This document shows, one piece after another, positions 1 through 64,000 of a stretch of 64,000 nt of DNA. Positions within the stretch are counted from its first letter, which is position 1. Each line of letters begins with the position of its first letter. The notes beneath the pieces were generated by a model. The model did not search any database. It had not been told where the DNA came from and saw nothing but the letters and a program-made list of their open reading frames with translations. Source of the stretch: Chryseobacterium foetidum (GTDB lineage Bacteria > Bacteroidota > Bacteroidia > Flavobacteriales > Weeksellaceae); assembly GCF_025457425.1 (NCBI RefSeq), contig NZ_JAMXIA010000002.1, positions 1-64,000 on the forward strand. The letters run 5' to 3'. The position numbers and the translations under genes are program-made.

Positions 1-22
1 GAAGTTTATTCAAATTTCAGCA

Positions 23-54
23 AAACCCCTTAAAACTAATGTTTTAAGGGGTTT
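23..54. terminator. Rho-independent terminator hairpin
   Basis: A 14-bp perfect stem (arms 23-36 and 41-54) with a TAAT loop is followed by a T-rich stretch. It probably ends a gene to the left of the window. The arms are nearly symmetrical, so it could work in both directions. Confidence 0.75.
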
Positions 55-109
55 TTTATTTTTAGTTATATTGTTAAAAAAGTAAGAATAAGCAATATAA
101 AGTGGTCTA

Positions 110-410
110 ATTCGGGACCTCTTTTTAAAAAACTAATTTTGGTCCCTCGACATTTAGAAAAATTTACTTCCCTTTGAGGTGAGCATATTTTAAAAAAATG
201 ACAAAATTTCGCGGGACCAATGTTAAAATTGGTCCCGAATTGAAAAAAATGGGTCCCGAATAAAGGCGAAAATTTGTACTATTTTTGGTGCTAATTTTGA
301 AATGTTGAGCTTTGTTTTTCATTACCCAGTGACCATATTTGTCTTACTTCTCGAAATTCGCGGGACCAATGGTTAAATTGGTCCCGAATTAACAAAAAAT
401 GGGTCCCGAA
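110..410. repeat. Iteron-like GGTCCCGAA half-site array upstream of integrase
   Basis: A roughly 150-bp unit is present twice (about 177-270 and 327-420). Each copy holds an inverted repeat with 10-bp arms and a 6-nt loop (212-237 and 361-386), followed 13-14 nt later by a third copy in direct orientation (250-260 and 400-410). A degenerate pair lies upstream (111-119 inverted, 138-148 direct), giving eight half-sites. The array sits directly before the tyrosine recombinase gene. By analogy it could hold arm-type sites for the integrase, or sites for the HTH proteins encoded at 3.1-3.8 kb. Which protein binds is inference. Confidence 0.75.
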
Positions 411-531
411 TGGCGAAAAATAACGTCATTGATATACGGTGTAATGCCTATGAATAGAAGATTTGTTAGTTATATAATATTTTGTAGATAAAAATTTTGT
501 AAAAATTAGTTTTAATCTATAATTATTAGTT

Positions 532-1782
532 ATGAGTACGCATTTATCTATTCTTTTCGTTGTGAAAAGATCAAAATTGTCATCAAAAGGAGTCTGTCCT
601 ATTCACTTACGAGTGACGTTTGAAGGAAAGAGGCTGGAAATTACGACCGGCAGATTTATAGAGCCTGAAAAATGGTGTATCGATTCAGGTAAAGTCAAAG
701 GGAAATCTGCAGAAGTCAGAGAGATTAATACTTATCTCGATATTCTAAGATCACGGATTTATACCATACAGAAGGATCTTATTCAGGCTGGAGAGATCAT
801 ATCTACGGAAAAGATCAGAAGTATGTTTTGTGGTGTGGAAGATAGTAAGCGATTATTGCTCATTATTCTTAATGATCATAATGTTAAGATGGAGCAGTTG
901 ATAGGCAATGAATACGCAAAGGGTACTTTGGTTCGTTATAAAAGCTGCTACAGACATTTGAAAAATTTTTTGCGGATCAAATATAATTTATCTGATATTG
1001 ACATTTCCAAGGTGAATCTGGAATTCATCAATAATTTTGAACACTATCTGAGAACGAAGAATGAAAATCCCTGCAGCAATAATTCTGCGGTTAAATATAT
1101 TAAAAACCTGAGTAAGGTCATTCGAATTTGTCTTGCGAATGAATGGATTAAAAGAGATCCTCTGGTGGGTTACAAATCAAAATATACAGAAGTTAACAGA
1201 AAATTTTTAGATGATGTAGAGTTGCGAAAATTGGAGGATAAAGAATTTACGATTGAACGTATGGAGGTTGTAAGGGATATGTTTGTTTTCAGCTGCTATA
1301 CAGGCCTATCATTTGTTGATGCCCGTAATCTTACGGCGGATAATATTGGTGTGGGAATTGACGGCAGAAAATGGATTTTCACAGCCCGCCAAAAAACTAA
1401 AATTTCTTCAAACATTCCTTTGTTGGAAAAGGCTGAAAAAATTCTTCTCAAATATAAAGACTATCCCAGAGGTGGACATAGAGCTTTAAAATTATTGCCG
1501 ATTCCCAGCAATCAGAAAATGAATGCTTATCTCAAAGAAGTAGCAGATCTCTGTGGAATCTCTAAAGAGCTGACATTCCATATTGCGAGGCATACATTCG
1601 CTACAACGGTAACTTTATCAAATGGAGTATCCATTGAAAGTGTAAGTAAAATGTTAGGGCATAAGAGTATTAAAACAACTCAGATTTATGCAAAGATCAT
1701 GGACAGAAAGGTAAGCGATGAAATGGATTCATTAAGCGACCTACTCTCTAAGCGGGAAGTTTCCTTAAAGAATAAATTATAA
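532..1782 (+). CDS. Tyrosine recombinase / integrase, IntDOT-like
   Basis: This 416-aa site-specific recombinase probably integrates and excises the mobile element whose genes follow. It has an N-terminal arm-binding domain (about residues 5-90), a SAM-like core-binding domain (about 115-215) and a C-terminal catalytic domain. In the catalytic domain HIARH (H350, R353), the LGH histidine (H377) and the nucleophile Y386 are visible. The place of the first catalytic Arg is taken by Ser260 in the segment TGLSFVDARNL. The same substitution is known from the CTnDOT integrase. The gene is preceded by the half-site array and followed by a bidirectional terminator. Start chosen at the ATG at 532, the first in-frame ATG. 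Confidence 0.93.
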   Translation: MSTHLSILFVVKRSKLSSKGVCPIHLRVTFEGKRLEITTGRFIEPEKWCIDSGKVKGKSAEVREINTYLDILRSRIYTIQKDLIQAGEIISTEKIRSMFCGVEDSKRLLLIILNDHNVKMEQLIGNEYAKGTLVRYKSCYRHLKNFLRIKYNLSDIDISKVNLEFINNFEHYLRTKNENPCSNNSAVKYIKNLSKVIRICLANEWIKRDPLVGYKSKYTEVNRKFLDDVELRKLEDKEFTIERMEVVRDMFVFSCYTGLSFVDARNLTADNIGVGIDGRKWIFTARQKTKISSNIPLLEKAEKILLKYKDYPRGGHRALKLLPIPSNQKMNAYLKEVADLCGISKELTFHIARHTFATTVTLSNGVSIESVSKMLGHKSIKTTQIYAKIMDRKVSDEMDSLSDLLSKREVSLKNKL

Positions 1783-1806
1783 AAATTACATTCATGTATA
1801 ATTTCT

Positions 1807-1865
1807 GTTTCTTCGTGGTTAACCTTTTTTGGTTAGTCACGAAGAAACCCGAAATTTTTCGGGTT
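1807..1865. terminator. Bidirectional terminator between convergent genes
   Basis: An 18-bp stem with two G-U pairs (1807-1824 with 1831-1848) has a T6 loop. A second stem follows directly (AACCCGAAA, 1846-1854, with its complement at 1857-1865). It separates the integrase on the plus strand from radC on the minus strand and can serve both. Confidence 0.75.
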
Positions 1866-1881
1866 CCAACTTTTTAATATT

Positions 1882-2325
1882 TTAAATTATTCCATCATCC
1901 GCAAAAGAAAAATAAGAATCCGAAGTCAGAATAAAATGATCCAGCAAATTCATGCTCAAAACTTTTGCAGCCTCCTTAATCTGTGCAGTCATTTTAATAT
2001 CACACCCGGACGGCTTTAAATTTCCTGAAGGGTGATTGTGCGCAATAATAATCCCGGAAGCATTACAAAGAAGTGCCGCCTGCATAATAATTCTTACATC
2101 CACCAAAGTAGATGAAATTCCGCATTCGGAGATTTTCTTAATCCCCAAAACCTTACTAGCCTGGTTTAGATACAATGCATAGAAAGATTCCCTGTAATCC
2201 ATTTCCTCAGCATCAAAATGTTCCCTGAAAATTTCCACTGCATCCCTGGATGACAATACAGACCTTTCACAATTTCCCTTTCTTGAGTAGCTCAACTTAA
2301 TTTCGTTCACAATATTGAATTTCAT
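1882..2325 (-). CDS. Orphan RadC-family JAB/MPN domain protein
   Basis: The protein has 147 aa if started at the internal ATG at 2325, or 161 aa from 2367. I prefer 2325 because the extra N-terminal residues look uncoding. It consists only of the RadC C-terminal metalloprotease-like domain. The JAMM motif HNHPSGN followed by an aspartate 10 residues after the second His is intact, and the helix-hairpin-helix N-terminus of chromosomal RadC is missing. Such short RadC proteins are common on Bacteroidota and proteobacterial mobile elements. Their role is not established, but they are often grouped with anti-restriction or recombination genes. It converges on the integrase. Confidence 0.85.
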   Translation of the reverse strand: MKFNIVNEIKLSYSRKGNCERSVLSSRDAVEIFREHFDAEEMDYRESFYALYLNQASKVLGIKKISECGISSTLVDVRIIMQAALLCNASGIIIAHNHPSGNLKPSGCDIKMTAQIKEAAKVLSMNLLDHFILTSDSYFSFADDGII

Positions 2326-2476
2326 CTGATTTGCTCCGGGTACGGCGGAGACTTGTTTTTCCCGCACCTGACATTAAAACCTGTAGATTGCAGATTGAAG
2401 GAAATTTTGACTTTTTCTATTCTTTACTAAGTTTAACATCAGATAAACTGATGTACACATGAAGGAATAATTATGA

Positions 2477-2698
2477 TCAAAATTTCAATGAACTGCATTT
2501 GCATCTTGTGAGGTTTCTGACTTTTCTATGCAGATTACCATTCAGGCAGACACAAGGAAAACTGCAATCAATTCCATGAAAACAATAAAGAAGAAGATTG
2601 ATAAAGCCTGAAATCTTTTTGCGGAGGCTCCGCAATCCAGGATTGTGGATACCCAAAAAGATTTTTTTCCGCAGGGTCAACGGAATATATTTGCTATA
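2477..2698 (-). repeat. Dispersed 220-bp repeat, copy A
   Basis: Read on the minus strand, this segment matches 32307-32519 (plus strand) over its whole length, with small indels. Both copies keep an open frame to the same end (shared residues PGLR, GFIN, LNGNL, then LKF before the stop). The 95-aa frame here (2477-2764) may be a real but unknown small protein. I treat it as a repeat because the upstream halves are out of frame with each other. Confidence 0.6.
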
Positions 2699-2764
2699 GA
2701 AAATCGGTAACCTCCATGCTGGCAAATACAGCTTAGATTTCGAAAGATATGTGCTAATGATCAC

Positions 2765-3136
2765 ATTATATTTTTGTGGTCTTATTATACTTTATAACAA
2801 CAGATACCCGAATACCCAAACAATTTCTCCTCAATGAAGTCTTGTGTTTTAATAATTGATATCAAGCAATATCATCCAATACTATATAAGTTGAGTTCCA
2901 GTATGCCTGGCAAAAGTGCGTATATAAAAACTGATTTCATGGGGAGGATTAGCATTTTGTGAGAGGAACTGATTTAGTTTGAGCATAATACTGATAAGCT
3001 TTAGCAGGAGCAGGTGCTGTTGGATGTTCAGGAAACGTTTGCATTAGCTTTTATAATAGTATTTCTTTTAGAAAACTACATTCTTATCAAATATCGCAGA
3101 AAATCTTTCGGTACTACGAAAAGGTAGTGATTTATT
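2765..3136. other. Intergenic region, no gene seen
   Basis: This is 370 bp of AT-rich DNA between the repeat copy and the first HTH gene. No convincing ORF, hairpin or promoter box was identified. It presumably holds the promoter of the 3.1-13.4 kb operon. Confidence 0.5.
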
Positions 3137-3439
3137 ATGCCGACCATTTCTAAACTTTGCTTCAACAAAATTTATAAAATGGTCACATTATCCCTTATCA
3201 CAAAAGAAGATTTGCAGGACTTTAAGAAGGAACTCCTGCAGCACATCACCTCGTTGTATGAAAACAAAGGCACTATTCAAAAACAATGGCTCCGAACTTC
3301 AGAAGTAAAAAAACTTCTGAATGTCTCATCCGGTACTCTCCAAAATTACAGGATCAACGGAACGCTCAGCTACAAAAAGCTGGGTGGAAGTCTCTATTAC
3401 AATTACGAAGAGATTAAAAAGCTCATGGAATCAAAATAA
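3137..3439 (+). CDS. Small MerR/excisionase-type helix-turn-helix protein
   Basis: This 100-aa protein (86 aa if started at ATG 3179, which better matches the usual length) has a helical N-terminus. An HTH_17-type winged helix follows: the segment from LRTSEVKKLLNVSSGTL through YRINGTLSYKKLGGSLYY. Pairs of such proteins are standard in Bacteroidota integrative elements, where they act as excisionases or as regulators of excision and transfer. It is followed 26 nt later by a second protein of the same fold. The specific function is inferred. Confidence 0.8.
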   Translation: MPTISKLCFNKIYKMVTLSLITKEDLQDFKKELLQHITSLYENKGTIQKQWLRTSEVKKLLNVSSGTLQNYRINGTLSYKKLGGSLYYNYEEIKKLMESK

Positions 3440-3465
3440 TTACAATTAATCTAAAACTTACAATT

Positions 3466-3780
3466 ATGTATATCGAAAGAACAGAATTTATATCATGGAT
3501 GGAAAGAATTATGGAGCGATTTGATATCCTGAAAGATTCCATTGTCAAGAAGCAGTTACACAATACAGAAATTGACGGAGAACAATTACTGGACAACCAG
3601 GATGTCCTTCAGCTCCTGAGAATCAGCTCCAGATCGCTACAAAGATACCGATCAGATAAGAAGCTGCCGTACTATAAAATCAGTGGGAAGCTGTACTATA
3701 AAAAGTCAGATGTTGATCAGTTTATTCGTAATAATCTCCACAATGGGGTTTGGATTACAGGGAAAGACGATGACAAATAG
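3466..3780 (+). CDS. Second excisionase-type helix-turn-helix protein
   Basis: This 104-aa protein is related to its upstream neighbour. It has a helical N-terminal part (residues 1-40) and an HTH_17-type domain (about 42-90) with DNQDVLQLLRISSRSLQRYR followed by the wing LPYYKISGKLYYKK. It probably binds DNA at the element end or at its promoters, alone or with the protein at 3137. The gene is co-directional with the DUF4099/DUF3945 gene 75 nt downstream, so it is part of the same presumed operon. Confidence 0.83.
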   Translation: MYIERTEFISWMERIMERFDILKDSIVKKQLHNTEIDGEQLLDNQDVLQLLRISSRSLQRYRSDKKLPYYKISGKLYYKKSDVDQFIRNNLHNGVWITGKDDDK

Positions 3781-3855
3781 TTCCTCCAGCTTTCAAAGAT
3801 TAAACTATCGTCTAAAAGCTAAATATTTTCGTACTCAAATCCAAACACTACAATC

Positions 3856-5331
3856 ATGAGCGAAACCAATCAAAAAGAATTTCCTGATATAGAAGAACTG
3901 TCTGATATTTTACTGGTTCATAACAAGAAAAAAATGAAGATTGAGGCAATAACAGGAATCGATGAAAAAGGTAATTTGAAAACAGCAGCTCCCACCAAAA
4001 GAAATCAAAACGAGTTTATGAGGGTTGATAAATCCGGTGACCTGTTCTCAAATTTCTTCTCAAATTTTTTCAGCCAGTTAAAAAATCCAAGCCAATTTTC
4101 CTTTTTTGAAGTTCCGGCTGCAGAGGCGGAAGCTAAAGCCAAAGAACTGCAACAAAAGGTAAATGACCAAACGAAGGAAAGTGCTTCTCCCCTTGATAAT
4201 ACAGAAGTACAATTGCCAAAAACAGCTACGACAGAATTAACTCAAAATACAGCAAAAATGGAAACAAAAGAGCCAACCCCGGAAAACAATGAATACCGTT
4301 ACAAACCTGAACAAATTGATTGGAATACCTTGTCCAATCTTGGTCTCAGTAAAGAAAGACTGGAAAAACTAAATATTTTAGACCCCTTACTTAAAGGCTA
4401 CAAAACCAATGATCTGATTTCGATCAGTCTCAACTTTGAGGGTACGATTACCAAACTGGATGCGCGACTTTCTCTTCAGCAAAATGAAGAAGGAAAAGTG
4501 ACCATGGCGATCCATGGTATCAGGAAGGAGCCACAGCTTAATTTCCCGTTCTTTGGACATCAATTTACTGAGGATGATAAGAAGAACCTGTTGACAACTG
4601 GAAACATGGGTCGTGTCGTAGAATTAAAACATTTTAAAACAGGCGAACCCATTCCATCCATTATCAGTGTAGACCGACTCACTAATGAGCTGATTGCTTT
4701 AAAAACCCAATACATCAAAGTACCGGACGAACTTAAGGGTGTTCAACTTGATGATCATCAGAAACAAACCTTGCTTGAAGGAAAGCCGCTCTACATTGAG
4801 GGAATGATTTCTAAAAAAGGAGAACCATTTAATGCGACTGTTCAATTTAATGCCGACAAGAGATACGTAGAATTTCTTTTTGACAGAACCCAGCACAAAC
4901 GTCAGACTCAGACACTGGCTGAAGATCAGAAGCAATTAAAAAAACAATCTCCTGATAAAAATTTGGAGGCTCCTAAAAATTTCAGAGGGAAAGATCTTGA
5001 TCAGGAACAGTACAGCAAATTCAAAGCAGGAGAGACTATATACATAAGTGGATTGACAGACAGTAAAGGAAAAGAATACCAGGGTTATATCACTTTTAAC
5101 CAGGAAACTTCAAAAACAGATTTTTCATTTACCAATCCCAACCAGGTAAGAGAAAAAGCCAAACCTTCCGAAGACCACAAAACACAGACTGCGGTTAATT
5201 CAGAAGGAAAAACAAACGAAGCAACCAAAAATATCAAAGAACCGCTACAGCCAAAACAGAAAGAACCTGCAAATAAACAGCAGGATGATCAGCAGAAAAA
5301 ACCAACCCGATCAAAGGGGAGAAGAATATAA
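3856..5331 (+). CDS. DUF4099/DUF3945 mobile-element protein
   Basis: The protein has 491 aa. The N-terminus (about 1-90, with DILLVHNKKKMKIEAI) resembles DUF4099. Two DUF3945-like units follow around residues 250-350 and 370-430 (each with a KGVQL- or RGKDL-like start and an IYISG/LYIEG strand). The tail is Lys/Gln-rich and disordered. Proteins of this type sit next to topB in many Bacteroidota conjugative elements. Their biochemical role is not known to me. It may act as a DNA-processing accessory, which is suggested only by its constant neighbourhood with topoisomerase III. Confidence 0.85.
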   Translation: MSETNQKEFPDIEELSDILLVHNKKKMKIEAITGIDEKGNLKTAAPTKRNQNEFMRVDKSGDLFSNFFSNFFSQLKNPSQFSFFEVPAAEAEAKAKELQQKVNDQTKESASPLDNTEVQLPKTATTELTQNTAKMETKEPTPENNEYRYKPEQIDWNTLSNLGLSKERLEKLNILDPLLKGYKTNDLISISLNFEGTITKLDARLSLQQNEEGKVTMAIHGIRKEPQLNFPFFGHQFTEDDKKNLLTTGNMGRVVELKHFKTGEPIPSIISVDRLTNELIALKTQYIKVPDELKGVQLDDHQKQTLLEGKPLYIEGMISKKGEPFNATVQFNADKRYVEFLFDRTQHKRQTQTLAEDQKQLKKQSPDKNLEAPKNFRGKDLDQEQYSKFKAGETIYISGLTDSKGKEYQGYITFNQETSKTDFSFTNPNQVREKAKPSEDHKTQTAVNSEGKTNEATKNIKEPLQPKQKEPANKQQDDQQKKPTRSKGRRI

Positions 5332-5394
5332 GAAGAACAGATTTCCAATCTTTTAATCATTTCATCAAAATCACAACTACGAAATAGTACTACT

Positions 5395-7485
5395 ATGAAA
5401 GCAATTATCGCAGAAAAACCCAGTGTTGCGAGAGAAATCGCTCAGCTTCTTAATGTCAAAGAACAAAAAAACGGTTATTTAACAGGCAACGGTTACTGTA
5501 TAACGTGGGCATTGGGACATCTTGTCTCGCTGGCCCTGCCGGAAGATTACAGCACTCCCTCTTTTCACAGAGAATCTCTACCCATTATTCCAGATCCTTT
5601 CCAACTCACCCAAAGGAAAATCAAAAAAGGAAAATCTTACCATCCTGACCCAAATGCAACAAAACAACTCAGGATTATCCAGAAAGTCTTTAATCAGTGC
5701 AGTTGTATTATTGTAGCAACCGATGCAGGGCGTGAAGGAGAGTTGATATTCAGATATATCTATGATTATCTGAAATGTACAAAACCATTTGAAAGACTTT
5801 GGATCAGTTCACTGACAGAAAAAGCAATTGCTGAAGGATTCCAAAAGTTAAAGCCTGGAAAAGATTTCGACGGGTTGTATACAGCAGGAAAAGTAAGAAG
5901 TGAAGCGGATTGGCTGGTGGGTATCAATGCTTCGCAGGCTCTGAGTATTTCATCAGGCAGCGGAATTTATTCTTTAGGTAGGGTTCAGACCCCGACACTT
6001 TCATTAATCTGCAAAAGATTCCAGGAACATCAGAATTTCAACGTTAAAAAATACTGGCAGATTCAATTAAAACATCGAAAAAGTTTTATCGACTTCAAGA
6101 GTGATTCATCGGATCACTGGGAAGATAAAAAATCAGCGGAACAAATTCTTAAATCAATCGGGCGGGAAGGAAAGGCTGAGGTTGTGGATGTACAGACGAA
6201 AACAATTTCAGAACCCGCTCCTTTGCTTTTTGACCTTACTGCTTTACAGAAAGTAGCGAACCGCAGACTTAGTTTTTCAGCGGATGAGACTTTGGAGATT
6301 GCTCAACGTCTGTATGAGAAGAAATTCATCACCTATCCAAGGACAGGAAGCCGGTATATTCCTGAAGATGTCTGGTCAGAAATTCCAGAGCTCGTAAGAT
6401 GTCTGAGAAATCATGAGCAATTTAAAAAAGCTTCTTCCATGCTCCAGTTTGGAAATTTCAATAAAAGGATTGTGAATGATGCTAAAGTTACAGATCATCA
6501 CGGATTATTGATTACCGGTAAAATTCCGTCATCATTATCTGCAAAAGAGAATGCAGTATACGACCTCATTGCTTTTAATCTTTTGGAGACCTTGAGTGAT
6601 GACTGTATCAAAGAGCAGTACTGCATAATCTTAAAAGTACATCACTATGAGTTCAATTCAAAAGCTGTAAAAATTCGGCAAATGGGCTGGCGTTCAGTGA
6701 AAGGAATCCTGTCAGAAGAAGCAAATGACAATACTGCAGAAATCCTTAGTGAATTCCCGGATGTCAAAACCGGAGATGATTTAAAAATTTCTCATTTGGA
6801 AATTCAGGAAAAATCGACTCAGCCGGCAAAACTCTTCACAGAAGCAGATGTATTATCAGCGATGGAAAATGCAGGCAAACATCTCGATAATAAAGAACAG
6901 CAAAAAGTTATACAAAATATTGGAATCGGCACCCCTGCAACAAGAGCATCAATCATTGAAACCCTGCTAAAAAGAGATTATATCCAGCGCCAAAAAAAGA
7001 CAATTATACCTACTCAAAAAGGACTGCATATTTATGAACTGGTTAAAGATAAAAAGATTGCGAGCGTAGAGATGACTGCAGAGTGGGAGATGGCGTTCTA
7101 TAAAATAGAGCAAGGACAGCTGGACGCAGAGTACTTCCTCAATAACATAAAAGAATATACTTCGCAGATCACTGTTGAACTTTTATCTCTGCTCATTCCG
7201 AAAGAAGAAGTTCCCAAACTCACCTGTCCAAAATGTAAAAGTCACGAATTAATTATTAATGACAAAGTGTTTAAATGCCTTGATGAAATATGTTCATGGA
7301 TTCAGTTCCGCAGGATATGTGGTGTTCAGCTTTCTGTCAATGATATCTGCCTGCTGATCGAAAAAGGCAGGACTGATCTCATTAAAAATCTAAAAAGTAA
7401 GGCAGGAAAAACGTTTGAAGCGTTTATTGTTCTGCAGTCTGACCTCACGACGAGATTCAAATTTCCGGATAAAAAAAAGAATTAG
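5395..7485 (+). CDS. topB: DNA topoisomerase III, type IA
   Basis: This 696-aa enzyme relaxes and decatenates DNA by single-strand passage. The Toprim domain starts at residue 1 with IIAEKPSVARE and contains D110-A-G-R-E114-G-E116. The catalytic tyrosine is Y314 in ITYPRTGSRYIP. A C-terminal Cys pair motif (CPKC, then C and C about 20 residues on) looks like one zinc ribbon. The length fits the TopB family. Element-borne TopB copies are conserved in Bacteroidota ICEs and are thought to help excision or transfer. It lies between the DUF3945 and DUF1896 genes in the same orientation. Confidence 0.95.
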   Translation: MKAIIAEKPSVAREIAQLLNVKEQKNGYLTGNGYCITWALGHLVSLALPEDYSTPSFHRESLPIIPDPFQLTQRKIKKGKSYHPDPNATKQLRIIQKVFNQCSCIIVATDAGREGELIFRYIYDYLKCTKPFERLWISSLTEKAIAEGFQKLKPGKDFDGLYTAGKVRSEADWLVGINASQALSISSGSGIYSLGRVQTPTLSLICKRFQEHQNFNVKKYWQIQLKHRKSFIDFKSDSSDHWEDKKSAEQILKSIGREGKAEVVDVQTKTISEPAPLLFDLTALQKVANRRLSFSADETLEIAQRLYEKKFITYPRTGSRYIPEDVWSEIPELVRCLRNHEQFKKASSMLQFGNFNKRIVNDAKVTDHHGLLITGKIPSSLSAKENAVYDLIAFNLLETLSDDCIKEQYCIILKVHHYEFNSKAVKIRQMGWRSVKGILSEEANDNTAEILSEFPDVKTGDDLKISHLEIQEKSTQPAKLFTEADVLSAMENAGKHLDNKEQQKVIQNIGIGTPATRASIIETLLKRDYIQRQKKTIIPTQKGLHIYELVKDKKIASVEMTAEWEMAFYKIEQGQLDAEYFLNNIKEYTSQITVELLSLLIPKEEVPKLTCPKCKSHELIINDKVFKCLDEICSWIQFRRICGVQLSVNDICLLIEKGRTDLIKNLKSKAGKTFEAFIVLQSDLTTRFKFPDKKKN

Positions 7486-7541
7486 ATAAGATCCTGAAAT
7501 TCTACACATTTCGACTGACTCATCTTCTTAATACCATCGTC

Positions 7542-7979
7542 ATGAACAAACAAAAACCAGATTTATCCTACTTTGCTCTACGGCTGAAAGAATTTCTGTC
7601 TGTAAGCTTTCCCGAGAAATTAAATGATTTCAAATTCATCACCATGCGATCACAACTTGCAGAAAGCGCATATGAATATGCTTTTAAAGAAGGTCATTCT
7701 ATTTCCTATTGCGCTGAAATTGCAGAATCTATTTTATTTGAAGAATTAACCTTCTCCAAATTTGATCTCCTTTTTAAAGTGATCTGTAGCGAATTCAGTC
7801 TGGTAATCGACGATGATGATATTCAACCATTAGCACTACAGATGTTGTCCGAATGTGAGTCTGTTTTTACAGGATATGATTTTAATGAATATTTTGAGGA
7901 CAGCTCAGACTATGATGTTTTGTACACGGAACTGACCGGCAGTATTCAAATCTGGATTGAGGAACATGGGCTTCAATAA
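7542..7979 (+). CDS. DUF1896 family protein
   Basis: This 145-aa acidic protein is mostly helical. It fits the DUF1896 family, which occurs almost only in Bacteroidota mobile elements beside topB and the giant helicase. The function is unknown. Its last codons overlap the start of the next gene (ATG 7966), suggesting translational coupling. Possibly it is a small partner of the methylase-helicase; this is inference from the overlap. Confidence 0.8.
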
Positions 7980-10900
7980 ATTCCGTCATTTGCATGACAA
8001 TCTGGAAGCTCTGCGCCTGGTTTTTACTCTGGAGAAGGAAAGACGCAGAGCCACAGCATCAGAAATTGAACAGTTGCAAAAATACTCTGGTTTTGGAGGC
8101 TTAAAGTTTGTGCTGAATGCTGCAACTATTAAAGATGCTGAAAAATATTGGACGAAATCAGAGCTTCCATTTTTACCACTAACAAAAAGCCTTCATCAAC
8201 TTCTGCAGGATTATTCAGCCAATGAAAAGGAATATATCCGTTTTGTTGACAGTCTGCGAAATTCAGTCTTGACGGCTTTTTATACTCCCTCTCAATTGAT
8301 CGACAGTATTGCTGATGTAATACACGGCGAAGGAATTTTACTTCAGAAATTTTTAGAACCCTCAGCTGGTACCGGAGCTTTTATAAGATCCTTTACTGCT
8401 AACTATGACGAAGATACCTTTTTTCAATCCCTCACGATCCCCTCAAATCAATCCCTTCAAATTACTGCTTACGAAAAAGATCTCCTGACGGGTAAGATTT
8501 TAAAACAGCTGTTTCCGGAAAGCCAGATCAATATAGAAGGTTTTGAAGAGATAGCAGATTATCATCAGGAAACTTTTGATCTCGTGGCCAGCAATATTCC
8601 TTTCGGCGACAACTCTGTATTTGACCTGTCCTATTCAAGGGGGCAGGATTCAGCCCGTGCACAGTCAACAAAAGCAATTCATAATTATTTCTTCATGAAA
8701 GGCTCTGATATGTTACGGGATGGAGGACTCCAAATATACATCACCTCACAAGGTGTAATGAACAGTCCAAAAAATGAATTGATACGGTCTGCATTGATGA
8801 AAGAAAATAATCTTATTTCAGCAATTCGGTTGCCCAATAATTTATTCAGCGATCATTCAGGAACTGACGTAGGCAGCGATTTGGTTATCCTTCAGAAAAA
8901 CAAACAAAAAACACAACTTTCCGACTTTGAAAAGCTTTTCGTACAAAGTCAAACCACTTCAGAAAATGGTTCGGTCAACGCCCTGTTTCAGGATCGGGAC
9001 CGTATTGTTCATACATCCTATAAAGAGGGTACGGATATGTACGGAAAGCCGGCTATGATCTATCACCATGCTGAAGGACTGGAAGGCATTTCCAATGATG
9101 TAAAAAAGATTCTTACCCAAGACCTGGCAATCAACTTTAATAAGAAATTATATGATCCCACCCTTAAGATCGATTCGACTCAAGAAGTAAAAACTGAAAA
9201 TTCCCACTCCAATAGTGTTGCGGTTACAAGTTTAACGCCGTTAAAAACTTCTTCCACTTCGGCTGACAAGTCAATCACTGATGTTCAGTTGAGTCTGTTC
9301 GATTGGTTTGAGCCAGAAGAAGCCAGAACACCTGCCAACCACATTACCACAAAAAAGAAGAACGAATTACATAACAAAAAAACAGCTCTTAACAGTACAG
9401 ATATCAACCGATCAGATAACAGGAAAAGAGGTTATCATGCTACAAAACAGCTGGACTTATTCAATCTGCCAAATGAACCTGCCATCAACACAGAAAACCA
9501 TCAATATCCTAACATAAATCAGGAAGCAGGTAATAAAAGTTTTCCTCAAATATCAGACTCACAAAATTTTGAACCGCGTGAATTTACAGGACAATTGCAT
9601 TCCTTTTACCGAAATGACTGTTTAGTCATGACTGACGGCAAAGTCGGATATCTGAAAGGTTTTAACGATCGGAATGAGATAATCTTTTTTCATCCTTTAC
9701 AACTTCCCATTAAACAGAAATTAAGAACTGAGCAATATATTAAAATCCGCGATGCATACCATCAGCTGTATCAGCAGGAATCTGACACGCAAGTTGAACA
9801 CAAGGAACTGAGACGCATTCTTAATTCGGAATATGATCATTTTATCAGACAATTCAATTATTTAAATGCAGCTGAAAATATCAAACTGATTAAGACCGAC
9901 AGCGCCGGAAAAGAAGTTCCTTATCTGGAGAAAACCGTTGGTGGCGTAGTGCACAAGGCAGACCTGTTCTACAAACCTGTTTCATTTTATAATTTACAGA
10001 CCGCCGTAGAAAATCCGGACGAAGCGCTGGCGGCATCATTGAACAAAACAGGAACTATAGATCTCGATTTTATGTCTCAAATCAGCGGGTTAAGTAATAA
10101 ACACCTCAAAGACTCTTTAAAAGACCGGTTATTTTTAAATCCTCTCACAAGAGAATATGAGATTGCCGAGCGGTGGATTTCAGGAAATGTAATAGAAAAA
10201 ACATCTGAAATTGAAAAATATGTGTCCGATCATCCACAGGATATCGAAGCGAAACGAAGTTTAGAAGTTTTAAAGGATGTCCACCCCAAAAGAATTGAAT
10301 TTGAAGAACTGGATTTTAATCTGGGTGAAAGGTGGATTCCCGTTGGTATTTATAATCATTTTGCCTCCCATCTTTTTGATACTGATGTGCGTATTACCTA
10401 TTCTGAGAGTTCAGATGATTTCTCAGTGAAATGTGATCATAAGAATATAATCATTAATGATAAGTACGCGGTGAAATCTGAAAGCCGGACTTTTGACGGC
10501 ATCGCGCTGCTAAAAAATGCATTGGTCAATACGACCCCGGATATTACCAAAAAAATCTACGTTGATGATAGGGAAGTAAAAGTTCGTGATATGGAAGCAA
10601 TCCAGATGGCTAATGCAAAAATCGATGAAATCCGAAAAGCGTTTACAGATTATTTATATGCTCAGAACGATGAATTTAAATCCCGGTTAACAGACCAGTA
10701 TAACAACACTTTTAACTGTTTTATCAGACCACAATATAACGGCAGCCATCAGCAGTTTCCGGGTCTTGACCGAAAAGCACTGGGAATTGTCGATCTGTAT
10801 TCCAGTCAGAAAGATGCAGTATGGATGATCAAGCTGAATGGGGGAGCGATCTGTGATCATGAAGTAGGGGCAGGTAAAACGTTGATTATGTGTACAGCAG

Positions 10901-13377
10901 CCCAAGAGATGAAGCGGTTAGGTCTTGCTCACAAACCTATGATTATTGGATTAAAGGCCAACGTTCATGAAATCGCTGAAACCTACCGGACTGCATACCC
11001 GCACGCAAAATTATTATATCCTGGCAAAGAAGATTTTACCCCGCAAAAAAGGTTGCGCATCTTTGGAGATATTAAAAATAATGACTGGGACTGCATCATT
11101 TTAACGCATGACCAGTTCGGAATGATTCCCCAGTCTCCCGAACTGCAAAAAGAGATTTTAGAAAATGAACTTAAAAGCGTTGAACAAAATTTGTCGGCAT
11201 TAGAAGCTCAGGGAAAAGAAATCTCAAGAGCAATGCTCAAAGGAGTGTTGGTAAGAAAGCAGAATCTGGAAGTCAAACTGAAAACATTGGCCCATGATAT
11301 TGACAACAGAAAGGACGAAGTGGTTGATTTTAAAATGATGGGCATTGATCATCTGTTGGTTGATGAGAGTCATCGCTTCAAAAACCTGGTGTTCAATACG
11401 CGTCATGACAGAGTTGCAGGATTAGGCAATATGCAGGGAAGTCAAAAGGCGATGAACCTGCTTTTTGCAATCCGTACCATACAGAAACGTACCGGAAAGG
11501 ATATGGGTGCTACTTTCCTTTCGGGTACTACCATCAGCAACTCGTTAACGGAACTGTATTTACTTTTTAAATATCTTCGTCCAAAAGCTCTGGAAAAACA
11601 GGGAATCAACTGCTTTGATGCGTGGGCAGCGATCTACGCCCGTAAAACAACTGACTATGAATTTTCAGTAGCCAATAATATTGTACAGAAAGAACGGTTT
11701 CGGTATTTCATCAAAGTTCCTGAACTTGCACAGTTCTATTCAGAAATTACAGATTATCGGACAGCCAGGGATATCGGTATTGACCGGCCCGAAAAGAATG
11801 AAATCCTGTATAACATTCCGCCCACCCCCGATCAGGAAATATTTATAAAAAATTTAATGGAATTTGCAAAATCCGGCAATGCCGTACTTTTAGGCAGAGA
11901 ACCACTTTCACCATCCGAGGAAAAAGCAAAGATGCTGATCGCTACCGATTATGCAAGAAAGATGTCACTGGATATGCGTATGATCAGTGAAGACTATTCA
12001 GATCATCCTGACAGCAAGGCATCTCACTGTGCTAAAACAATCTCTGACTACTACCAGCGGTTTAATGCTCAGAAAGGATCTCAATTTGTATTTTCGGATC
12101 TTGGAACATATAAACCTAATACATGGAATGTTTATTCAGAGATCAGAAGAAAACTTACGGAAGATTATGGCCTTCCGTCAAACGAAATCCGGTTTATTCA
12201 GGAAGCAAAAAATGATAAGCAGAGAAAAGACCTCATTAATTCTATGAATGAAGGCCGTGTTCGGGTATTATTCGGCTCAACAGATATGCTTGGAACGGGA
12301 GTCAACGCTCAGAAAAGAGCAGTAGCCATTCATCATCTCGATACCCCCTGGCGACCGAGCGATCTGGCTCAGCGAGATGGTAGAGCAATTCGGAAGGGAA
12401 ATGAAATTGCCAAACATTTTGCTGATAATAAAGTTGATGTGATTATTTATGCTGTGGAAAAATCTTTGGACAGTTATAAATTTAATCTTTTGTACAACAA
12501 ACAACTATTCATCGATCAGCTTAAAAACAACAGTTTAAATAAGCGCACGATTGATGAAGGAAGTATGGATGAAAAATCAGGAATGAACTTTTCGGAATAT
12601 GTAGCAATCTTATCAGGCAATACCGATCTTTTAGAAAAAGCAAAACTGGAAAAAATGATCAACGGTTTAGAAAGTGAAAGGCATTCTTTTAATCGTTCTA
12701 AAATGAGTTCCAGGTATAAACTGGAAGATCTCTCTGCATCGTTGGAAAACTCCAGCTCAAAATTGCATAAAATGAGAACTGACTGGAATAATCTGCAGAA
12801 ACGAATCCGGCATACACCGGACGGAACAATTGCCAACCCTGTTCAACTGAATGATCTTCCCGGGACTGCAGATATAAAATCAATAGGTTCAAAACTGAAG
12901 GAACTCTCTTCAAAGGCAAGAACGGCAGGGCAGTATGAGGAAATTGGAGAACTTTATGGTTTCAGGTTACTGGTCAAAACAGAAGTTTCGGAAAAAGAAG
13001 GAATGGATATCAAAATCAACCGTTTTTTTATCACCGGTGAAGGCAATATCAAATATTCTTACAACAATGGTTTGGTTGCTTCCGATCCCAAATTGGCAGC
13101 AATGAATTTTCTCAATGCATTGGAAAAACTTCCCACACTCATCAGGCAGGAAGAGAAAAAAGTAAATGAAATGAAGACCGACATCCCGGTTCTCACTGAA
13201 ATTGTCAGCAGCATGTGGCAGAAAGAAACTTTATTATCGAACTATAAAAATGATTTAGCTGCGATAGAACGCAAGATTCAATTATCACTGACAGACCATT
13301 CAGAACCTCAGAGCGTTGAAAAAACATGTGATGAAGTAAAAAAAACTATTCAGATTAGAAAGAATATTAATTTTTAG
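7966..13377 (+). CDS. Giant N6-adenine methylase-like / SNF2-type helicase fusion
   Basis: The protein has 1803 aa from ATG 7966. An in-frame ATG at 7957 also exists, but the later one aligns better with how this family usually begins. The N-terminal third is an adenine-methylase fold with motif [10 protein letters not shown] (about residue 130) and a catalytic-loop variant SNIPFGD (about 209) instead of NPPY. A low-complexity linker follows (about 405-540). The C-terminal half is a superfamily 2 helicase with Walker A GAGKT (about 967), DESH (about 1132) and motif [12 protein letters not shown] (about 1468), ending in a coiled-coil-rich tail. This family is a hallmark of Bacteroidota ICEs. 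Roles in anti-restriction or element DNA processing have been supposed, not shown here. Confidence 0.9.
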
Positions 13378-14169
13378 TCGACACTGAATGACATATACTA
13401 TTAAAATGCTGGTGTCTATCCAAAATCATATTATTAGTGTTTAAATTTTGCCAATTCTCATTCCGTTCTCCAAAACGGAAATTAAACCAAATGATAATAA
13501 ATAAAAACAATAAAGTATAATGTGTCAGTGGCTCATCCTTGTACACGAATTTTTTAAATCAAATGATCTAAAGTCTATAAATATGGAATTTTCATTTAGT
13601 ATTAACGAAAAAAAAATGAAAATCATCAATTCCGAATTTCGAGAGGATAGTATTTTAGTCGAAGAGCTCCGATGAGATAATCTTAGTTCAAACTCTCTGA
13701 TATATAATATTTTCAGTAGTAAATATTAGAAAAGCTTTCCTACAGAGAAAGCTCAAAAACATAAATGATGAAAATTCCCATTGTGGGATTAGAGTATATG
13801 AATCAATTTTATTTTTTTTAAAGGAAGATTACAAGATAATGTGTATGTTTTTCTGTATTCAACTTAACTGATACTCTGCCAAAGGTCATAGATTCAGCAA
13901 TTGTAATGCATCCGACCAGAAATAAGGTTTTTAAAAAAGGACTCAATATTATCATTTGGCTATTACTTCTATGACTTTAATATTGTGATTCACTAAAACG
14001 GCCTGTTTCTATATTCAGATGTACAGTTATATCAAATTTGCGTCAGTATAGGCTCAGCATTGGTCTCAGAGATACAAATACTGATATAAAAATCAAACTG
14101 GCATCGTATTTATTAAAGTACGCACTATCTCTTCAGGTTTAATTTAATATTATATCAAGAAACTAAAAA
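13378..14169. other. Intergenic region at the end of the element genes
   Basis: About 790 bp with no supported gene. The only notable frame is a 30-codon ORF at 13583-13675, too short to call. This is where the element-type genes stop and the secreted-protein genes start, so it could hold a deletion or insertion junction. No attachment-site repeat was recognised. Confidence 0.5.
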
Positions 14170-14185
14170 GCCCCTTAAGAGGGGC
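14170..14185 (-). terminator. Terminator of the lectin operon
   Basis: A GCCCCT / AGGGGC stem with a TAAG loop is followed on the minus strand by a T-rich run. It lies about 45 nt after the stop of the lectin gene at 14232. Confidence 0.75.
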
Positions 14186-14231
14186 AGATAATCTGTTAAA
14201 AAAGAAAAAAAATATTGAGATTCAGTTGAAT

Positions 14232-15191
14232 TTATTGCTGAAATTCAACTAAAAAACAATTGACGTTATTATGATTTGAAGGATAATCATTCCATGGCTG
14301 CGCGCTGGTGTAGTTCCCTATAGTTCTGGTTAATCCATCATTACGTGCCCAGGTATGGACAAAACCCTCACCAATATTATAGTTATTTGGCTCATTAGGT
14401 GCAAACCAATTAGATTTTTTCACCGCACCAGTGCCCTGAAGTTCATAATTATGTAAAGGCAGTTCACCCGTAATCCATTTAAAATCAGGATCGGGAGTTA
14501 ATGCCGGGCCAGCTTCCCATGAAAATTTAACAAATCCCATCCATGCTTTTTGGCTCGCGAAAACGGGGCTGTTAGTTAAAAGGTTACTTTCCACAAACTG
14601 CCATTCTACGTCTGTAGTAAATGTTGCAAGGTAACCTCCCAATGATTTTGCAGCATTATATGCCTGAAACCAGTCAAGAGGTTGCGGACCTGAATAAACA
14701 GTGTAAGAATGCGAGTTAGCTGCATGAATAATTACATTTTGTTTTGTATATGTAATTCCATTGATCAGCATTGTCGCAGGAGCTGATGATGCAGTGGAAG
14801 TTTTACTTGGGATATAACCTAAAATATTTGGATCTACAGTTGTTGAGTAGCTGATGATGGTATTATTGACAATCTTCCCCATGCTTTTCCAGACTGTACC
14901 GTCGAAATAGTAGTAACCGGCTTTAGTAATATTAATCGTTTTCGCATCTGTTGATGTTGGTGCCGATGTAGCGTAAATAATAGTTCCTGTCTGATCAGCA
15001 AGGTATTGACTGCCTGCATTTTTAATTTGGTCGCCTGTGAGGCGTGGCATCATAATTCCTTCGGCAGTTGTCCCGTCAGTTTTTACTGCCGTTACATCCA
15101 GTGTAGATGCTGCCTGAGTCGTACCTATTCCTATCTGAGCAGATACTATCAGTGAATAAGCCAATAAACCAGATATTAAAATTTTTTTCAT
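14232..15191 (-). CDS. Secreted C-type lectin-like protein with EPN motif
   Basis: The protein has 319 aa. It carries a signal peptide (about 1-18, ending VSAQ). An N-terminal exported module follows (about 19-105) with IGIGTT, MMPRLTGDQ and GYYYFDGTVW. The C-type lectin-like domain spans about residues 145-319, with LGGYLATFTT, WMGF, FKWITGE, the EPN triad at residue 267 (codons 14385-14393) and PWND. In animal C-type lectins EPN plus WND binds calcium and mannose-type sugars. The canonical disulfide cysteines are missing, as in many bacterial versions. It is second in a two-gene operon, 11 nt after its paralogue. No T9SS sorting domain is seen. Sugar specificity is inferred from the motif only. 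Confidence 0.88.
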   Translation of the reverse strand: MKKILISGLLAYSLIVSAQIGIGTTQAASTLDVTAVKTDGTTAEGIMMPRLTGDQIKNAGSQYLADQTGTIIYATSAPTSTDAKTINITKAGYYYFDGTVWKSMGKIVNNTIISYSTTVDPNILGYIPSKTSTASSAPATMLINGITYTKQNVIIHAANSHSYTVYSGPQPLDWFQAYNAAKSLGGYLATFTTDVEWQFVESNLLTNSPVFASQKAWMGFVKFSWEAGPALTPDPDFKWITGELPLHNYELQGTGAVKKSNWFAPNEPNNYNIGEGFVHTWARNDGLTRTIGNYTSAQPWNDYPSNHNNVNCFLVEFQQ

Positions 15192-15202
15192 ACTACAGAA
15201 TA

Positions 15203-16192
15203 TTATTGTTGAAATTCCACGATAAATCCGAATCTACCAGCTGCATCTGCCTTCTGGTCATTCCAAGGATGATTAGAAGTATACCCATTAAGCACCTTAT
15301 TGAACGAAGCATTTCCCCTGTACGTATGGACAAATCCTTCAACGCCTTGGGCATTATCGGGTTGACCTGCCTGAAACCAATTCGATTTCCTAACTGCTGT
15401 TACTCCACCGGCGCTATAATCATGTAATGGCTGCTCACCAGTAATCCATTTTTCTTCAGGATCTGGAGTTAGGGCAGGACCCGCAAACCATGAAAATTTT
15501 GCAAATCCAATCCATGCATTATTTGTTACAAATGCAGTATTGGAAAGTAGATTTGTCTCTATATGTTTCCATTCATCATCAGTTGTAAATGTTGCCAGGT
15601 ATCCGCCCATGTTTTTTGCCAATATATAAGCAGCATACCATGAAAGATTGTCTGCTGATGCAGAATAAGCAGCATATGAATGACCATTCAAAGTTGTGAT
15701 ACCTGTTCTTGTCATAGTTATTGTTCCGGAAGTCACACTTGCAGGAGCACTGTTTATGGCGGTTGCTGTCGTACTTGGAACATAGCCAAGAATATTGGGA
15801 TCAATTATAGAACTGATGCTTAATGTTGTTGTTGTGCTTTGTGCTCCCATCCCATTCCACACAGCTCCGTCAAAATAATAATAACCGGGCGCAGTAATAT
15901 TGACTGTTTTTGCAGTTGTAGTTGTCGGAACCGAAGTAGCATATACTATAACTCCTGTTTGAGAAGGTTGATACTGATCGTTAGCAGCCACGAGCTGATT
16001 TCCTGTAAGTCTTGGTGCGATAACACCTTCAGGAGAAGAACCATTTGTGTTTTTGGCAGTAACATCGAGGGTGGCTTTAGGGGTAGCAGTATTGATTCCT
16101 ACCTGTGCTTTTGCGTTACTGAATAAAATTAAGGGGATTGACACAGCAGCAATTTTAACTGTTGTGTAAACATTTCTTTTTCTTTTTTTCAT
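15203..16192 (-). CDS. Secreted C-type lectin-like protein with QPD motif
   Basis: This 329-aa paralogue of the next gene has the same order of parts. There is a basic signal peptide (about 1-30, ending AKAQ), the exported module (VGINTATP, IAPRLTGNQ, GYYYFDGAVW) and a lectin domain with MGGYLATFTTDDEW, WIGFAKF, EKWITGE and PWND. Here the specificity triad is QPD (Q277, codons 15356-15364) at exactly the position of EPN in the neighbour. QPD marks galactose-type recognition in animal C-type lectins. The pair therefore looks like a duplication followed by a change of ligand class. The promoter must lie in the AT-rich stretch upstream. Confidence 0.88.
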   Translation of the reverse strand: MKKRKRNVYTTVKIAAVSIPLILFSNAKAQVGINTATPKATLDVTAKNTNGSSPEGVIAPRLTGNQLVAANDQYQPSQTGVIVYATSVPTTTTAKTVNITAPGYYYFDGAVWNGMGAQSTTTTLSISSIIDPNILGYVPSTTATAINSAPASVTSGTITMTRTGITTLNGHSYAAYSASADNLSWYAAYILAKNMGGYLATFTTDDEWKHIETNLLSNTAFVTNNAWIGFAKFSWFAGPALTPDPEEKWITGEQPLHDYSAGGVTAVRKSNWFQAGQPDNAQGVEGFVHTYRGNASFNKVLNGYTSNHPWNDQKADAAGRFGFIVEFQQ

Positions 16193-16742
16193 CGGGTATA
16201 TAAATTACATATTTCTTATCCTAGTGCAGTTGTGGGGGACTTTCACAAAAGCCATTCGATAAATCATAACAAGATAATCGCTATTAACTGGTTGTCTTCT
16301 CTCAGTTTTTAGAGTTTCATAATTCTAATAACCACTGATGAACTGTAATCATTAATTTGTGTTTTATCGTTCAATTTATTTGTTTTAACAAACAATTTTA
16401 GTTATGTTTTATTTTTTTTTCTGCAAATTTATTAATATTTTTCATTACAATAGAATTTTCTTGTCGAAAATATTATTTTGTAAATAATATTTTATTTGAA
16501 TTTTAGATGTATTTTTCATCAGAATATATGTAAATTAACCATTAATAAAATACCAAATTTCAATGTAAAAATTAATCATTAGTACGTTATATTGTGAAAT
16601 ATTTTCTGTGTTTTATTCATCTTATATTATTTCGTAAAAAACGTATGTAGCACCGATGGTTGGTGAATTTGTGAATTATTATGAACATTAAAAATTTATG
16701 AATAATATTAATTTTTATTCCGCAACTGCTGTTTAAATTTTA
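16193..16742. other. AT-rich divergent intergenic region
   Basis: About 550 bp of very AT-rich DNA between the lectin operon (minus) and the first three-gene module (plus). No ORF was seen. It must hold two divergent promoters. Confidence 0.55.
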
Positions 16743-16750
16743 TATTTTTG
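16743..16750 (+). promoter_or_regulatory. Candidate Bacteroidota minus-7 box (TATTTTTG)
   Basis: The sequence matches the TANNTTTG consensus and lies just before the first module gene. It overlaps the TTG at 16748, which argues against that TTG being the start codon. No clear minus-33 element was found. Confidence 0.4.
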
Positions 16751-17422
16751 CCAGCGAAAAATAATGCCATTAACTGTCTCAAAAAAATAACGGGAATATC
16801 TGTAAGCGAAAAGAAATTATCTTTTTTTGTTTATAAGATTTTTACGATACTGCTTACCGTAGTAATTCCTTCATTATGCGTATTTATCAAAGCACAGCAG
16901 GAAGGCATAGTTGTGATAGGTAATGGTGCAGAGATTTATTCAAATGATATAGATTTCAACAAGAATATTATATCAGCTGGGAGGTATGAATTAGTGTCAA
17001 CATCTGACAAGGCTGTTGTCTTGGGATACAAATTTGTTGCTTCCGGTGCTTCAAGGGCGAGGAAAGATATTTCGAAGCTTAAATCGAAAAATCAAAGAAA
17101 AAGACAGGATAAAATTTTTTCAGAAAAAAAAATTGAAAAGGCTTTTCCTGCTAACTATGAATTCGCTGTTCGCAGACACGTCATTATCAATGCTGTTCCA
17201 CCACCATCACAATTTGTTAGTTCTTCAAAAATCTGCAAGGCATATGTAGTACCAGGTGGCAATGACAACAGTAATTTCAAGGCCTCTGCAATTTTCAGGT
17301 CTGTTCCTGTCATTTTATGTCTTGGTCTCCTTCATTGTGTTAAATATCAGGACTACAGCAGTAAGGCGCTCTCTGCTCTTTATTTAAAGGTCTATACTGT
17401 CCGGCCACCGCCGAAGATTTAG
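16748..17422 (+). CDS. Exported protein ending VRPPP, module 1 first gene
   Basis: The open frame encodes about 224 aa of unknown function. A hydrophobic export segment (about 25-48, ending KAQQ) is followed by VIGNGAEIYSNDIDFN, a Lys/Arg-rich middle and the end VYTVRPPPKI. The gene at 22567 encodes the same plan: NIVIFNSEEV, MDADFN, a basic middle and the end VYSVRPPP. I therefore group them as one new family. The start is unclear. The frame opens only with TTG, which overlaps a promoter-like box. The only nearby ATG (16764) is one frame off and meets a stop after an A7 run (16781-16787). Either a non-ATG start or slippage on A7 is needed. A large and a small exported protein follow on the same strand. 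Confidence 0.65.
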   Translation: MPAKNNAINCLKKITGISVSEKKLSFFVYKIFTILLTVVIPSLCVFIKAQQEGIVVIGNGAEIYSNDIDFNKNIISAGRYELVSTSDKAVVLGYKFVASGASRARKDISKLKSKNQRKRQDKIFSEKKIEKAFPANYEFAVRRHVIINAVPPPSQFVSSSKICKAYVVPGGNDNSNFKASAIFRSVPVILCLGLLHCVKYQDYSSKALSALYLKVYTVRPPPKI

Positions 17423-17493
17423 TTTTTACAATTTTTTTAACTAAAACCTTAAACTGTTTTTTCATCAGAAGAAACGACATAACCATTATACAT

Positions 17494-19590
17494 ATGACTA
17501 GATATTACAAAGTCTATAAAATTAAATTTTTCTTACTTTTTTTAATTATTTCCGCAGGCTATAGAACTGCAGCACAAATAGTACCTTGTGCAAACAGAAT
17601 TGAAGGAAATCCGATCTACAGTAACACCTTCGGAACGGGAATAGGCACATCGCAGGATGCAAATGTTTTGTTACATCAATATCAGGCAATTACTCCGCCA
17701 GATGGCTCTTACACAGTCACGAGTTCTCCTACTCAGACAGCCTCACACTGTATGACAGATCTGACCGGCAATAAGGATGCAGGTTATAGTGATATAACAG
17801 CAGGTTCAACAGACGGCAGGTATCTAATGATTAATATAGGATCTGCTGCATCAGTAAATTCGGCTATTTACCGTATCAGCAATCTAAGTGTTATCATAGG
17901 TCAGGAATACAGATTTAGAATTGACATTGCAGGTTTGCTTAATAATCCTACCGGTGGTGATGTGCCTAACCTCCAGTTGACTATAAGAGATGGTAACAAT
18001 AACAGTTTGGCAACTGCTAATTCTTCTGCCCTGGGTCTGAAGAATGATGACATCTGGAGAAGACTGACTCTTCCCTTCACTGCCAGCACATCTGTTGTTA
18101 CACTTGAAATTGTCAATTTACAGCCTAACGGTAATAATGGAAATGACGTTGGTATTGATAATATCGTTTTTACACCGGTGGAGTGTGATTCTGATGGTGA
18201 CGGCATACCGAATTCTCTGGATCTCGACGATGATAACGATGGTATCGACGACTGTGCAGAGAAGGGATTTGATCCAAATGCGACTGTGAGTACAATTTTT
18301 AAGCTTGGCGGTACCGCTACGCAGGTTAACACGAAGCAGGTACAGCTGACTCCCGCTTTAAATACTCAAGCAGGTCAAATGTGGTCTTACGGTAAAGTTG
18401 ATTTTGCTAAAAGTTTTACAATTAGTTACGAAGCAAATTTTGGTAGCAGCGATAGTGGTGCAGATGGAATTGCGACAGTATTTCACAATTCTCCTGCTGG
18501 CGTGGACGCTGTCGGTGGTGCAGGTGGTGGTGTTGGCGCTCTGGGTATTGCCAACGGTATAGTCCTGGAAGTTGATACATATGACAACGGAACCGCTGTA
18601 GGAGATATAGCAAATGACCACGGACAAATATGGGTATCAAGTAACCAGGCTGGAGCAGGATTGCTTACTACGGCAAGGGATCTTGGGAACGTAGAAGACG
18701 GTGTTTGGAGAACTGTAGTTATTACGTGGGATTTTCCCACCAAAAGATTGCAGTACACGGTTGGAGGTATATTGGCAGGATCTCACGTGTTTCCTGCATC
18801 AAATCCTATTACAAGCTATTTTGGGAATGTAAGTAATGTATACTTTGGTTACACCGCTTCGACAGGGGGCGCCGTCAATCAGCAAAGTGTTCGATATACT
18901 GATTTTTGTTCTCAGCTTCCTATAGAACTTGATACGGATGGAGATGGAATTGCAAATCATCTTGATGTTGATTCAGACAATGACGGGTGTCCTGATGCTT
19001 TGGAAGGAAATGAGAATGTTACATACAATATGATTAATCCTATGACTTCAACAACGTTCCCTGGACAGATCAGGGTAAGATTTGATGGTGTAACCGTTGG
19101 AACTCCCTCTCAGATTATCAGCACAGCAACTTTGGCCAACGGTATTCCTCAGGTTGTAAATAACGCTGCGAATAATACAAATTCAAGTATAGGTCTTTCC
19201 AATACACAGGGAGTAGCTGATGTGGGCTTCAATTCCATAGGACAAACAATCGGAACTTCTCAAAATGCTTCATTGAAGGATCTTGAGTGCAGATGTTTCA
19301 GACCTGCTGCATCTCCGGGTGTTGGTGGTTCCCCAACAAATCATGGTATTACTTCTCTGGGTCGGGCAGGAGATGCCAACGGAAACTGGCCAATGAAAAT
19401 CAGAGGTGCTTATACGGTAATGGATTCCAAAAGCAATGGTTTTGTTGTTAACAGACTAAATACGCAACAGATAGCGGGATTAACTGCTGTTAAAGGTATG
19501 ATGGTGTACGATACTGATTCCAACTGTCTTAAAATATATAATGGTACTGTTTGGGCATGTTACACAAGACAAACCTGTGATCAATTTTAA
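17494..19590 (+). CDS. Large exported protein with L-type lectin domain, module 1
   Basis: The protein has 698 aa and a signal peptide (about 1-28, ending TAAQ). A beta-sandwich, carbohydrate-binding-like region lies at about 30-228. A thrombospondin type 3 calcium repeat follows (CDSDGDGIPNSLDLDDDNDG). An L-type (legume-like) lectin domain spans about 265-470, with ADGIATVFHN and LEVDTYDNG. A second type 3 repeat (DTDGDGIANHLDVDSDNDG) comes next. The last 100 residues form a module (HGITSLGRAG, NWPM, GFVVNRL, GMMVYDTDSNCLKIYNGTVW) shared with the large proteins at 21026 and 62798. It probably displays a sugar-binding front domain at the cell surface. The small partner follows after 20 nt. 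No typical T9SS domain is seen. Confidence 0.85.
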   Translation: MTRYYKVYKIKFFLLFLIISAGYRTAAQIVPCANRIEGNPIYSNTFGTGIGTSQDANVLLHQYQAITPPDGSYTVTSSPTQTASHCMTDLTGNKDAGYSDITAGSTDGRYLMINIGSAASVNSAIYRISNLSVIIGQEYRFRIDIAGLLNNPTGGDVPNLQLTIRDGNNNSLATANSSALGLKNDDIWRRLTLPFTASTSVVTLEIVNLQPNGNNGNDVGIDNIVFTPVECDSDGDGIPNSLDLDDDNDGIDDCAEKGFDPNATVSTIFKLGGTATQVNTKQVQLTPALNTQAGQMWSYGKVDFAKSFTISYEANFGSSDSGADGIATVFHNSPAGVDAVGGAGGGVGALGIANGIVLEVDTYDNGTAVGDIANDHGQIWVSSNQAGAGLLTTARDLGNVEDGVWRTVVITWDFPTKRLQYTVGGILAGSHVFPASNPITSYFGNVSNVYFGYTASTGGAVNQQSVRYTDFCSQLPIELDTDGDGIANHLDVDSDNDGCPDALEGNENVTYNMINPMTSTTFPGQIRVRFDGVTVGTPSQIISTATLANGIPQVVNNAANNTNSSIGLSNTQGVADVGFNSIGQTIGTSQNASLKDLECRCFRPAASPGVGGSPTNHGITSLGRAGDANGNWPMKIRGAYTVMDSKSNGFVVNRLNTQQIAGLTAVKGMMVYDTDSNCLKIYNGTVWACYTRQTCDQF

Positions 19591-19610
19591 CTTTATTAAT
19601 GTATTAAATA

Positions 19611-20204
19611 ATGAAAAAATATATAGCGATAACGCTGATTCTGGTATTTTCAAAAAGCTGGTCTCAAATTTCTATAGGAAAAACAGAAAACTCAGGAACA
19701 CCCGTTAATAGTTCTGTCTCGGTGGAATTCGGAAATGCTACAGGCGGTAGCAAAGGGATTGTGTTACCATGGGTAACCTCTGCTGCTGCTGTGGTTGGTA
19801 ATGCACCTACACCACCGCCGGCTCTGGGTACAATAATTTTCGACAGTTCTGTCCAGAAGGTTATGTATAGAAGAATTCTGAACAACAATACAATTTGGGC
19901 TGACTTATCTGCAGGAGCTAAGACTCCTACATCTCCGAGTCTCCCAGATTCAAACACAGATAACCTTTCAGCCAAAGTTCTTCTCGGTGGAACACCTGCC
20001 ACTGATACTACAAGGGGAGTGTTTGTTTTAGGTGATACTAATAAAGCGATGATTCTGCCAAGGGTAAGTTCTATAAGTGATATAATAAACCCAAGTGCAG
20101 GAATGATGGTCTATGTCACCGGAACAGGCAACGGAACCGGAACAAATTCCAATCAACTTGCTGTTTTTAATGGCAGTGAATGGTCATTCTGGACTCAACC
20201 ATAA
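19611..20204 (+). CDS. Small exported partner protein, module 1
   Basis: This 197-aa protein has a signal peptide (about 1-18). The motif SISIGKTENSG starts the mature part, followed by VEFGNATGGSKGIVLPW. The C-terminal half holds GVFVLGDTNKAMILPRV, PSAGMMVYV and LAVFNGSEWSFW. The same pattern recurs in the proteins at 20385 and 62249. It also resembles the C-terminal module of the large proteins and the N-terminal module of the lectins. It always follows a large gene closely, so it may be a co-exported or co-assembled partner. The function is unknown. Confidence 0.8.
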   Translation: MKKYIAITLILVFSKSWSQISIGKTENSGTPVNSSVSVEFGNATGGSKGIVLPWVTSAAAVVGNAPTPPPALGTIIFDSSVQKVMYRRILNNNTIWADLSAGAKTPTSPSLPDSNTDNLSAKVLLGGTPATDTTRGVFVLGDTNKAMILPRVSSISDIINPSAGMMVYVTGTGNGTGTNSNQLAVFNGSEWSFWTQP

Positions 20205-20223
20205 TATATAATAATTAGAAAGT

Positions 20224-20257
20224 GAATCCGTCTCAAATTTTGTTGTGAGACGGATTC
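20224..20257. terminator. Bidirectional terminator between convergent modules
   Basis: A perfect 12-bp stem (20224-20235 with 20246-20257) with a 10-nt loop lies between the two convergent three-gene modules. T-rich sequence follows on the plus strand. Confidence 0.75.
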
Positions 20258-20384
20258 TTCTGTATTTTTCGTTGCCTACATGTAATTACTTTATACCAGA
20301 GTTCTGAGTTTGACTCCATATCTTGTATCGTAGAATATACCTGTAAAATATTTGAATAAATGTCACACTTCAGCATTTCGACGA

Positions 20385-20984
20385 TTATATTCCTCCCGTA
20401 GTACCACTAGTGTTTGTCGGGAAATCACCTCTCCAGAAGGACCAAACAGATCCGTTGAACACTGCGAGCCTTTTGCTTCCTGCTTTATTTACATATACTA
20501 TCATTCCGGGAGAGGGGCTTAAGATGTCCTGTACGTCTGCAACTATGGGCAATACCATTGCCTTGGTTTTCGACTCAAGGATCAGCACACCATTGGCAGG
20601 ACTTGTTATATCCCCAATAATAGTTTTGGCTGAAGAAGCTTCAGGCGCGCTGGAAAAGTTTGGCTGAACAGTCATGGCATCGGATATATTGGCAGCCTGA
20701 CCGCTGAGATCAAGCCAGCCGTTTGTTCCAAACGAGTTATTGGCATTATAAATTTTCACACGTACTGCCGTTGGATTACTGGCGTCCAGAAGGAGGGTGC
20801 CTTCTGTGGGTGATTGAGGTACGAATCGTACATACGGAAGTATAATTCCTTTATTTTCACCAGCTGCAAATTCCAGCAGTACCGATGTTTTTGTTTCAGC
20901 TGTTCCTATAGCATCGCCAATAATGATTTGTGCATCACATGTGCAAGTCCCCGCCAAAGTTAAGATTAGTACTATTTTTTTCAT
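20385..20984 (-). CDS. Small exported partner protein, module 2
   Basis: The protein has 199 aa. A signal peptide (about 1-18) is followed by QIIIGDAIGTAETKTSVLLEF, GIILPYV and GTLLLDASN. The C-terminal half holds GVLILESKTKAMVLPIV, PSPGMIVYV and LAVFNGSVWSFW. It is a clear paralogue of the protein at 19611 and is related to 62249. It is the last gene of the minus-strand module, 41 nt after the large gene. The function is unknown. A structural or assembly role at the cell surface is inferred from export and pairing. Confidence 0.8.
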   Translation of the reverse strand: MKKIVLILTLAGTCTCDAQIIIGDAIGTAETKTSVLLEFAAGENKGIILPYVRFVPQSPTEGTLLLDASNPTAVRVKIYNANNSFGTNGWLDLSGQAANISDAMTVQPNFSSAPEASSAKTIIGDITSPANGVLILESKTKAMVLPIVADVQDILSPSPGMIVYVNKAGSKRLAVFNGSVWSFWRGDFPTNTSGTTGGI

Positions 20985-21025
20985 TGTATTCTGAGTAAAT
21001 TTATTTTTATATGTCTTTTATATTG

Positions 21026-22471
21026 CTAAGGGCATGTCTGTGTATTGAAACAACTCCAGGCAGTACCATCATATATTTTCAGGCATCTTGCATTAAGATC
21101 GTAGACCATCATTCCTTCCTGTGGAGATACTATTTCGCTAATTTGGGCACTTGTCAGCCGGTTTATTACAAATCCCTTTGTATTTGATTCAAGTACGGTG
21201 TGACCGGATTTTCGGACCATTGGCCAATTGTTGCTTCCACCTCCAGCTCTGTTAAGCATGGTAATTCCGTGTTTTGTATCAGATCCTGTCGCTGAGGTAT
21301 TAGCCGGACTGTAGCATGCACATTCCTGGATAATATAATTGTTTGTTGACGGATAGTACATATCACCAAAAATGGGAGATGAGTCTGATCTAAAATTCGT
21401 GGTGGATCCGTTGGAACCAGCAGGCATTATTTGAAATCTGAAAGTTTCATCCGGTTCCACTATACCGTCATTTACTGAAGCGATACTTATCGCTACACCA
21501 TCTTCATCGTTATTAGGACTGGAATATCCGGTTACCAAGCCCCCATCATAATTTCCGGGCGGAATCGCAATCATGTAATACGGGCTTCCTATTGCATGGG
21601 TAACGATCGGTGTGCCCTGTGAGTTTGAAACGGCAGTCAGTGTAATATCTCCGTCAGAAATGAAAGCAGTTCCGTTTTGAGGATTTACAATCTGTACTGC
21701 AACGACAGTATTTGCAGCAACGGCACCATTGATTCTTAAAAACAATAAACCGTTACTGTTTCCTTCACAAGACGGTAATGCAATGGAGGATTTTAAATCG
21801 ATGAGAGGATTGATGCTAATCCTAATATCATCAAGAAGGTTTCCCAGCCCACTATTTCCGCCGTCGGAAATGGCTCTGAATCCTACTCTGTAAATCCCTG
21901 CCGAACCTGTAAAAGGTGCACTGCTTCCCTGATTAAAGGACCAGAAATTTGTATTTGACGGTGTTGCTGTCGTGCTGATTGTGCTTATAAGATTTTGATT
22001 CTGATCCTCAATTCTCATTGAAGCCTTCTCTGTAGTCAGTACTCTTGCTCGGTGTCTGTAATAAAAGGAGATTACATCTCCGGGTATGAGATACACATTC
22101 TGATAGATCATTGAGCTTTCAAAGGCATTAAGCTCGACAAAATTATTTCCCTGTGCTGCATTTACATTATCGAAAGTGCTGCCCCAGACTTCAATAGCAT
22201 GACAATTGCCTGCTGTTGGCTGTGAACATAGGTTATTTTGGGATTGTGTGGTGTGCCAGGGAGCGGTTATAGCAGATCCTGCATCGAAAGTGGAGCCAAA
22301 TCCAAAATTAGTATCAAGATAATCTACTGTTCCAGGCGTTACCCCAAATTCGAGTCCGGGATTCACAAATACCCGTGCCTGTCCGCAAAGTTGTTGTGTA
22401 TACAAAATAGCAATAATGATACAATACCCCGCCTTTATAAAAGCGGAAAATTTGGTAGAATGAAAAATCAT
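21026..22471 (-). CDS. Large exported protein, module 2
   Basis: The protein has 481 aa. A signal peptide (about 1-31, ending LCGQ) is followed by a jelly-roll-like domain (about 35-215) rich in aromatic and Gly residues. This resembles carbohydrate-binding domains of the DUF642/CBM type by eye. A Calx-beta-like region (about 235-365, with NDGIVEPDETFRFQI) comes next. The C-terminal 100-residue module (HGITMLNRAG, NWPM, GFVINRL, GMMVYDLNARCLKIYDGTAW) is the same as in the large protein at 17494, while the front domains are unrelated to that protein's lectin domain. This suggests a shared tail carrying exchangeable binding domains. Confidence 0.8.
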   Translation of the reverse strand: MIFHSTKFSAFIKAGYCIIIAILYTQQLCGQARVFVNPGLEFGVTPGTVDYLDTNFGFGSTFDAGSAITAPWHTTQSQNNLCSQPTAGNCHAIEVWGSTFDNVNAAQGNNFVELNAFESSMIYQNVYLIPGDVISFYYRHRARVLTTEKASMRIEDQNQNLISTISTTATPSNTNFWSFNQGSSAPFTGSAGIYRVGFRAISDGGNSGLGNLLDDIRISINPLIDLKSSIALPSCEGNSNGLLFLRINGAVAANTVVAVQIVNPQNGTAFISDGDITLTAVSNSQGTPIVTHAIGSPYYMIAIPPGNYDGGLVTGYSSPNNDEDGVAISIASVNDGIVEPDETFRFQIMPAGSNGSTTNFRSDSSPIFGDMYYPSTNNYIIQECACYSPANTSATGSDTKHGITMLNRAGGGSNNWPMVRKSGHTVLESNTKGFVINRLTSAQISEIVSPQEGMMVYDLNARCLKIYDGTAWSCFNTQTCP

Positions 22472-22566
22472 AATGAAAACGTTTTAGTTGTAAGTAAGGG
22501 AGGGTGAGCACATAAAAAATCCTGTGCCTGAAATGTTAAATCTGATGATCTCCGATTTAATAATGT

Positions 22567-23220
22567 TTAGATGGACTTAGAGTCAGGTGGCGGCCTGACA
22601 GAATAAACTGTTACATAACAAAAATCGAAGGATCTGTTATAATAGTAAGGATTGTTATTTGAATACAGATAATCCAGTGCTGTTTTAATGAGAGCTTGGC
22701 ATTGATGTATTCCCTGTTTACACAAGTCATAACAATTCTGCACCGGAAATATATAATCAGTTGAAAAACGATCAGACAGGGAAAATCTATCCTGTGAAGG
22801 CGAATGATATAATTTGATAAACCCAAAATCCTGATAATTTTTACTAAGTTTTGAAGCTTTCCAATTTATTTTCCCTGGCTTTTCCTCTGCAATTTTTGTA
22901 GTTGCTGTATCGGTGTTCTCTGACTGTCCAAGTTTTACGTGTTGCTGTAAAAATTTCTGCCGTCTTCTTTTACTGTCTTTTTTTTTATGGTAAGGATGAT
23001 CAGAATCACCGGGGGACATAGGCGCTGCAATCTGCATATTGAAATCAGCATCCATATAACACACTTCTTCACTGTTAAAAATCACAATATTGGGAGTTTT
23101 ATATTTAGGTTGCATATTGCTTTGTGCATTTGCCAAAATAAATTGAAATATTGTAACTGTCAGAAAGAGAGGCTTAACTGATCTTAAAAGCTGAGAAAAT
23201 TTTATAAATTTTACAAACAT
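22567..23220 (-). CDS. Exported protein ending VRPPP, module 2 first gene
   Basis: The protein has 217 aa from ATG 23220. A longer frame to 23286 exists, but the later start puts a signal peptide (ending ILANAQS) at the N-terminus. After it come NIVIFNSEEV and MDADFN, a Lys/Arg-rich stretch (KKKDSKRRRQ), then a Cys-containing C-terminal half ending FCYVTVYSVRPPPDSKSI. Overall similarity to the protein at 16748 is low but co-linear: export signal, VI-N-E/A-DFN motif, basic middle, VRPPP end. The family is unknown to me. It is the first gene of the minus-strand module. Confidence 0.7.
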   Translation of the reverse strand: MFVKFIKFSQLLRSVKPLFLTVTIFQFILANAQSNMQPKYKTPNIVIFNSEEVCYMDADFNMQIAAPMSPGDSDHPYHKKKDSKRRRQKFLQQHVKLGQSENTDTATTKIAEEKPGKINWKASKLSKNYQDFGFIKLYHSPSQDRFSLSDRFSTDYIFPVQNCYDLCKQGIHQCQALIKTALDYLYSNNNPYYYNRSFDFCYVTVYSVRPPPDSKSI

Positions 23221-23687
23221 ATCTTCAAAAAATAAAATTTTCCGCAAGTGTAATGGTTTATGATGCAATATTAACCAAATTATCACTAATGTAAGAATAT
23301 TTTTATGATATTATGTACCACATAGTAAAAGGTTTTTAATATCAATCAGTATTTATACGGAATTTGGGATTTGACATCTTTAAATAAATCATATTCACAT
23401 GATTTATATGGGATGAAAAATTGATTGTCTTGAAAGTATTTATAAAATTGGAACAGGAATATTTTTGAATATTATAATTGGAAATATCATAAACACTACT
23501 TAGGCCATTAATGGTATACAATGTCTTATGAGTTGTTAATTCTGTAATAATAACTTTAGTTTTTCAATATTGAATATTATATTAATATTTCATAATGTGG
23601 TATTAAATTCTTTAAAAAAGGCTGTTATGTTTATTAATTCGGCATTGAATTTGGATAAAACGTATAACCAACTAAAAAAATTTTATT
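23221..23687. other. Divergent intergenic region
   Basis: About 465 bp of AT-rich DNA between module 2 (minus) and the lamin-tail protein (plus). A 63-aa frame at 23570 overlaps the next gene's start and is not supported. No clear promoter box could be fixed. Confidence 0.45.
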
Positions 23688-24551
23688 ATGAAAAAGGTCT
23701 ATACTTCAATAGGACTAATCCTGACATTTGCATTTTCAAATGCACAAATTGTAATCAATGAAATTTATACCGGTGGAGGTTTGCTAGGTGCAGCAATCAC
23801 TAATGATTTCATTGAACTTAAAAACATCGGCAGCACTACTGCGTCTCTTAATGGTGCTACTCTGCAATATGGGCCTGCTACGGGAGGATTTACAAATTAT
23901 TATTCAATTCCATCCATAACACTTGCACCAAATCAGACTTATCTGATTCAACAGGGTAGTGAAGGGTTAGGGGGGTTGATTAATCTTCTTAATCCAAATC
24001 TAACAATAAATGTTGTGCTGGGATTTGATGGCTCGACCAATGTCGCTGTGGGTGTAGGGCTTGCATTTACGTCAGGTAAAGTCGCACTGGCGAGCAATTC
24101 CACACAGGTTACGGGACCGACAGCCTTAAATGTACTTGATTTCGTAGGATACGGTGCTGCAGACCAGTACGAAGGTTCGGGAGCGGCTCCATCGCCAACG
24201 ATTCTGAACTCTATCAGCAGAACTTCCGGAGATAGCAATAGTAATACGGTGGATTTTAATGTGGCTTTACCAACTCCTCAGCCTACATCGGGAACTCTTT
24301 CAGTAAAAGATATAAATCAACTTCACTTGCAAAAAAACTTTATTAAGAATACTCACGTAAAAAACGGTGAGATCATATTTGACGAAAATGTGCGAGATGT
24401 TAAAATTTATTCGCTGTCAGGAAAGCTTTTAAGGAAAGCAATGATGACTGGTACTGACACACTGAAGGTACCTGAGCTTGCGAAGGGAAATTATATCGTT
24501 ACAGGATTGGTTAACAATGAACCAGTCTCAATAAAAATACTAAAAGACTGA
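23688..24551 (+). CDS. Lamin-tail domain protein with T9SS sorting domain
   Basis: This 287-aa secreted protein has a signal peptide (about 1-19, ending SNAQ). A lamin-tail domain follows (about 20-165, with IVINEIYTGG and NDFIELKNIG). A type A T9SS C-terminal sorting domain covers the last 75 residues (VKIYSLSGKLLRKA, LAKGNYIV). The protein is expected to be exported by the type IX system and anchored at or released from the surface. Lamin-tail domains in Bacteroidota are often found in secreted nucleases or adhesins, but no catalytic domain is present. A strong terminator follows. Confidence 0.88.
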   Translation: MKKVYTSIGLILTFAFSNAQIVINEIYTGGGLLGAAITNDFIELKNIGSTTASLNGATLQYGPATGGFTNYYSIPSITLAPNQTYLIQQGSEGLGGLINLLNPNLTINVVLGFDGSTNVAVGVGLAFTSGKVALASNSTQVTGPTALNVLDFVGYGAADQYEGSGAAPSPTILNSISRTSGDSNSNTVDFNVALPTPQPTSGTLSVKDINQLHLQKNFIKNTHVKNGEIIFDENVRDVKIYSLSGKLLRKAMMTGTDTLKVPELAKGNYIVTGLVNNEPVSIKILKD

Positions 24552-24560
24552 TAAATTTTA

Positions 24561-24586
24561 AAACAGCTGTCCTTCGACAGCTGTTT
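24561..24586 (+). terminator. Rho-independent terminator
   Basis: An 11-bp stem (AAACAGCTGTC and complement) with a CTTC loop is followed by a T run. It lies 10 nt after the lamin-tail gene. Confidence 0.85.
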
Positions 24587-24599
24587 TTTTTAAATTATT

Positions 24600-25207
24600 T
24601 TTGGGTTTCTTAAAACAAGTTGTTTTGTAGAGAGTTTTTTTAAAAAAATTTAATAATGTCGATAATGTTTGATAATTATATAAACCATTTTGGGTTATGG
24701 AATTTATTAAATATTTTGAAGTAAAACTAGAATTTTATTATACTGTAAATGAGTGGAGTAACAGAAAAACTCCTTTAATTGTGACTTTGATCATAACGTA
24801 AGTTTTTTTTAGGTCTCTAAGTTGATAACATATAATTAACCCAAATCAAACTATGAATTATTCACTGTGTTACAGTCACTTATCGTGGAACTTTGTGTAC
24901 CAAAGACGACAGCATTTACTCACAAGGTTAACAAAATAGTTTCAGGTGTTTAATTATGAAAACCGAAGCCTGAAGATTCAGACAGATATAACGTCAATGT
25001 ATAAGATGGAGTCTACATCGCAGAGTTGATTTCATCAGGGTATCATGACTGTATAAAGAGGGAATTATGATTCACATATACAGAACAGTTATTTTTCATT
25101 TTAAAAGATTGCCAGCGGCGAAATTTCGTAATGTTATATTCAGAACTCTATTAAGCAAAAAGCAAAGATTCTTATAGTCTACACTAATCAATTTAATATA
25201 TTATATC
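24600..25207. other. Intergenic region, no gene seen
   Basis: About 600 bp of AT-rich DNA with no supported ORF, before the DUF892 gene. It presumably holds that gene's promoter. Confidence 0.5.
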
Positions 25208-25759
25208 ATGAAAAAAGAAAACCGAAAAACAGACAAAAAAGTATCTGCAAAATCCGATGCAGCAGATGGGCTGAGAGAACTCTTTATTGATGAACTAAAA
25301 GATATCATCTACGCTGAAAGAGCTCTTGTAAAAGCACTTCCTAAAATGGCAAAAAATGCTAGTGAACCAAAACTTGTAGCAGCAATTGAAGAACATGTCA
25401 GGGTTACAGAGGGTCAAATTGACAGACTGGATCAAATTTTTGAACTACTGGGCGAATCTAATAGGGGTAAAAAATGTGATGCGATGGAAGGTCTCATTAA
25501 AGAAGGTGAAAGCATTTTGGAAGATACGCAACCAGGTTCAGTGCGTGATGCAGGTATTATATCTGCTTCGCAAAAAATTGAACATTATGAGATTGCATCC
25601 TACGGAACATTGGTTGCATTTGCCAAAACATTGGGACAAGATGAAGTTGTGGTGTTACTTGAAGCAACTTTGGCTGAAGAAAAAGAAGCCGATGCTCTGC
25701 TTACAGATTCTGCTTACAATGCAATTAATTTCGATGCAGCCGACGAAGAGCAGGATTAA
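25208..25759 (+). CDS. Ferritin-like DUF892 (YciE/YciF family) protein
   Basis: This 183-aa protein has a charged N-terminal tail (1-20), then a four-helix DUF892 domain starting LRELFIDELKDIIYAERAL. Carboxylate and His residues are spaced as in ferritin-like metal sites (E in YAERAL, EEH, the KIEHYEIASYG helix, and EEKEAD). YciE/YciF-type proteins respond to osmotic and oxidative stress in several bacteria. Their exact activity is unclear. The gene stands alone upstream of the two propeller genes and may be transcribed with them (65 nt gap). Confidence 0.9.
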   Translation: MKKENRKTDKKVSAKSDAADGLRELFIDELKDIIYAERALVKALPKMAKNASEPKLVAAIEEHVRVTEGQIDRLDQIFELLGESNRGKKCDAMEGLIKEGESILEDTQPGSVRDAGIISASQKIEHYEIASYGTLVAFAKTLGQDEVVVLLEATLAEEKEADALLTDSAYNAINFDAADEEQD

Positions 25760-25824
25760 TATCTTTTGAATTCTTTTGTCAGACTGCAAGTGTTGGAGTC
25801 TGATTTTTATTAAACAAAAAAAAT

Positions 25825-27003
25825 ATGAGCAAAATAACTATTTTAAAAATTGTTCCTTTATTAGCTTCATTTGCATTTTCAGATGCACTTGCACAACGTG
25901 GGATTCCGCCTAAAGAGGTGACAAAAATTACGCATTCAACTAATTATGCTGAACACCTCGACTTTCTTCCTGAGATGGTGAATATGTTGAAAGTTCCTGA
26001 AGGCTGGACGGTTTCCATAGCAGCTTCCGGGCTTGGAAAGCCCCGAATGCTTTATTATACACCCACAGGGAATCTTTATATTACAAGAAGAGATACCGGT
26101 GATGTTCTTCTATTAAATGACAAAAATGGTGACGGCAGGTTTGAAGAAAGCAAGACTGTGGCCGCAGACTTTAAGGGCGTGCACGGTATTACTATGAAAG
26201 ATGAATGGCTGTATCTATGTAATAACAATGAACTCAGGCGATATAAAGTCAATAGGGATGGTTCATTGGGAAATCACGAAATGTTATTTAATGACATGCC
26301 CTCGGCTGGTCAGCATCCTAATAGAACAATGGATTTCGGACCTGATGGAAAACTCTACATTTCAATCGGCACATTATGTAACGACTGCAAAGAATCAGAT
26401 CGGGAGGCGGCTACAATGGTTCAGGTAGATCCTGTGACGTGGAAGAGGACGATATTCGCTTCAGGTCTTCGGAATACAATAGGTTTTGACTGGCACCCTC
26501 AGACAAATGAACTTTGGGGAATGGATAATGGGGGTGATGCGAAAGGTGATGACTGGCCACCTGAAGAGTTGAATAATCTTAAGGAGGGAAAAAATTACGG
26601 CTATCCTTTTGCCTATGCAAAGAAAGAGATAGACTTGACACGTGAAGATCCTGCAGGAAACAGTAAGCAAAAATGGGTAGAAAATACAGAGGGTTCGATT
26701 ATGGAATATCAGGCGCACATGGCACCTATTGGATTTCAGTTTTTTCCTGCCGGTACGGTATTTGGCGGAGATGCAATTGTAAACTGGCATGGGTCATGGA
26801 ACAGAAGTAAATCTGTAGGATTTAAAGTTCAGCGCATAAAATTTGTGAATGGCCGTCCTGCAGGTGCAGAAGATTTTCTTACAGGCTTTCTTAAAAATAA
26901 AACAAGATTCGGACGTCCCGCAGGTGTTGCTATTTCTTCAACAGGCACCGTATACATTTCAGACGATGCGAACGGAGTTCTCTACAGTATTAAACAAAAA
27001 TAA
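25825..27003 (+). CDS. PQQ-dependent sugar dehydrogenase-like beta-propeller, exported
   Basis: This 392-aa protein has a signal peptide (about 1-23, ending ALAQ). It belongs to the sorbosone / soluble glucose dehydrogenase-like propeller group: VPEGWTVSIAASGLGKPRML opens the propeller. HGITM, GQHPNRTMDFGPDGKLYISIG, ASGLRNTIGFDWHP and GMDNGGDAKGDDWPPEE follow. Enzymes of this fold oxidise sugars in the periplasm with PQQ. No PQQ synthesis gene is in the window, so the cofactor would have to come from elsewhere. It is followed after 5 nt by another propeller protein, so the two are one operon. Confidence 0.85.
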   Translation: MSKITILKIVPLLASFAFSDALAQRGIPPKEVTKITHSTNYAEHLDFLPEMVNMLKVPEGWTVSIAASGLGKPRMLYYTPTGNLYITRRDTGDVLLLNDKNGDGRFEESKTVAADFKGVHGITMKDEWLYLCNNNELRRYKVNRDGSLGNHEMLFNDMPSAGQHPNRTMDFGPDGKLYISIGTLCNDCKESDREAATMVQVDPVTWKRTIFASGLRNTIGFDWHPQTNELWGMDNGGDAKGDDWPPEELNNLKEGKNYGYPFAYAKKEIDLTREDPAGNSKQKWVENTEGSIMEYQAHMAPIGFQFFPAGTVFGGDAIVNWHGSWNRSKSVGFKVQRIKFVNGRPAGAEDFLTGFLKNKTRFGRPAGVAISSTGTVYISDDANGVLYSIKQK

Positions 27004-27008
27004 ACAAT

Positions 27009-27974
27009 ATGAAAAAAATAATATTATGTGTTCTATTGACAGGATGTGCATCCGCAGTTCCTGATCAGCCTACTGAAAGAATAGAATTTAATGCTCCGGA
27101 AAGCTATCCTGAAGGAATTGCTTACGATGAAACTTCTGACTTATATTTTGTATCATCGGCTAGACTTGGAACTGTGGGAAAGGTGACCCCTGCAGGGGGC
27201 TATAGTGCTTTGCTGAATGACTCCTCATTTAAATCAACTTATGGAATAAAAGTGCATCCTGATGGAAAACGTTTATTTGTATGTGTAAGTGATGCCAATT
27301 ACAGTAAATTGACATCTCCGGATACACGGAAAAAGATGGCAAGATTGGTAGGAATTGATATGAAAACAGGAAAAAAAACCAATGATATTGATTTGTCCAG
27401 CTTAGTTTCTGGAAACCATTTTGCAAATGACCTTACTTTTGACAGTCAGCATAATGCCTATGTTACCGACAGTTTTTCAAATGTGATTTATAAAGTAACC
27501 CCGGCTGGCCAGGCGTCAGTATTTGCCGACAGCCCAATGTTTAAAACGGAAGGAGTGGGACTGAATGGTATAGTTTGTCACCCTTCAGGATATCTACTAA
27601 CCGTGAGTAGTGGAACCGGGGCAATCTATAAAATAGCTTTGGACAATCCAAAAAAAGTCAGTAAAGTAATAATCAGCCAGTTTTTTATGAATGGAGATGG
27701 TTTGTTACTTACTGCTGATCGTAAACTTGTGGTGGTGCAAAATGGAGGGAGCGATAAGATCTATGAACTTACATCACAGGATGACTGGTCTTCTGCTAAA
27801 CTGTCAGCCTCCACTCTTGTAGCAGATAGATTTACCTACCCTTCTACCGCAACAATGGCTAAGGATAAAGTATGGGTTATGAACGCTAAGTTTTCGGAAA
27901 TCACAGACAGTACAAATGTCCCTTCCAAAAGATTTGAAATGCAACATGCACGGCTGGTGCCATTGCCGCAATAA
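27009..27974 (+). CDS. SMP-30/gluconolactonase-like lipoprotein
   Basis: The protein has 321 aa. The N-terminus has a short signal with the lipobox LTGC (Cys13), so it should be a lipoprotein. The rest is a six-bladed propeller of the SMP-30 / gluconolactonase / NHL type (YPEGIAYDE, YGIKVHPDGKRLFVC, FANDLTFDSQHNAYVTDS, GLNGIVCHPSGYLL). Members hydrolyse sugar lactones. A lactonase next to a sugar dehydrogenase would make chemical sense (sugar to lactone to acid). The substrate is unknown. Confidence 0.82.
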   Translation: MKKIILCVLLTGCASAVPDQPTERIEFNAPESYPEGIAYDETSDLYFVSSARLGTVGKVTPAGGYSALLNDSSFKSTYGIKVHPDGKRLFVCVSDANYSKLTSPDTRKKMARLVGIDMKTGKKTNDIDLSSLVSGNHFANDLTFDSQHNAYVTDSFSNVIYKVTPAGQASVFADSPMFKTEGVGLNGIVCHPSGYLLTVSSGTGAIYKIALDNPKKVSKVIISQFFMNGDGLLLTADRKLVVVQNGGSDKIYELTSQDDWSSAKLSASTLVADRFTYPSTATMAKDKVWVMNAKFSEITDSTNVPSKRFEMQHARLVPLPQ

Positions 27975-28014
27975 TAGACAATCGATCCAGGTCGGAACAA
28001 TCGTTATATCCGTT

Positions 28015-28032
28015 CTGTCTACTTTGAGACAG
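28015..28032 (+). terminator. Probable terminator after propeller operon
   Basis: A CTGTCT / AGACAG stem with a 6-nt loop is followed within 10 nt by a run of at least ten T. It lies 40 nt after the SMP-30-like gene. Confidence 0.6.
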
Positions 28033-28204
28033 TAATTTGATTTTTTTTTTAATACTTCTATCCAAAGTTTTTTTTAATAGAAAATTCCCTAATGCTGTAA
28101 CAATTATGGATCAGTGTTACCTGCCAATGGATCTTCCTCAACGCGGAACTTGTTACGCTGTAGGCTTTTATGTTTGTTTCAATGCAATATTTAAATAATT
28201 AATT

Positions 28205-28543
28205 ATGGAACCAGAGAAATTACAAGAGTTTTTGTCTCAATACAAACTGACAACTGAAATCAGCCTTCAGAGTTATATTGAAGAAATCAAAGCAAATAAA
28301 GATTTATTATCAGATTACGATTTTCAGGGTCTGGTCAAGACGTTACAGGATAAAATGGAAGTTGATTTTGAAGAAAATATTAGGTCGATTTTTCAGAGTA
28401 GAGAACTGGATCCTGAATTAATGGTCGATGATCCGCATAAAGAAAATTTCCAAATATCGCTTCGGGAATTTGTTACTACTTTCACTTTAGGTATAGACGC
28501 CAAGATCCGTACTGATTTGGAAACTTCGGTTAGTAAGATGTAG
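28205..28543 (+). CDS. Hypothetical acidic helical protein
   Basis: This 112-aa protein has no signal peptide or membrane segment. It is acidic and predicted by eye to be all-helical. I do not recognise a family. It stands alone between a terminator and the Crp/Fnr-type regulator gene, with its own upstream region of about 170 bp. A start codon in good context and codon use like its neighbours support that it is real. Confidence 0.6.
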   Translation: MEPEKLQEFLSQYKLTTEISLQSYIEEIKANKDLLSDYDFQGLVKTLQDKMEVDFEENIRSIFQSRELDPELMVDDPHKENFQISLREFVTTFTLGIDAKIRTDLETSVSKM

Positions 28544-28838
28544 TTTTTATCGGCTGCAAAATTTAGGAATGTATTCAACTCAGCTTTTCGTACGTTAAAC
28601 ATTTTCTAGCCTGTTTTAGGATCCTGTCGGATAGCTGATGCTTACTTTTATGGACAATGTTAACTGTGATCAAAAATCTAAATTGTGGTTGTTTTCGCTA
28701 CAGCTTCTCATCTAGCTAATACTTTAACTCTTTTAAGAGTAGACAATTTGTAAATGCTTACGGAAGAAACTAAAAAACAGATGTGATATGGGCCTACCAT
28801 CTTCTATGATTTGCCTCATCATTAAAATCATCATATTT

Positions 28839-28846
28839 TAATTTTG
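28839..28846 (+). promoter_or_regulatory. Candidate minus-7 box (TAATTTTG) of the Crp/Fnr gene
   Basis: This matches TANNTTTG about 50 nt before ATG 28895. A TTTG at 28810-28813 could be the minus-33 element, but the 25-nt spacing is longer than usual. Confidence 0.35.
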
Positions 28847-28894
28847 TCTTGTACAATAAATGTCAATATTATGATACATTTAAATTATATTGTT

Positions 28895-29503
28895 ATGAAA
28901 AGACTTCCGGTTATTGACGAAAATCTTCTGTTATCATACGGTGCATCTGAGGTTGAGCTCCAGCCTTCTGAAACTATCTTTAGTTCTGGTGATCAACCCA
29001 GGTATTATTATCAAATTATGGAGGGACAGATTAAGCTAAATCATGAAGATGATGAAGGAAGAGAATTAATACAAAGTATCCTGAACGATGGCGATAGCGT
29101 GTGTGAATTGTTGCTGTTTACGGACAAATGCTATCCTGTAAACGCGATTAGTTTAAGATCCGGCAAATTATTAAAGTTGCCAAAAAAGATTTTTTTTGAA
29201 CTTCTCCAAGATAATCCTGAAGTTTCATTTGATATTAATAGATTTATATCTAAACACTTATATCAAAAATTTGTACTTATGCAGACTAACTCTTCATTTC
29301 AACCAGCACTGAGGCTGAAAGGAATTTTTAATTACTTTAAAAGCTTCAGTGAGGATCAGTCAAAATATTCCTTTGAAATTACTTTGACCAGAAAACAGTT
29401 AGCATCAATTACTGCATTGAGAACAGAGACAGTAATCAGAACTGTAAAAAAACTGGAAAGAGCGGGATTAGTAAAAATAATAAATCACAAAATTTTTGTT
29501 TAA
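28895..29503 (+). CDS. Crp/Fnr family transcriptional regulator
   Basis: The protein has 202 aa from ATG 28895. The frame extends to a TTG at 28844, but that TTG lies in a promoter-like box. The cyclic-nucleotide-binding fold spans about 5-120 (IFSSGDQPRYYYQIMEGQIKL, GDSVCE). A helix-turn-helix forms the C-terminus (LTRKQLASITALRTETVIRTVKKLERAGLVKI). The residues needed to bind cAMP are not evident and there is no Fe-S cysteine cluster, so the signal is unknown. Solitary regulators of this type often control stress responses in Bacteroidota. Confidence 0.88.
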   Translation: MKRLPVIDENLLLSYGASEVELQPSETIFSSGDQPRYYYQIMEGQIKLNHEDDEGRELIQSILNDGDSVCELLLFTDKCYPVNAISLRSGKLLKLPKKIFFELLQDNPEVSFDINRFISKHLYQKFVLMQTNSSFQPALRLKGIFNYFKSFSEDQSKYSFEITLTRKQLASITALRTETVIRTVKKLERAGLVKIINHKIFV

Positions 29504-29847
29504 TTTTAAATTTATTGTTGATTTCTTATTAAAATATTTTTTAGTTACTATACATATGTTGTATCATTTTTCCTTCCACTTACAATTTGGGCCGCAGTGG
29601 GTAATAATATGTTCTCAGGATTAGCAATATAGGATTTGTAAAAATTAATCCGCTACCATTATTTCAAAGTATAGAGTGTCAGATGATGTATGGAATTCTT
29701 TAACAAAACGTGGTTTAATAGTGGGCAATCTTTTGTGATGTCAGAGAGGTCTGTTCTTAATTAAATTAATAGCATACCTGAAATATGTACATTCAATTTT
29801 CTAAACAGTGTAAAGAAATTATTTTCATCGCCACAAGCGTAGTTTAA
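29504..29847. other. Intergenic region, no gene seen
   Basis: About 340 bp between the convergent Crp/Fnr and acyltransferase genes. No ORF or strong hairpin was recognised. Confidence 0.45.
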
Positions 29848-30996
29848 TCAGGAGAGTAAATTAATATCTGTTTTACATCTATCTGCCATATTATAAAGTG
29901 GTCTTGCATACATCGCCAGAAAGTTATTTTTCGAAACCACATCCGAACTGTCTATTCTGGATTCAAGACGATTAATAAAAAAGGTTTTTTCTTCTTCACT
30001 GTATTCTGATGAGTTGGATATATTTTCTTCAAGTAAATCTTTCGCTATAAATTGTGATGGCCAAAGCTTGTAATTTTTAATGATGGATTGATCTATCAGA
30101 TTTGCTATGGACTGTAGTTGCTGATTTTTATTTTGTGAATCTGGAAGTAAGTCTAATTCATGATTAAGAACTTCTCCTGCGTGTAGGTGTATTCTCTTTT
30201 TCTGTCCAAGGACTCCCTGCAGTATTGAAGTAAAGTCTTCGTTATCAGCCTTAATGTATTTTTCGTTTTTTGACTCTGCAATTAACTGTGGCATTTTCAG
30301 CACATCTGTAGGATCCAACTCATATGAAATGGATACAGGCACAATTTTCAGTTTTTTAAAGAAGCTGTGAACTGGTTCTTTTCCTGCATTCAAAGCCAAC
30401 ATCTTTAATACTCCCGGATTTGTTCGGTCATCACCATCTTTTGTTCTTCCTTCCTTTTGTGCGATCCAGACAGAACGATTATCTTTTTTTAGAAGTTTAC
30501 AGATATATTGCGAAAGCAACGTTGAACTTTCAAGCTGGCTTCTTACAGGTAAACCTCTTTTAACCAAAAAATTCCGGTTTAGTTTTGCAATTTTATGGAG
30601 GAAATCTTTTTTAACAAGGTTGTCACCAATCGCCGAAGATGTCATTATACAACCTGAGTCCATCAGTGCCAAGTTGAGAAGGCATGTATCAAGTACAATA
30701 TCTCTATGATTGGAAATGTAGAGGTATGATGTGTTTCTATCCAGTTTATCAAATCCTGAAGTAGTAAAACCCTCACTACTTTCTTTTAGTATCTGTCTGA
30801 TGGTCTTGGATATGAACTGATGTTGGAATTCATGTACAGTATTTACATTTTTAAAATCTTCCAGCCAGAAGCACTCTTTAGCTTCAGGAAAGGTAAACTG
30901 CATTAAGGCATGCATCATGGGATCATCAGCGATTGTTCTTAATGATTCATTTACTTCATCATCATAGTAAGATCTTATTGCATCGAACTGGCTCAT
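29848..30996 (-). CDS. Glycerolipid acyltransferase (PlsC/PlsB-like)
   Basis: The protein has 382 aa from ATG 30996. The frame runs to 31065, but the first residues are unlike the family. Motif I is SNHRDIVLD (about residue 95), a form of the H-x4-D motif with one extra residue. Motif II-like RNFLVKRGLP and motif III KEGRTKDG are also present. The protein should transfer acyl chains to a glycerol phosphate or another lipid at the inner membrane. No membrane segment is obvious. It is a single gene with no clear operon partner. Confidence 0.8.
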   Translation of the reverse strand: MSQFDAIRSYYDDEVNESLRTIADDPMMHALMQFTFPEAKECFWLEDFKNVNTVHEFQHQFISKTIRQILKESSEGFTTSGFDKLDRNTSYLYISNHRDIVLDTCLLNLALMDSGCIMTSSAIGDNLVKKDFLHKIAKLNRNFLVKRGLPVRSQLESSTLLSQYICKLLKKDNRSVWIAQKEGRTKDGDDRTNPGVLKMLALNAGKEPVHSFFKKLKIVPVSISYELDPTDVLKMPQLIAESKNEKYIKADNEDFTSILQGVLGQKKRIHLHAGEVLNHELDLLPDSQNKNQQLQSIANLIDQSIIKNYKLWPSQFIAKDLLEENISNSSEYSEEEKTFFINRLESRIDSSDVVSKNNFLAMYARPLYNMADRCKTDINLLS

Positions 30997-31721
30997 TACG
31001 GTGTTACTGAATTTAGAATAATGTAAACATAATTTTGATACTCTGCCAAGCAAAATGCTGACCAAAAATGTTTGTTGTAATTATTAAAAAACTAATTAAA
31101 GCAGTTGGATAATTTATATTAGAGTATTTTCCTCAAAGATCAAGACGCATCAAGCAGCCAACAGTCCTATGCAGAATATAAGAAACACTTATTAAGTCCA
31201 GAGAATTAAAAGAGACAACCTTTACTAATCACTGGTTTATCTGCCTTAGCTAAAATCTAAGGGGGCGTAAGTCTTGCAATTAGATTGCAGTTTATTACCT
31301 ACTTTCTGTAGTTTTCTGTTGTTATCAGGTTTAAGAGGTGGCATTGCGCCGGCTGATAAATCTATAATAATAGAAAAGTGTGTCACTTTCCAGTTTTTAT
31401 GTATAATTTTAATTAGCAGTTATCTGAACATGTCTAAGGATGTTAGTTTTTTTAATTCTGCGCTGCAATCTCAGTAATACATGAAATTAATCTGTCATAT
31501 TTATACTTTGATGTATAACAGCTTCATTGTATTTCCATCATAATTTTTACCTTTATCAATTCCGATATTACCGATAACAGCTTTAGTTTAGTGAAATTTT
31601 TATATAAAGATGACTGGTGAATAATGTTAACATTTCCCGAACTCAAACATTCTAAAATTAAGCCATATTTGAATTTTTTATTTAATTACTAAAAACTATA
31701 TTGTGGTAAAAAATCTATAGT
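30997..31721. other. Intergenic region, no supported gene
   Basis: About 725 bp. A 67-aa frame at 31274-31477 opens with TTG and has no visible family features, so it is not called. The region may hold decayed sequence. Confidence 0.45.
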
Positions 31722-32078
31722 TTACTGAATTTTAAAAGAAGTGATGACTACTGTTAAAACATAATAAAAATATTCCTGCTCAGCTTTCTTCCTGTCAATC
31801 AGCATATGTTTATATTCATACGAATTTAATATCCGACGTAAATTAAAGTACATTTCCAAGTCGGATCCTTTTAGAAATTTCCGACCTGCACCGTCGTTTC
31901 GCTCAATAATAATATTGTCATGAGTTCTCAGTTTTATTGTAACTCCTACCAATTTTCGGTTGTGTGTTTTGCCGGCATATCGTTCAATAATATTAATCTT
32001 AAAAGCGTCAAGAATTATAGTTGTAAAATCAAGATATAAATTGTCAGGGTCTTTTGCGTGCTCTATTCGAAAGTTCAT
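31722..32078 (-). CDS. Hypothetical protein (repeated family)
   Basis: This 118-aa protein of unknown function starts MNFRIEHAKDPDNLYLDFT. Its C-terminal half is basic and aromatic (LRRILNSYEYKHMLIDRKKAE). There is no signal peptide. A frame-broken relative can be traced at about 50010-50290 on the same strand, showing that this is a repeated family in the genome. No operon partner is close. Confidence 0.6.
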   Translation of the reverse strand: MNFRIEHAKDPDNLYLDFTTIILDAFKINIIERYAGKTHNRKLVGVTIKLRTHDNIIIERNDGAGRKFLKGSDLEMYFNLRRILNSYEYKHMLIDRKKAEQEYFYYVLTVVITSFKIQ

Positions 32079-32306
32079 GAAATATAATTATATAAATCTT
32101 AAATATAAGAAGATCATTATTTAAGTTGGGTAAAGATCGTTAAGTCTATTCTTTTTTACTATGCTTGCAATCACTGTAGAAGATATGGTAATTTAGATGT
32201 TAACGATCCATTTTTCAAAACGATTAATCAACATAGAAGAAAATAATATTTTATAAATGATCTATGTTTTCGAACTCAACACCACCTGTAGAAATAACCG
32301 ATTTTG

Positions 32307-32519
32307 TATAACAAATCATTCTGTTGTCCCTGTGGAATTTTTTTTGGTATTTACAGTCCGGGATTGCGCAACCTCGACAAAAATATTGCAGGCTTCATTA
32401 ATATGCTTTCAAATTGTTCTTTTGAAATTGATTTCAGTTTTGCTTCTGCCTATCTAAATGGTAATCTGAAAAAAATCAGCAACATTACAATATACAAATG
32501 CAGACCATTAAAATTTTAG
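32307..32519 (+). repeat. Dispersed 220-bp repeat, copy B
   Basis: This matches 2477-2698 read on the opposite strand, so the two copies are inverted relative to each other, 30 kb apart. Similarity begins at a TATA-CAAAT segment and runs to the shared end of the reading frame (residues LKF, then stop). The 71-aa frame 32304-32519 could be a small unknown protein. The copies differ mainly at third codon positions in the last 50 codons, but frames are shifted upstream. Confidence 0.6.
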
Positions 32520-32531
32520 AATTTCACATTA

Positions 32532-32807
32532 TTAATCTTTCTTACCATAAGGAGAATTTATCTCCACAGCCCTGTCACAAAGAAGGTAGGTGAAGTATGA
32601 CTTTTCGCCAGTCTTCTCTTCTTTAAAAACTTCACTGTCCCAAGTAATCGTCAGTTCCCAGCTGTCCCACTTTCTCATCTTATGAACATAAGGATTAAAT
32701 GAACATTTAATCTCAAAATGCTTTTTGTTTTTGTCGCCCTCGAAACATACGATGACAGAATTATGATCGGGACTTGTTTCATCAACAATAGTGGCTTTAA
32801 GTTTCAT
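32532..32807 (-). CDS. Hypothetical protein in the mutagenesis operon
   Basis: This 91-aa protein appears to be mostly beta strands (MKLKATIVDE, VIVCFEGDKNKKHFEIKC, SWELTITWDSEVF). It has no export signal. It lies 33 nt after the DnaE-like polymerase gene in the same direction and should be on the same transcript as dinB and dnaE. The function is unknown. A role in the damage response is suggested only by position. Confidence 0.65.
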   Translation of the reverse strand: MKLKATIVDETSPDHNSVIVCFEGDKNKKHFEIKCSFNPYVHKMRKWDSWELTITWDSEVFKEEKTGEKSYFTYLLCDRAVEINSPYGKKD

Positions 32808-32840
32808 GTGAAAAATTGTTATTTTGAGTAAGTTTTCTAT

Positions 32841-35800
32841 CTAAATCATTTTCTGCCTGGGTAAGCCGATTTCATGTTCCTGCGGATAAGGTTTTCTTTG
32901 TGTCATGCTAACATCTTCGTGAAGTGTTCTTGCTGCTTCCAATGACTTTTCTTTATCCATTGAGTATCTGGGATCAGGAATAAAGGGCATCTTGGCCATC
33001 TTGTGGATGGTGATGGTTGGAAAGTGAAAATCTACTTCGACAGTTCCCAATAATAAATAGCAGCCTCCACCCTGAAAGGGATATTCTTCAAGACAGTTTG
33101 GGAAGTGTGCCGTATCAAAATACTCTCCCTCTGCGTCGATCCAGGTTCCGAAAAACATGGCTCCTCTTTTCGTGGGGACATGCTTTCTGGAAATCAGGTA
33201 AGCGAGCATTTTGATCTGTTTTTTATGATTTTTAACTAAGTCTTTAGCCATTACACTGCCCCGATACTTGGTCTGCAACAGATCAAAAGGACTGTATGAT
33301 ACAGAAAATCCTAAGATTTCAATTTCATCAAAAGCATCTTCAAAAGGATTTCTGATAATGGTTGGAAGCTGATATTCTTTTTGAGGTTCATCAAGTAAAG
33401 TGGGATGTCTGAATGTTGACTGGTCATTTCCAAACAGGAATCTTGCCTGAATTAAAAGCTCATGTTTCTGTTTTCCTGTAAACCTGAGTGCCCCGATAAA
33501 AATAAGGATCTGCAGTGTTTCAATTCCAATCGGTATTCTTTTAACAAAATTTTCCAAAGAAGTATATTCCCCGTTATTTCTTCTTTCTTCGGGAATCATC
33601 ATTGCAATTTTACCCTCTATCTTTTCAATGTGCATTATCCCCAAATAGACATCAGATCCATAAACCGTAGTCTGATATTCGCTGAGGTTGACACATGGAT
33701 TGTTGATTGTGGCTCCAGACATTTTTGCTTCATGGACGTATACTTCAGTCCTGTAAAATCCACCTCCGTTGTTAATGGCACAAACCATAAATTCAATAGG
33801 GTAGTAGACTTTCAAATATAAACTCTGATAACTTTCTACCGCATAGGATGCCGAGTGTGCTTTACAAAATGAATATCCTGCAAAAGATTCGATCTGCCGA
33901 TAGACTTCTTTCGACAATTGTTCTGGGTGTCCCAGTTCTTTGCAGGATTCAAAAAAATGGTCTTTTACTTTCTGCAATGCAGATAACGATCTTCCTTTAC
34001 CACTCATGGCTCTTCTTAAAACATCGCCGTCTGCTGCTGATAAACCTCCAAAATGTAGGGCTATCTTGATAACATCTTCCTGATATACCATGATCCCATA
34101 GGTTTCACCCAGCTCTTCTTTAAATACATCATGAAAGTATTCGAACTTGGTAGGATTATTATGTCTGAAAATATATTCCTTCATCATTCCGCTCTGCGCA
34201 ACTCCCGGACGGATAATGGAAGAAGCCGCAACCAAAACTTTATAGTCTTCACATTTTAATCTTCTAAGCAGACCCCGCATGGCAGGACTTTCAATATAAA
34301 AACAGCCGATGGTCTTTCCTATACTCAAATATTGATTGCATTTCTCTTCATTTTTTGAAATCGTCGTGTCTTTAATGTCAACAGTAATACCTCTTTTTTC
34401 TCTGATGAGTTCTACGGTATCTTTGATGGTTCCGAGTCCTCGTTGAGAAAGAATGTCAAACTTTTCGAATCCGATATCTTCAGCCGTGTGCATATCAAAC
34501 TGGACAATCGGAAAACCTTTGGGAGGCATTTCCAATGCTGTAAAATTAGTGATAGGCTCTTCCGAAATTAAAATTCCACAGGAATGCATACTTCTCTGAT
34601 TTGGAAACTTTTCCAAAAGTTTGCCGTACTTGTGAACAAGTTTAAACACCGAATTGCTATCGTGTTCTGACATTGGTTTAGTCGCTAATGCATCCAATTC
34701 TTCCTTCGGTAAACCGAATGCTTTTCCCACTTCCCTGAAAATAGAGCGATATTTAAACTCGACGTTTGTTCCACAGAATGCGACATGCTCTTTACCGTAT
34801 TTGGTAAAAATATATTCAAGGATGATATCTCTGGTCTGCCAACTCCAGTCGATATCAAAATCAGGAGGTGTTTTCCTATTGAGGTTGAGGAATCTTTCAA
34901 AATACAGATCCAGTTCCAAAGGACAGATATCGGTGATTCCCAAACAGTAACTGACAATGGAGTTGGCTCCGCTTCCTCTTCCCACATGCATAAATCCCAT
35001 CCTGTTGCTGTATTGAATAACATCCCAAGTGATCAGGAAATAACCGCTGAATTTTAGCTGGTCAATGACTCCCAGTTCTTTTTCAACTCTGGCCTTCGCT
35101 TCACTATGATCATTTCCATATCTCTTTTCCAAACCTTCGTAGGCGAGTTGGGTCAACAGCTTAAAATCATTCTCCCGGCTGTCTGTGAAATGTTGCTTGT
35201 TTTTCGGAGTTGAAAAATCATAATCGAAACTGCATTGTCCAATAATATCCGCTGTGTTTTGAATGATCTGAGGGTAATGGCGATAGTAATCCAGCAGTTC
35301 TTTTTTATTGACAAATGTTTCAGTGTCTCTGCAACAATCGTCATCACCTAATTTACTGATCAAGGTGTTGTTATCGATTGCTCTTAAGATCTTGTGGAGA
35401 TTATAGTCTAGTTTGGTTGTGAAGGTAACAGGCTGTAAAATCACCATCTTATCAAGCAACTTTTTGAGATCGGGTTTTACGAGATGATTCAATTCTTCAG
35501 GTCGTATTCCGATATACTCATGTACCTGCAAAACTTCTGGAATGTTATGCAAAGGATAAATAACAATGCTATCTTTAAGGATTGGATTGTGTTTTGGAAT
35601 TTCGTTTCCGTCACAATTATAATCCGTCAACAAGCGGTTAATCTCTCCTACACTTTTTTGATTTTTAGCCAGACAGATATAATAGAATTCATTTTCGACT
35701 CTTATCTCAACCCCGATAATGGGTTTGATGTTATTGTCATTACAAAGTTTAAAAAAATCATAAATTCCCGTAATGGTATTGATATCGGTAAGTGCTAACG

Positions 35801-35894
35801 TTTTTACCTTGTGATCGACACCCTGCTGAACCAGATCCTGAATAGAAATGGTTCCGTACCGAAGGCTGTGATAGGAATGGCAATTGAGAAACAT
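32841..35894 (-). CDS. dnaE2: Error-prone DNA polymerase III alpha-like subunit (DnaE2/ImuC type)
   Basis: This 1017-aa C-family polymerase is about 140 residues shorter than a replicative DnaE. An N-terminal PHP domain (from NCHSYHSLRYG) is followed by the palm with the catalytic PPDFDIDW (D347, D349) and QFDMHTAEDIGFEKFDIL. A helix-hairpin-helix tau-like region and an OB-fold near the C-terminus (MLAYLISRKHVPTKRGAMFF) complete it. Such short copies work with Y-family proteins in damage-induced mutagenesis. It is directly downstream of dinB (13 nt) and precedes a 91-aa unknown. Regulation is probably through the adjacent S24 repressor. Confidence 0.9.
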   Translation of the reverse strand: MFLNCHSYHSLRYGTISIQDLVQQGVDHKVKTLALTDINTITGIYDFFKLCNDNNIKPIIGVEIRVENEFYYICLAKNQKSVGEINRLLTDYNCDGNEIPKHNPILKDSIVIYPLHNIPEVLQVHEYIGIRPEELNHLVKPDLKKLLDKMVILQPVTFTTKLDYNLHKILRAIDNNTLISKLGDDDCCRDTETFVNKKELLDYYRHYPQIIQNTADIIGQCSFDYDFSTPKNKQHFTDSRENDFKLLTQLAYEGLEKRYGNDHSEAKARVEKELGVIDQLKFSGYFLITWDVIQYSNRMGFMHVGRGSGANSIVSYCLGITDICPLELDLYFERFLNLNRKTPPDFDIDWSWQTRDIILEYIFTKYGKEHVAFCGTNVEFKYRSIFREVGKAFGLPKEELDALATKPMSEHDSNSVFKLVHKYGKLLEKFPNQRSMHSCGILISEEPITNFTALEMPPKGFPIVQFDMHTAEDIGFEKFDILSQRGLGTIKDTVELIREKRGITVDIKDTTISKNEEKCNQYLSIGKTIGCFYIESPAMRGLLRRLKCEDYKVLVAASSIIRPGVAQSGMMKEYIFRHNNPTKFEYFHDVFKEELGETYGIMVYQEDVIKIALHFGGLSAADGDVLRRAMSGKGRSLSALQKVKDHFFESCKELGHPEQLSKEVYRQIESFAGYSFCKAHSASYAVESYQSLYLKVYYPIEFMVCAINNGGGFYRTEVYVHEAKMSGATINNPCVNLSEYQTTVYGSDVYLGIMHIEKIEGKIAMMIPEERRNNGEYTSLENFVKRIPIGIETLQILIFIGALRFTGKQKHELLIQARFLFGNDQSTFRHPTLLDEPQKEYQLPTIIRNPFEDAFDEIEILGFSVSYSPFDLLQTKYRGSVMAKDLVKNHKKQIKMLAYLISRKHVPTKRGAMFFGTWIDAEGEYFDTAHFPNCLEEYPFQGGGCYLLLGTVEVDFHFPTITIHKMAKMPFIPDPRYSMDKEKSLEAARTLHEDVSMTQRKPYPQEHEIGLPRQKMI

Positions 35895-35907
35895 AATTTT
35901 GTGTTTG

Positions 35908-37050
35908 TTATCTTAACAGTCCGGACGCTCTGCCTACACTTGAGGTTCCAAACCTGTTTTTAATTTTATCCATCGTCTGATACAAAGAAATCAATTCCTC
36001 AGTATCTTCAAATAGATCCATCTGATGACATCCATGAACCAATCCTGTGAATTTCACGCCGATGAGTCGAATTCGCATTCTTCGGGTATAGACTTTTTTA
36101 AAAAGCTCCAACACATATTTGAGCAGAGTATGGTCGGCTGAAGTGTAAGGAATTCTACACTGTTTGGTCTCTGTATCAAAATTGGAATATCGGATTTTAA
36201 CAGAGATGGTGGAGGTGAGCCATTTTTCCTGCCGAAGCTGAAAGGCAAGTTGCTCTACCATTCCTGATAAAATACTTCTGAGGTTCTGTACATCGATTGT
36301 ATCCTGGGAGAAAGTATTTTCTGTGGAAATTGATTTTCTTTCCGAATACGGAACAATAGGAGTATCATCAATTCCGTTGGCTTTTTTCCAAAGCTCACTT
36401 CCGTTTTTACCAATGAGTTGGTGTAAAACTTCAACCGGAGTTTCAGATAAAGTTTCAATGGTTCGGACTCCGAGCCTTGACAGGAGCTGAAAAGTTACAT
36501 TTCCAACCATTGGAATTTTTTTGATGGACAGAGGATTTAAGAACGGTTTGATATTTTGTTCCTTAATTTCAAATCTACCGGTCGGTTTGGATTCTCCGGT
36601 ACCAATCTTTGCAACGGTTTTATTTGTGGACAGGGCAAAGCTAATCGGTAAGCCTGTATTTTTTGTAACGGCATCCACAATTTCATTCGTCCACTGGTAG
36701 CAACCGAAAAATTTGTCCATTCCTGACAGGTCGAGATAAAATTCGTCAATGCTCGCTTTTTCCAATACCGGAACCTTTTCCTGAATAACATCCGTGACCA
36801 GATGGGACATTTTGGAATACATTTCCATGTCACCTTTGATCACTCTTGCTTCAGGGCATAATCTTAAAGCCATCTTGATAGGCATTGCACTTCTTACCCC
36901 GAAAAACCGTGTTTCGTAAGAGCAGGATGCCACTACGCCACGGTCTCCACCTCCAATGATAATCGGCTTTCTCTCCAGTCCGGAGTTTTTAAGCCTTTCA
37001 CAGGAAACAAAAAACGTATCCAAATCCATATGCACAACTGCTCTTTCCAT
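35908..37050 (-). CDS. dinB: Y-family DNA polymerase IV (DinB)
   Basis: This 380-aa translesion polymerase has catalytic acidic residues in HMDLDTFF (D9, D11) and SIDEFYLD (D102, E103). Full thumb and little-finger regions are present, so it is an active-looking polymerase rather than an ImuB-type inactive one. The C-terminus carries a sliding-clamp binding motif QMDLF (from Q343, 36010-36024). It is transcribed divergently from the S24 repressor gene, with only 61 bp between the starts, and is the first gene of a dinB-dnaE-91 aa operon. Confidence 0.93.
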   Translation of the reverse strand: MERAVVHMDLDTFFVSCERLKNSGLERKPIIIGGGDRGVVASCSYETRFFGVRSAMPIKMALRLCPEARVIKGDMEMYSKMSHLVTDVIQEKVPVLEKASIDEFYLDLSGMDKFFGCYQWTNEIVDAVTKNTGLPISFALSTNKTVAKIGTGESKPTGRFEIKEQNIKPFLNPLSIKKIPMVGNVTFQLLSRLGVRTIETLSETPVEVLHQLIGKNGSELWKKANGIDDTPIVPYSERKSISTENTFSQDTIDVQNLRSILSGMVEQLAFQLRQEKWLTSTISVKIRYSNFDTETKQCRIPYTSADHTLLKYVLELFKKVYTRRMRIRLIGVKFTGLVHGCHQMDLFEDTEELISLYQTMDKIKNRFGTSSVGRASGLLR

Positions 37051-37111
37051 GGCACAAATTTAGTCACGTTTTAAAACAAATTTTGTATTTTTGTTGTCTA
37101 AAATTGTAACA
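37051..37111. promoter_or_regulatory. Divergent promoter/operator of the damage-response cassette
   Basis: Only 61 bp separate the dinB and S24 start codons. On the plus strand a TATTTTTG minus-7 box lies at 37086-37093. Two short perfect inverted repeats with a 1-nt centre flank or overlap it: ACAAATTTTGT (37076-37086) and TTGTAACAA (37104-37112). These are candidate operators for the S24 repressor. The binding assignment is inference. Confidence 0.5.
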
Positions 37112-37888
37112 ATGTCAAAATTCTCTGATAACATCGTGTTCCTGAGAGGTACGAAAAATATTACTCAACATGAATTGGCGGATATTTTAATGCTTACCCG
37201 ATCAAGGTATGTGGCATATGAATATGGAAGGTCAGAACCTCCTATTGAAATATTGGTTAGAATTTCAAAATACTATGATATCAGCATTGACCTTCTGGTC
37301 AATGTTGATGTCAGGAAATTTTCGATCGATAAGATTATTGAACTACCTGACAACAGAATTGTTCTACCTGTAAGAGTCGATAATGAAGGAAACGATCAGA
37401 TTGAGATCGTTCAGCAAAAAGCTTCTATGGGTTATCTGAACGGTTACAGTGATCCTGAATACATAGAAGGTCTTGATACTATTTCTTTACCATTTTTGAA
37501 AGGAGGGAAGTTCAGGGCATTTCCGGCCGATGGGGATTCAATGCCTCCTTATAAGAACGGAACTTATATTGTGGGAAAATATGTGGAAAATCTTTCGGAC
37601 TTAAAAACCGACAGAACTTATGTTTTCATTACAACCAACGATGGTATCAGTTATAAAAGGTTTCAGTTTCACGAAGCCGATGGGATCTGGGTCCGAGCTG
37701 ACAACCAGTTTTATGAACCATATAAAATTCCTTTAACTGAAATCAAAGAGATTTGGGAATTTGCCTGCAGTATAAATACAAAAGAATATGGACCTGATGA
37801 GTTTGCAGAGCATCATATTCAAAATTTTATCTCGGAGATTAAGACTGATATAAAACAGATAAAAGAAAAAGTGGGTGCCAGAAATTAA
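37112..37888 (+). CDS. LexA-like repressor, XRE HTH plus S24 peptidase
   Basis: The protein has 258 aa from ATG 37112. The longer frame uses a TTG inside the promoter. It has an N-terminal XRE-type HTH (about 3-65: ITQHELADILMLTRSRYVAYE) and a C-terminal S24/LexA peptidase fold. The catalytic dyad is S143 (ADGDSMPP) and K182 (ISYKRF). The expected cleavage site, about 36 residues before the Ser, reads M106-G107 rather than Ala-Gly. It is probably the autoregulated switch of the cassette, de-repressed by RecA after DNA damage. AlkB follows after 62 nt. Confidence 0.9.
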   Translation: MSKFSDNIVFLRGTKNITQHELADILMLTRSRYVAYEYGRSEPPIEILVRISKYYDISIDLLVNVDVRKFSIDKIIELPDNRIVLPVRVDNEGNDQIEIVQQKASMGYLNGYSDPEYIEGLDTISLPFLKGGKFRAFPADGDSMPPYKNGTYIVGKYVENLSDLKTDRTYVFITTNDGISYKRFQFHEADGIWVRADNQFYEPYKIPLTEIKEIWEFACSINTKEYGPDEFAEHHIQNFISEIKTDIKQIKEKVGARN

Positions 37889-37950
37889 TTTTTTTTAGAT
37901 AAATAAAAGGTAATTTAACATTACGATAAATATTTTAAAAGAGAAGAAGT

Positions 37951-38565
37951 ATGGGTCAGCTTAGTTTGTTTGCTGCTGATGAATTTTACGAATTTCCCCA
38001 AGATCTGTTGGAATACAGAGAGAATTTTATCGACATGCATGAAGCAGATCTTTTGAAAGATCATCTGCTTCAAACTGTTAAATGGGAACAGCGAACACAG
38101 AAGATGTATGATAGGGAGGTTATAACACCAAGGCTGACTGCATGGTACGGAGATGACAGAAAATCTTATGAAACCGCAGACAGTAATGTATCAGTGAACA
38201 ACAGCTGGACTCCGGAGCTTTTGTTGTTAAAGGAAAGAATTGAAAAAGAATTCGGATATCGCTTTAATGGCGTTCTGCTTAATTTGTACAGGAATAATAA
38301 TGATTCAGTTGCCTGGCATAGGGATAAAGAAAGCAGTTACGGAAAGCGGCCGGTAATTGCATCAGTCAGTCTTGGGCAAACGAGAAATTTTGATTTCAGA
38401 AAAAAAGATCATCACCAAAGTAAATACAGCCTTGCGCTTCCAAATGGATCTCTGCTTATCATGAAAGGCGATTTACAGGAAAACTGGCAACACCGAATTG
38501 CAAAATCTGCTGTTCCAATGAAAGAAAGAATAAATCTGACATTTAGGTTAATCCGGGAATTGTAA
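37951..38565 (+). CDS. alkB: AlkB-like 2-oxoglutarate dioxygenase with clamp-binding N-terminus
   Basis: This 204-aa Fe(II)/2OG DNA-repair demethylase resembles the ALKBH2/3-type short AlkB. The iron ligands are H and D in WHRDKE and the His in WQHRIAK. RINLTFR supplies the arginines for 2-oxoglutarate. The N-terminus starts MGQLSLF: residues 3-7 (37957-37971) exactly match the bacterial sliding-clamp binding consensus. This would bring alkylation repair to the replication fork together with DinB. It lies downstream of the S24 gene and 11 nt before the XseA-like gene. Confidence 0.9.
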   Translation: MGQLSLFAADEFYEFPQDLLEYRENFIDMHEADLLKDHLLQTVKWEQRTQKMYDREVITPRLTAWYGDDRKSYETADSNVSVNNSWTPELLLLKERIEKEFGYRFNGVLLNLYRNNNDSVAWHRDKESSYGKRPVIASVSLGQTRNFDFRKKDHHQSKYSLALPNGSLLIMKGDLQENWQHRIAKSAVPMKERINLTFRLIREL

Positions 38566-38576
38566 TTTAAATCAAC

Positions 38577-39566
38577 ATGGAGGATCAACACTTAAACCAT
38601 ACGGTTTATTCACCCACAGCTATCATGGGAATTTTCAGTAATGCCCTAAAGTTCAGTGCTACTGTCAATCTCATATATTTAAAAGGCAGATACTCTTTTG
38701 GAGGTGGTAAATCGTACGGTAACCATTACTATGACCATCTGTTTTCCGAAGGTGATAATACTTTTGTCGGCGTTCGAATTTCTGCATTGCTCAGAAATAA
38801 AATCAGCAACAATGATGTCTACACGCTGAGAGGTTTTATTGAAAAGAGTATAAAAAATTCTTCCATTGAGCTTCGTTTTGTCGTTGACGAGATCTGCCGG
38901 CAGGAGGAAAAATCAATATCAGAGGAGGAATTGGAAAAGTATGAGCTTATTCAAAGCAAGCTTAAGATCGGATTAAAAAATATCGATACCCTGATCAGGG
39001 ATAAGATTCTAAAGAAAGAAAAAATCAAAGTGGCCAATATTTATGGTAATAATGCCATCGTGCAAAAGGATTTTTTAGAAGGGTTGGATGTTTCGGCGAT
39101 GAATTTTGACATTGATGACCACATCTGTAATATCACTTCATCTACTGCAATCATGTCAAAACTGAGCGAAGTTTCAGCTTTGAACTACGATATTATAGCT
39201 CTCGTACGGGGCGGTGGAGATCGTCAGAGTATGGAGACCTTTAATGATCTGGTTCTGGCAGAACTTTTTATTAGCCTTAAATCCGTCATGGTGACTGCGA
39301 TCGGACATACAGTTGATGAAACACTTTTAGACAAACTTGCTGACAAAAGATTTCACTTGCCACATGATTATGGTGCAGGACTGCATTCTATTGTGGAGAA
39401 GGTTTCCCATGAGCGATCCAATTCAAGGACTTTACTGATTGATGAAGTAAAAAAAGATGTTTCCAGGCAGTTTTTCGAGCAGGTTGAAACTCTTGAAAAG
39501 CAACTAAAGAAAAAAAATGATGAATTCACCGAAGCCCAAAAAACCTTTAAAGAGCAGGTTGGTTGA
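38577..39566 (+). CDS. ExoVII large subunit-like (XseA) protein, N-terminal part
   Basis: The 329-aa frame contains an OB-like N-terminus (about 25-100) and an XseA-type catalytic core (IIALVRGGGDRQSMETFND, TAIGHTVDETLLDKLAD). A coiled coil then starts. It stops at 39566, but the next frame continues the same coiled coil (ARNDEF in one frame repeats KKNDEF in the other). The frames can be joined by dropping one base in GGTTGGTT (39557-39564). The whole product would be about 448 aa and end in a membrane segment. No XseB gene is near. It is the last gene after S24 and AlkB. The nuclease role is inferred from the core motifs. Confidence 0.75.
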   Translation: MEDQHLNHTVYSPTAIMGIFSNALKFSATVNLIYLKGRYSFGGGKSYGNHYYDHLFSEGDNTFVGVRISALLRNKISNNDVYTLRGFIEKSIKNSSIELRFVVDEICRQEEKSISEEELEKYELIQSKLKIGLKNIDTLIRDKILKKEKIKVANIYGNNAIVQKDFLEGLDVSAMNFDIDDHICNITSSTAIMSKLSEVSALNYDIIALVRGGGDRQSMETFNDLVLAELFISLKSVMVTAIGHTVDETLLDKLADKRFHLPHDYGAGLHSIVEKVSHERSNSRTLLIDEVKKDVSRQFFEQVETLEKQLKKKNDEFTEAQKTFKEQVG

Positions 39567-39924
39567 GAATCATAACAAGAATTTTGCTGAACAGTTGAAA
39601 GCCAGAAATGACGAATTTCAAAAACTTCAGGCTAGTTCCGGCAAGCAGCTTGGAGATCTGCAGAACAATTTTCAGGAACAACAGAAACAGCGGCAGACCG
39701 ACATGGAAAGTTACAAAAAAGAAATTGCTGCCATGTATGAAAAGAATCTCAGGTCCGCAATCAATGAAGAGACCAGTTCCCTAAAGGTAAATCTCGAAAT
39801 GATGAAACAGGAAAATGGAAGATTGAATCAGAAGTTAGAATACAGTGTAACGGATTATGCTAAAATCATTACTGCATTTATTCTGGCTCTTATTATGGGA
39901 TTTGTAATGGCAAAATTGACGTGA
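39517..39924 (+). CDS. Coiled-coil/membrane tail of the XseA-like protein (plus-1 frame)
   Basis: The 135-aa frame overlaps the end of the previous one. Residues from about 17 on form a Gln/Lys/Glu-rich coiled coil, and the last 22 residues (IITAFILALIMGFVMAKLT region) form one membrane helix. The first 16 residues look uncoding, so I read this as the C-terminal part of the XseA-like gene after a frameshift near 39557-39564. Translation from the ATG at 39517 as a separate small membrane protein is the alternative. An A8 run directly precedes that ATG. Confidence 0.6.
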   Translation: MMNSPKPKKPLKSRLVENHNKNFAEQLKARNDEFQKLQASSGKQLGDLQNNFQEQQKQRQTDMESYKKEIAAMYEKNLRSAINEETSSLKVNLEMMKQENGRLNQKLEYSVTDYAKIITAFILALIMGFVMAKLT

Positions 39925-40210
39925 AATTCATAATTCCTGTTCTTAGCATGAGAAAATCATTGATACACATTTGTAAAATCAGTGGCAGAGAAGAATTTAC
40001 ATTATCTATAATCCTGATCGGATCTTATGTTTCATAACAACCGCTTTCTTTAATAGTTTATGCTGTCTTTTGATGGGGGATCTAATAACTCTTCATATTA
40101 CATGAAATTCATTCTGAATTGAATTTAAGAAAACTTTAGGATTTGTGCTGATGCTGTATGGTACAGGGATTGCAAAGATATTTGTACACTAATCAAAAAT
40201 AATTATTATT

Positions 40211-40663
40211 ATGGACAACAGTAAAACAGTATCTACCTTAAATGATCTTTTGAACATTACGAACGACAGAATTAAGGGATTCAGTAAAGTTGAAGACAAG
40301 GTATGGGACAGCTATTCACATTTGAAAACAGACTATGAACAAATGGTCAGCCAGTCTCAGACAATGAAATCGGATCTCATTACATTAATAAGAGAAAAAG
40401 GAGGGGAGCCGGATGACAGTTCCACAACTGCTGGTGCTCTTCACAGAACATGGATTGATATTAAAAATTCTTTCGGAGGCGATAATGCAGAGTCTACACT
40501 GGAAAATGTGGCTTTTGGTGAAAAAGCAGCTATAGAAGCTTATGAAAGTGCATTAAACGATGGATCCCTTTGTCCTGAGAGTTCTTCACTCGTAACTGAG
40601 CAGCTTTCTCAATTAAGATCCTCATACAGCAAATTCGAAAATCTTGAAAAAAGTACTGATTAA
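40211..40663 (+). CDS. DUF2383 four-helix protein (PA2169 family)
   Basis: This 150-aa protein of the PA2169/DUF2383 ferritin-like helical family has VSTLNDLLNITNDRIKGF at the start and GALHRTWIDIKNSF in the middle. The helix ENVAFGEKAAIEAYESAL carries the family's conserved Glu residues. The family is linked to general stress in many bacteria and no activity is established. It is a single gene with a strong terminator. It is similar in style to the DUF892 gene at 25208, another stress-type helical bundle. Confidence 0.88.
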   Translation: MDNSKTVSTLNDLLNITNDRIKGFSKVEDKVWDSYSHLKTDYEQMVSQSQTMKSDLITLIREKGGEPDDSSTTAGALHRTWIDIKNSFGGDNAESTLENVAFGEKAAIEAYESALNDGSLCPESSSLVTEQLSQLRSSYSKFENLEKSTD

Positions 40664-40684
40664 TTTCCGTGCAATTAAAACAAG

Positions 40685-40712
40685 ACTCCTGAACGCAAAC
40701 GCTTTCAGGAGT
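40685..40712 (+). terminator. Rho-independent terminator
   Basis: A 9-bp stem (ACTCCTGAA with its complement), extended by inner pairs, is followed by TTTTTAGTTTTT. It lies 22 nt after the DUF2383 gene. Confidence 0.85.
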
Positions 40713-40896
40713 TTTTAGTTTTTATAACATTCGATGTGGAAAGCTCTATCATATTACACTGAAGCCCTTTAATGCACAAAAAAATCTATTAAATTTTTTA
40801 ATAGATTTAAAAATTCCCTCAATCATCCATATGCCTGTTAAAATGTTTAGAAATGATAATAGAAATTTTAGCATTTTCTGCTACTGAATGTTAAAA

Positions 40897-41118
40897 CTAG
40901 AAGCTTACTCTGATATCACCTGGATTTTTCATCGTAATCGTAATCTCATTAATATCATCGGAAATTTCGTATTCAGCTTTTGTGTAGGTGTCATAATCCT
41001 GCTTTTCCAGAACTTCTATATCACCGTATCCAACTTCATCTTTTGAAATCTTTAGAGAATAATTTTCTGTGGCGTCATCTTTAGTAAAATGTTCCTTTGT
41101 AAAATCAATGAACTGCAT
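40897..41118 (-). CDS. Hypothetical small acidic protein
   Basis: The protein has 73 aa from ATG 41118. The frame extends to 41154, but the added residues look uncoding. It is acidic and rich in beta-forming residues (YSLKISKDEVGYGDIEVL, EITITMKNPGDIRVSF). It has no signal peptide or membrane segment. No family is recognised, and it stands alone. Confidence 0.6.
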   Translation of the reverse strand: MQFIDFTKEHFTKDDATENYSLKISKDEVGYGDIEVLEKQDYDTYTKAEYEISDDINEITITMKNPGDIRVSF

Positions 41119-41853
41119 AATTTTAATGTATTTGGTTAGCTCTGTATATATCAAATACTGTACAGTTGTTAATAATCATTGCAAAATTTTCTTAATCTCC
41201 CTACGGAAATGTTTCCATTTTATTTTCGATATTAAATAATTATGTTCATCTGCAGGAAGAGAATACGGAAATAGGTTGATAGCAACATGATCTGATATTT
41301 GTTCCCCATGAAATACTACTTATGTAATATGGGTGGAAACTTCAGGAGAATCTTTTATAAAACCGAGAGCGCCTGTCACGCGGTATCATTAATTCCTAAG
41401 GAGAAATTAGATTCGGTTTTGAACTCTTCATCCATTTAACAGTATTGGTAAAAGGCTGTATATACCAATCACATTATATGTTCACTATCTTGATTATGTT
41501 AGATAAATCAGAAAGAATGAGGAATCCAAAAAATTTGATTGCCTGAAAGATATAACTTATTGTATTGATTGAATAGTTGACGGCGAAACATGAAATAATA
41601 CCAAAATATAAAGAAAATTGTGATTTATAATAGCCGTTCCACTATTAACCGTAAATAAATATAATGATACAATCAAAAAATAAGACCTTCCTAAATGATT
41701 GAGAAAGATCTTACTGAATGAGTATTGTATATGCGCTTAATTGTTATCAAACTAAATGCCACTCCAATCTTAAAGACGGATTTTAATTAAAATCTCTCAG
41801 GACATCCTCATAGTGAGATATAATCTGATGGATTTACTATATTTACAGAAAAA
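41119..41853. other. Intergenic region, no gene seen
   Basis: About 735 bp of AT-rich DNA with no supported ORF between two small hypothetical genes. No clear structure was recognised. Confidence 0.45.
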
Positions 41854-42102
41854 ATGACGTTAAATCTTCTACTTTGTGCTCGTAATTCTACGAAGCCTAT
41901 AGTTCATCAGTTATTTGAAACAGGAAAAGAGCTAAAAATTGGAGAATCTTTTGAGTATGGGTCATACTATCAAAGCCTCCTGAACAAACGCACAGAAAAA
42001 TATTTTGAAAATAGTGAGCTCGAACCCGGTATCTATAAGGTTATCAATGTTGATAAAAATGAATCTGAACAGTTCTTAAATGTAAAATTACAACTTACAT
42101 AA
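41854..42102 (+). CDS. Hypothetical small protein
   Basis: This 82-aa protein of unknown family begins MTLNLLLCARNSTKPI and ends with beta-rich PGIYKVINVDKNES and NVKLQL. It has no export signal. A terminator starts 9 nt after its stop, which supports it as a real transcription unit. Confidence 0.6.
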   Translation: MTLNLLLCARNSTKPIVHQLFETGKELKIGESFEYGSYYQSLLNKRTEKYFENSELEPGIYKVINVDKNESEQFLNVKLQLT

Positions 42103-42110
42103 ATTACAAT

Positions 42111-42126
42111 GCACCTTTACAGGTGC
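42111..42126 (+). terminator. Rho-independent terminator
   Basis: A GCACCT / AGGTGC stem with a TTAC loop is followed by seven T. It directly follows the 82-aa gene. Confidence 0.8.
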
Positions 42127-42202
42127 TTTTTTTATTCGGTAAAGTGATTACTATAATGACTATACGGGTTGATGTGTAAGATCTCAGAACTGCATATGTC
42201 AA

Positions 42203-42616
42203 TTAAATAAAAGACCTGCGATCAATAATGATGTAAGCATTTAATAACTTCACTTTTTTTTTGATTTCGCTTATAATTTCTTTAGCATGAGTATTGTCCG
42301 GATTTATTTGCAGGGCCTTTTGATAGTTTTTCACGGTCAGTTCAAAATTCCCCAGCTCCAGATAGATTTCTCCTAAACGATCAAAGGCATTAGTCCCATA
42401 GGAAAAGAGCAAAATATTTGATTTGAATAATTCCAATGTGTCTTTCAGTCTTTTCTGCGCAGCCTCTTAATAGCCCCAGTTATTTATATCGCTTTCTGTC
42501 AGTACAGAATCTTTGATTTTGGATTTTAAGTTTTCTACGGTCTCCGTGACATTTTTGTAACCATCTTTGTCTGAGAATAACTTTAATTTTTGCAGAGGGT
42601 AGTATTCCGAATTCAT
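42203..42616 (-). pseudogene. TPR-domain protein fragment with in-frame stop
   Basis: Two frames on the minus strand are in phase and separated by a single TAA (42467-42469). The upstream part (from ATG 42616) ends TESDINNWGY. The downstream part continues EAAQKRLKDTLELFKSN and then a TPR unit (YLELGNFELTVKNYQKAL). A CAA-to-TAA change would explain the stop. The order resembles the C-terminal TPR tail of Bacteroidota alpha/beta-hydrolase or serine-hydrolase esterases, whose catalytic part is missing here. The parent family is a guess. Confidence 0.6.
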
Positions 42617-42839
42617 TTTCAACTTTAATATAAGGTATTAATGATTCGGTAATTAGTCTTTGAAGCCATACGATGTGCAAAGGTAGAAATTGGTCAGTAC
42701 GACTACTGCTAAATAATCTCTTGGATATACAGACAGGGCTGAAATATTGCTACTGTTAGAGCTTCCGCTGGAAATTCTTTCTGTCAATAACAGGTCAGCC
42801 TTCACTCTCAACATTTAAGATAGGAAAATAATTCAAAAA

Positions 42840-42871
42840 AACCAACGGTCATCCTTAAACGACCATTGGTT
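42840..42871 (-). terminator. Terminator of the T9SS paralogue genes
   Basis: An 11-bp stem (AACCAATGGTC with GACCGTTGGTT on the minus strand, one G-U pair) is followed by a T run on that strand. It lies 30 nt after the gene at 42900. Confidence 0.8.
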
Positions 42872-42899
42872 AAATTAATTATAAAAAATAGAAAGTGTT

Positions 42900-44756
42900 T
42901 TATCTCTTCATCACTTTACCGGTAAGGTTTCCCTTGACAGTTGTAATTTTTATAATATAGTGTCCTGTTGAAAGACCTTGCATTTGGATTTTGTTATCAT
43001 TATTCTCAAATTTACCCTGTTTCACCAGTTGTCCTGCAGTAGAGTAGATTGCATAATTTTGTAAAGCGTTTTTAGTACTTACCAATACAAAATCCTGTGT
43101 TGGATTTGGGTAAAATGAGATTTGGCTATCTTCAATTTTGGTCTCAGCTGTACTTAGTGCGCTGCATGCAGTATTTGCAAGCTTTGCAAAGAAAAAATTA
43201 CTTTTCTGAGATCCTGAAGCATTGCTGATTGTTGGAACCCCGTCATTGGGATCAACAAACAATTGTCCATTAATGAACCCTCCGAGCATAATATTTCCAT
43301 CATTATCAGTTGCTATTGCTGTAAAGTGGTCTTCTGCTCCCGAACTTCCCAGTACTTCGTGAGTTCCTGTTATAGCACCTGTGTCTTTATTAAATTTTAC
43401 AACCAAAGGGTCAGTACGCTCATTAACAGGTCTTACCATAGGAAAATTTCCCCATGTTTCGCGGATGCTTCCTTTTGCGAAAAGAACCTCATTTCCTTTA
43501 ATCGTAATTGGCATTCTGGCATTTTCGACAGCAACTTGTGTAGAGCCATCAGATAAAGCTACTGGATTAGTGCACCATAGCACTGTACCCGAGATGTTAA
43601 GTTTTGCCACAAAACTAATACGTCCGGAAAGCGGAGTTGAAAAAGTGTAGCTTCCAAATGTTGCTGGTGTTGGAGCACCTTCAGAATATAGACCAGAAAC
43701 ATAAATATCACTTGTTACAGGATCTTTTTTTAAACCAAATATATTATCAGATGGCTGAGCAAATCCGTTATCAATTTCTTTTCTCCATAACTCTGCAAAG
43801 GTGGTACTGTTAAATGCCAATACAAATGCACTTTCGTTAATACCAATGTTATTATAAGAAAAAGCTGCGGTTGATCCTGTATTTATGGGGGATGTTCCAC
43901 CAAGATAATATCGGCTGTTTACTTCGTCATAAATAAAATTCAGATAGCCAGAACTGAAGTTGGTAAAACCTTGGATAGGTAGTAACGAAGGAGTTCCTAC
44001 AATATTTCCTAAAGCATTATACTTTATCAGAAAATATTGGAAGTTGTTATTGGTGTTATAAGTACTAGGTACTGTAATTAATCCTCCAAGATGCGAACCA
44101 TTAGAAAATCCCACTATAATATGGATTATGCCCTGCGAATCAATGAGTGGAGTTCCCACATCTATGTAACTATTGAACAGAGAAACATCATCTTGAAACG
44201 CCTTTCTCCAAGCTAACTGACCGTCATCTGTATTGTATTTTAAAAGAAATCCGGTTTTCAGCGCTGCCTGAGGTTCACTAAAATTATTGGATATCATTGG
44301 CTGTATGTCACTGTCACCAAACCTTGGCGGTAAATTTCCGCTTCCCGGTGTTGCATTATTTGGCATGAAGGCACTTACATACAACCCCCCATTATTATCT
44401 AAAACAATTTTATGCGCTTGACCTCCAGTATTACCACTTCCTCCTATCGTTCTCGTCCATCTCACATTTCCCTGACAATCGGTAGAAAATATTATTAAGT
44501 TACGACCACCATAGTTTGTAACAGGTTGCCCGTCTAATAATGGTGTGGTATTAAATAAAGAGCTTAGATAGTAAGTATTATTCTGATTATCTACTGCAAT
44601 ATCTAATATCTGCTCATCAAACTTTTGATCAAACCCAACAGAATTTATTCCATTAAAAGCTCCTCCTGTTTTTGCCCATTGCCATTGGTAGGTTTGAGCT
44701 CTTAATACTGTAATATTTGTAATTATCAATATAAAAAGTGTGATTATTTTCTTCAT
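42900..44756 (-). CDS. T9SS-secreted beta-propeller-like protein, paralogue A
   Basis: The protein has 618 aa. A signal peptide (about 1-20, ending LRAQ) is followed by a long repeat region with SBBP-like blades (ILDIAVDNQNNTYYLSSLF, IVLDNNGGLYVSAF, KKDPVTSDIYVSGLY, TDNDGNIMLGGF). A type A T9SS sorting domain ends it (SFYPNPTQDFVLVSTKN, GHYIIKITT). It is a tandem copy of the next gene, 64 nt away. The N-terminal 150 and C-terminal 230 residues are almost identical between copies, while the centre differs. The ligand is unknown. Confidence 0.88.
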   Translation of the reverse strand: MKKIITLFILIITNITVLRAQTYQWQWAKTGGAFNGINSVGFDQKFDEQILDIAVDNQNNTYYLSSLFNTTPLLDGQPVTNYGGRNLIIFSTDCQGNVRWTRTIGGSGNTGGQAHKIVLDNNGGLYVSAFMPNNATPGSGNLPPRFGDSDIQPMISNNFSEPQAALKTGFLLKYNTDDGQLAWRKAFQDDVSLFNSYIDVGTPLIDSQGIIHIIVGFSNGSHLGGLITVPSTYNTNNNFQYFLIKYNALGNIVGTPSLLPIQGFTNFSSGYLNFIYDEVNSRYYLGGTSPINTGSTAAFSYNNIGINESAFVLAFNSTTFAELWRKEIDNGFAQPSDNIFGLKKDPVTSDIYVSGLYSEGAPTPATFGSYTFSTPLSGRISFVAKLNISGTVLWCTNPVALSDGSTQVAVENARMPITIKGNEVLFAKGSIRETWGNFPMVRPVNERTDPLVVKFNKDTGAITGTHEVLGSSGAEDHFTAIATDNDGNIMLGGFINGQLFVDPNDGVPTISNASGSQKSNFFFAKLANTACSALSTAETKIEDSQISFYPNPTQDFVLVSTKNALQNYAIYSTAGQLVKQGKFENNDNKIQMQGLSTGHYIIKITTVKGNLTGKVMKR

Positions 44757-44820
44757 AGGCTTTAGTATAGAATTAGTTAATAATGCTGTTTGATCATCTT
44801 AGAATTAATTCTTTTAGACG

Positions 44821-46710
44821 TTATTTCTTGATGACTTTACCGCTAAGATTTCCTCGATCGGTTGTGATGTTAATAATGTAATTTCCTGCTGCTAAACTCT
44901 GCATAGGAATTTTATTTTCACCAATTTCAAACTTACCTTTTTTCACCAACTGTCCTGCTAAAGAATATACAGAATAGCCTTGTAAAGTGTTTTTAGTGCT
45001 TACTATTACAAAATCCTGTGTTGGATTTGGGTAAAATGAGATTTGGCTGTCTTCAATTTGGGTCTCAGCTGTACTTAGTGCACTGCATGCAGTATTTGCC
45101 AGCTTTGCAAAGAAAAAATTAGTTTTCTGAGATCCTGAAGCATTGCTGATTGTCGGAACCCCGTCATTGGGATCAACAAACAATTGTCCATTAATGAACC
45201 CTCCGAGCATAATATTTCCATCGTTATCAGTCACAATAGCAGTGAAATGGTCTTCTGCTCCCGAACTTCCCAGTACTTCATGAGTTCCTGTCACAGCACC
45301 TGTATCTTTATTAAATTTTACAACCAAAGGGTCAGTACGCTCATTGACAGGTCTTACCATAGGGAAATTCCCCCATGTTTCACGGATGCTTCCTTTTGCG
45401 AAAAGAACTTCATTACCTTTAATCGTAATTGGCATTCTGGCATTTTCGATTGCTACCTGTGTAGAACCATCTGATAAAGCAGTGGGATAATTCGACCAGA
45501 TAATATTACTTCCGGTATTGGACGTGCTAAGTTTCATAACATAACCGATTTGTCCTGTTAGAGGAGTTGAAAAAGTAAAATCACTTCCAAATGAGACAGT
45601 GTTGGTTGTTTTTCCAATTTTCCCAGAAATATAAATGTCGCTGGTTAAAGGATCTTTTTTTAATCCTAAAATAAAATTAGATCCAATGCTTGAATTAGTA
45701 GTGAATTCTCTTCTCCAAAGTTCATTGAAAGTTGTACTGCTAAAAGCAAGAAGGAAAGCAGAACCTGCAATTGGAACATTGTTGTATGAAAGAGCAGCAC
45801 CATTACTACCTGTTCCTTCATAATTTCTAGATCCACCAAGATAATATCTGCCATTAGCTTCATCATACATGAAATTTAAATATCCACCTGTAAAGGTTGT
45901 TGAACCTTGCAATGGAACTAAAGAAGGGTTGCCAACAATGTTTCCGGAACTATCATACTTTACTATATAATATTGATAATTATTATTCGTATTATATGAT
46001 GCGGGAACAGTAATTAATCCGCCTAAATGAGTTCCATTTGAAAATCCTAAAAGGAGATGCAAATATCCCTGCGAATCAATTACGGGTTCACTTAAATCAA
46101 TGTAATTATTAAAGAATGTAACATCACCCTGAAAGTCTTTGCGCCACGTCAATTGACCGTCAGCTGTACTATATTTCAAAAGAAATCCTTGTCTTAATGC
46201 TGCCTGTGGTTCAAGGGGATTATTAGTGATTGTGGGTTGAATATTATTGTCACCAAATCTTGGCGGAAGAAAACCACTGCCAGGCGTGGCATTATTGGGC
46301 ATGAAAACGCTTAAATACAGATTTCCATTATTATCTAAAACAATTTTTTGTGCTAAACCACCAGTATTACCACTTCCTCCTATCGTTCTCGTCCATCTTA
46401 CATTTCCCTGACAATCGGTAGAAAATATTATTAAGTTACGACCACCATAGTTTGTAACAGGTTGCCCGTCTAATAATGGTGTGGTATTAAATAAGGAGCT
46501 TAGAAAGTAAGTATTGTTCTGATTATCTACTGCTATATCTAAAATATGTTCATCGGATGTATTATTAAATCCGACACTGCTTGACCCATTGGTGGCTCCA
46601 CCGGTTTTTGCCCATTGGAAGGTGAAGGCTTGTGCATTAAAAAATATAACAGCCATTAGAGCTATCAGTATGTACATTTTACTTTTCATAGGATATTTTG
46701 TAAGATTCAA
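44821..46710 (-). CDS. T9SS-secreted beta-propeller-like protein, paralogue B
   Basis: This 629-aa protein has the same architecture as paralogue A. There is a signal peptide (about 1-28, ending FNAQ), SBBP-like blades and a T9SS type A domain (SFYPNPTQDFVIVSTKN, AGNYIINITT). It lies first in the tandem pair. The central region (about residues 190-420) differs from paralogue A by many substitutions and small indels. The flanking DNA is nearly the same, consistent with gene conversion at the ends. Probably a surface-exposed or released protein. Confidence 0.88.
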   Translation of the reverse strand: MNLTKYPMKSKMYILIALMAVIFFNAQAFTFQWAKTGGATNGSSSVGFNNTSDEHILDIAVDNQNNTYFLSSLFNTTPLLDGQPVTNYGGRNLIIFSTDCQGNVRWTRTIGGSGNTGGLAQKIVLDNNGNLYLSVFMPNNATPGSGFLPPRFGDNNIQPTITNNPLEPQAALRQGFLLKYSTADGQLTWRKDFQGDVTFFNNYIDLSEPVIDSQGYLHLLLGFSNGTHLGGLITVPASYNTNNNYQYYIVKYDSSGNIVGNPSLVPLQGSTTFTGGYLNFMYDEANGRYYLGGSRNYEGTGSNGAALSYNNVPIAGSAFLLAFSSTTFNELWRREFTTNSSIGSNFILGLKKDPLTSDIYISGKIGKTTNTVSFGSDFTFSTPLTGQIGYVMKLSTSNTGSNIIWSNYPTALSDGSTQVAIENARMPITIKGNEVLFAKGSIRETWGNFPMVRPVNERTDPLVVKFNKDTGAVTGTHEVLGSSGAEDHFTAIVTDNDGNIMLGGFINGQLFVDPNDGVPTISNASGSQKTNFFFAKLANTACSALSTAETQIEDSQISFYPNPTQDFVIVSTKNTLQGYSVYSLAGQLVKKGKFEIGENKIPMQSLAAGNYIINITTDRGNLSGKVIKK

Positions 46711-46932
46711 TTATAGCAAAAACCAAAGTTGAATACAGATGGTCTTTTCTATGTCTTACAATATCGGAGTTGTCTGATCAAGGAGCAATAGGTAATTTTA
46801 CCTGTTTTTTACTTTTAAATCCCGGTGAAAAAATCAGCAGAAAGGTAGAACAAGCTCATCTGTTGAAAATGAAATTTAGAATCAAAAAAAGAAAAATTTT
46901 GGACGTAGAAATTATTTTGAACTTTAAAAATA

Positions 46933-47601
46933 CTACTCGAAATTTTCTTTGATGAGAAGATGAAGTTCCATAGCCAAAACCACCACGCCGAGAAAACTCC
47001 TGCAGCCTGTTTTTTTCAATAGTTTATCTTTATGAGAATCCACTGTGCGTATGCTAATGTTGAGTTTATCTGCGATGGCTTTGCTTGTCAGTTCCTGATA
47101 AGTCCAATAGATGATTTCCAGTTCTCTTTTAGAAAAATCTGCTTTCTCCTTATTATTTTCATAAGAAAGTTCTTTAGCATCGTTCAGTTTTAAAACTTCA
47201 TCCTCTAAGCTCTTTTCATAGAGAAAGACTCCTTGTCTGTGTTCCTGAATTGCAGCAATGACTTCATCAGGATCTGCATCTTTTGTAAAGTAACCGCATA
47301 CTCCCAAAAGCATGGCTTTTTTGAGGTATTGTTCTGCAAAAAGCTGCGAGAGAATAATAACGGGTATATCAGCAAATTTGTCTTTCAGGTGGGTAAGACA
47401 TTGAATTCCGTTCATCACAGGCATCTGAATATCCAGTAAAATAAGATCTGGTTTTTTGTCCGAAGCAGTAAGCTGCTCCAAAAGATCTGCACCATTTGAA
47501 GCTTCGATCACTACCTTGATATCAGCAGTATCATGCAAAAAGCGGATGAAGCTTTTTCTGAAAATACGGTGGTCATCTGCGATGGCAATATTAATCTTCA
47601 T
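46933..47601 (-). CDS. Response regulator, NarL/FixJ type
   Basis: The protein has 222 aa from ATG 47601. The frame extends to 47631, but MKINIAIADDHRIFR is the normal receiver start. In the receiver domain the phosphorylation site is D57 (LILLDIQMP). A LuxR-type HTH forms the C-terminus (FSKRELEIIYWTYQELTSKAIADKLNISIRTVDSHK). It overlaps the end of the kinase gene by 11 nt, so the two are translationally coupled. It should activate unknown target genes on phosphorylation. Confidence 0.93.
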   Translation of the reverse strand: MKINIAIADDHRIFRKSFIRFLHDTADIKVVIEASNGADLLEQLTASDKKPDLILLDIQMPVMNGIQCLTHLKDKFADIPVIILSQLFAEQYLKKAMLLGVCGYFTKDADPDEVIAAIQEHRQGVFLYEKSLEDEVLKLNDAKELSYENNKEKADFSKRELEIIYWTYQELTSKAIADKLNISIRTVDSHKDKLLKKTGCRSFLGVVVLAMELHLLIKENFE

Positions 47602-48355
47602 GGTAAATCTGTATGGTGAAAATATTGCCATCAGAAGAAGTTTTCTGTTCTAAAGTACCATTGATACTTTCAATTCTGGACAATATGTTTTTCAGTCCGT
47701 TTCCTGAAGTTTGTTTCAATTCCTTATAAAAATCATAGTTTTTTCCATCATCATGGTATTCGATGTAATTTCCGTTTTTCCCGGAAGTAATAGTAACTCT
47801 AATATTTTTCGAAAATCCGTGTTGTGAACTGTTCGTGATCAGCTCCTGAAAAATCTGTAAAAGCTGGTAAGCTGTTTTCTGAGCAAAAAAAACTTCGCTT
47901 TCGCTATGTAGATAATATTTAAAATGATTTCTCATGCTGTTTCTACGGAGAAGATCTTCCAGGGAGGGGATAAAGCCGGAAGTGATCAAAGCAGGAGGCA
48001 TTAGATTAAAACTTATTCTGCGGATTTCCTGCTGGGTATTTTTCAGTTCTTCGGCAGCTTCCGTAAGTATGGAAATCACTTCAGGATCTGTAATTTTCTT
48101 TTTCAGCAGACTGAAGTATATATGAATAGAGGACAGATTTCCTGAAACCGTATCGTGCAGATCTTCGGAAATTCTTTTCCTTTCTTCCTGCTCTTTATGT
48201 AAAACTGCCTTTAATAAAAGTGAAGATTGATGCTTTTTAATTTTAAACATTCTGTTTTGGTACAGCAATGCCAATGCAACAACACCGATAGAAAGGAAAG
48301 CCATAACTGCACTACCCATCCAGAAAAATAATTTTATTTGTGTGAAATTCTCCAA
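47591..48355 (-). CDS. Sensor histidine kinase, HisKA_3 type
   Basis: The protein has 254 aa. One N-terminal membrane helix (about 10-32) is followed by a HisKA_3 dimerisation domain with the phospho-acceptor H67 (RISEDLHDTVSGNL). The ATPase domain holds an N-box QELITNSSQHG and GNGLKNILSRI. It is short, with no sensory domain of its own. The neighbouring membrane protein at 48334, which overlaps its start by 22 nt, may be the sensor. It is paired with the response regulator at 46933. Confidence 0.9.
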   Translation of the reverse strand: MENFTQIKLFFWMGSAVMAFLSIGVVALALLYQNRMFKIKKHQSSLLLKAVLHKEQEERKRISEDLHDTVSGNLSSIHIYFSLLKKKITDPEVISILTEAAEELKNTQQEIRRISFNLMPPALITSGFIPSLEDLLRRNSMRNHFKYYLHSESEVFFAQKTAYQLLQIFQELITNSSQHGFSKNIRVTITSGKNGNYIEYHDDGKNYDFYKELKQTSGNGLKNILSRIESINGTLEQKTSSDGNIFTIQIYHED

Positions 48356-48960
48356 ACGCCTACTATTAAAAATGATTTAAGTAAAAAGTTCGCTACTATG
48401 TTCAGAATCCAATAATCAATAAACTTATCAGCATCAAATTTTATTATAATGTCGCTTAAAAGAAACAACATAAATGTTGCTGCGTGATAAATGAATAAGC
48501 CTGAAATATAATAAAAGTCGGGTTCTTTCCAAAGACTTCTTACTTCCATTTTCAAAAACGTGTTCCAAAACCACAAAATGGTAAAAATGAAAACAAGAAT
48601 GTTAAGCAAAAATAAAATTCCCTGCTGTTTAAAAAAAATGTTATTGTAGTTTAAAATATAAATGCTCCCCGCCGTAACCAAAAATGACACTAAAAATATA
48701 AGGGAAAGAAGTTGCTTTTTTGGAAAATTCAAACGGTAGAAATAGTAAAGTATTGTCAAGAACGCCATAATATCATAGGTAGAAAACCAGATGGCAGAGT
48801 CCTTTTCTAAAAACAGCGAGAAGACACCCTCATAAACAGCAGCAATTGCAGTGAGATAAATAAAAGGAGCAATAGGGCCCAACCTGAGTTTATTTATCAA
48901 TGCCAACAATGCCGGCACTATCCCTAAAAACAAAATTATATAAAGTAGTAATTTAAACAT
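48334..48960 (-). CDS. Six- or seven-helix membrane protein upstream of the kinase
   Basis: This 208-aa protein is almost entirely hydrophobic, with about seven membrane helices and short loops. No enzymatic motif is seen. Its 3' end overlaps the kinase gene. I infer that it is the sensor or signal-input subunit of this two-component system, which otherwise lacks a sensing domain. The family name is not known to me. Confidence 0.75.
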   Translation of the reverse strand: MFKLLLYIILFLGIVPALLALINKLRLGPIAPFIYLTAIAAVYEGVFSLFLEKDSAIWFSTYDIMAFLTILYYFYRLNFPKKQLLSLIFLVSFLVTAGSIYILNYNNIFFKQQGILFLLNILVFIFTILWFWNTFLKMEVRSLWKEPDFYYISGLFIYHAATFMLFLLSDIIIKFDADKFIDYWILNIVANFLLKSFLIVGVWRISHK

Positions 48961-49066
48961 TTTTTGTTAAACAAACCGAATTAAAATTGAAGAAGTTTAG
49001 ATGGAAAATCAGTTTGGAAAATCAGTTATTCATTATTAAATGAATGGGCGACAAATTACAAGCTGA

Positions 49067-49369
49067 TCAGTCTTCTTCTTCTTCTTCTTCTTCTTCTTCT
49101 TCTTCTTCTTCTTCTTCAGCATTTTCAAAAAAAAGAGAAAGCGTCACGATGTTTTCTTCGTTGACTTTATTCCATATTACAGCATTAACAGCTCCGAGTA
49201 CAATTTTATCGTTTGAATTCATATGGTCTTCAAATAGTTGTTTCTCATCTTCCTGCATATAATCCTGAATCATAATATAATCTCCGACTTTTGGAATAAA
49301 TTCAAAGTGCGATGCTGGAATATGAATTCCTAAATCTGCAAGGTAATCGGATGTGAATTGTACTTTCAT
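49067..49369 (-). CDS. Hypothetical protein with poly-Glu tail
   Basis: The protein has 100 aa. The first 83 residues look like a small folded domain (MKVQFTSDYLADLGIHIPAS, VGDYIMIQDY, KIVLGAVNAVIWNK). The C-terminus is 15 consecutive Glu and a final Asp, encoded by a perfect GAA microsatellite. There is no export signal. No family is recognised, and it has no operon partner. Confidence 0.65.
   Translation of the reverse strand: MKVQFTSDYLADLGIHIPASHFEFIPKVGDYIMIQDYMQEDEKQLFEDHMNSNDKIVLGAVNAVIWNKVNEENIVTLSLFFENAEEEEEEEEEEEEEEED
49073..49117. repeat. (TTC)15 / (GAA)15 microsatellite
   Basis: Fifteen perfect trinucleotide units form the 3' end of the 100-aa gene on the minus strand. Copy number changes would vary the length of the Glu tail without breaking the frame. 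Confidence 0.95.
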
Positions 49370-50009
49370 AATGTAATTTTTGATATGCTAATATATTATA
49401 AATAATTCCAAAATAGTATGAGCAAACTGTCTAATTCAGTAAGAGATGCCAGTAGTTAATATTGTTACAGTATAAATCATGATAGTTTTAATAAGAAGTC
49501 ATGTTTTCAGATTCTACATCGACTTTGAGGTATCCGATTACGTTGATTAAATTTCTAGCTGGGAAGTGTGAAGTCCAAAAATGATTCGGACAGGGAAGAA
49601 GCACGATTATTTAGACCATTTGGAAATAAAGTCTATTTTACTATGTTAAGAAAATACAGGATGTCTTTGACTAGAATCGTTTATCAGTATGAAAGACATT
49701 CATTCATTACTGCAAAGGCATCAAGAGATACTGCCTTCAAAATGATGGAATAGATTGTTTGCTTTCCAAGGAAGAAAAAGAATGTTGGATGGTATACCAG
49801 ATAAATAAATTAAGGCTTTAGCAGCAAATAAAATCAGTCAGAAAGAATCATACTGCCAAATAAATATTTTAATTCGGCTCATCATTGTTGATTATTTGAG
49901 CCGAATAAATGAATTAACGGCTCAAAACATATTAGTAATAAACTTCCTCTAATGCGTGTATAAATTTATCCTTCTTATTAAAAATTATAATTTTTTATGG
50001 TCTGCATCA
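49370..50009. other. Intergenic region, no supported gene
   Basis: About 640 bp of AT-rich DNA. A 61-aa frame at 49568-49753 opens with GTG and shows no family features, so it is not called. Confidence 0.45.
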
Positions 50010-50290
50010 GTAAAAATCTACGAATTTTGATTCTGCAACTTTACGGTTGATGATATTCCTGCAATATTCTTATGAATGTAGGAGCCTGTGAAAATCCCGG
50101 TATTTTGTCATTTCCTGATCGGTTAAATAATCCTGCCATTTCCGTTTTTGCATTTGATAAGTTTGTTATCTAATGTTTTTATCTTTGAAAATAACTTCCA
50201 GAATTTTTCCACGCAGGCCCTATGGCTTCATGATGTCGTTCAATAATGTTTATTTTAAAGATTTGAAGATCAGATTGTGAAATGCAGGAT
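50010..50290 (-). pseudogene. Decayed relative of the 118-aa hypothetical gene (31722)
   Basis: Read on the minus strand, several stretches match the gene at 31722 in the same order. These are the segment around GTCGTTCAATAATG (about 50235-50262), a GATC-TT-A-AAT block in the middle, and a TATTC-TA-GAAT block near 50070. The translated remains keep FKINIIER-like and SYEY..IINRK-like pieces but in different frames with stops. An old broken copy is the simplest reading. Confidence 0.5.
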
Positions 50291-50562
50291 GGGAAGCAGT
50301 ATTCGGAGTATATAGTTCAATTTTATATTCCACCAATTTTTTAAATATCTCTTTTTTACAAATCATGTGCCGCCATAATGTTGCTGGACACTTTCGGAAA
50401 ATATTGAAGATTGCCGAATTTGAGACTATTGGGATTTAGTTTTGGATAAGAAAGAATTTTTATTAAGTCCCCTGACATTTTAACAAATGTAACCTAATAC
50501 GTCCGTAAATCATTTCGAGGCTTAGTCTGACGAAAAGTACTCTGGGAAAATCAAGGTTAATT

Positions 50563-51396
50563 TTAATAAGGATTGGATGAGACAGAATTATTTATCTGAT
50601 CTTCAGTAGGTTTTTTTAAAACAAGAATTTCCTGGTTATGGTCTATTGTTATTAGATTGATTTTTTCAAATGCCTTTAACCAACGTTGCATGGGTAGCGC
50701 ACCCCATTTTTTCCTGTAGCGTTGAGCATTCTCAATAATTGAATCAAAGTGGTTGAGGGGCGGATCATATTTATCATGGTATTGATGCAAAACAAAATCT
50801 TTTATGAAAATATGTTTAATTCCTTTTTTGTGAAATCCCATAGCAAAATCTGTATCCTCAGCCCCATACCCTATAAAAGATTCATCAAAACCTCCGGTTT
50901 TTTCGAAGGTCATCTTTTTGACAGCAAATATCAAAGACCAAAATTGCAAATGATCCACCACGGTATCTGAAGGTATATGCTCACGTGCAGGATGAGACAC
51001 TGAACAGTTCAGCAAATCAGGATAGTTTTCATGTTCCGGCACAAAGGGCAGATACAGTGGGTATGCAGAAATAATTTTGTCATGATGCAAAGCATTTAAT
51101 ATATTTTCAAAAAGTGTCGGTGATACCATACAGTCCACATCAATGAAAATGATGTCTTCTGTCTCCGAAGACTTAAAACCCAAATTTCTGGCTGCTGCAA
51201 GAGGCAGAGGATGAGTGTTTAAAATGCGCTGTATATTTACGTATAATCCATTGGGGATTATGATATCGATAGGCTCATCAATACATACAATCTGAATGTC
51301 AACAGGTAAAATTGACGAATTCTTTATGGATTTAAGAAGATTAGTTAACTGTTTTCTTCTTCCTTTGACAATTGTTACAATACTAAATTCAGGCAT
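50563..51396 (-). CDS. Glycosyltransferase family 2
   Basis: This 277-aa protein has a GT-A fold with FSIVTIVKGRRKQL at the start, AAARNLGF, and the metal-binding DXD-like IFIDVDC. A C-terminal galactosyltransferase-like block (GGFDESFIGYGAEDTDFA) completes it. It should transfer a sugar from a nucleotide donor to an unknown acceptor in the cytoplasm. It is the last gene of a five-gene glycosyltransferase operon and overlaps the preceding gene by 8 nt. Confidence 0.9.
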   Translation of the reverse strand: MPEFSIVTIVKGRRKQLTNLLKSIKNSSILPVDIQIVCIDEPIDIIIPNGLYVNIQRILNTHPLPLAAARNLGFKSSETEDIIFIDVDCMVSPTLFENILNALHHDKIISAYPLYLPFVPEHENYPDLLNCSVSHPAREHIPSDTVVDHLQFWSLIFAVKKMTFEKTGGFDESFIGYGAEDTDFAMGFHKKGIKHIFIKDFVLHQYHDKYDPPLNHFDSIIENAQRYRKKWGALPMQRWLKAFEKINLITIDHNQEILVLKKPTEDQINNSVSSNPY

Positions 51397-52417
51397 ACCA
51401 GTTTTTCATTTGTTGAGCGATCTCCCTTGGAGAGGATTGATTTATAAAGTTATTATGTGCGGGTTTAAATGTCTTTGCTAACATCAGCAAATCTCGCCAT
51501 TGTTCTGCTGAAAAATCATCTTGTGCCAGTATTGCCAGTCCATTTTGGGCTAAAACATTTGCATGCACATTCTGTTCATCATAGGGTCTCGATTCAGGAA
51601 GCAGAATTATCCGTTTACCAAGAGATATGAGCTCTGCAACTGTATTCTGACCGGCTGCTGAAATTACTCTGTTTCCTGCAACAGCTTCATTGATATTTTT
51701 TACGAACCCCAGCTGACGGCAGTTTTTACCCAGTTTATATTCCCTTTTATTCCCGATAATGATAAATTTTGTATTCAAATCTTCGGTAATGTTTTGAAGG
51801 ATTTTTTGATCATAGTTTTCGTAACCCAACAGGATTGTAACCACATCATCATCAAAGCTGTCAATCTGCTTTACACTTATTCCGGAAAATTTTGATAAAT
51901 ATCCGCCATAGTATGTTTTTGATCCGTATTTATAGTTTTCCTGTTCCAGAAATGAGGGGAAATGTGCTATGATATGATCGGCCAGTTCATGAGCAAAAAC
52001 CTGCGTAGGATCATTCATGACATTTCCGGGCAGATGAACTAAAACGACTGAAAGACCCATACTTCTGGCCATTATTGCAAGTTCAGGAACACCATCGCAG
52101 TACAGTGCAACGGGCTTATAATTTAAAACAGCATCTGCAAACGCTTTCGCACGGATAGCAGGTTCCAATGCATAAGGAGTTACTTCAAAAGCTTTTGAAA
52201 ATGTATGTTCCGGAATGTCATAATGCTCCGGGTATTTTGCAGGCAGTTCCAATATATCCATCTCAAAATGTGAATTAAGGTATTCACTTATTTCCTTGTT
52301 TGTAGTTACTGCCACGACTTTGAAATAGAGCGATAATTCCGGGTATAATATATTAAAAGTTGCACGATGCCCATTTCCATGGGCATGAACAAAATAAAAA
52401 ATTGTTGGCTTCCCCAT
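51389..52417 (-). CDS. GT28/MurG-like glycosyltransferase
   Basis: This 342-aa GT-B protein has HAHGNGHRA near the N-terminus and the donor-binding region ISAAGQNTVAELISLGKRIILLP (about 250-275), as in the MurG/UGT-like superfamily. No membrane segment is seen. It follows a GT4 gene by 19 nt and overlaps the GT2 gene. Substrates are unknown; with the other four enzymes it probably builds one glycan. Confidence 0.8.
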   Translation of the reverse strand: MGKPTIFYFVHAHGNGHRATFNILYPELSLYFKVVAVTTNKEISEYLNSHFEMDILELPAKYPEHYDIPEHTFSKAFEVTPYALEPAIRAKAFADAVLNYKPVALYCDGVPELAIMARSMGLSVVLVHLPGNVMNDPTQVFAHELADHIIAHFPSFLEQENYKYGSKTYYGGYLSKFSGISVKQIDSFDDDVVTILLGYENYDQKILQNITEDLNTKFIIIGNKREYKLGKNCRQLGFVKNINEAVAGNRVISAAGQNTVAELISLGKRIILLPESRPYDEQNVHANVLAQNGLAILAQDDFSAEQWRDLLMLAKTFKPAHNNFINQSSPREIAQQMKNWYA

Positions 52418-52436
52418 TATATTATTTGATAATAAT

Positions 52437-53489
52437 CTATTTTACTAATAATCTGTTATAAAGATTCACATAGTTTTCTGTCGTTTTCTTCACATCAAAA
52501 TGTGTTGCAAATTCCCTGCAGGCTTTTGAATCTGATTTTTGAACCAGATCCAAAGGACTGATCAAGTCCTGCCACCTACCGGAATCAACTGCTATCGAAA
52601 CATTACTGTTACGCAGTTCAGGAGGTATAGCGGTACTGAACCCTACGACTGGCAGACCGCTGGCAAGCATTTCAACCGTGCTCAAACCAAAAGGTTCTTC
52701 CCAGTGAGCGGTGGCTAGGTAGACAGAAGCACCCGCAGCAATTTCACTGATTCGCTTTTGGTTGACATGAGAAATGTATTCAATATTTTCATTTAGATAT
52801 GGCTTGACCTGATCACGGAAATACTCATCATTAAAAACCGGACCTATAATTTTGAGTTTTTTGTTAAGATGATCTGCCAGCTCTATGGCGGCTTTCACAT
52901 TTTTTTCTTTTGCAATACGTCCGCTCCATAACAGATATCCGTGCCGGTTCGGGTTTTTCTGTTCCCATTTATCAAGTGGTATTCCATTTAAAATTACCTC
53001 TACATCCTTTTCAAAAAATGGCTGCCAATGCTTACGCATTCTCTGCGAAATAGCTACAGGAACAACTGGTGCATGTTTAATGAAAAACTGATACATCAAT
53101 GCAAACTTTTCTGTAGGTGGCAGATGCAATGTTAATACCCCTGGAATATTAAAGAGTGCACAGACAGAGTAAATCTCAGGTATGAACGAATTATAATGGA
53201 TAACATCGTATTTACTTACATCCATCATGCCCAATTGAAGCGTCTGATAATGCTGCTGACCAAGCCATTCAGGACATGCCCTGTAGGAGTCGTCTTTCAT
53301 GCATAGCGGGCTTTCAATGAATTCTATGATCTGGAAAAGATTTTTCTCATCGGCATCTTTAGCGATTACATCAACTGTATGGCCGAGACGAACGAGTTCG
53401 TTTGCATGTTCAACAACAAATGCTTCTGTACCGCCATTATAAGGTTCACGGAGAGAGATAAACGGTCCCGCAACAATCAGTATCTTCAT
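52437..53489 (-). CDS. Glycosyltransferase family 4, paralogue 2
   Basis: This 350-aa GT-B retaining glycosyltransferase has the acceptor side opening MKILIVAGPFISLREPYNGG. The donor side has SGRIAKEKN and WEEPFGLSTVEMLASGLPVVGF, the E-x7-E type motif of GT4. It is closely related to the genes at 53486 and 54568 (same N-terminal EPY/EPF-GG/SG segment and same catalytic block). Its ATG overlaps the stop of the upstream gene by 4 nt. Confidence 0.9.
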   Translation of the reverse strand: MKILIVAGPFISLREPYNGGTEAFVVEHANELVRLGHTVDVIAKDADEKNLFQIIEFIESPLCMKDDSYRACPEWLGQQHYQTLQLGMMDVSKYDVIHYNSFIPEIYSVCALFNIPGVLTLHLPPTEKFALMYQFFIKHAPVVPVAISQRMRKHWQPFFEKDVEVILNGIPLDKWEQKNPNRHGYLLWSGRIAKEKNVKAAIELADHLNKKLKIIGPVFNDEYFRDQVKPYLNENIEYISHVNQKRISEIAAGASVYLATAHWEEPFGLSTVEMLASGLPVVGFSTAIPPELRNSNVSIAVDSGRWQDLISPLDLVQKSDSKACREFATHFDVKKTTENYVNLYNRLLVK

Positions 53490-54508
53490 ATCAATTCTTC
53501 AAAAAATTTTATATAACGCCCAGCCATTGTTTGCAGACAAAATGATTCTGCATGATGCCTGACTTTTTTACTGTCGAGTACTATTGCAGCCTCAATAGCT
53601 TTTGTCAGGGATTTTATATTTTTCTGTTCGGCTACAGTACCACTTTCGGCAGTTACCAGTTCTCGGAAGGCTCCACGGTCAAAACCTGCAACCGGTACTC
53701 CGGAAGACATTGCTTCAATAGTGGTAAGACCAAAAGGTTCCTCCCAGCGGACAGCACTTACTACAGCAGCTGCGCCTTTCATATGCTTTTGGATTTCAGA
53801 TTGGTTTAAATGTCCGAGATATTTGATGCTCTGTGTCATTCGGTTTCTGATATGCTCTTCAAAATAGATCTTATCGTCTACTGAACCGGCAAATCTCAAT
53901 GGCATCTTTAATTCCTGGGCTGCATCCATTACAATGTCGAGGCCTTTGGCATGAACTATTCTTCCAAACCAAAACAGATACTCTGCCTTTTCACGCACAA
54001 GGGCCCATTTTTCATTGTTCACGCCGTTATGGATGACTGTAGAAGGTTTGTTCATATAAGGTTGCCACGACTTTTCAAATGACTTCGATGGAAAAACGAA
54101 ATGGAGATTTTCTGATGATGAGCATATAACTGCGGCAGCTTTTAATTTGCTTATTGGTGGTGTGTGAAGAGTCGTGACAACAGGAATGGATGCATTAACG
54201 CCCCATATAATTGGAAGTTCGTGTGTAGAATTATTATGGACAACATCAAAATTATTTTTTTCAATATCCTTCAAAATGGTCAGGTACTCATCATTTTCAT
54301 AAATTTCAAAGTGCTCACTTTCCCGATGATTTTTGCCATAAAATCCTTTGATGTTGAGCCTTGGATCGCTGTCTTTGTGAGCATACAGTGTAACATTATG
54401 ACCGAGACGCATATATTCTTTACACAATGAATGGGTAAAAGCTTCTAAGCCTCCTCTGAAAGGTTCGGCTATTGGAAGTCTGGTTTTGGCTATTACAGCA
54501 ATTTTCAT
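53486..54508 (-). CDS. Glycosyltransferase family 4, paralogue 3
   Basis: The protein has 340 aa from ATG 54508. The frame extends to 54553, but MKIAVIAKTRLPIAEPFRGG is the proper GT-B start. It has FGRIVHAKGLDIV and WEEPFGLTTIEAMSSGVPVAGF. It is the most divergent of the three GT4 paralogues, with the tail ending in MAGRYIKFFEELI. It lies in the middle of the glycosyltransferase operon, 59 nt after the first gene and overlapping the next one by 4 nt. Confidence 0.9.
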   Translation of the reverse strand: MKIAVIAKTRLPIAEPFRGGLEAFTHSLCKEYMRLGHNVTLYAHKDSDPRLNIKGFYGKNHRESEHFEIYENDEYLTILKDIEKNNFDVVHNNSTHELPIIWGVNASIPVVTTLHTPPISKLKAAAVICSSSENLHFVFPSKSFEKSWQPYMNKPSTVIHNGVNNEKWALVREKAEYLFWFGRIVHAKGLDIVMDAAQELKMPLRFAGSVDDKIYFEEHIRNRMTQSIKYLGHLNQSEIQKHMKGAAAVVSAVRWEEPFGLTTIEAMSSGVPVAGFDRGAFRELVTAESGTVAEQKNIKSLTKAIEAAIVLDSKKVRHHAESFCLQTMAGRYIKFFEELI

Positions 54509-54567
54509 AATTAAGTTGAGGGAAAAAGTTATTTTTTTGTGGCTAGTTTCCAAGAGATGTTGTTACG

Positions 54568-55620
54568 TCAACGCATTGTACTTTCAATAACGTTATTATT
54601 CAGTAATATTTTTTCATATAAGCTCAGGTATTCTGAGGTCATTTTTTGTATAGTCATACCAGCTGCAAAATTTCTGCATGTAATGGGGCTTAGTGAAAGG
54701 CTTTTTTTAACTAAAGGAACTAAATCCTGCCATTGCAGAGACGAAGTCGTTAACACGCAATTATTTTGCCAGTCTTTTGGTACAGCTGTGGTAAAACCTA
54801 CCACGGGAACGCCACTTGCGAGCATTTCCAAAGCAGCCAGTCCAAATGGCTCCTGCCAGGTTGCCGTCGCAAGATACGCTATCGCATTCTTAGAAAGGTC
54901 GCTAAGTTCAGACTGTGTGACGTGACCTACATATTCAATTTGACTGCTGAGATTTGGCAGTACCTGTTCATCAAAGTATTTTTGATTGACAATTCTTCCT
55001 GCTATTATGAGTGGCAATTGCATTTGCTTGGCAACTGAGATTGCTGCTGTCACATTTTTTTCTTCCGTAATCCTGGCTGACCAAAGTAAGTATTTTGGTC
55101 TATGCATTTCTGTAATTGGCCAAAGATCGATATTAATGCCATTACCAATGACAGGAATATCTGTTGAAAGTGCCAGATCCCACTGCGCCTTTATGCGGTT
55201 TGATATTGCTATAAATTTAAAGCTGCCTGTTTTTAGAAGTTTTTTGTAGACGGATATCCTTTCCGAATCGGGGGGAGAGTGCAGGGTAAGAAACATCGTT
55301 TTCTTAAAATCTAATCCTGCAGTCAGTAAATGAGGATAAAACATATTAAAATGGATCACATCATACGATTCAAGATTCAGGTTTTTAAATTGATTTACTT
55401 CATTTATCTGTGTAACATCGGTAGAATCATCTGGACAATAATTTTTAAAAGGGTTTATCAGTTTGAATTTAAAACCTGCATCCGAATCTTTAGCTACAAT
55501 GTCAACATTGTGACCTTCGTTGGTGAGCTCCTTGGCAAAGGAAACTATAAATGCTTCGATTCCACTATTGTAGGGCTCTTTAAGTGATATTCCGGGACCT
55601 GATACAAGTAAAATATTCAT
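54568..55620 (-). CDS. Glycosyltransferase family 4, paralogue 1
   Basis: This 350-aa first gene of the operon opens MNILLVSGPGISLKEPYNSG and has WSARITEEKN and WQEPFGLAALEMLASGVPVVGF. It is most like the paralogue at 52437. Three GT4 copies in one operon suggest successive transfers of similar sugars. No polymerase, flippase or export gene is in the operon. Confidence 0.9.
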   Translation of the reverse strand: MNILLVSGPGISLKEPYNSGIEAFIVSFAKELTNEGHNVDIVAKDSDAGFKFKLINPFKNYCPDDSTDVTQINEVNQFKNLNLESYDVIHFNMFYPHLLTAGLDFKKTMFLTLHSPPDSERISVYKKLLKTGSFKFIAISNRIKAQWDLALSTDIPVIGNGINIDLWPITEMHRPKYLLWSARITEEKNVTAAISVAKQMQLPLIIAGRIVNQKYFDEQVLPNLSSQIEYVGHVTQSELSDLSKNAIAYLATATWQEPFGLAALEMLASGVPVVGFTTAVPKDWQNNCVLTTSSLQWQDLVPLVKKSLSLSPITCRNFAAGMTIQKMTSEYLSLYEKILLNNNVIESTMR

Positions 55621-56042
55621 ATAATTTTTTAATGGTTGTGGAGATAAGATTTGTGAAATAAAGTTTAAGACTTTTATGTATAATTATGTTGTCATGACCT
55701 TAAAACAAATAGAATGCTAAAATCTTACAGTAAGTTCAGTCATTGAATTTTATTTCACTCTATGAATCAATATTTACAGCTTAATCATATAATTTATGTT
55801 AACTTAACGTAAGATATACCACAAAAATATTTTTAGAAACAATTATTTGTACATTTGCTCATCACCATTAATCATCAAAAGTCTTCAATTCTTACAGATA
55901 CAAATCTTCTCCAAAATCCTTAATCGTTTTACTTTTAAAAATTTTATTCCATACGGTATAAAATTTTAAAGTTTTAACCTGTTTAAGTTTTTTATCAGAC
56001 AATACTGTCATTTTAAAACTCTAAAATTAACTTATATCTTAT
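55621..56042. other. Divergent intergenic region (glycosyltransferases / SusC)
   Basis: About 420 bp between two divergent operons. On the plus strand TACATTTG (55850-55857) fits the minus-7 consensus and would give a long leader of about 180 nt before susC. No terminator-like structure was recognised in the leader. Confidence 0.4.
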
Positions 56043-59000
56043 ATGAGAAAAAATTTACTCATTGCACCAATTTTTTTTATTTTATCAAGCAGCCATTTTT
56101 TTGCGCAGCAGACAACAGTGTCAGATACGATTTCAACTTCAAATATTGATGAAGTCGTTATTACCGCCCTCGGACTAAAAGGTGAACGCGATAAGTTTGC
56201 CTCGTCCGCCAGCACCGTTAAAGGCCCTGCAGTTGCGCAGTCTGGTGAAACCGGTATTTTGACGGGGCTTAGTGCCAAGGCGTCCGGTGTTTTGATCACA
56301 AGAAATGGTGGTGACCCGGGTGCCGGAGCGTACATTCAGATCAGAGGTCAGAATACCATCAATGGAAATGCCCAGCCGCTGTTTATTATTGATGGGATGC
56401 CGGTTAGCAATTCAAGTGATAAAACAGGCTCGTCCCTGAGCAATGGGATTGTGCAACAATCAAGAATTAACGATCTTAACCCAAATGATATTGAACGCGT
56501 AGAAGTTTTAAAAGGAGCTTCGGCAGCGGCTTTGTGGGGCACCAGAGCCGCAAATGGTGTAATTATTATTACCACGAAAAAAGGGAAGAATACATCAGGT
56601 AAGATCAATATTTCGTTAAAATCTACTGTTTCTTTTGACAGAGTTAATAAGATGCACCCTCTGCAGACAACTTACGGGCAGGGTTCTAACGGGCTTTATA
56701 TTCAGGGAGACAGATTGAGTTTCGGAGATTTGATAGCCGCACGTCCCGGGGGATCAGATTTTTATATTACAGATCCTTCAAATCCGCTATACCAGGGATA
56801 CGTAACTTTTGCCGATGGTACGGTACGTTATGCAATTGCGCCGGGAACTGCAGACAGAAAAAATGGTGGTAAGAATTCACGGGAAGTTTTTGATCACAGT
56901 AAGGATGCCTTTAGAACAGGGCACTTTATTGAAAACAATTTAACGGTCGATGGTGGCAACGAAAAGTCAAATTTTCTTCTTGGCTTTTCTAATTTAAATC
57001 AGGAAGGAGTCATTAAATCTTTCAGCGATTACGACCGTCAGACCGCCCGCCTGAATGCGTCGCAAAAATTTAATGATTGGTTTAAGGCGAGTGCCAACGT
57101 TAATTATATCAAAAGTTCATCTTCCAGAGTTCAGGAGGGTGACAACGTAGATGGACTTTTGCTCAGCAGTTTGAGAACGTCACCTGATTTCGACAATGCC
57201 CGGTATGAAGGGACTTATACTGATCCTACAGGTCAGATTTTTCCTAATGCTCATGTTTCTTACCGAAACCCTTTGGGCATTGACAAGAAAACTACATACG
57301 CAAATCCTTTCTGGAATATCGTTAATAACAAAAATACAAGTAAGGTTGACCGTATTTTAGGTACGATGCAGATCGATATTACCCCTCTGAAATGGCTGAG
57401 TGCAACTGCTCGGGTAGGTATAGATAATTTTACTGATAAAAGAGTGGAAAGATTTGCGAAAAATTCGGCCAACTTTGCAGATGGCTACTTATCAATAGGT
57501 TCTATTGCTGAAAAACAGTTTAATACAGATCTTTTTGTTATTGCCAAACATACTGTTAGTGAAAATATTAAAAGTTCATATCTCTTTGGATTTAACTACA
57601 ACAGTCGCAGAAATGAATCTGTCCTCAATACAATAACCAATCTGATTATTGCTGATGGGCCTGATATTTTGGATAATGCTCTTAATTCCAATTTGAAAGC
57701 AAATAACAATTATTCCTTACTTAGAACTTATGCATTTTATAGCCAGATCGATGTGGAAGCATATAATATGCTTTTTTTAACTTTAACTGGAAGAAGTGAA
57801 AGTGCTTCCACTTTTGGAACCGAAACAAGTAACAGTTTTTTCTTTCCTTCTGCAGCACTAGCGTGGCAATTCAGCAATCTTGATTTTTTGAAGGATCGAA
57901 GCATTTTCAGCTTCGGGAAATTAAGAATGACCTGGGGACAAGTTGGAATTCAGCCTCAACCCTACCAGAATTTCACGGTTTTCAACCCTGCCAATTTCAG
58001 CGATCCTTTCACTAACGGAGTCTCTTCTGTGAGTAGTCTGTACAGTGGAGGCTACGTTCGAAACCTGAGAGAGGGGAATCAGTTTCTGAGACCGGAAATC
58101 AAAACTGAATATGAGGTTGGAACAGATTTGCGCTTTTTTCAAAACCGTTTCAGCTTTTCCGCAACAGCTTACTATAACAAAACAAAAGATGTTATTTTAC
58201 AGCTAAATGTACCGGCATCTACCGGATATGCACTTAAAAACAGCAATGCAGCTGTTTTGGAGAATAAAGGATTGGAGCTTGATGTGAATGGAGATATTTT
58301 AAGACTGGGAAATTTCCGGTGGAATATTTCCGGAAATTTTTCGACGAATAAGAATAAAGTGGTATCACTGTCCGGTGTTACTGCGCAGGTTCTGTCGGAT
58401 AGTTTTATTCAGAATTCATCGCTGATCCCTGGGCAACCTTTTGGAGTGTTTTTATCAACCGACTTTCTAAAGGACGGTGCGGGAAATTACATCCTCGATG
58501 CCAACGGTTTTCCTCAGCCTGGAACTTCTACAGAAGTTATCGGTGATCCTAATGCTGACTGGCGTGCAGGATTGGGAAGTACATTTTCTTACAAAGATTT
58601 TAGTCTTTATGTATTGTTTGACCGGGTTCAGGGAAACGATGTTTTTAACGGAACGAGAGGTTCACTCTATGCTTTTGGTACTCACGGTGATCAGGGAAAT
58701 ACTGTCATTGTTCCTGCCGGCGGATTACGCGATGTGAATGGTAATCTTCTAGCAGCTGGCACTTCTTATCAGGGACAGATTTACGATTTCGGAGCTGGTC
58801 CGGTTGCTCTTAATCAGGCCTGGTACCGTGGAAGAGGTACAGCATCCACTACAGCATCCTATAAACAATTCGTGGAAGATGGAAGTGCAACACGACTGCG
58901 TGAAATTACATTCAATTACACACTGAAAAGCGACAAGCTTAAAAAGAAACTGAAATTATCAAGTATCAATTTTAGTGTAACAGGCAGAAATTTAATATTA

Positions 59001-59126
59001 TGGACAAAATATACTGGTATTGATCCGGAGTCCAATGTATCAGGGGCAGGACTTTCCCGCGGACAGGACTGGTTTACAAACCCCAATACAAAATCTCTGC
59101 TGGCCTCAATTCTTATTAATTACTAA
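56043..59126 (+). CDS. SusC/RagA family TonB-dependent outer membrane transporter
   Basis: This 1027-aa protein has a signal peptide (about 1-22, ending FFAQ). A short linker and the plug domain follow (VVITALGLKGER, IQIRGQNTINGNAQPLFIIDG, NPNDIERVEVLKGASAAALWGTRAANG). The 22-strand beta-barrel ends in SLLASILINY with a terminal aromatic residue. The carboxypeptidase-D-like N-terminal domain of many SusC proteins is missing. With the SusD-like lipoprotein (9 nt downstream) it should import a glycan or peptide. The substrate is unknown. Confidence 0.93.
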   Translation: MRKNLLIAPIFFILSSSHFFAQQTTVSDTISTSNIDEVVITALGLKGERDKFASSASTVKGPAVAQSGETGILTGLSAKASGVLITRNGGDPGAGAYIQIRGQNTINGNAQPLFIIDGMPVSNSSDKTGSSLSNGIVQQSRINDLNPNDIERVEVLKGASAAALWGTRAANGVIIITTKKGKNTSGKINISLKSTVSFDRVNKMHPLQTTYGQGSNGLYIQGDRLSFGDLIAARPGGSDFYITDPSNPLYQGYVTFADGTVRYAIAPGTADRKNGGKNSREVFDHSKDAFRTGHFIENNLTVDGGNEKSNFLLGFSNLNQEGVIKSFSDYDRQTARLNASQKFNDWFKASANVNYIKSSSSRVQEGDNVDGLLLSSLRTSPDFDNARYEGTYTDPTGQIFPNAHVSYRNPLGIDKKTTYANPFWNIVNNKNTSKVDRILGTMQIDITPLKWLSATARVGIDNFTDKRVERFAKNSANFADGYLSIGSIAEKQFNTDLFVIAKHTVSENIKSSYLFGFNYNSRRNESVLNTITNLIIADGPDILDNALNSNLKANNNYSLLRTYAFYSQIDVEAYNMLFLTLTGRSESASTFGTETSNSFFFPSAALAWQFSNLDFLKDRSIFSFGKLRMTWGQVGIQPQPYQNFTVFNPANFSDPFTNGVSSVSSLYSGGYVRNLREGNQFLRPEIKTEYEVGTDLRFFQNRFSFSATAYYNKTKDVILQLNVPASTGYALKNSNAAVLENKGLELDVNGDILRLGNFRWNISGNFSTNKNKVVSLSGVTAQVLSDSFIQNSSLIPGQPFGVFLSTDFLKDGAGNYILDANGFPQPGTSTEVIGDPNADWRAGLGSTFSYKDFSLYVLFDRVQGNDVFNGTRGSLYAFGTHGDQGNTVIVPAGGLRDVNGNLLAAGTSYQGQIYDFGAGPVALNQAWYRGRGTASTTASYKQFVEDGSATRLREITFNYTLKSDKLKKKLKLSSINFSVTGRNLILWTKYTGIDPESNVSGAGLSRGQDWFTNPNTKSLLASILINY

Positions 59127-59135
59127 ATATCCACT

Positions 59136-60566
59136 ATGAAAAATATTATTAAAATAAACTTATTTTCTTTACTATTGGCCGGACTTCTCACCACCGGATG
59201 CAGCCACCTTTTTGATGAGACCGATATTCAAAACAATCCTAATGCCCCAACAGACGTCAATGTAAGAACATTGCTATCAGGAACACTTTTAGGAATGTGT
59301 GCATTGCACGAAGATACTGATGTCAGAATTGCTTCCATGTGGTCGCGTGAAGTGAGCGGTATTGCGAGAGCACATTTCGGTTATGGACAGTATATCGTAT
59401 CATCAACCAATTTTAGCTGGCGAAACCTTTATCCTGTTGCCGGACAGGCAAGATTAATCCAACAAAAAGCGGATGAACTAGGAGACAGGAAAATTAAAGG
59501 AGTAGGTCAGGTGATTGAAGCCTTGCTCATCACAAAAGCAACTTCACTTTACGGCGATGTTCCATACAGTCAGGCATTTGATATTAAAAATTTCCCAAAT
59601 CCTGTCTATGACCCTCAGCTTGAGGTATATCAACGTTTACAGAATACACTTGATGATGCTATTCTGAATTTGTCTTCCACTGCAGGAAATGCATTTGGCA
59701 GTCAGGATTTTATTTATAAAGGCGATGTAAGTAAATGGAGAAGGGCAGCATATACCTTGAAAGCAAGATTATATCTTCATACAGGAAAATATCAGGAGGC
59801 AGTGACAGCCGCAAAACAGGGAATATCCGATACTGCGGGCGATGCATTGGTACCACATGGCAAAAGTCAGGGAATTGATACCAATCAGAATTACGATTTT
59901 TTCAATGTGAAATTTGTCGGAGATGTTGCCTTTAACGGCTCATACTTACCTGTTCTGATGAACTCCAGAATTAATTCGGTTAATACGAAGACCAATGAAA
60001 CTGCTTTGTTAAAGCATTTTGCTAAACAGGGTATAACAGGCGCCGGAAACTTAGACCCGAATACTGCTGACGGCGCTTTCACGATTGATGCTCCACATCC
60101 GATTATCACTTTCTACGAAAACCAACTGATTTTAGCAGAAGCTTCTGCAAGAATTGGAAATGAAACTGAATCAATCAGCGCATTAAATTCTGTGAGGGCA
60201 TCGCTGAACTCAGGATACTTTAACGGAAAGATTTTTCCTGCGGCAGGAAGGCTTTACGAAAATTATACCCCTTCTGATTTTAGCCCCGCAGGTTTGGCGA
60301 ATCCCAAAAATTTCGCATCCTCCCAAACAGCACTTTTGTACGAAATTATCAGTCAGCGGTATATTGTCTTTCTGATGCAGTATGAGTCTTTTAATGATTA
60401 CAGACGTCTGTCTAAAGCTTTACCGGTTGTGGAATTGCCCATTCCTCTTTCTGTCGGAAATCAAAAGCCACAACGTTTCATTTATCCTGAGACTGAAATC
60501 AACACCAATATCAATACACCAAAACCGGCACCTAACCAATTTGTGAAAACAGCTATTTTCAATTAG
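59136..60566 (+). CDS. SusD/RagB-like outer membrane lipoprotein
   Basis: This 476-aa protein has the lipobox LTTGC (about residue 22). It is of the SusD-like 2 type: NNPNAPTDVNVRTLLSGTLL opens the fold. TPR-like helices follow (ALLITKATSLYGDVPYSQAF, YTLKARLYLHTGKYQEAV), with LILAEASARIG near the end. It forms the lid that captures substrate for the SusC partner just upstream. No glycoside hydrolase is in the operon. Confidence 0.9.
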   Translation: MKNIIKINLFSLLLAGLLTTGCSHLFDETDIQNNPNAPTDVNVRTLLSGTLLGMCALHEDTDVRIASMWSREVSGIARAHFGYGQYIVSSTNFSWRNLYPVAGQARLIQQKADELGDRKIKGVGQVIEALLITKATSLYGDVPYSQAFDIKNFPNPVYDPQLEVYQRLQNTLDDAILNLSSTAGNAFGSQDFIYKGDVSKWRRAAYTLKARLYLHTGKYQEAVTAAKQGISDTAGDALVPHGKSQGIDTNQNYDFFNVKFVGDVAFNGSYLPVLMNSRINSVNTKTNETALLKHFAKQGITGAGNLDPNTADGAFTIDAPHPIITFYENQLILAEASARIGNETESISALNSVRASLNSGYFNGKIFPAAGRLYENYTPSDFSPAGLANPKNFASSQTALLYEIISQRYIVFLMQYESFNDYRRLSKALPVVELPIPLSVGNQKPQRFIYPETEINTNINTPKPAPNQFVKTAIFN

Positions 60567-60600
60567 GAAAATTTGCCTTATTTATTAGAAGATTAATTTT

Positions 60601-61929
60601 ATGAATATACCTGCATTGTCTACAAGTGCTTTCTTGAGATATTTTAATTTCATTGTTCTTTATTTTGTTGAAGGTTTGCCACAGGGTATGATTTTTATCG
60701 GCATTCCGGCTTGGCTGGCTACAGAAGGGAAAAGTGTGAGTGAGATCGGTTCATTTGCCGTGGCATGTTCCTTACCATGGACTTTTAAATTTGTTGTTGC
60801 ACCTTTGATGGATCGATATACTTATTTGCCTATGGGAAGAAAAAGACCTTGGGTTTTGTTAAGTCATTTGGGACTGATCCTAAGTTTGATCGGTATTGCA
60901 TTCGTGCCCGATCCGCTGAATAATTTACAGACACTGAATATTGCAGCATTTATACTCTCATCATGTGGCGCCATTCAGGATGCAGCAGGAGATGCAATGG
61001 CGGTTGATGTAATTCCTGATGATCAGCAGGCCAGGGCAAACGGATATATGCAGGGATCACGAATGCTTGGAAGTTCTTTGGCGCTGGTTTTAGGAAGTTG
61101 GGCTTTAAATCAATATAGCTTCAAAATTGCCATGCTATTAATTTGTGTATTGGTAATTATTCTCACTTTTGTGCCCTTGTTATTAAGGGAAAAACAAGGC
61201 GAAAAAATCCTGCCTTTTACCTACGGGAAGTCATCTCCTGCATCTGCTGAAATGCAGATATCCAGCTGGCCGGTCATTTTAAAAGCCTTGTTTGAGGTAT
61301 TCAGTTTACGAAACTCCATATTAGTGGTTCTTCTTGTATTTATTACTCAGGGTGCGTACAATTTCTTTGAACATCTACTTCCCATTTTTACCGTGAAAAA
61401 TACTGGATGGACGAATGTCAACTACAGTCAGATATTTGCTACAGCAGATATTATCGGAGGTGTCGGTGGAATCGTTTTGGGTGGTTTTCTTATTGAAAAG
61501 TTTGGAAAAAAGACAATGATTAATATTTACTTTGGAGTCATTGCGGGTCTTACTCTCACACTTATCTTTATCAAGACCTTATGGAGCAATACAATGTTTA
61601 TGGATGGCTTTATTATTACATACAGGCTTTTCAACGCGTTTGCAAAGATCGGAGTATTTGCTATTGCCATGCAATGCTGCTCCAGAAATGTTTCAGCGAG
61701 CCAATTTACTTTGTATATGACTTTTGGAGCAACAGGATCTATTGCCGGTGCCGCTCTGATAGGACCAATCAAGGATAATTTCAGCTGGGAAATTTCCTTT
61801 CTGTTTTTTGTCGGATTTCTTGCTGTAGCATGGTTTATTCTTAAAATTCTAAACATCGATCAGCAAATTGGAAAAATTAATGATCTGGAGAAAAAGCATT
61901 CGGAAAAAGAACTGTTGAAAACAGGATAA
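60601..61929 (+). CDS. MFS transporter, AmpG-like
   Basis: This 442-aa membrane protein has about 12 helices. Typical AmpG-type segments are YFVEGLPQGM, IPAWLATEGKS, PWTFKFVVAPLMDRY, GRKRPWVLL and AIQDAAGDAMAVD. AmpG proteins import muropeptides through the inner membrane; relatives carry other solutes. It follows the SusD gene by 34 nt, so it may move the product of the SusC/D uptake system across the inner membrane. The solute is inferred to be small but is unknown. Confidence 0.88.
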   Translation: MNIPALSTSAFLRYFNFIVLYFVEGLPQGMIFIGIPAWLATEGKSVSEIGSFAVACSLPWTFKFVVAPLMDRYTYLPMGRKRPWVLLSHLGLILSLIGIAFVPDPLNNLQTLNIAAFILSSCGAIQDAAGDAMAVDVIPDDQQARANGYMQGSRMLGSSLALVLGSWALNQYSFKIAMLLICVLVIILTFVPLLLREKQGEKILPFTYGKSSPASAEMQISSWPVILKALFEVFSLRNSILVVLLVFITQGAYNFFEHLLPIFTVKNTGWTNVNYSQIFATADIIGGVGGIVLGGFLIEKFGKKTMINIYFGVIAGLTLTLIFIKTLWSNTMFMDGFIITYRLFNAFAKIGVFAIAMQCCSRNVSASQFTLYMTFGATGSIAGAALIGPIKDNFSWEISFLFFVGFLAVAWFILKILNIDQQIGKINDLEKKHSEKELLKTG

Positions 61930-62248
61930 GTTATATAAAGCTTTATTACTACTGAGCAAGATTTGACGATCTGAGATTAAATAATTGATATTGAGTGGAT
62001 TGAATTACAGTTTGGGATTCTGTAGAGGAACAACAGTTTTTCGAGATAGAAGATGTTTCAAAAGTTTATCATTAATTTTTCCTGCAGGGTTTTATCAAAA
62101 AAAGCTGCGCCGAAAAGACGCAGCTACCAACTAAAAACTAAAGCTTATCTATTATAAACTTTATTTCACTCAATAAGTCGACCAGCCACCCAAATACATT
62201 AATCTGACATGTGCAGGTAATCGGTCAAGCCTATCTCAATGATTTATA
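61930..62248. other. Convergent intergenic region
   Basis: About 320 bp between the MFS gene and the small partner gene (minus). It contains the minus-strand terminator at 62103-62125 and otherwise no recognised feature. Confidence 0.5.
62103..62125 (-). terminator. Terminator of module 3
   Basis: An AGCTGCG / CGCAGCT stem with a 9-nt loop is followed on the minus strand by a T run. It lies about 120 nt after the stop of the gene at 62249. Confidence 0.75.
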
Positions 62249-62779
62249 TTATTTCCAATAGCTCCACGTACTTCCGTCGTATACAGCGAGCATTCCGGAA
62301 TCTGTATCATAAACCATTGTCCCTGCAATAGAACCCTTCAAAGAAGCCTGAGGGTTGCTTACTTTGGGAAGTACTAATGCCCTTGTCGTTGATTCAAGAA
62401 CCAACACACCGGACTTTAAGCTCGAATCCTTTCCAATTATCATACCATTATTTCCCGAAAAATCTCCGCCTGCATTTGAGAAACTGTGTAGTTTTCCCTG
62501 AACACTGTTTTGAGTTAAATTGGTCCAGTTGTCAATGGTATTATTTTTTTCTTCCTTGACCTTCACAGATTTATCTGTAGCATCGAATATAAATGTACCT
62601 CCTGCAGCCAGGGCAGAAGTGTTAACCTGTGGCAGAATTATTCCTTTCGGTTCACTTCCAAATTCAAGAAGTACACTGCTGTTGGAAAGTGTTGTTGTTC
62701 CTATCCCTATTTGTGCATGTAAGCTATGTGATGCAAGTGTGATCAGAATTAACTGCGTAGTGTATAATATCTTTTTCAT
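62249..62779 (-). CDS. Small exported partner protein, module 3
   Basis: The protein has 176 aa. A signal peptide (about 1-22, ending LHAQ) is followed by IGIGTTTLSNSSVLLEF, KGIILPQV and FIFDATDKSVKV. The C-terminal half holds GVLVLESTTRALVLPKV, GTMVYDTDSGMLAVYDGSTW and a final WSYWK. It is paralogous to the proteins at 19611 and 20385 and again sits just after a large exported protein (18 nt). Confidence 0.82.
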   Translation of the reverse strand: MKKILYTTQLILITLASHSLHAQIGIGTTTLSNSSVLLEFGSEPKGIILPQVNTSALAAGGTFIFDATDKSVKVKEEKNNTIDNWTNLTQNSVQGKLHSFSNAGGDFSGNNGMIIGKDSSLKSGVLVLESTTRALVLPKVSNPQASLKGSIAGTMVYDTDSGMLAVYDGSTWSYWK

Positions 62780-62797
62780 AATTTTTCTATTTAAAAT

Positions 62798-64000
62798 TTA
62801 TTCTTCATTACATCCCCTCACGATACAGTTCCATCCGACACGTGATTTATCAACTCCGGGACTGCTTCCTCTGAACATCTGCACGCACTTCAAATCTGTA
62901 TTGTAGATTATCATTCCTTCAACTGCAGAAAGGGCGTTTCTCTGAGCTGTAGTCATGTGAGTAATAACCAGACCTTTGGAATCTGAATCCAAAACCAAGT
63001 GACCGTTCGGAACATTGGTTGGCCATTTGTCAACAGATATTGCCCGCTTTGTTAATATTCCCATTTTTGCAAAACCTGTTGGTGTACCACTCAAGCCAGG
63101 TTTCACACAAGGCAGTCTGTAGAGTCCGAAATTTTTATTCTGAACCGGAGAATCTGATATTTGCACGTTTACGCTGTTAGACAACGTTCCCTCGCTGTTC
63201 CCTACAATCTCATATCCTGACGGAATGCTTAAAGTAACGGTGTAATTTCCTCCCAGTACATTCTGAAAAGAGTAAAAGCCATTAGAGTCGCTCACTGTTG
63301 TGGCTACAGTGTTTCCGTTGCTGTTCTTTAAACTGAGCGTAACATTGGAGAAGGGTAGACCATTTGGAACTCCACCGTTATTATCTTTAAAAACAGTGCC
63401 GCTGACCGGCATACGAAGACTGATCGAATTTTTGTTGTAAGCAGTAAAAGAGAGGTCACTCTGACCAGAAAATATCTGTGTGAATTTTGAAACCTGACTT
63501 GCATTTGAAGCTGTAATTCCCAGATCAGACCAGTCAAGAGCCAGTATCCTTACGTCTCTGGTGTTGTTGCTGTCATTAGGTCCAACGGTAGTATTGTAGG
63601 TAATCGGTGAAGCACTTGCATTGTAAAATTTCCACCTGAATAATCCGAGACTTGTGACCGTTGACAAATCCACACTGAATTCAGTTCCAACAACGGCTCC
63701 GGCGCTGTTTCTGAACGAATAGCGGTCCTGAACATTGCTTATCTGGCCCATCTGTGTGATGAGAAGATCAGGAATTCCGTCACCGATGGATGAAACGTTA
63801 ATGTCCTGGATCTGATAATTTATCTCTGCACTTGAAGGAAAATTAAAAATGGCGGTTCCAATATCCAAACCGTTATTTCCGTCGGTTAAGTATTGTGAAA
63901 GAGGTTGAGATACCGGTATAGGGCTGACGTCTCCGTCACCTCCAAAAGCTCTTCCGACACCGATAAATGTACTGCCTCCGGGTGCAGGGTTCGACGTTAT
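62798..64000 (-). CDS. Large exported protein, module 3 (5' end outside the window)
   Basis: The open frame runs off the right edge, with no stop up to 64000; at least 400 aa are seen. A beta-sandwich region comes first. An SdrD_B-like (collagen-binding B type) repeat follows (GTVFKDNNGGVPNGLPFSNV, GFYSFQNVLGGNYTVTLSIP). Then comes the C-terminal module (MGILTKRAIS, KWPTNVPNGHLVLDSDSKGL, VEGMIIYNTDLKCVQMF, WNCIVRGC) shared, more distantly, with the large proteins at 17494 and 21026. The TTG at 63868 is not the start because the frame is open further upstream. A VRPPP-type gene would be expected beyond the edge. Confidence 0.82.
   Translation of the reverse strand: MTSNPAPGGSTFIGVGRAFGGDGDVSPIPVSQPLSQYLTDGNNGLDIGTAIFNFPSSAEINYQIQDINVSSIGDGIPDLLITQMGQISNVQDRYSFRNSAGAVVGTEFSVDLSTVTSLGLFRWKFYNASASPITYNTTVGPNDSNNTRDVRILALDWSDLGITASNASQVSKFTQIFSGQSDLSFTAYNKNSISLRMPVSGTVFKDNNGGVPNGLPFSNVTLSLKNSNGNTVATTVSDSNGFYSFQNVLGGNYTVTLSIPSGYEIVGNSEGTLSNSVNVQISDSPVQNKNFGLYRLPCVKPGLSGTPTGFAKMGILTKRAISVDKWPTNVPNGHLVLDSDSKGLVITHMTTAQRNALSAVEGMIIYNTDLKCVQMFRGSSPGVDKSRVGWNCIVRGCNEE

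Follow-up and report, generated by a model that had tools for sequence, protein, structure and literature searches.

A gene family ending in Arg-Pro-Pro-Pro provides candidate exported arrest-peptide leaders for surface-protein genes in Chryseobacterium

The window, i.e., the whole stretch of 64,000 nucleotides analyzed here, carries two gene triplets in the order gene 1, large gene and small gene. They converge from opposite strands, at 16748–20204 (plus) and 23220–20385 (minus), and the ORF calls on both strands bear out the two convergent three-gene copies of the original prediction. We located the following features in the window:

16748–17422, plus strand: gene 1, copy 1; signal peptide, basic/helical middle part, C-terminal VRPPP-KI
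17402–17413, plus strand: RPPP codons of copy 1 (CGG CCA CCG CCG), candidate stall site
17417–17424, plus strand: proposed upstream arm of a helix, made up of the last bases of gene 1 including the stop codon, plus two more; predicted fold
17455–17476, plus strand: internal hairpin of the leader RNA, 9 bp; predicted fold
17496–17503, plus strand: proposed downstream arm of the helix, overlapping the G of the large-gene ATG (17494); predicted fold
17494–19590, plus strand: large gene 1, 698 aa; Pfam Lectin_L-type_dom at aa 264–469 and a conserved tail of about 100 residues
19611–20204, plus strand: small partner 1, 197 aa
20225–20256, no strand: perfect 11-bp inverted repeat between the modules, dispersed in the genome
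20385–20984, minus strand: small partner 2, 199 aa
21026–22471, minus strand: large gene 2, 481 aa; choice_anch_J-like front (below cut-off) and conserved tail
22472–22566, minus strand: leader-to-large intergenic RNA of copy 2; no helix predicted between the gene 1 tail and the large-gene start
22585–22596, minus strand: RPPP codons of copy 2
22567–23220, minus strand: gene 1, copy 2, from its likely ATG; ends in VRPPP-DSKSI
62249–62779, minus strand: small partner of a third pair, which lacks gene 1
62798–64000, minus strand: large gene of the third pair; SdrD_B domain, extends past the window

The TTG start of gene 1 copy 1 was set mechanically and is uncertain. For copy 2, the full ORF runs from 23286 to 22567 on the minus strand, and the ATG fitting a signal peptide lies at 23220.

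The two small genes are 36% identical over 207 positions (E 1e-26). The large genes share 49% identity across their last 99 residues (E 1e-29), and pairwise comparison found no convincing match outside this tail, as had been claimed for their last 100 residues. The fronts of the window large genes consist of an L-type lectin, a choice-of-anchor-J-like region (below cut-off) and an SdrD_B domain, respectively; large gene 1 also has a sub-threshold TSP3-like repeat. Judged by eye, small partner 1 seems to be built from two copies of a domain that resembles the large-gene tail. The expected recurrence of a large/small pair at 62249–64000 was found as well: its large gene is L072 (485 aa, reaching contig position 64255), and 107 residues of its tail align with the large gene 2 tail at 28% identity (E 1e-12). 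In a simple gene list, the nearest gene of at least 70 aa upstream of this third pair starts 2.3 kb off, and its upstream 1.5 kb holds no PP-ending frame. With a conserved tail, variable fronts, and large and small genes that travel together, the predicted design of a fixed part with exchangeable fronts is supported.

An NCBIfam scan (E up to 1) of the three window large proteins, with the one at 62798 taken as a 356-aa ORF, gave no C-terminal sorting domain of T9SS type A or B substrates (TIGR04183 or TIGR04131). The small-partner profile had no PDB match and only scattered matches in PHROGs, the best (1.3e-8) to a family without function, and one to a family named tail fiber protein in 2 of its 15 members. 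The predicted structure of the small partner (pLDDT 54) was too poor for a fold search, as was that of gene 1 (pLDDT 59).

Gene 1 differs from the small gene in how paralogy can be recognized. Both first and third genes had been called recognizable paralogues between the copies. This stands for the small genes, whereas for gene 1 it rests on the C-terminus because BLASTP aligns only the last 17 residues (E 0.001). A 49-row family profile (A3), in which both window copies are themselves rows, finds them with E values of 6.7e-59 and 2.1e-37 (copy 1, 16775–17419). The last 20 residues or so are the most conserved stretch of the family, and Arg-Pro-Pro-Pro lies 2–6 codons ahead of the stop codon in 74 of 77 leaders. 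We aligned 47 dereplicated members, for which RPPP itself was a selection criterion, without gaps before the last proline. Position −7 is F or Y in 41, −6 is S in 39, −5 is V in 36 and −31 is L in 37 of them. When members were collected with an N-terminal-only profile, whose rows had RPPP, 71 of 76 ORFs (one of the 76 being a second read of one gene) ended in RPPP followed by no more than 8 residues. The rest were L131, with 9 residues after RPPP, one RPPN ending, and three truncated or frameshifted ORFs; among later-fetched loci in this set RPPP was present in 11 of 12. The 831 further genes at these loci (304,233 aa) contain no RPPP.

Selection acts on the peptide. RPPP is encoded with all four proline and all six arginine codons, and dN/dS over 7 pairs is 0.09 in the last 36 codons and 0.23 in the remainder. 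In an alignment of 21 members, assessed together with inspection by eye, the signal peptide appears as a hydrophobic segment ending in AQ, with Q invariant and A in at least 90%; one of the rows starts inside this segment. Within the exported part, columns 61–80 of the alignment form a patch around YSxDxxFN (2.1–2.4 bits) that nearly matches the C-terminus in conservation. Given its length of about 230 aa and the purifying selection on its exported part, gene 1 may also act in its own right. At most one of the 21 members matches any given Pfam or NCBIfam family. Neither the 21- nor the 49-row alignment contains an invariant Cys; the commonest one, at −12 in 31 of 47, falls within the proposed tunnel stretch.

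The triplet recurs in the same order across many genomes of the genus. Gene 1 mostly heads operons of exported proteins and is directly followed by the large gene in 60 of 77 leaders, so it is not usually found apart from the pair, as the original prediction required. Strict co-conservation of the three genes fails, with the small partner in 140 of 148 sampled genus genomes versus gene 1 in 39 (30 strongly). Moreover, 7 of 77 leaders precede another set of three genes for exported proteins. In 25 large/small pairs from genomes without a gene 1 match, we found no RxPP-type upstream ORF near the start (0/25). Two incidental PP-ending frames lay 261 and 312 nt away. The 25 pairs came from 20 fetched stretches; one pair had only 95 nt upstream, and one small gene was a 109-aa fragment. 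We hence rejected gene 1 as a fixed structural member. As it is not strictly co-conserved and also heads another exported set, it behaves as an optional leader outside the chassis, and is probably not a structural part of the module. The proposed cell-surface binding system of three genes is thus narrowed: it probably consists of the large/small pair, and gene 1 looks like its regulator.

The source genome has about ten leader units. In a scan of 296 phylum genomes for spread beyond the genus, with about nine candidates scored per genome, such that distant members could escape, seven passed E 0.001. One of these was the source genome itself, and the six others, at 20–23 bits, were not believed. 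By inspection, no sec gene stands next to gene 1, i.e., it does not precede secA, secDF or yidC among the next genes inspected; these are large/small genes or other signal-peptide proteins. An uncertain case is L112_5, where the first downstream ORF lacks a signal peptide.

The stop codon of gene 1 and the next start are 37–106 nt apart in 57 leaders. In this short-leader group, the nucleotides just downstream of PPP are complementary to the region around the following start, and the pairing sequences differ between loci. Short-gap loci with 10–12 paired bases include L092_6, L103_6 and L083_7. For 46 dereplicated short leaders, the gene 1 tail against −32 to +15 gave z values of −7.6 and −7.7 in two runs (0 of 20,000 swaps each); 18 of 75 leaders, whose near start was not found, were omitted, and some starts may be misplaced. 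The pairing peaks at −20 to −7. Under the strictest dereplication z was −4.6 (17 leaders). Controls gave z of about 0 for the reversed arm, −1.1 with the RPPP codons as arm, −1.1 for another target, +1.0 and +0.6 for large–small junctions, and +1.3 for other gene pairs. As a class, short leaders therefore have a start-masking helix of changing sequence that links the gene 1 tail to the downstream start. The mean fold z over the 46 leaders was −2.0, with 21 below −2. Blocking the tail in silico raised the mean openness of the start from 0.52 to 0.59, compared with 0.54 for a control block, and openness rose by more than 0.1 in 16 of 46 leaders (control block 7 of 46). The window copies are weak examples of their class. 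Copy 1 has an 8-bp run with G-U across the start codon (MFE −9.8, fold z −1.3), copy 2 has no helix (MFE z −0.85), and the tail block left openness unchanged in both (0.71 to 0.70 and 0.77 to 0.77, respectively). A search for known RNA families gave only two sub-threshold microRNA matches in the region.

From these data we propose that gene 1 is likely a leader for an exported RxPP-type arrest peptide and that the putative stalled ribosome frees the start of the large gene. The nascent chain would enter the export pathway via its signal peptide. At Arg-Pro-Pro-Pro, the conserved 20–30 or so preceding residues would sit in the exit tunnel and peptide-bond formation would halt. By analogy with RAPP and RPPP (PMC12992588, PMC4176338), the stall register would place RPP at the P-site tRNA, with the final Pro carried by the A-site tRNA. 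A ribosome halted in this way would cover about 12 nt after PPP, usually 2–6 codons plus the stop. When uncovered, these nucleotides would base-pair upstream of the large gene (about −20 to −3) or with its start codon, and so reduce initiation. Since the ribosome would cover the bases that otherwise pair with the large-gene start, stalling would therefore open this start and switch the large/small surface module on. Release might come from pulling by the export machinery or from a ligand or partner meeting the exported part; gene 1 would then be completed, the helix would re-form and the module would be turned down.

Published work on related sequences agrees in part with such a peptide. ApdP carrying RPPP arrested near wild-type level in Bacillus subtilis and partially in Escherichia coli (PMC12992588), and NlpD with RPPP showed 70% stalling without EF-P, with RPP in the P site (PMC4176338). 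Of RAPP-like sequences translated in vitro (14 from E. coli, 9 from B. subtilis), most did not stall efficiently (PMC10987492). Initiation in Flavobacterium johnsoniae, from a lineage without Shine-Dalgarno sites, is tuned partly by structure around −20 to +20 (PMC6847099).

Several known leaders resemble gene 1. The RAPP-type family of ApdA, ApdP, ApcA and RQH likewise combines a C-terminal RxPP core near the stop with an N-terminal localization signal, a variable upstream part and a uORF position, i.e., the RxPP-class features that gene 1 has: core near the C-terminus, N-terminal signal and position directly upstream. Compared by motif and layout, the cores differ, being RPPP in gene 1 and RAPP, RGPP or RAPG in that family. 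The targets differ too, with large surface proteins in the one case and secA, secDF and yidC in the other. SecM of E. coli is also an exported leader, with the arrest core RAGP. Its stalled ribosome, at a short distance to the stop, opens the RNA at the next start, and it controls secA through a Shine-Dalgarno site. Gene 1, by contrast, belongs to a lineage without such sites (PMC6847099), and its helix spans about −20 to −3. CutF of Rhodobacter capsulatus shares its layout with our model for gene 1: a co-translationally exported sensor with a Pro-rich, stalling-like C-terminus, and an mRNA stem-loop that masks the next start, so that prolonged stalling means on (PMC9973294). However, CutF binds copper via CxxxC and controls a multicopper oxidase (PMC9973294), whereas the exported part of gene 1 has no such conserved motif and gene 1 occurs as many paralogues at surface modules. 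The CutF motif alone did not stall in a LepB test (PMC9973294). CruR of Bordetella pertussis, a uORF whose C-terminal RAPP is conserved, determines how strongly an operon that includes an outer-membrane transporter is expressed (PMC9426467). Unlike our model, it works by Rho-dependent termination, is copper-responsive and has a long gap; its signal peptide is dispensable for relief (PMC9426467). A survey of RAPP/RGPP uORFs found that C-terminal RxPP leaders, as small secretory proteins, precede genes beyond the Sec pathway (PMC12992588). It covers RAPP and RGPP only, whereas gene 1 has RPPP, and as words 'RPPP', 'adhesin' and 'lectin' are absent from it. In the available part of the RAPP-type study, RPPP appears only as a search term in two proteomes (PMC10987492).

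We weighed these data against four other explanations. Gene 1 might be a true exported component of the module, with VRPPP and its preceding residues serving as a C-terminal sorting, binding or processing tag and the helix reflecting ordinary translational coupling. Its exported part is indeed under purifying selection (dN/dS 0.23) and has the YSxDxxFN patch, and gene 1 is longer than most leaders. We nevertheless consider this unlikely: most sampled genomes have the large/small pair without gene 1, and 7 of 77 leaders stand before different exported genes. L066_13, a short ORF that does not resemble gene 1 (below 0 bits with both profiles), occupies the equivalent position and has an RPPP end as well. 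Moreover, gene 1 is predicted to be mostly unfolded (mean pLDDT 59, conserved end below 50), a weak point given the shallow alignment. Somewhat less probable still is a polyproline attenuator that senses translation itself, i.e., EF-P activity or prolyl-tRNA supply at PPP, rather than export state. PPP is the classical EF-P substrate and EF-P rescued NlpD RPPP stalling (PMC4176338); RAPP arrest is not rescued by EF-P (PMC12992588). This explanation would, however, leave the signal peptide of the aligned members and the conserved residues before RPPP unaccounted for. It does not explain the Arg either, because HPPP, KPPP, WPPP and others stall strongly in E. coli (PMC4176338), yet none of these motifs ends any of the 76 N-terminal-profile ORFs.

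An arrest leader could also act on transcription, with the stalled ribosome shielding the RNA from Rho, as in Bordetella CruR, and no opening of a start helix. CruR is a RAPP uORF (PMC9426467) with a 162-nt gap (PMC9973294). Long leaders of our set (gap 139–342 nt, usable start) have no established helix (z −1.8, n=14, 452 of 10,000 swaps), and the window copies have little or none. We regard this, too, as a minor possibility, slightly ahead of the component explanation, given the specific helix with the start region in the short leaders, which form the majority. It appears very improbable that the complementarity arises as a statistical by-product of comparing related, AT-rich sequences. The sequences are AT-rich and from one genus, and runs of at least 7 pairs occurred in 47.5% of swapped pairs; but the partner swap preserves overall composition, reversed or other arms, other targets and other junctions gave z of −1.1 to +1.3, and the signal persisted in the 17 strictly dereplicated leaders. 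We thus retain the reading of gene 1 as an arrest-peptide leader.

More tentatively, and short of calling it probable, we suggest that a Chryseobacterium genome may hold about ten parallel RPPP arrest-peptide switches, each for a different lectin or adhesin module and many with their own helix. The exported part might sense the envelope, i.e., export capacity or a surface partner, before the large protein is made, so that nascent chains would pick the displayed modules; in place of Shine-Dalgarno sites, the helix would hide −20 to −3, which Bacteroidota ribosomes use. Control by such leaders has been described for genes of protein export and of copper handling; our searches found none in print for surface adhesins in the group of Chryseobacterium. 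In open-licence PMC literature, no title or abstract opening among the matches listed names the gene 1 family. New in these candidate leaders would be the RPPP core motif, the surface-module target, the lineage without Shine-Dalgarno sites and the presence of about ten units in one genome. If our proposal holds, they would make up a sizeable family of natural arrest peptides that is specific to this lineage and built on an RPPP core. Nascent-chain control would then reach beyond export machinery and metals to cell-surface proteins, would work where ribosomes do not use Shine-Dalgarno sites, and would tie surface-protein choice in a common environmental genus to ribosome events. Dozens of natural variants with differing helices and tunnel sequences around one motif would serve as experimental handles.

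Between the two modules, a single terminator shared by both had been proposed at 20224–20257. The hairpin is real (20225–20256) and a possible terminator. Its perfect-arm pattern has no second copy in the genome, but looser copies exist: 33–44 nt of it recur at 91–97% identity in at least 12 other places, with 40 of 108 candidates scored. Two inspected copies resemble each other well beyond the hairpin, and we therefore consider it a dispersed repeat as well.

The window opens contig 2 of a genome of 3.99 Mb. On both strands it carries gene 1, whose product ends in RPPP, followed by genes for a large and a small exported protein. The two sets converge at 20225-20256, and a further large/small pair is present:

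16748-20204, plus strand: triplet copy 1
23220-20385, minus strand: triplet copy 2
62249-64000: third pair, large and small gene

The small proteins of the two triplets share 36% identity over 207 positions, the large proteins are alike only over their last 99 residues (49% identity), and the likeness of the two gene-1 proteins is confined to their ends (BLASTP). The large-gene tail of the third pair is of the same kind (28% over 107 residues, E 1e-12), and no gene 1 lies within reach upstream of this pair. A small-partner profile found 13 full-length copies in the genome, and we read the large gene upstream at the eleven loci beyond the two window triplets. Of the 13 pairs, nine (the two window triplets counted) are preceded by a gene 1 of the same family; locus L069 holds two of these nine genes, both remote members of the family (E 7e-6 and 9e-9). 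Ahead of a tenth pair (L066), a 90-aa ORF ending in RPPP lies 76 nt before the large start. Both gene-1 profiles score this ORF below zero bits, and a separate origin of the same leader design is possible. The ORF (12449-12721, minus strand) includes a hydrophobic stretch and terminates in RPPP-SYP. A leader was absent before the other three pairs (L063, L065 and L072), which have a large-gene tail variant in common. In the same genome, another two triplets face each other at locus L064 (G000:C1:1459000-1478900), separated by two genes and adjoining what by eye appear to be rplK-rplA-rplJ-rplL genes.

Within the genus, a two-row gene-1 profile matched 29 of 148 genomes. A 49-row profile matched 39 at E 0.001 or better, of which 30 reached 1e-10 and some of the weaker members scored no more than about 20 bits. 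The small partner was found in 140/148. In a phylum sample, 9/296 passed for the small partner, i.e., five in the genus, one in its family and three partial matches; gene 1 had no credible match beyond the genus in this sample. Among the loci with gene-1 relatives in named genomes, 13/14 were labelled Chryseobacterium and one was a MAG labelled Flavobacterium, which makes Chryseobacterium the very probable genus of the window. From genomes without a gene-1 match we examined 25 large/small pairs (20 stretches), and none showed a frame of RxPP type that ends close to the start of the large gene.

Over the surveyed stretches we counted 77 RPPP-ending leaders, including the L066 ORF (L066_13) and after removal of one duplicate stretch. 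Between one and nine residues follow PPP (two to six in 74/77). Downstream we found the large and small gene in 58, a large gene and then the contig or locus end in two, a set of ~250-290 aa exported proteins with the motif GINTxxPxxxLDV in seven, other neighbours in eight and no readable neighbour in two. Among the eight, three have a large gene no more than three genes on, one runs into a small and then a large gene, and two lie near a contig end with an apparent cut large gene or exported protein; L130_1 is followed by an exported protein, and L112_5 is separated from its large gene by an intervening ORF and then an exported protein. The gene order is a genuine system that recurs, as the original prediction of a three-gene module had it. 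From its narrower distribution, its other downstream genes and the 25 pairs lacking such a frame, we conclude that gene 1 is not a fixed part of the triplet, only an optional head.

A text-motif match placed rplL upstream or rpoB downstream within eight genes of 20/75 leaders outside the window (rpoB 9, rplL 13, both 2; e.g., L082, L087, L089, L096), a vicinity that is odd for surface proteins.

Gene-1 proteins begin with a long N-terminal region and a hydrophobic segment that ends in AQ; their middle varies, and their C-terminus is conserved. Information content in ten-column blocks of the 49-row alignment is mostly 1.0-1.8 bits, with a patch in the exported part (GAxIYSxDxxFN, columns 61-80) at 2.4 and 2.1 bits. 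The last four blocks climb through 1.9, 2.1, 2.5 and 3.1 bits up to RPPP, itself the selection criterion for the aligned sets, and the tail. The strongest positions before RPPP, numbered backward from the last Pro without gaps, are S at -6 (39/47), N at -19 (38/47), L at -31 (37/47) and V at -5 (36/47). A profile of the N-terminal part only retrieved 76 ORFs, 71 of them with RPPP and at most eight residues after it; this test is softened and not blind because its rows were picked for RPPP and one ORF was a second read of one gene. The remainder were L131 with nine residues after the motif, L138 with RPPN, and three truncated or frameshifted ORFs. The L138 relative (5506-6189, plus strand) still stands ahead of a large/small pair. 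None of the 831 remaining genes with 100 aa or more at these loci contained RPPP. The motif's codons vary (six different ones for Arg, four for Pro), and dN/dS in seven pairs was 0.09 in the last 36 codons vs 0.23 elsewhere in gene 1. By these comparisons, selection is seen to act on the gene-1 peptide. An AlphaFold2 model was poor, with the conserved end below pLDDT 50, and no protein family covers gene 1: among 21 members scanned, each Pfam or NCBIfam family was hit by a single one at most.

In short leaders, the bases directly behind PPP show complementarity to the start region of the following gene, and the sequences involved differ between loci. This set comprised 57 leaders (46 dereplicated) with 37-106 nt from the gene-1 stop to the next ATG; 18/75 leaders without a usable near start were omitted. 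Examples of paired arms in short leaders:

GUAUUAGUUUAG with UUAAACUAAUAC
UAUUAGCUUA with UAAGCUAAUA
UUUAUUUAAUU with AAUUAAAUAAA

Pairing energy over the 46 was -6.24 with the own partner vs -4.23 with swapped partners (z -7.6 in one run and -7.7 in another, 0/20,000 each), for a target of -32..+15 that was picked after some helices were seen to span the start codon. A variant ending at the ATG gave z -6.9 (0/20,000), and an earlier, wider test on 64 leaders, long ones included and the start position unused, z -6.4 (0/10,000). Stricter dereplication left z -6.6 (37 leaders), -5.7 (22) and -4.6 (17), each with 0/20,000. Runs of at least eight paired bases occurred in 26/46 own pairs vs 23% of swapped ones, and of at least ten in 10/46 vs 3.8%. 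By position, complementarity peaked at -20..-7 (z -6.3), with a smaller second peak at -56..-43 from the next ATG (z -3.6) that is perhaps an alternative fold. Controls gave z -1.1 with the RPPP codons as arm, -1.1 with the stretch after the stop as target, +1.0 and +0.6 for large-small junctions, +1.3 for other gene pairs (n=112) and -0.04 to +0.49 for reversed arms. Short leaders were more stable than shuffles (mean fold z -2.0; below -2 in 21/46, below -1 in 35/46). Blocking 12 tail nucleotides in silico raised start openness only modestly, from 0.52 to 0.59 (control block 0.54), with a gain above 0.1 in 16/46 leaders vs 7/46 for the control.

Several results speak against such a helix, the modest effect of the tail block and the 18 omitted leaders among them. 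In window copy 1, the pairing is an 8-base run that takes in the G of the start codon (fold z -1.3); in copy 2 we found no tail-to-start pairing (fold z -0.85). The in-silico tail block opened neither start (0.71 to 0.70 in copy 1, 0.77 to 0.77 in copy 2). Our odds on the leader reading already allowed for this null result, as a weak helix in the window's copies. The 14 long leaders (139-342 nt) with a usable start gave z -1.8 (452/10,000 swaps), which does not establish the pairing for them.

Gene 1 is most likely an RxPP arrest-peptide leader, i.e., a known kind of regulator most likely placed in a new setting; its membership in the arrest-peptide class is putative. When ApcA, ApdA and ApdP stall on RAPP/RAPG, codon 3 of the motif occupies the P site and codon 4 the A site (PMC12992588), and the Arg is irreplaceable in all three. 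ApdA and ApdP accept Pro at the second position; the Ala of ApcA accepts no substitution. RPPP gave 2.4 units vs 1.9 for wild type in ApdP in B. subtilis, 491 vs 152 in E. coli, and 12.9 vs 3.0 in ApdA (PMC12992588). NlpD RPPP is described as stalling at the same place, with 70% efficiency without EF-P (PMC4176338). With a stall in that register, the ribosome would cover the tail codons and usually the stop, and the covered stretch would be exactly the upstream arm of the helix. In F. johnsoniae, a relative without Shine-Dalgarno sites, initiation is reported to depend partly on structure at about -20 to +20 and on adenines at -3, -12 and -13 (PMC6847099); this is the region that the short-leader helix spans. 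Of the worked cases, CutF comes nearest to the complete scheme: its nascent protein, exported and Pro-rich at the end, is reported to govern a stem-loop that masks a start (PMC9973294). Sequence comparison argues strongly for a SecM- or CutF-like working of the short-leader class, and weakly for the RNA of the window's two copies. At the stall, most of the exported part, including the YSxDxxFN patch, may already be periplasmic and could sense something there.

The large proteins, which are exported, combine a common tail with diverse fronts. A domain related to this tail seems to occur twice in the small partner, whose profile also matches large-gene tails. A scan of the three large proteins in the window revealed no T9SS sorting domain. 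Surface binding by the module is plausible from a lectin domain. Beside it, at 14232-16192 on the minus strand, lie two tandem exported proteins, one with a sub-threshold C-type lectin match; by eye, they have a GxxxPRLT...YYYFDGxxW repeat in common with the small partners. Some small partners (L078, L087, L096) carry an additional C-terminal domain, which we take to resemble the FISUMP repeat. At L127 and L128, from two genomes, the signal-peptide and body frames of the large gene fail to join, with a stop or shift just downstream of its likely start; decay, phase variation or a sequencing error could each explain this. The hairpin at 20225-20256 belongs to a dispersed repeat with at least 12 further genome sites (33-44 nt, 91-97% identity), and at two copies (L006 and L007) the likeness continues well beyond the hairpin.
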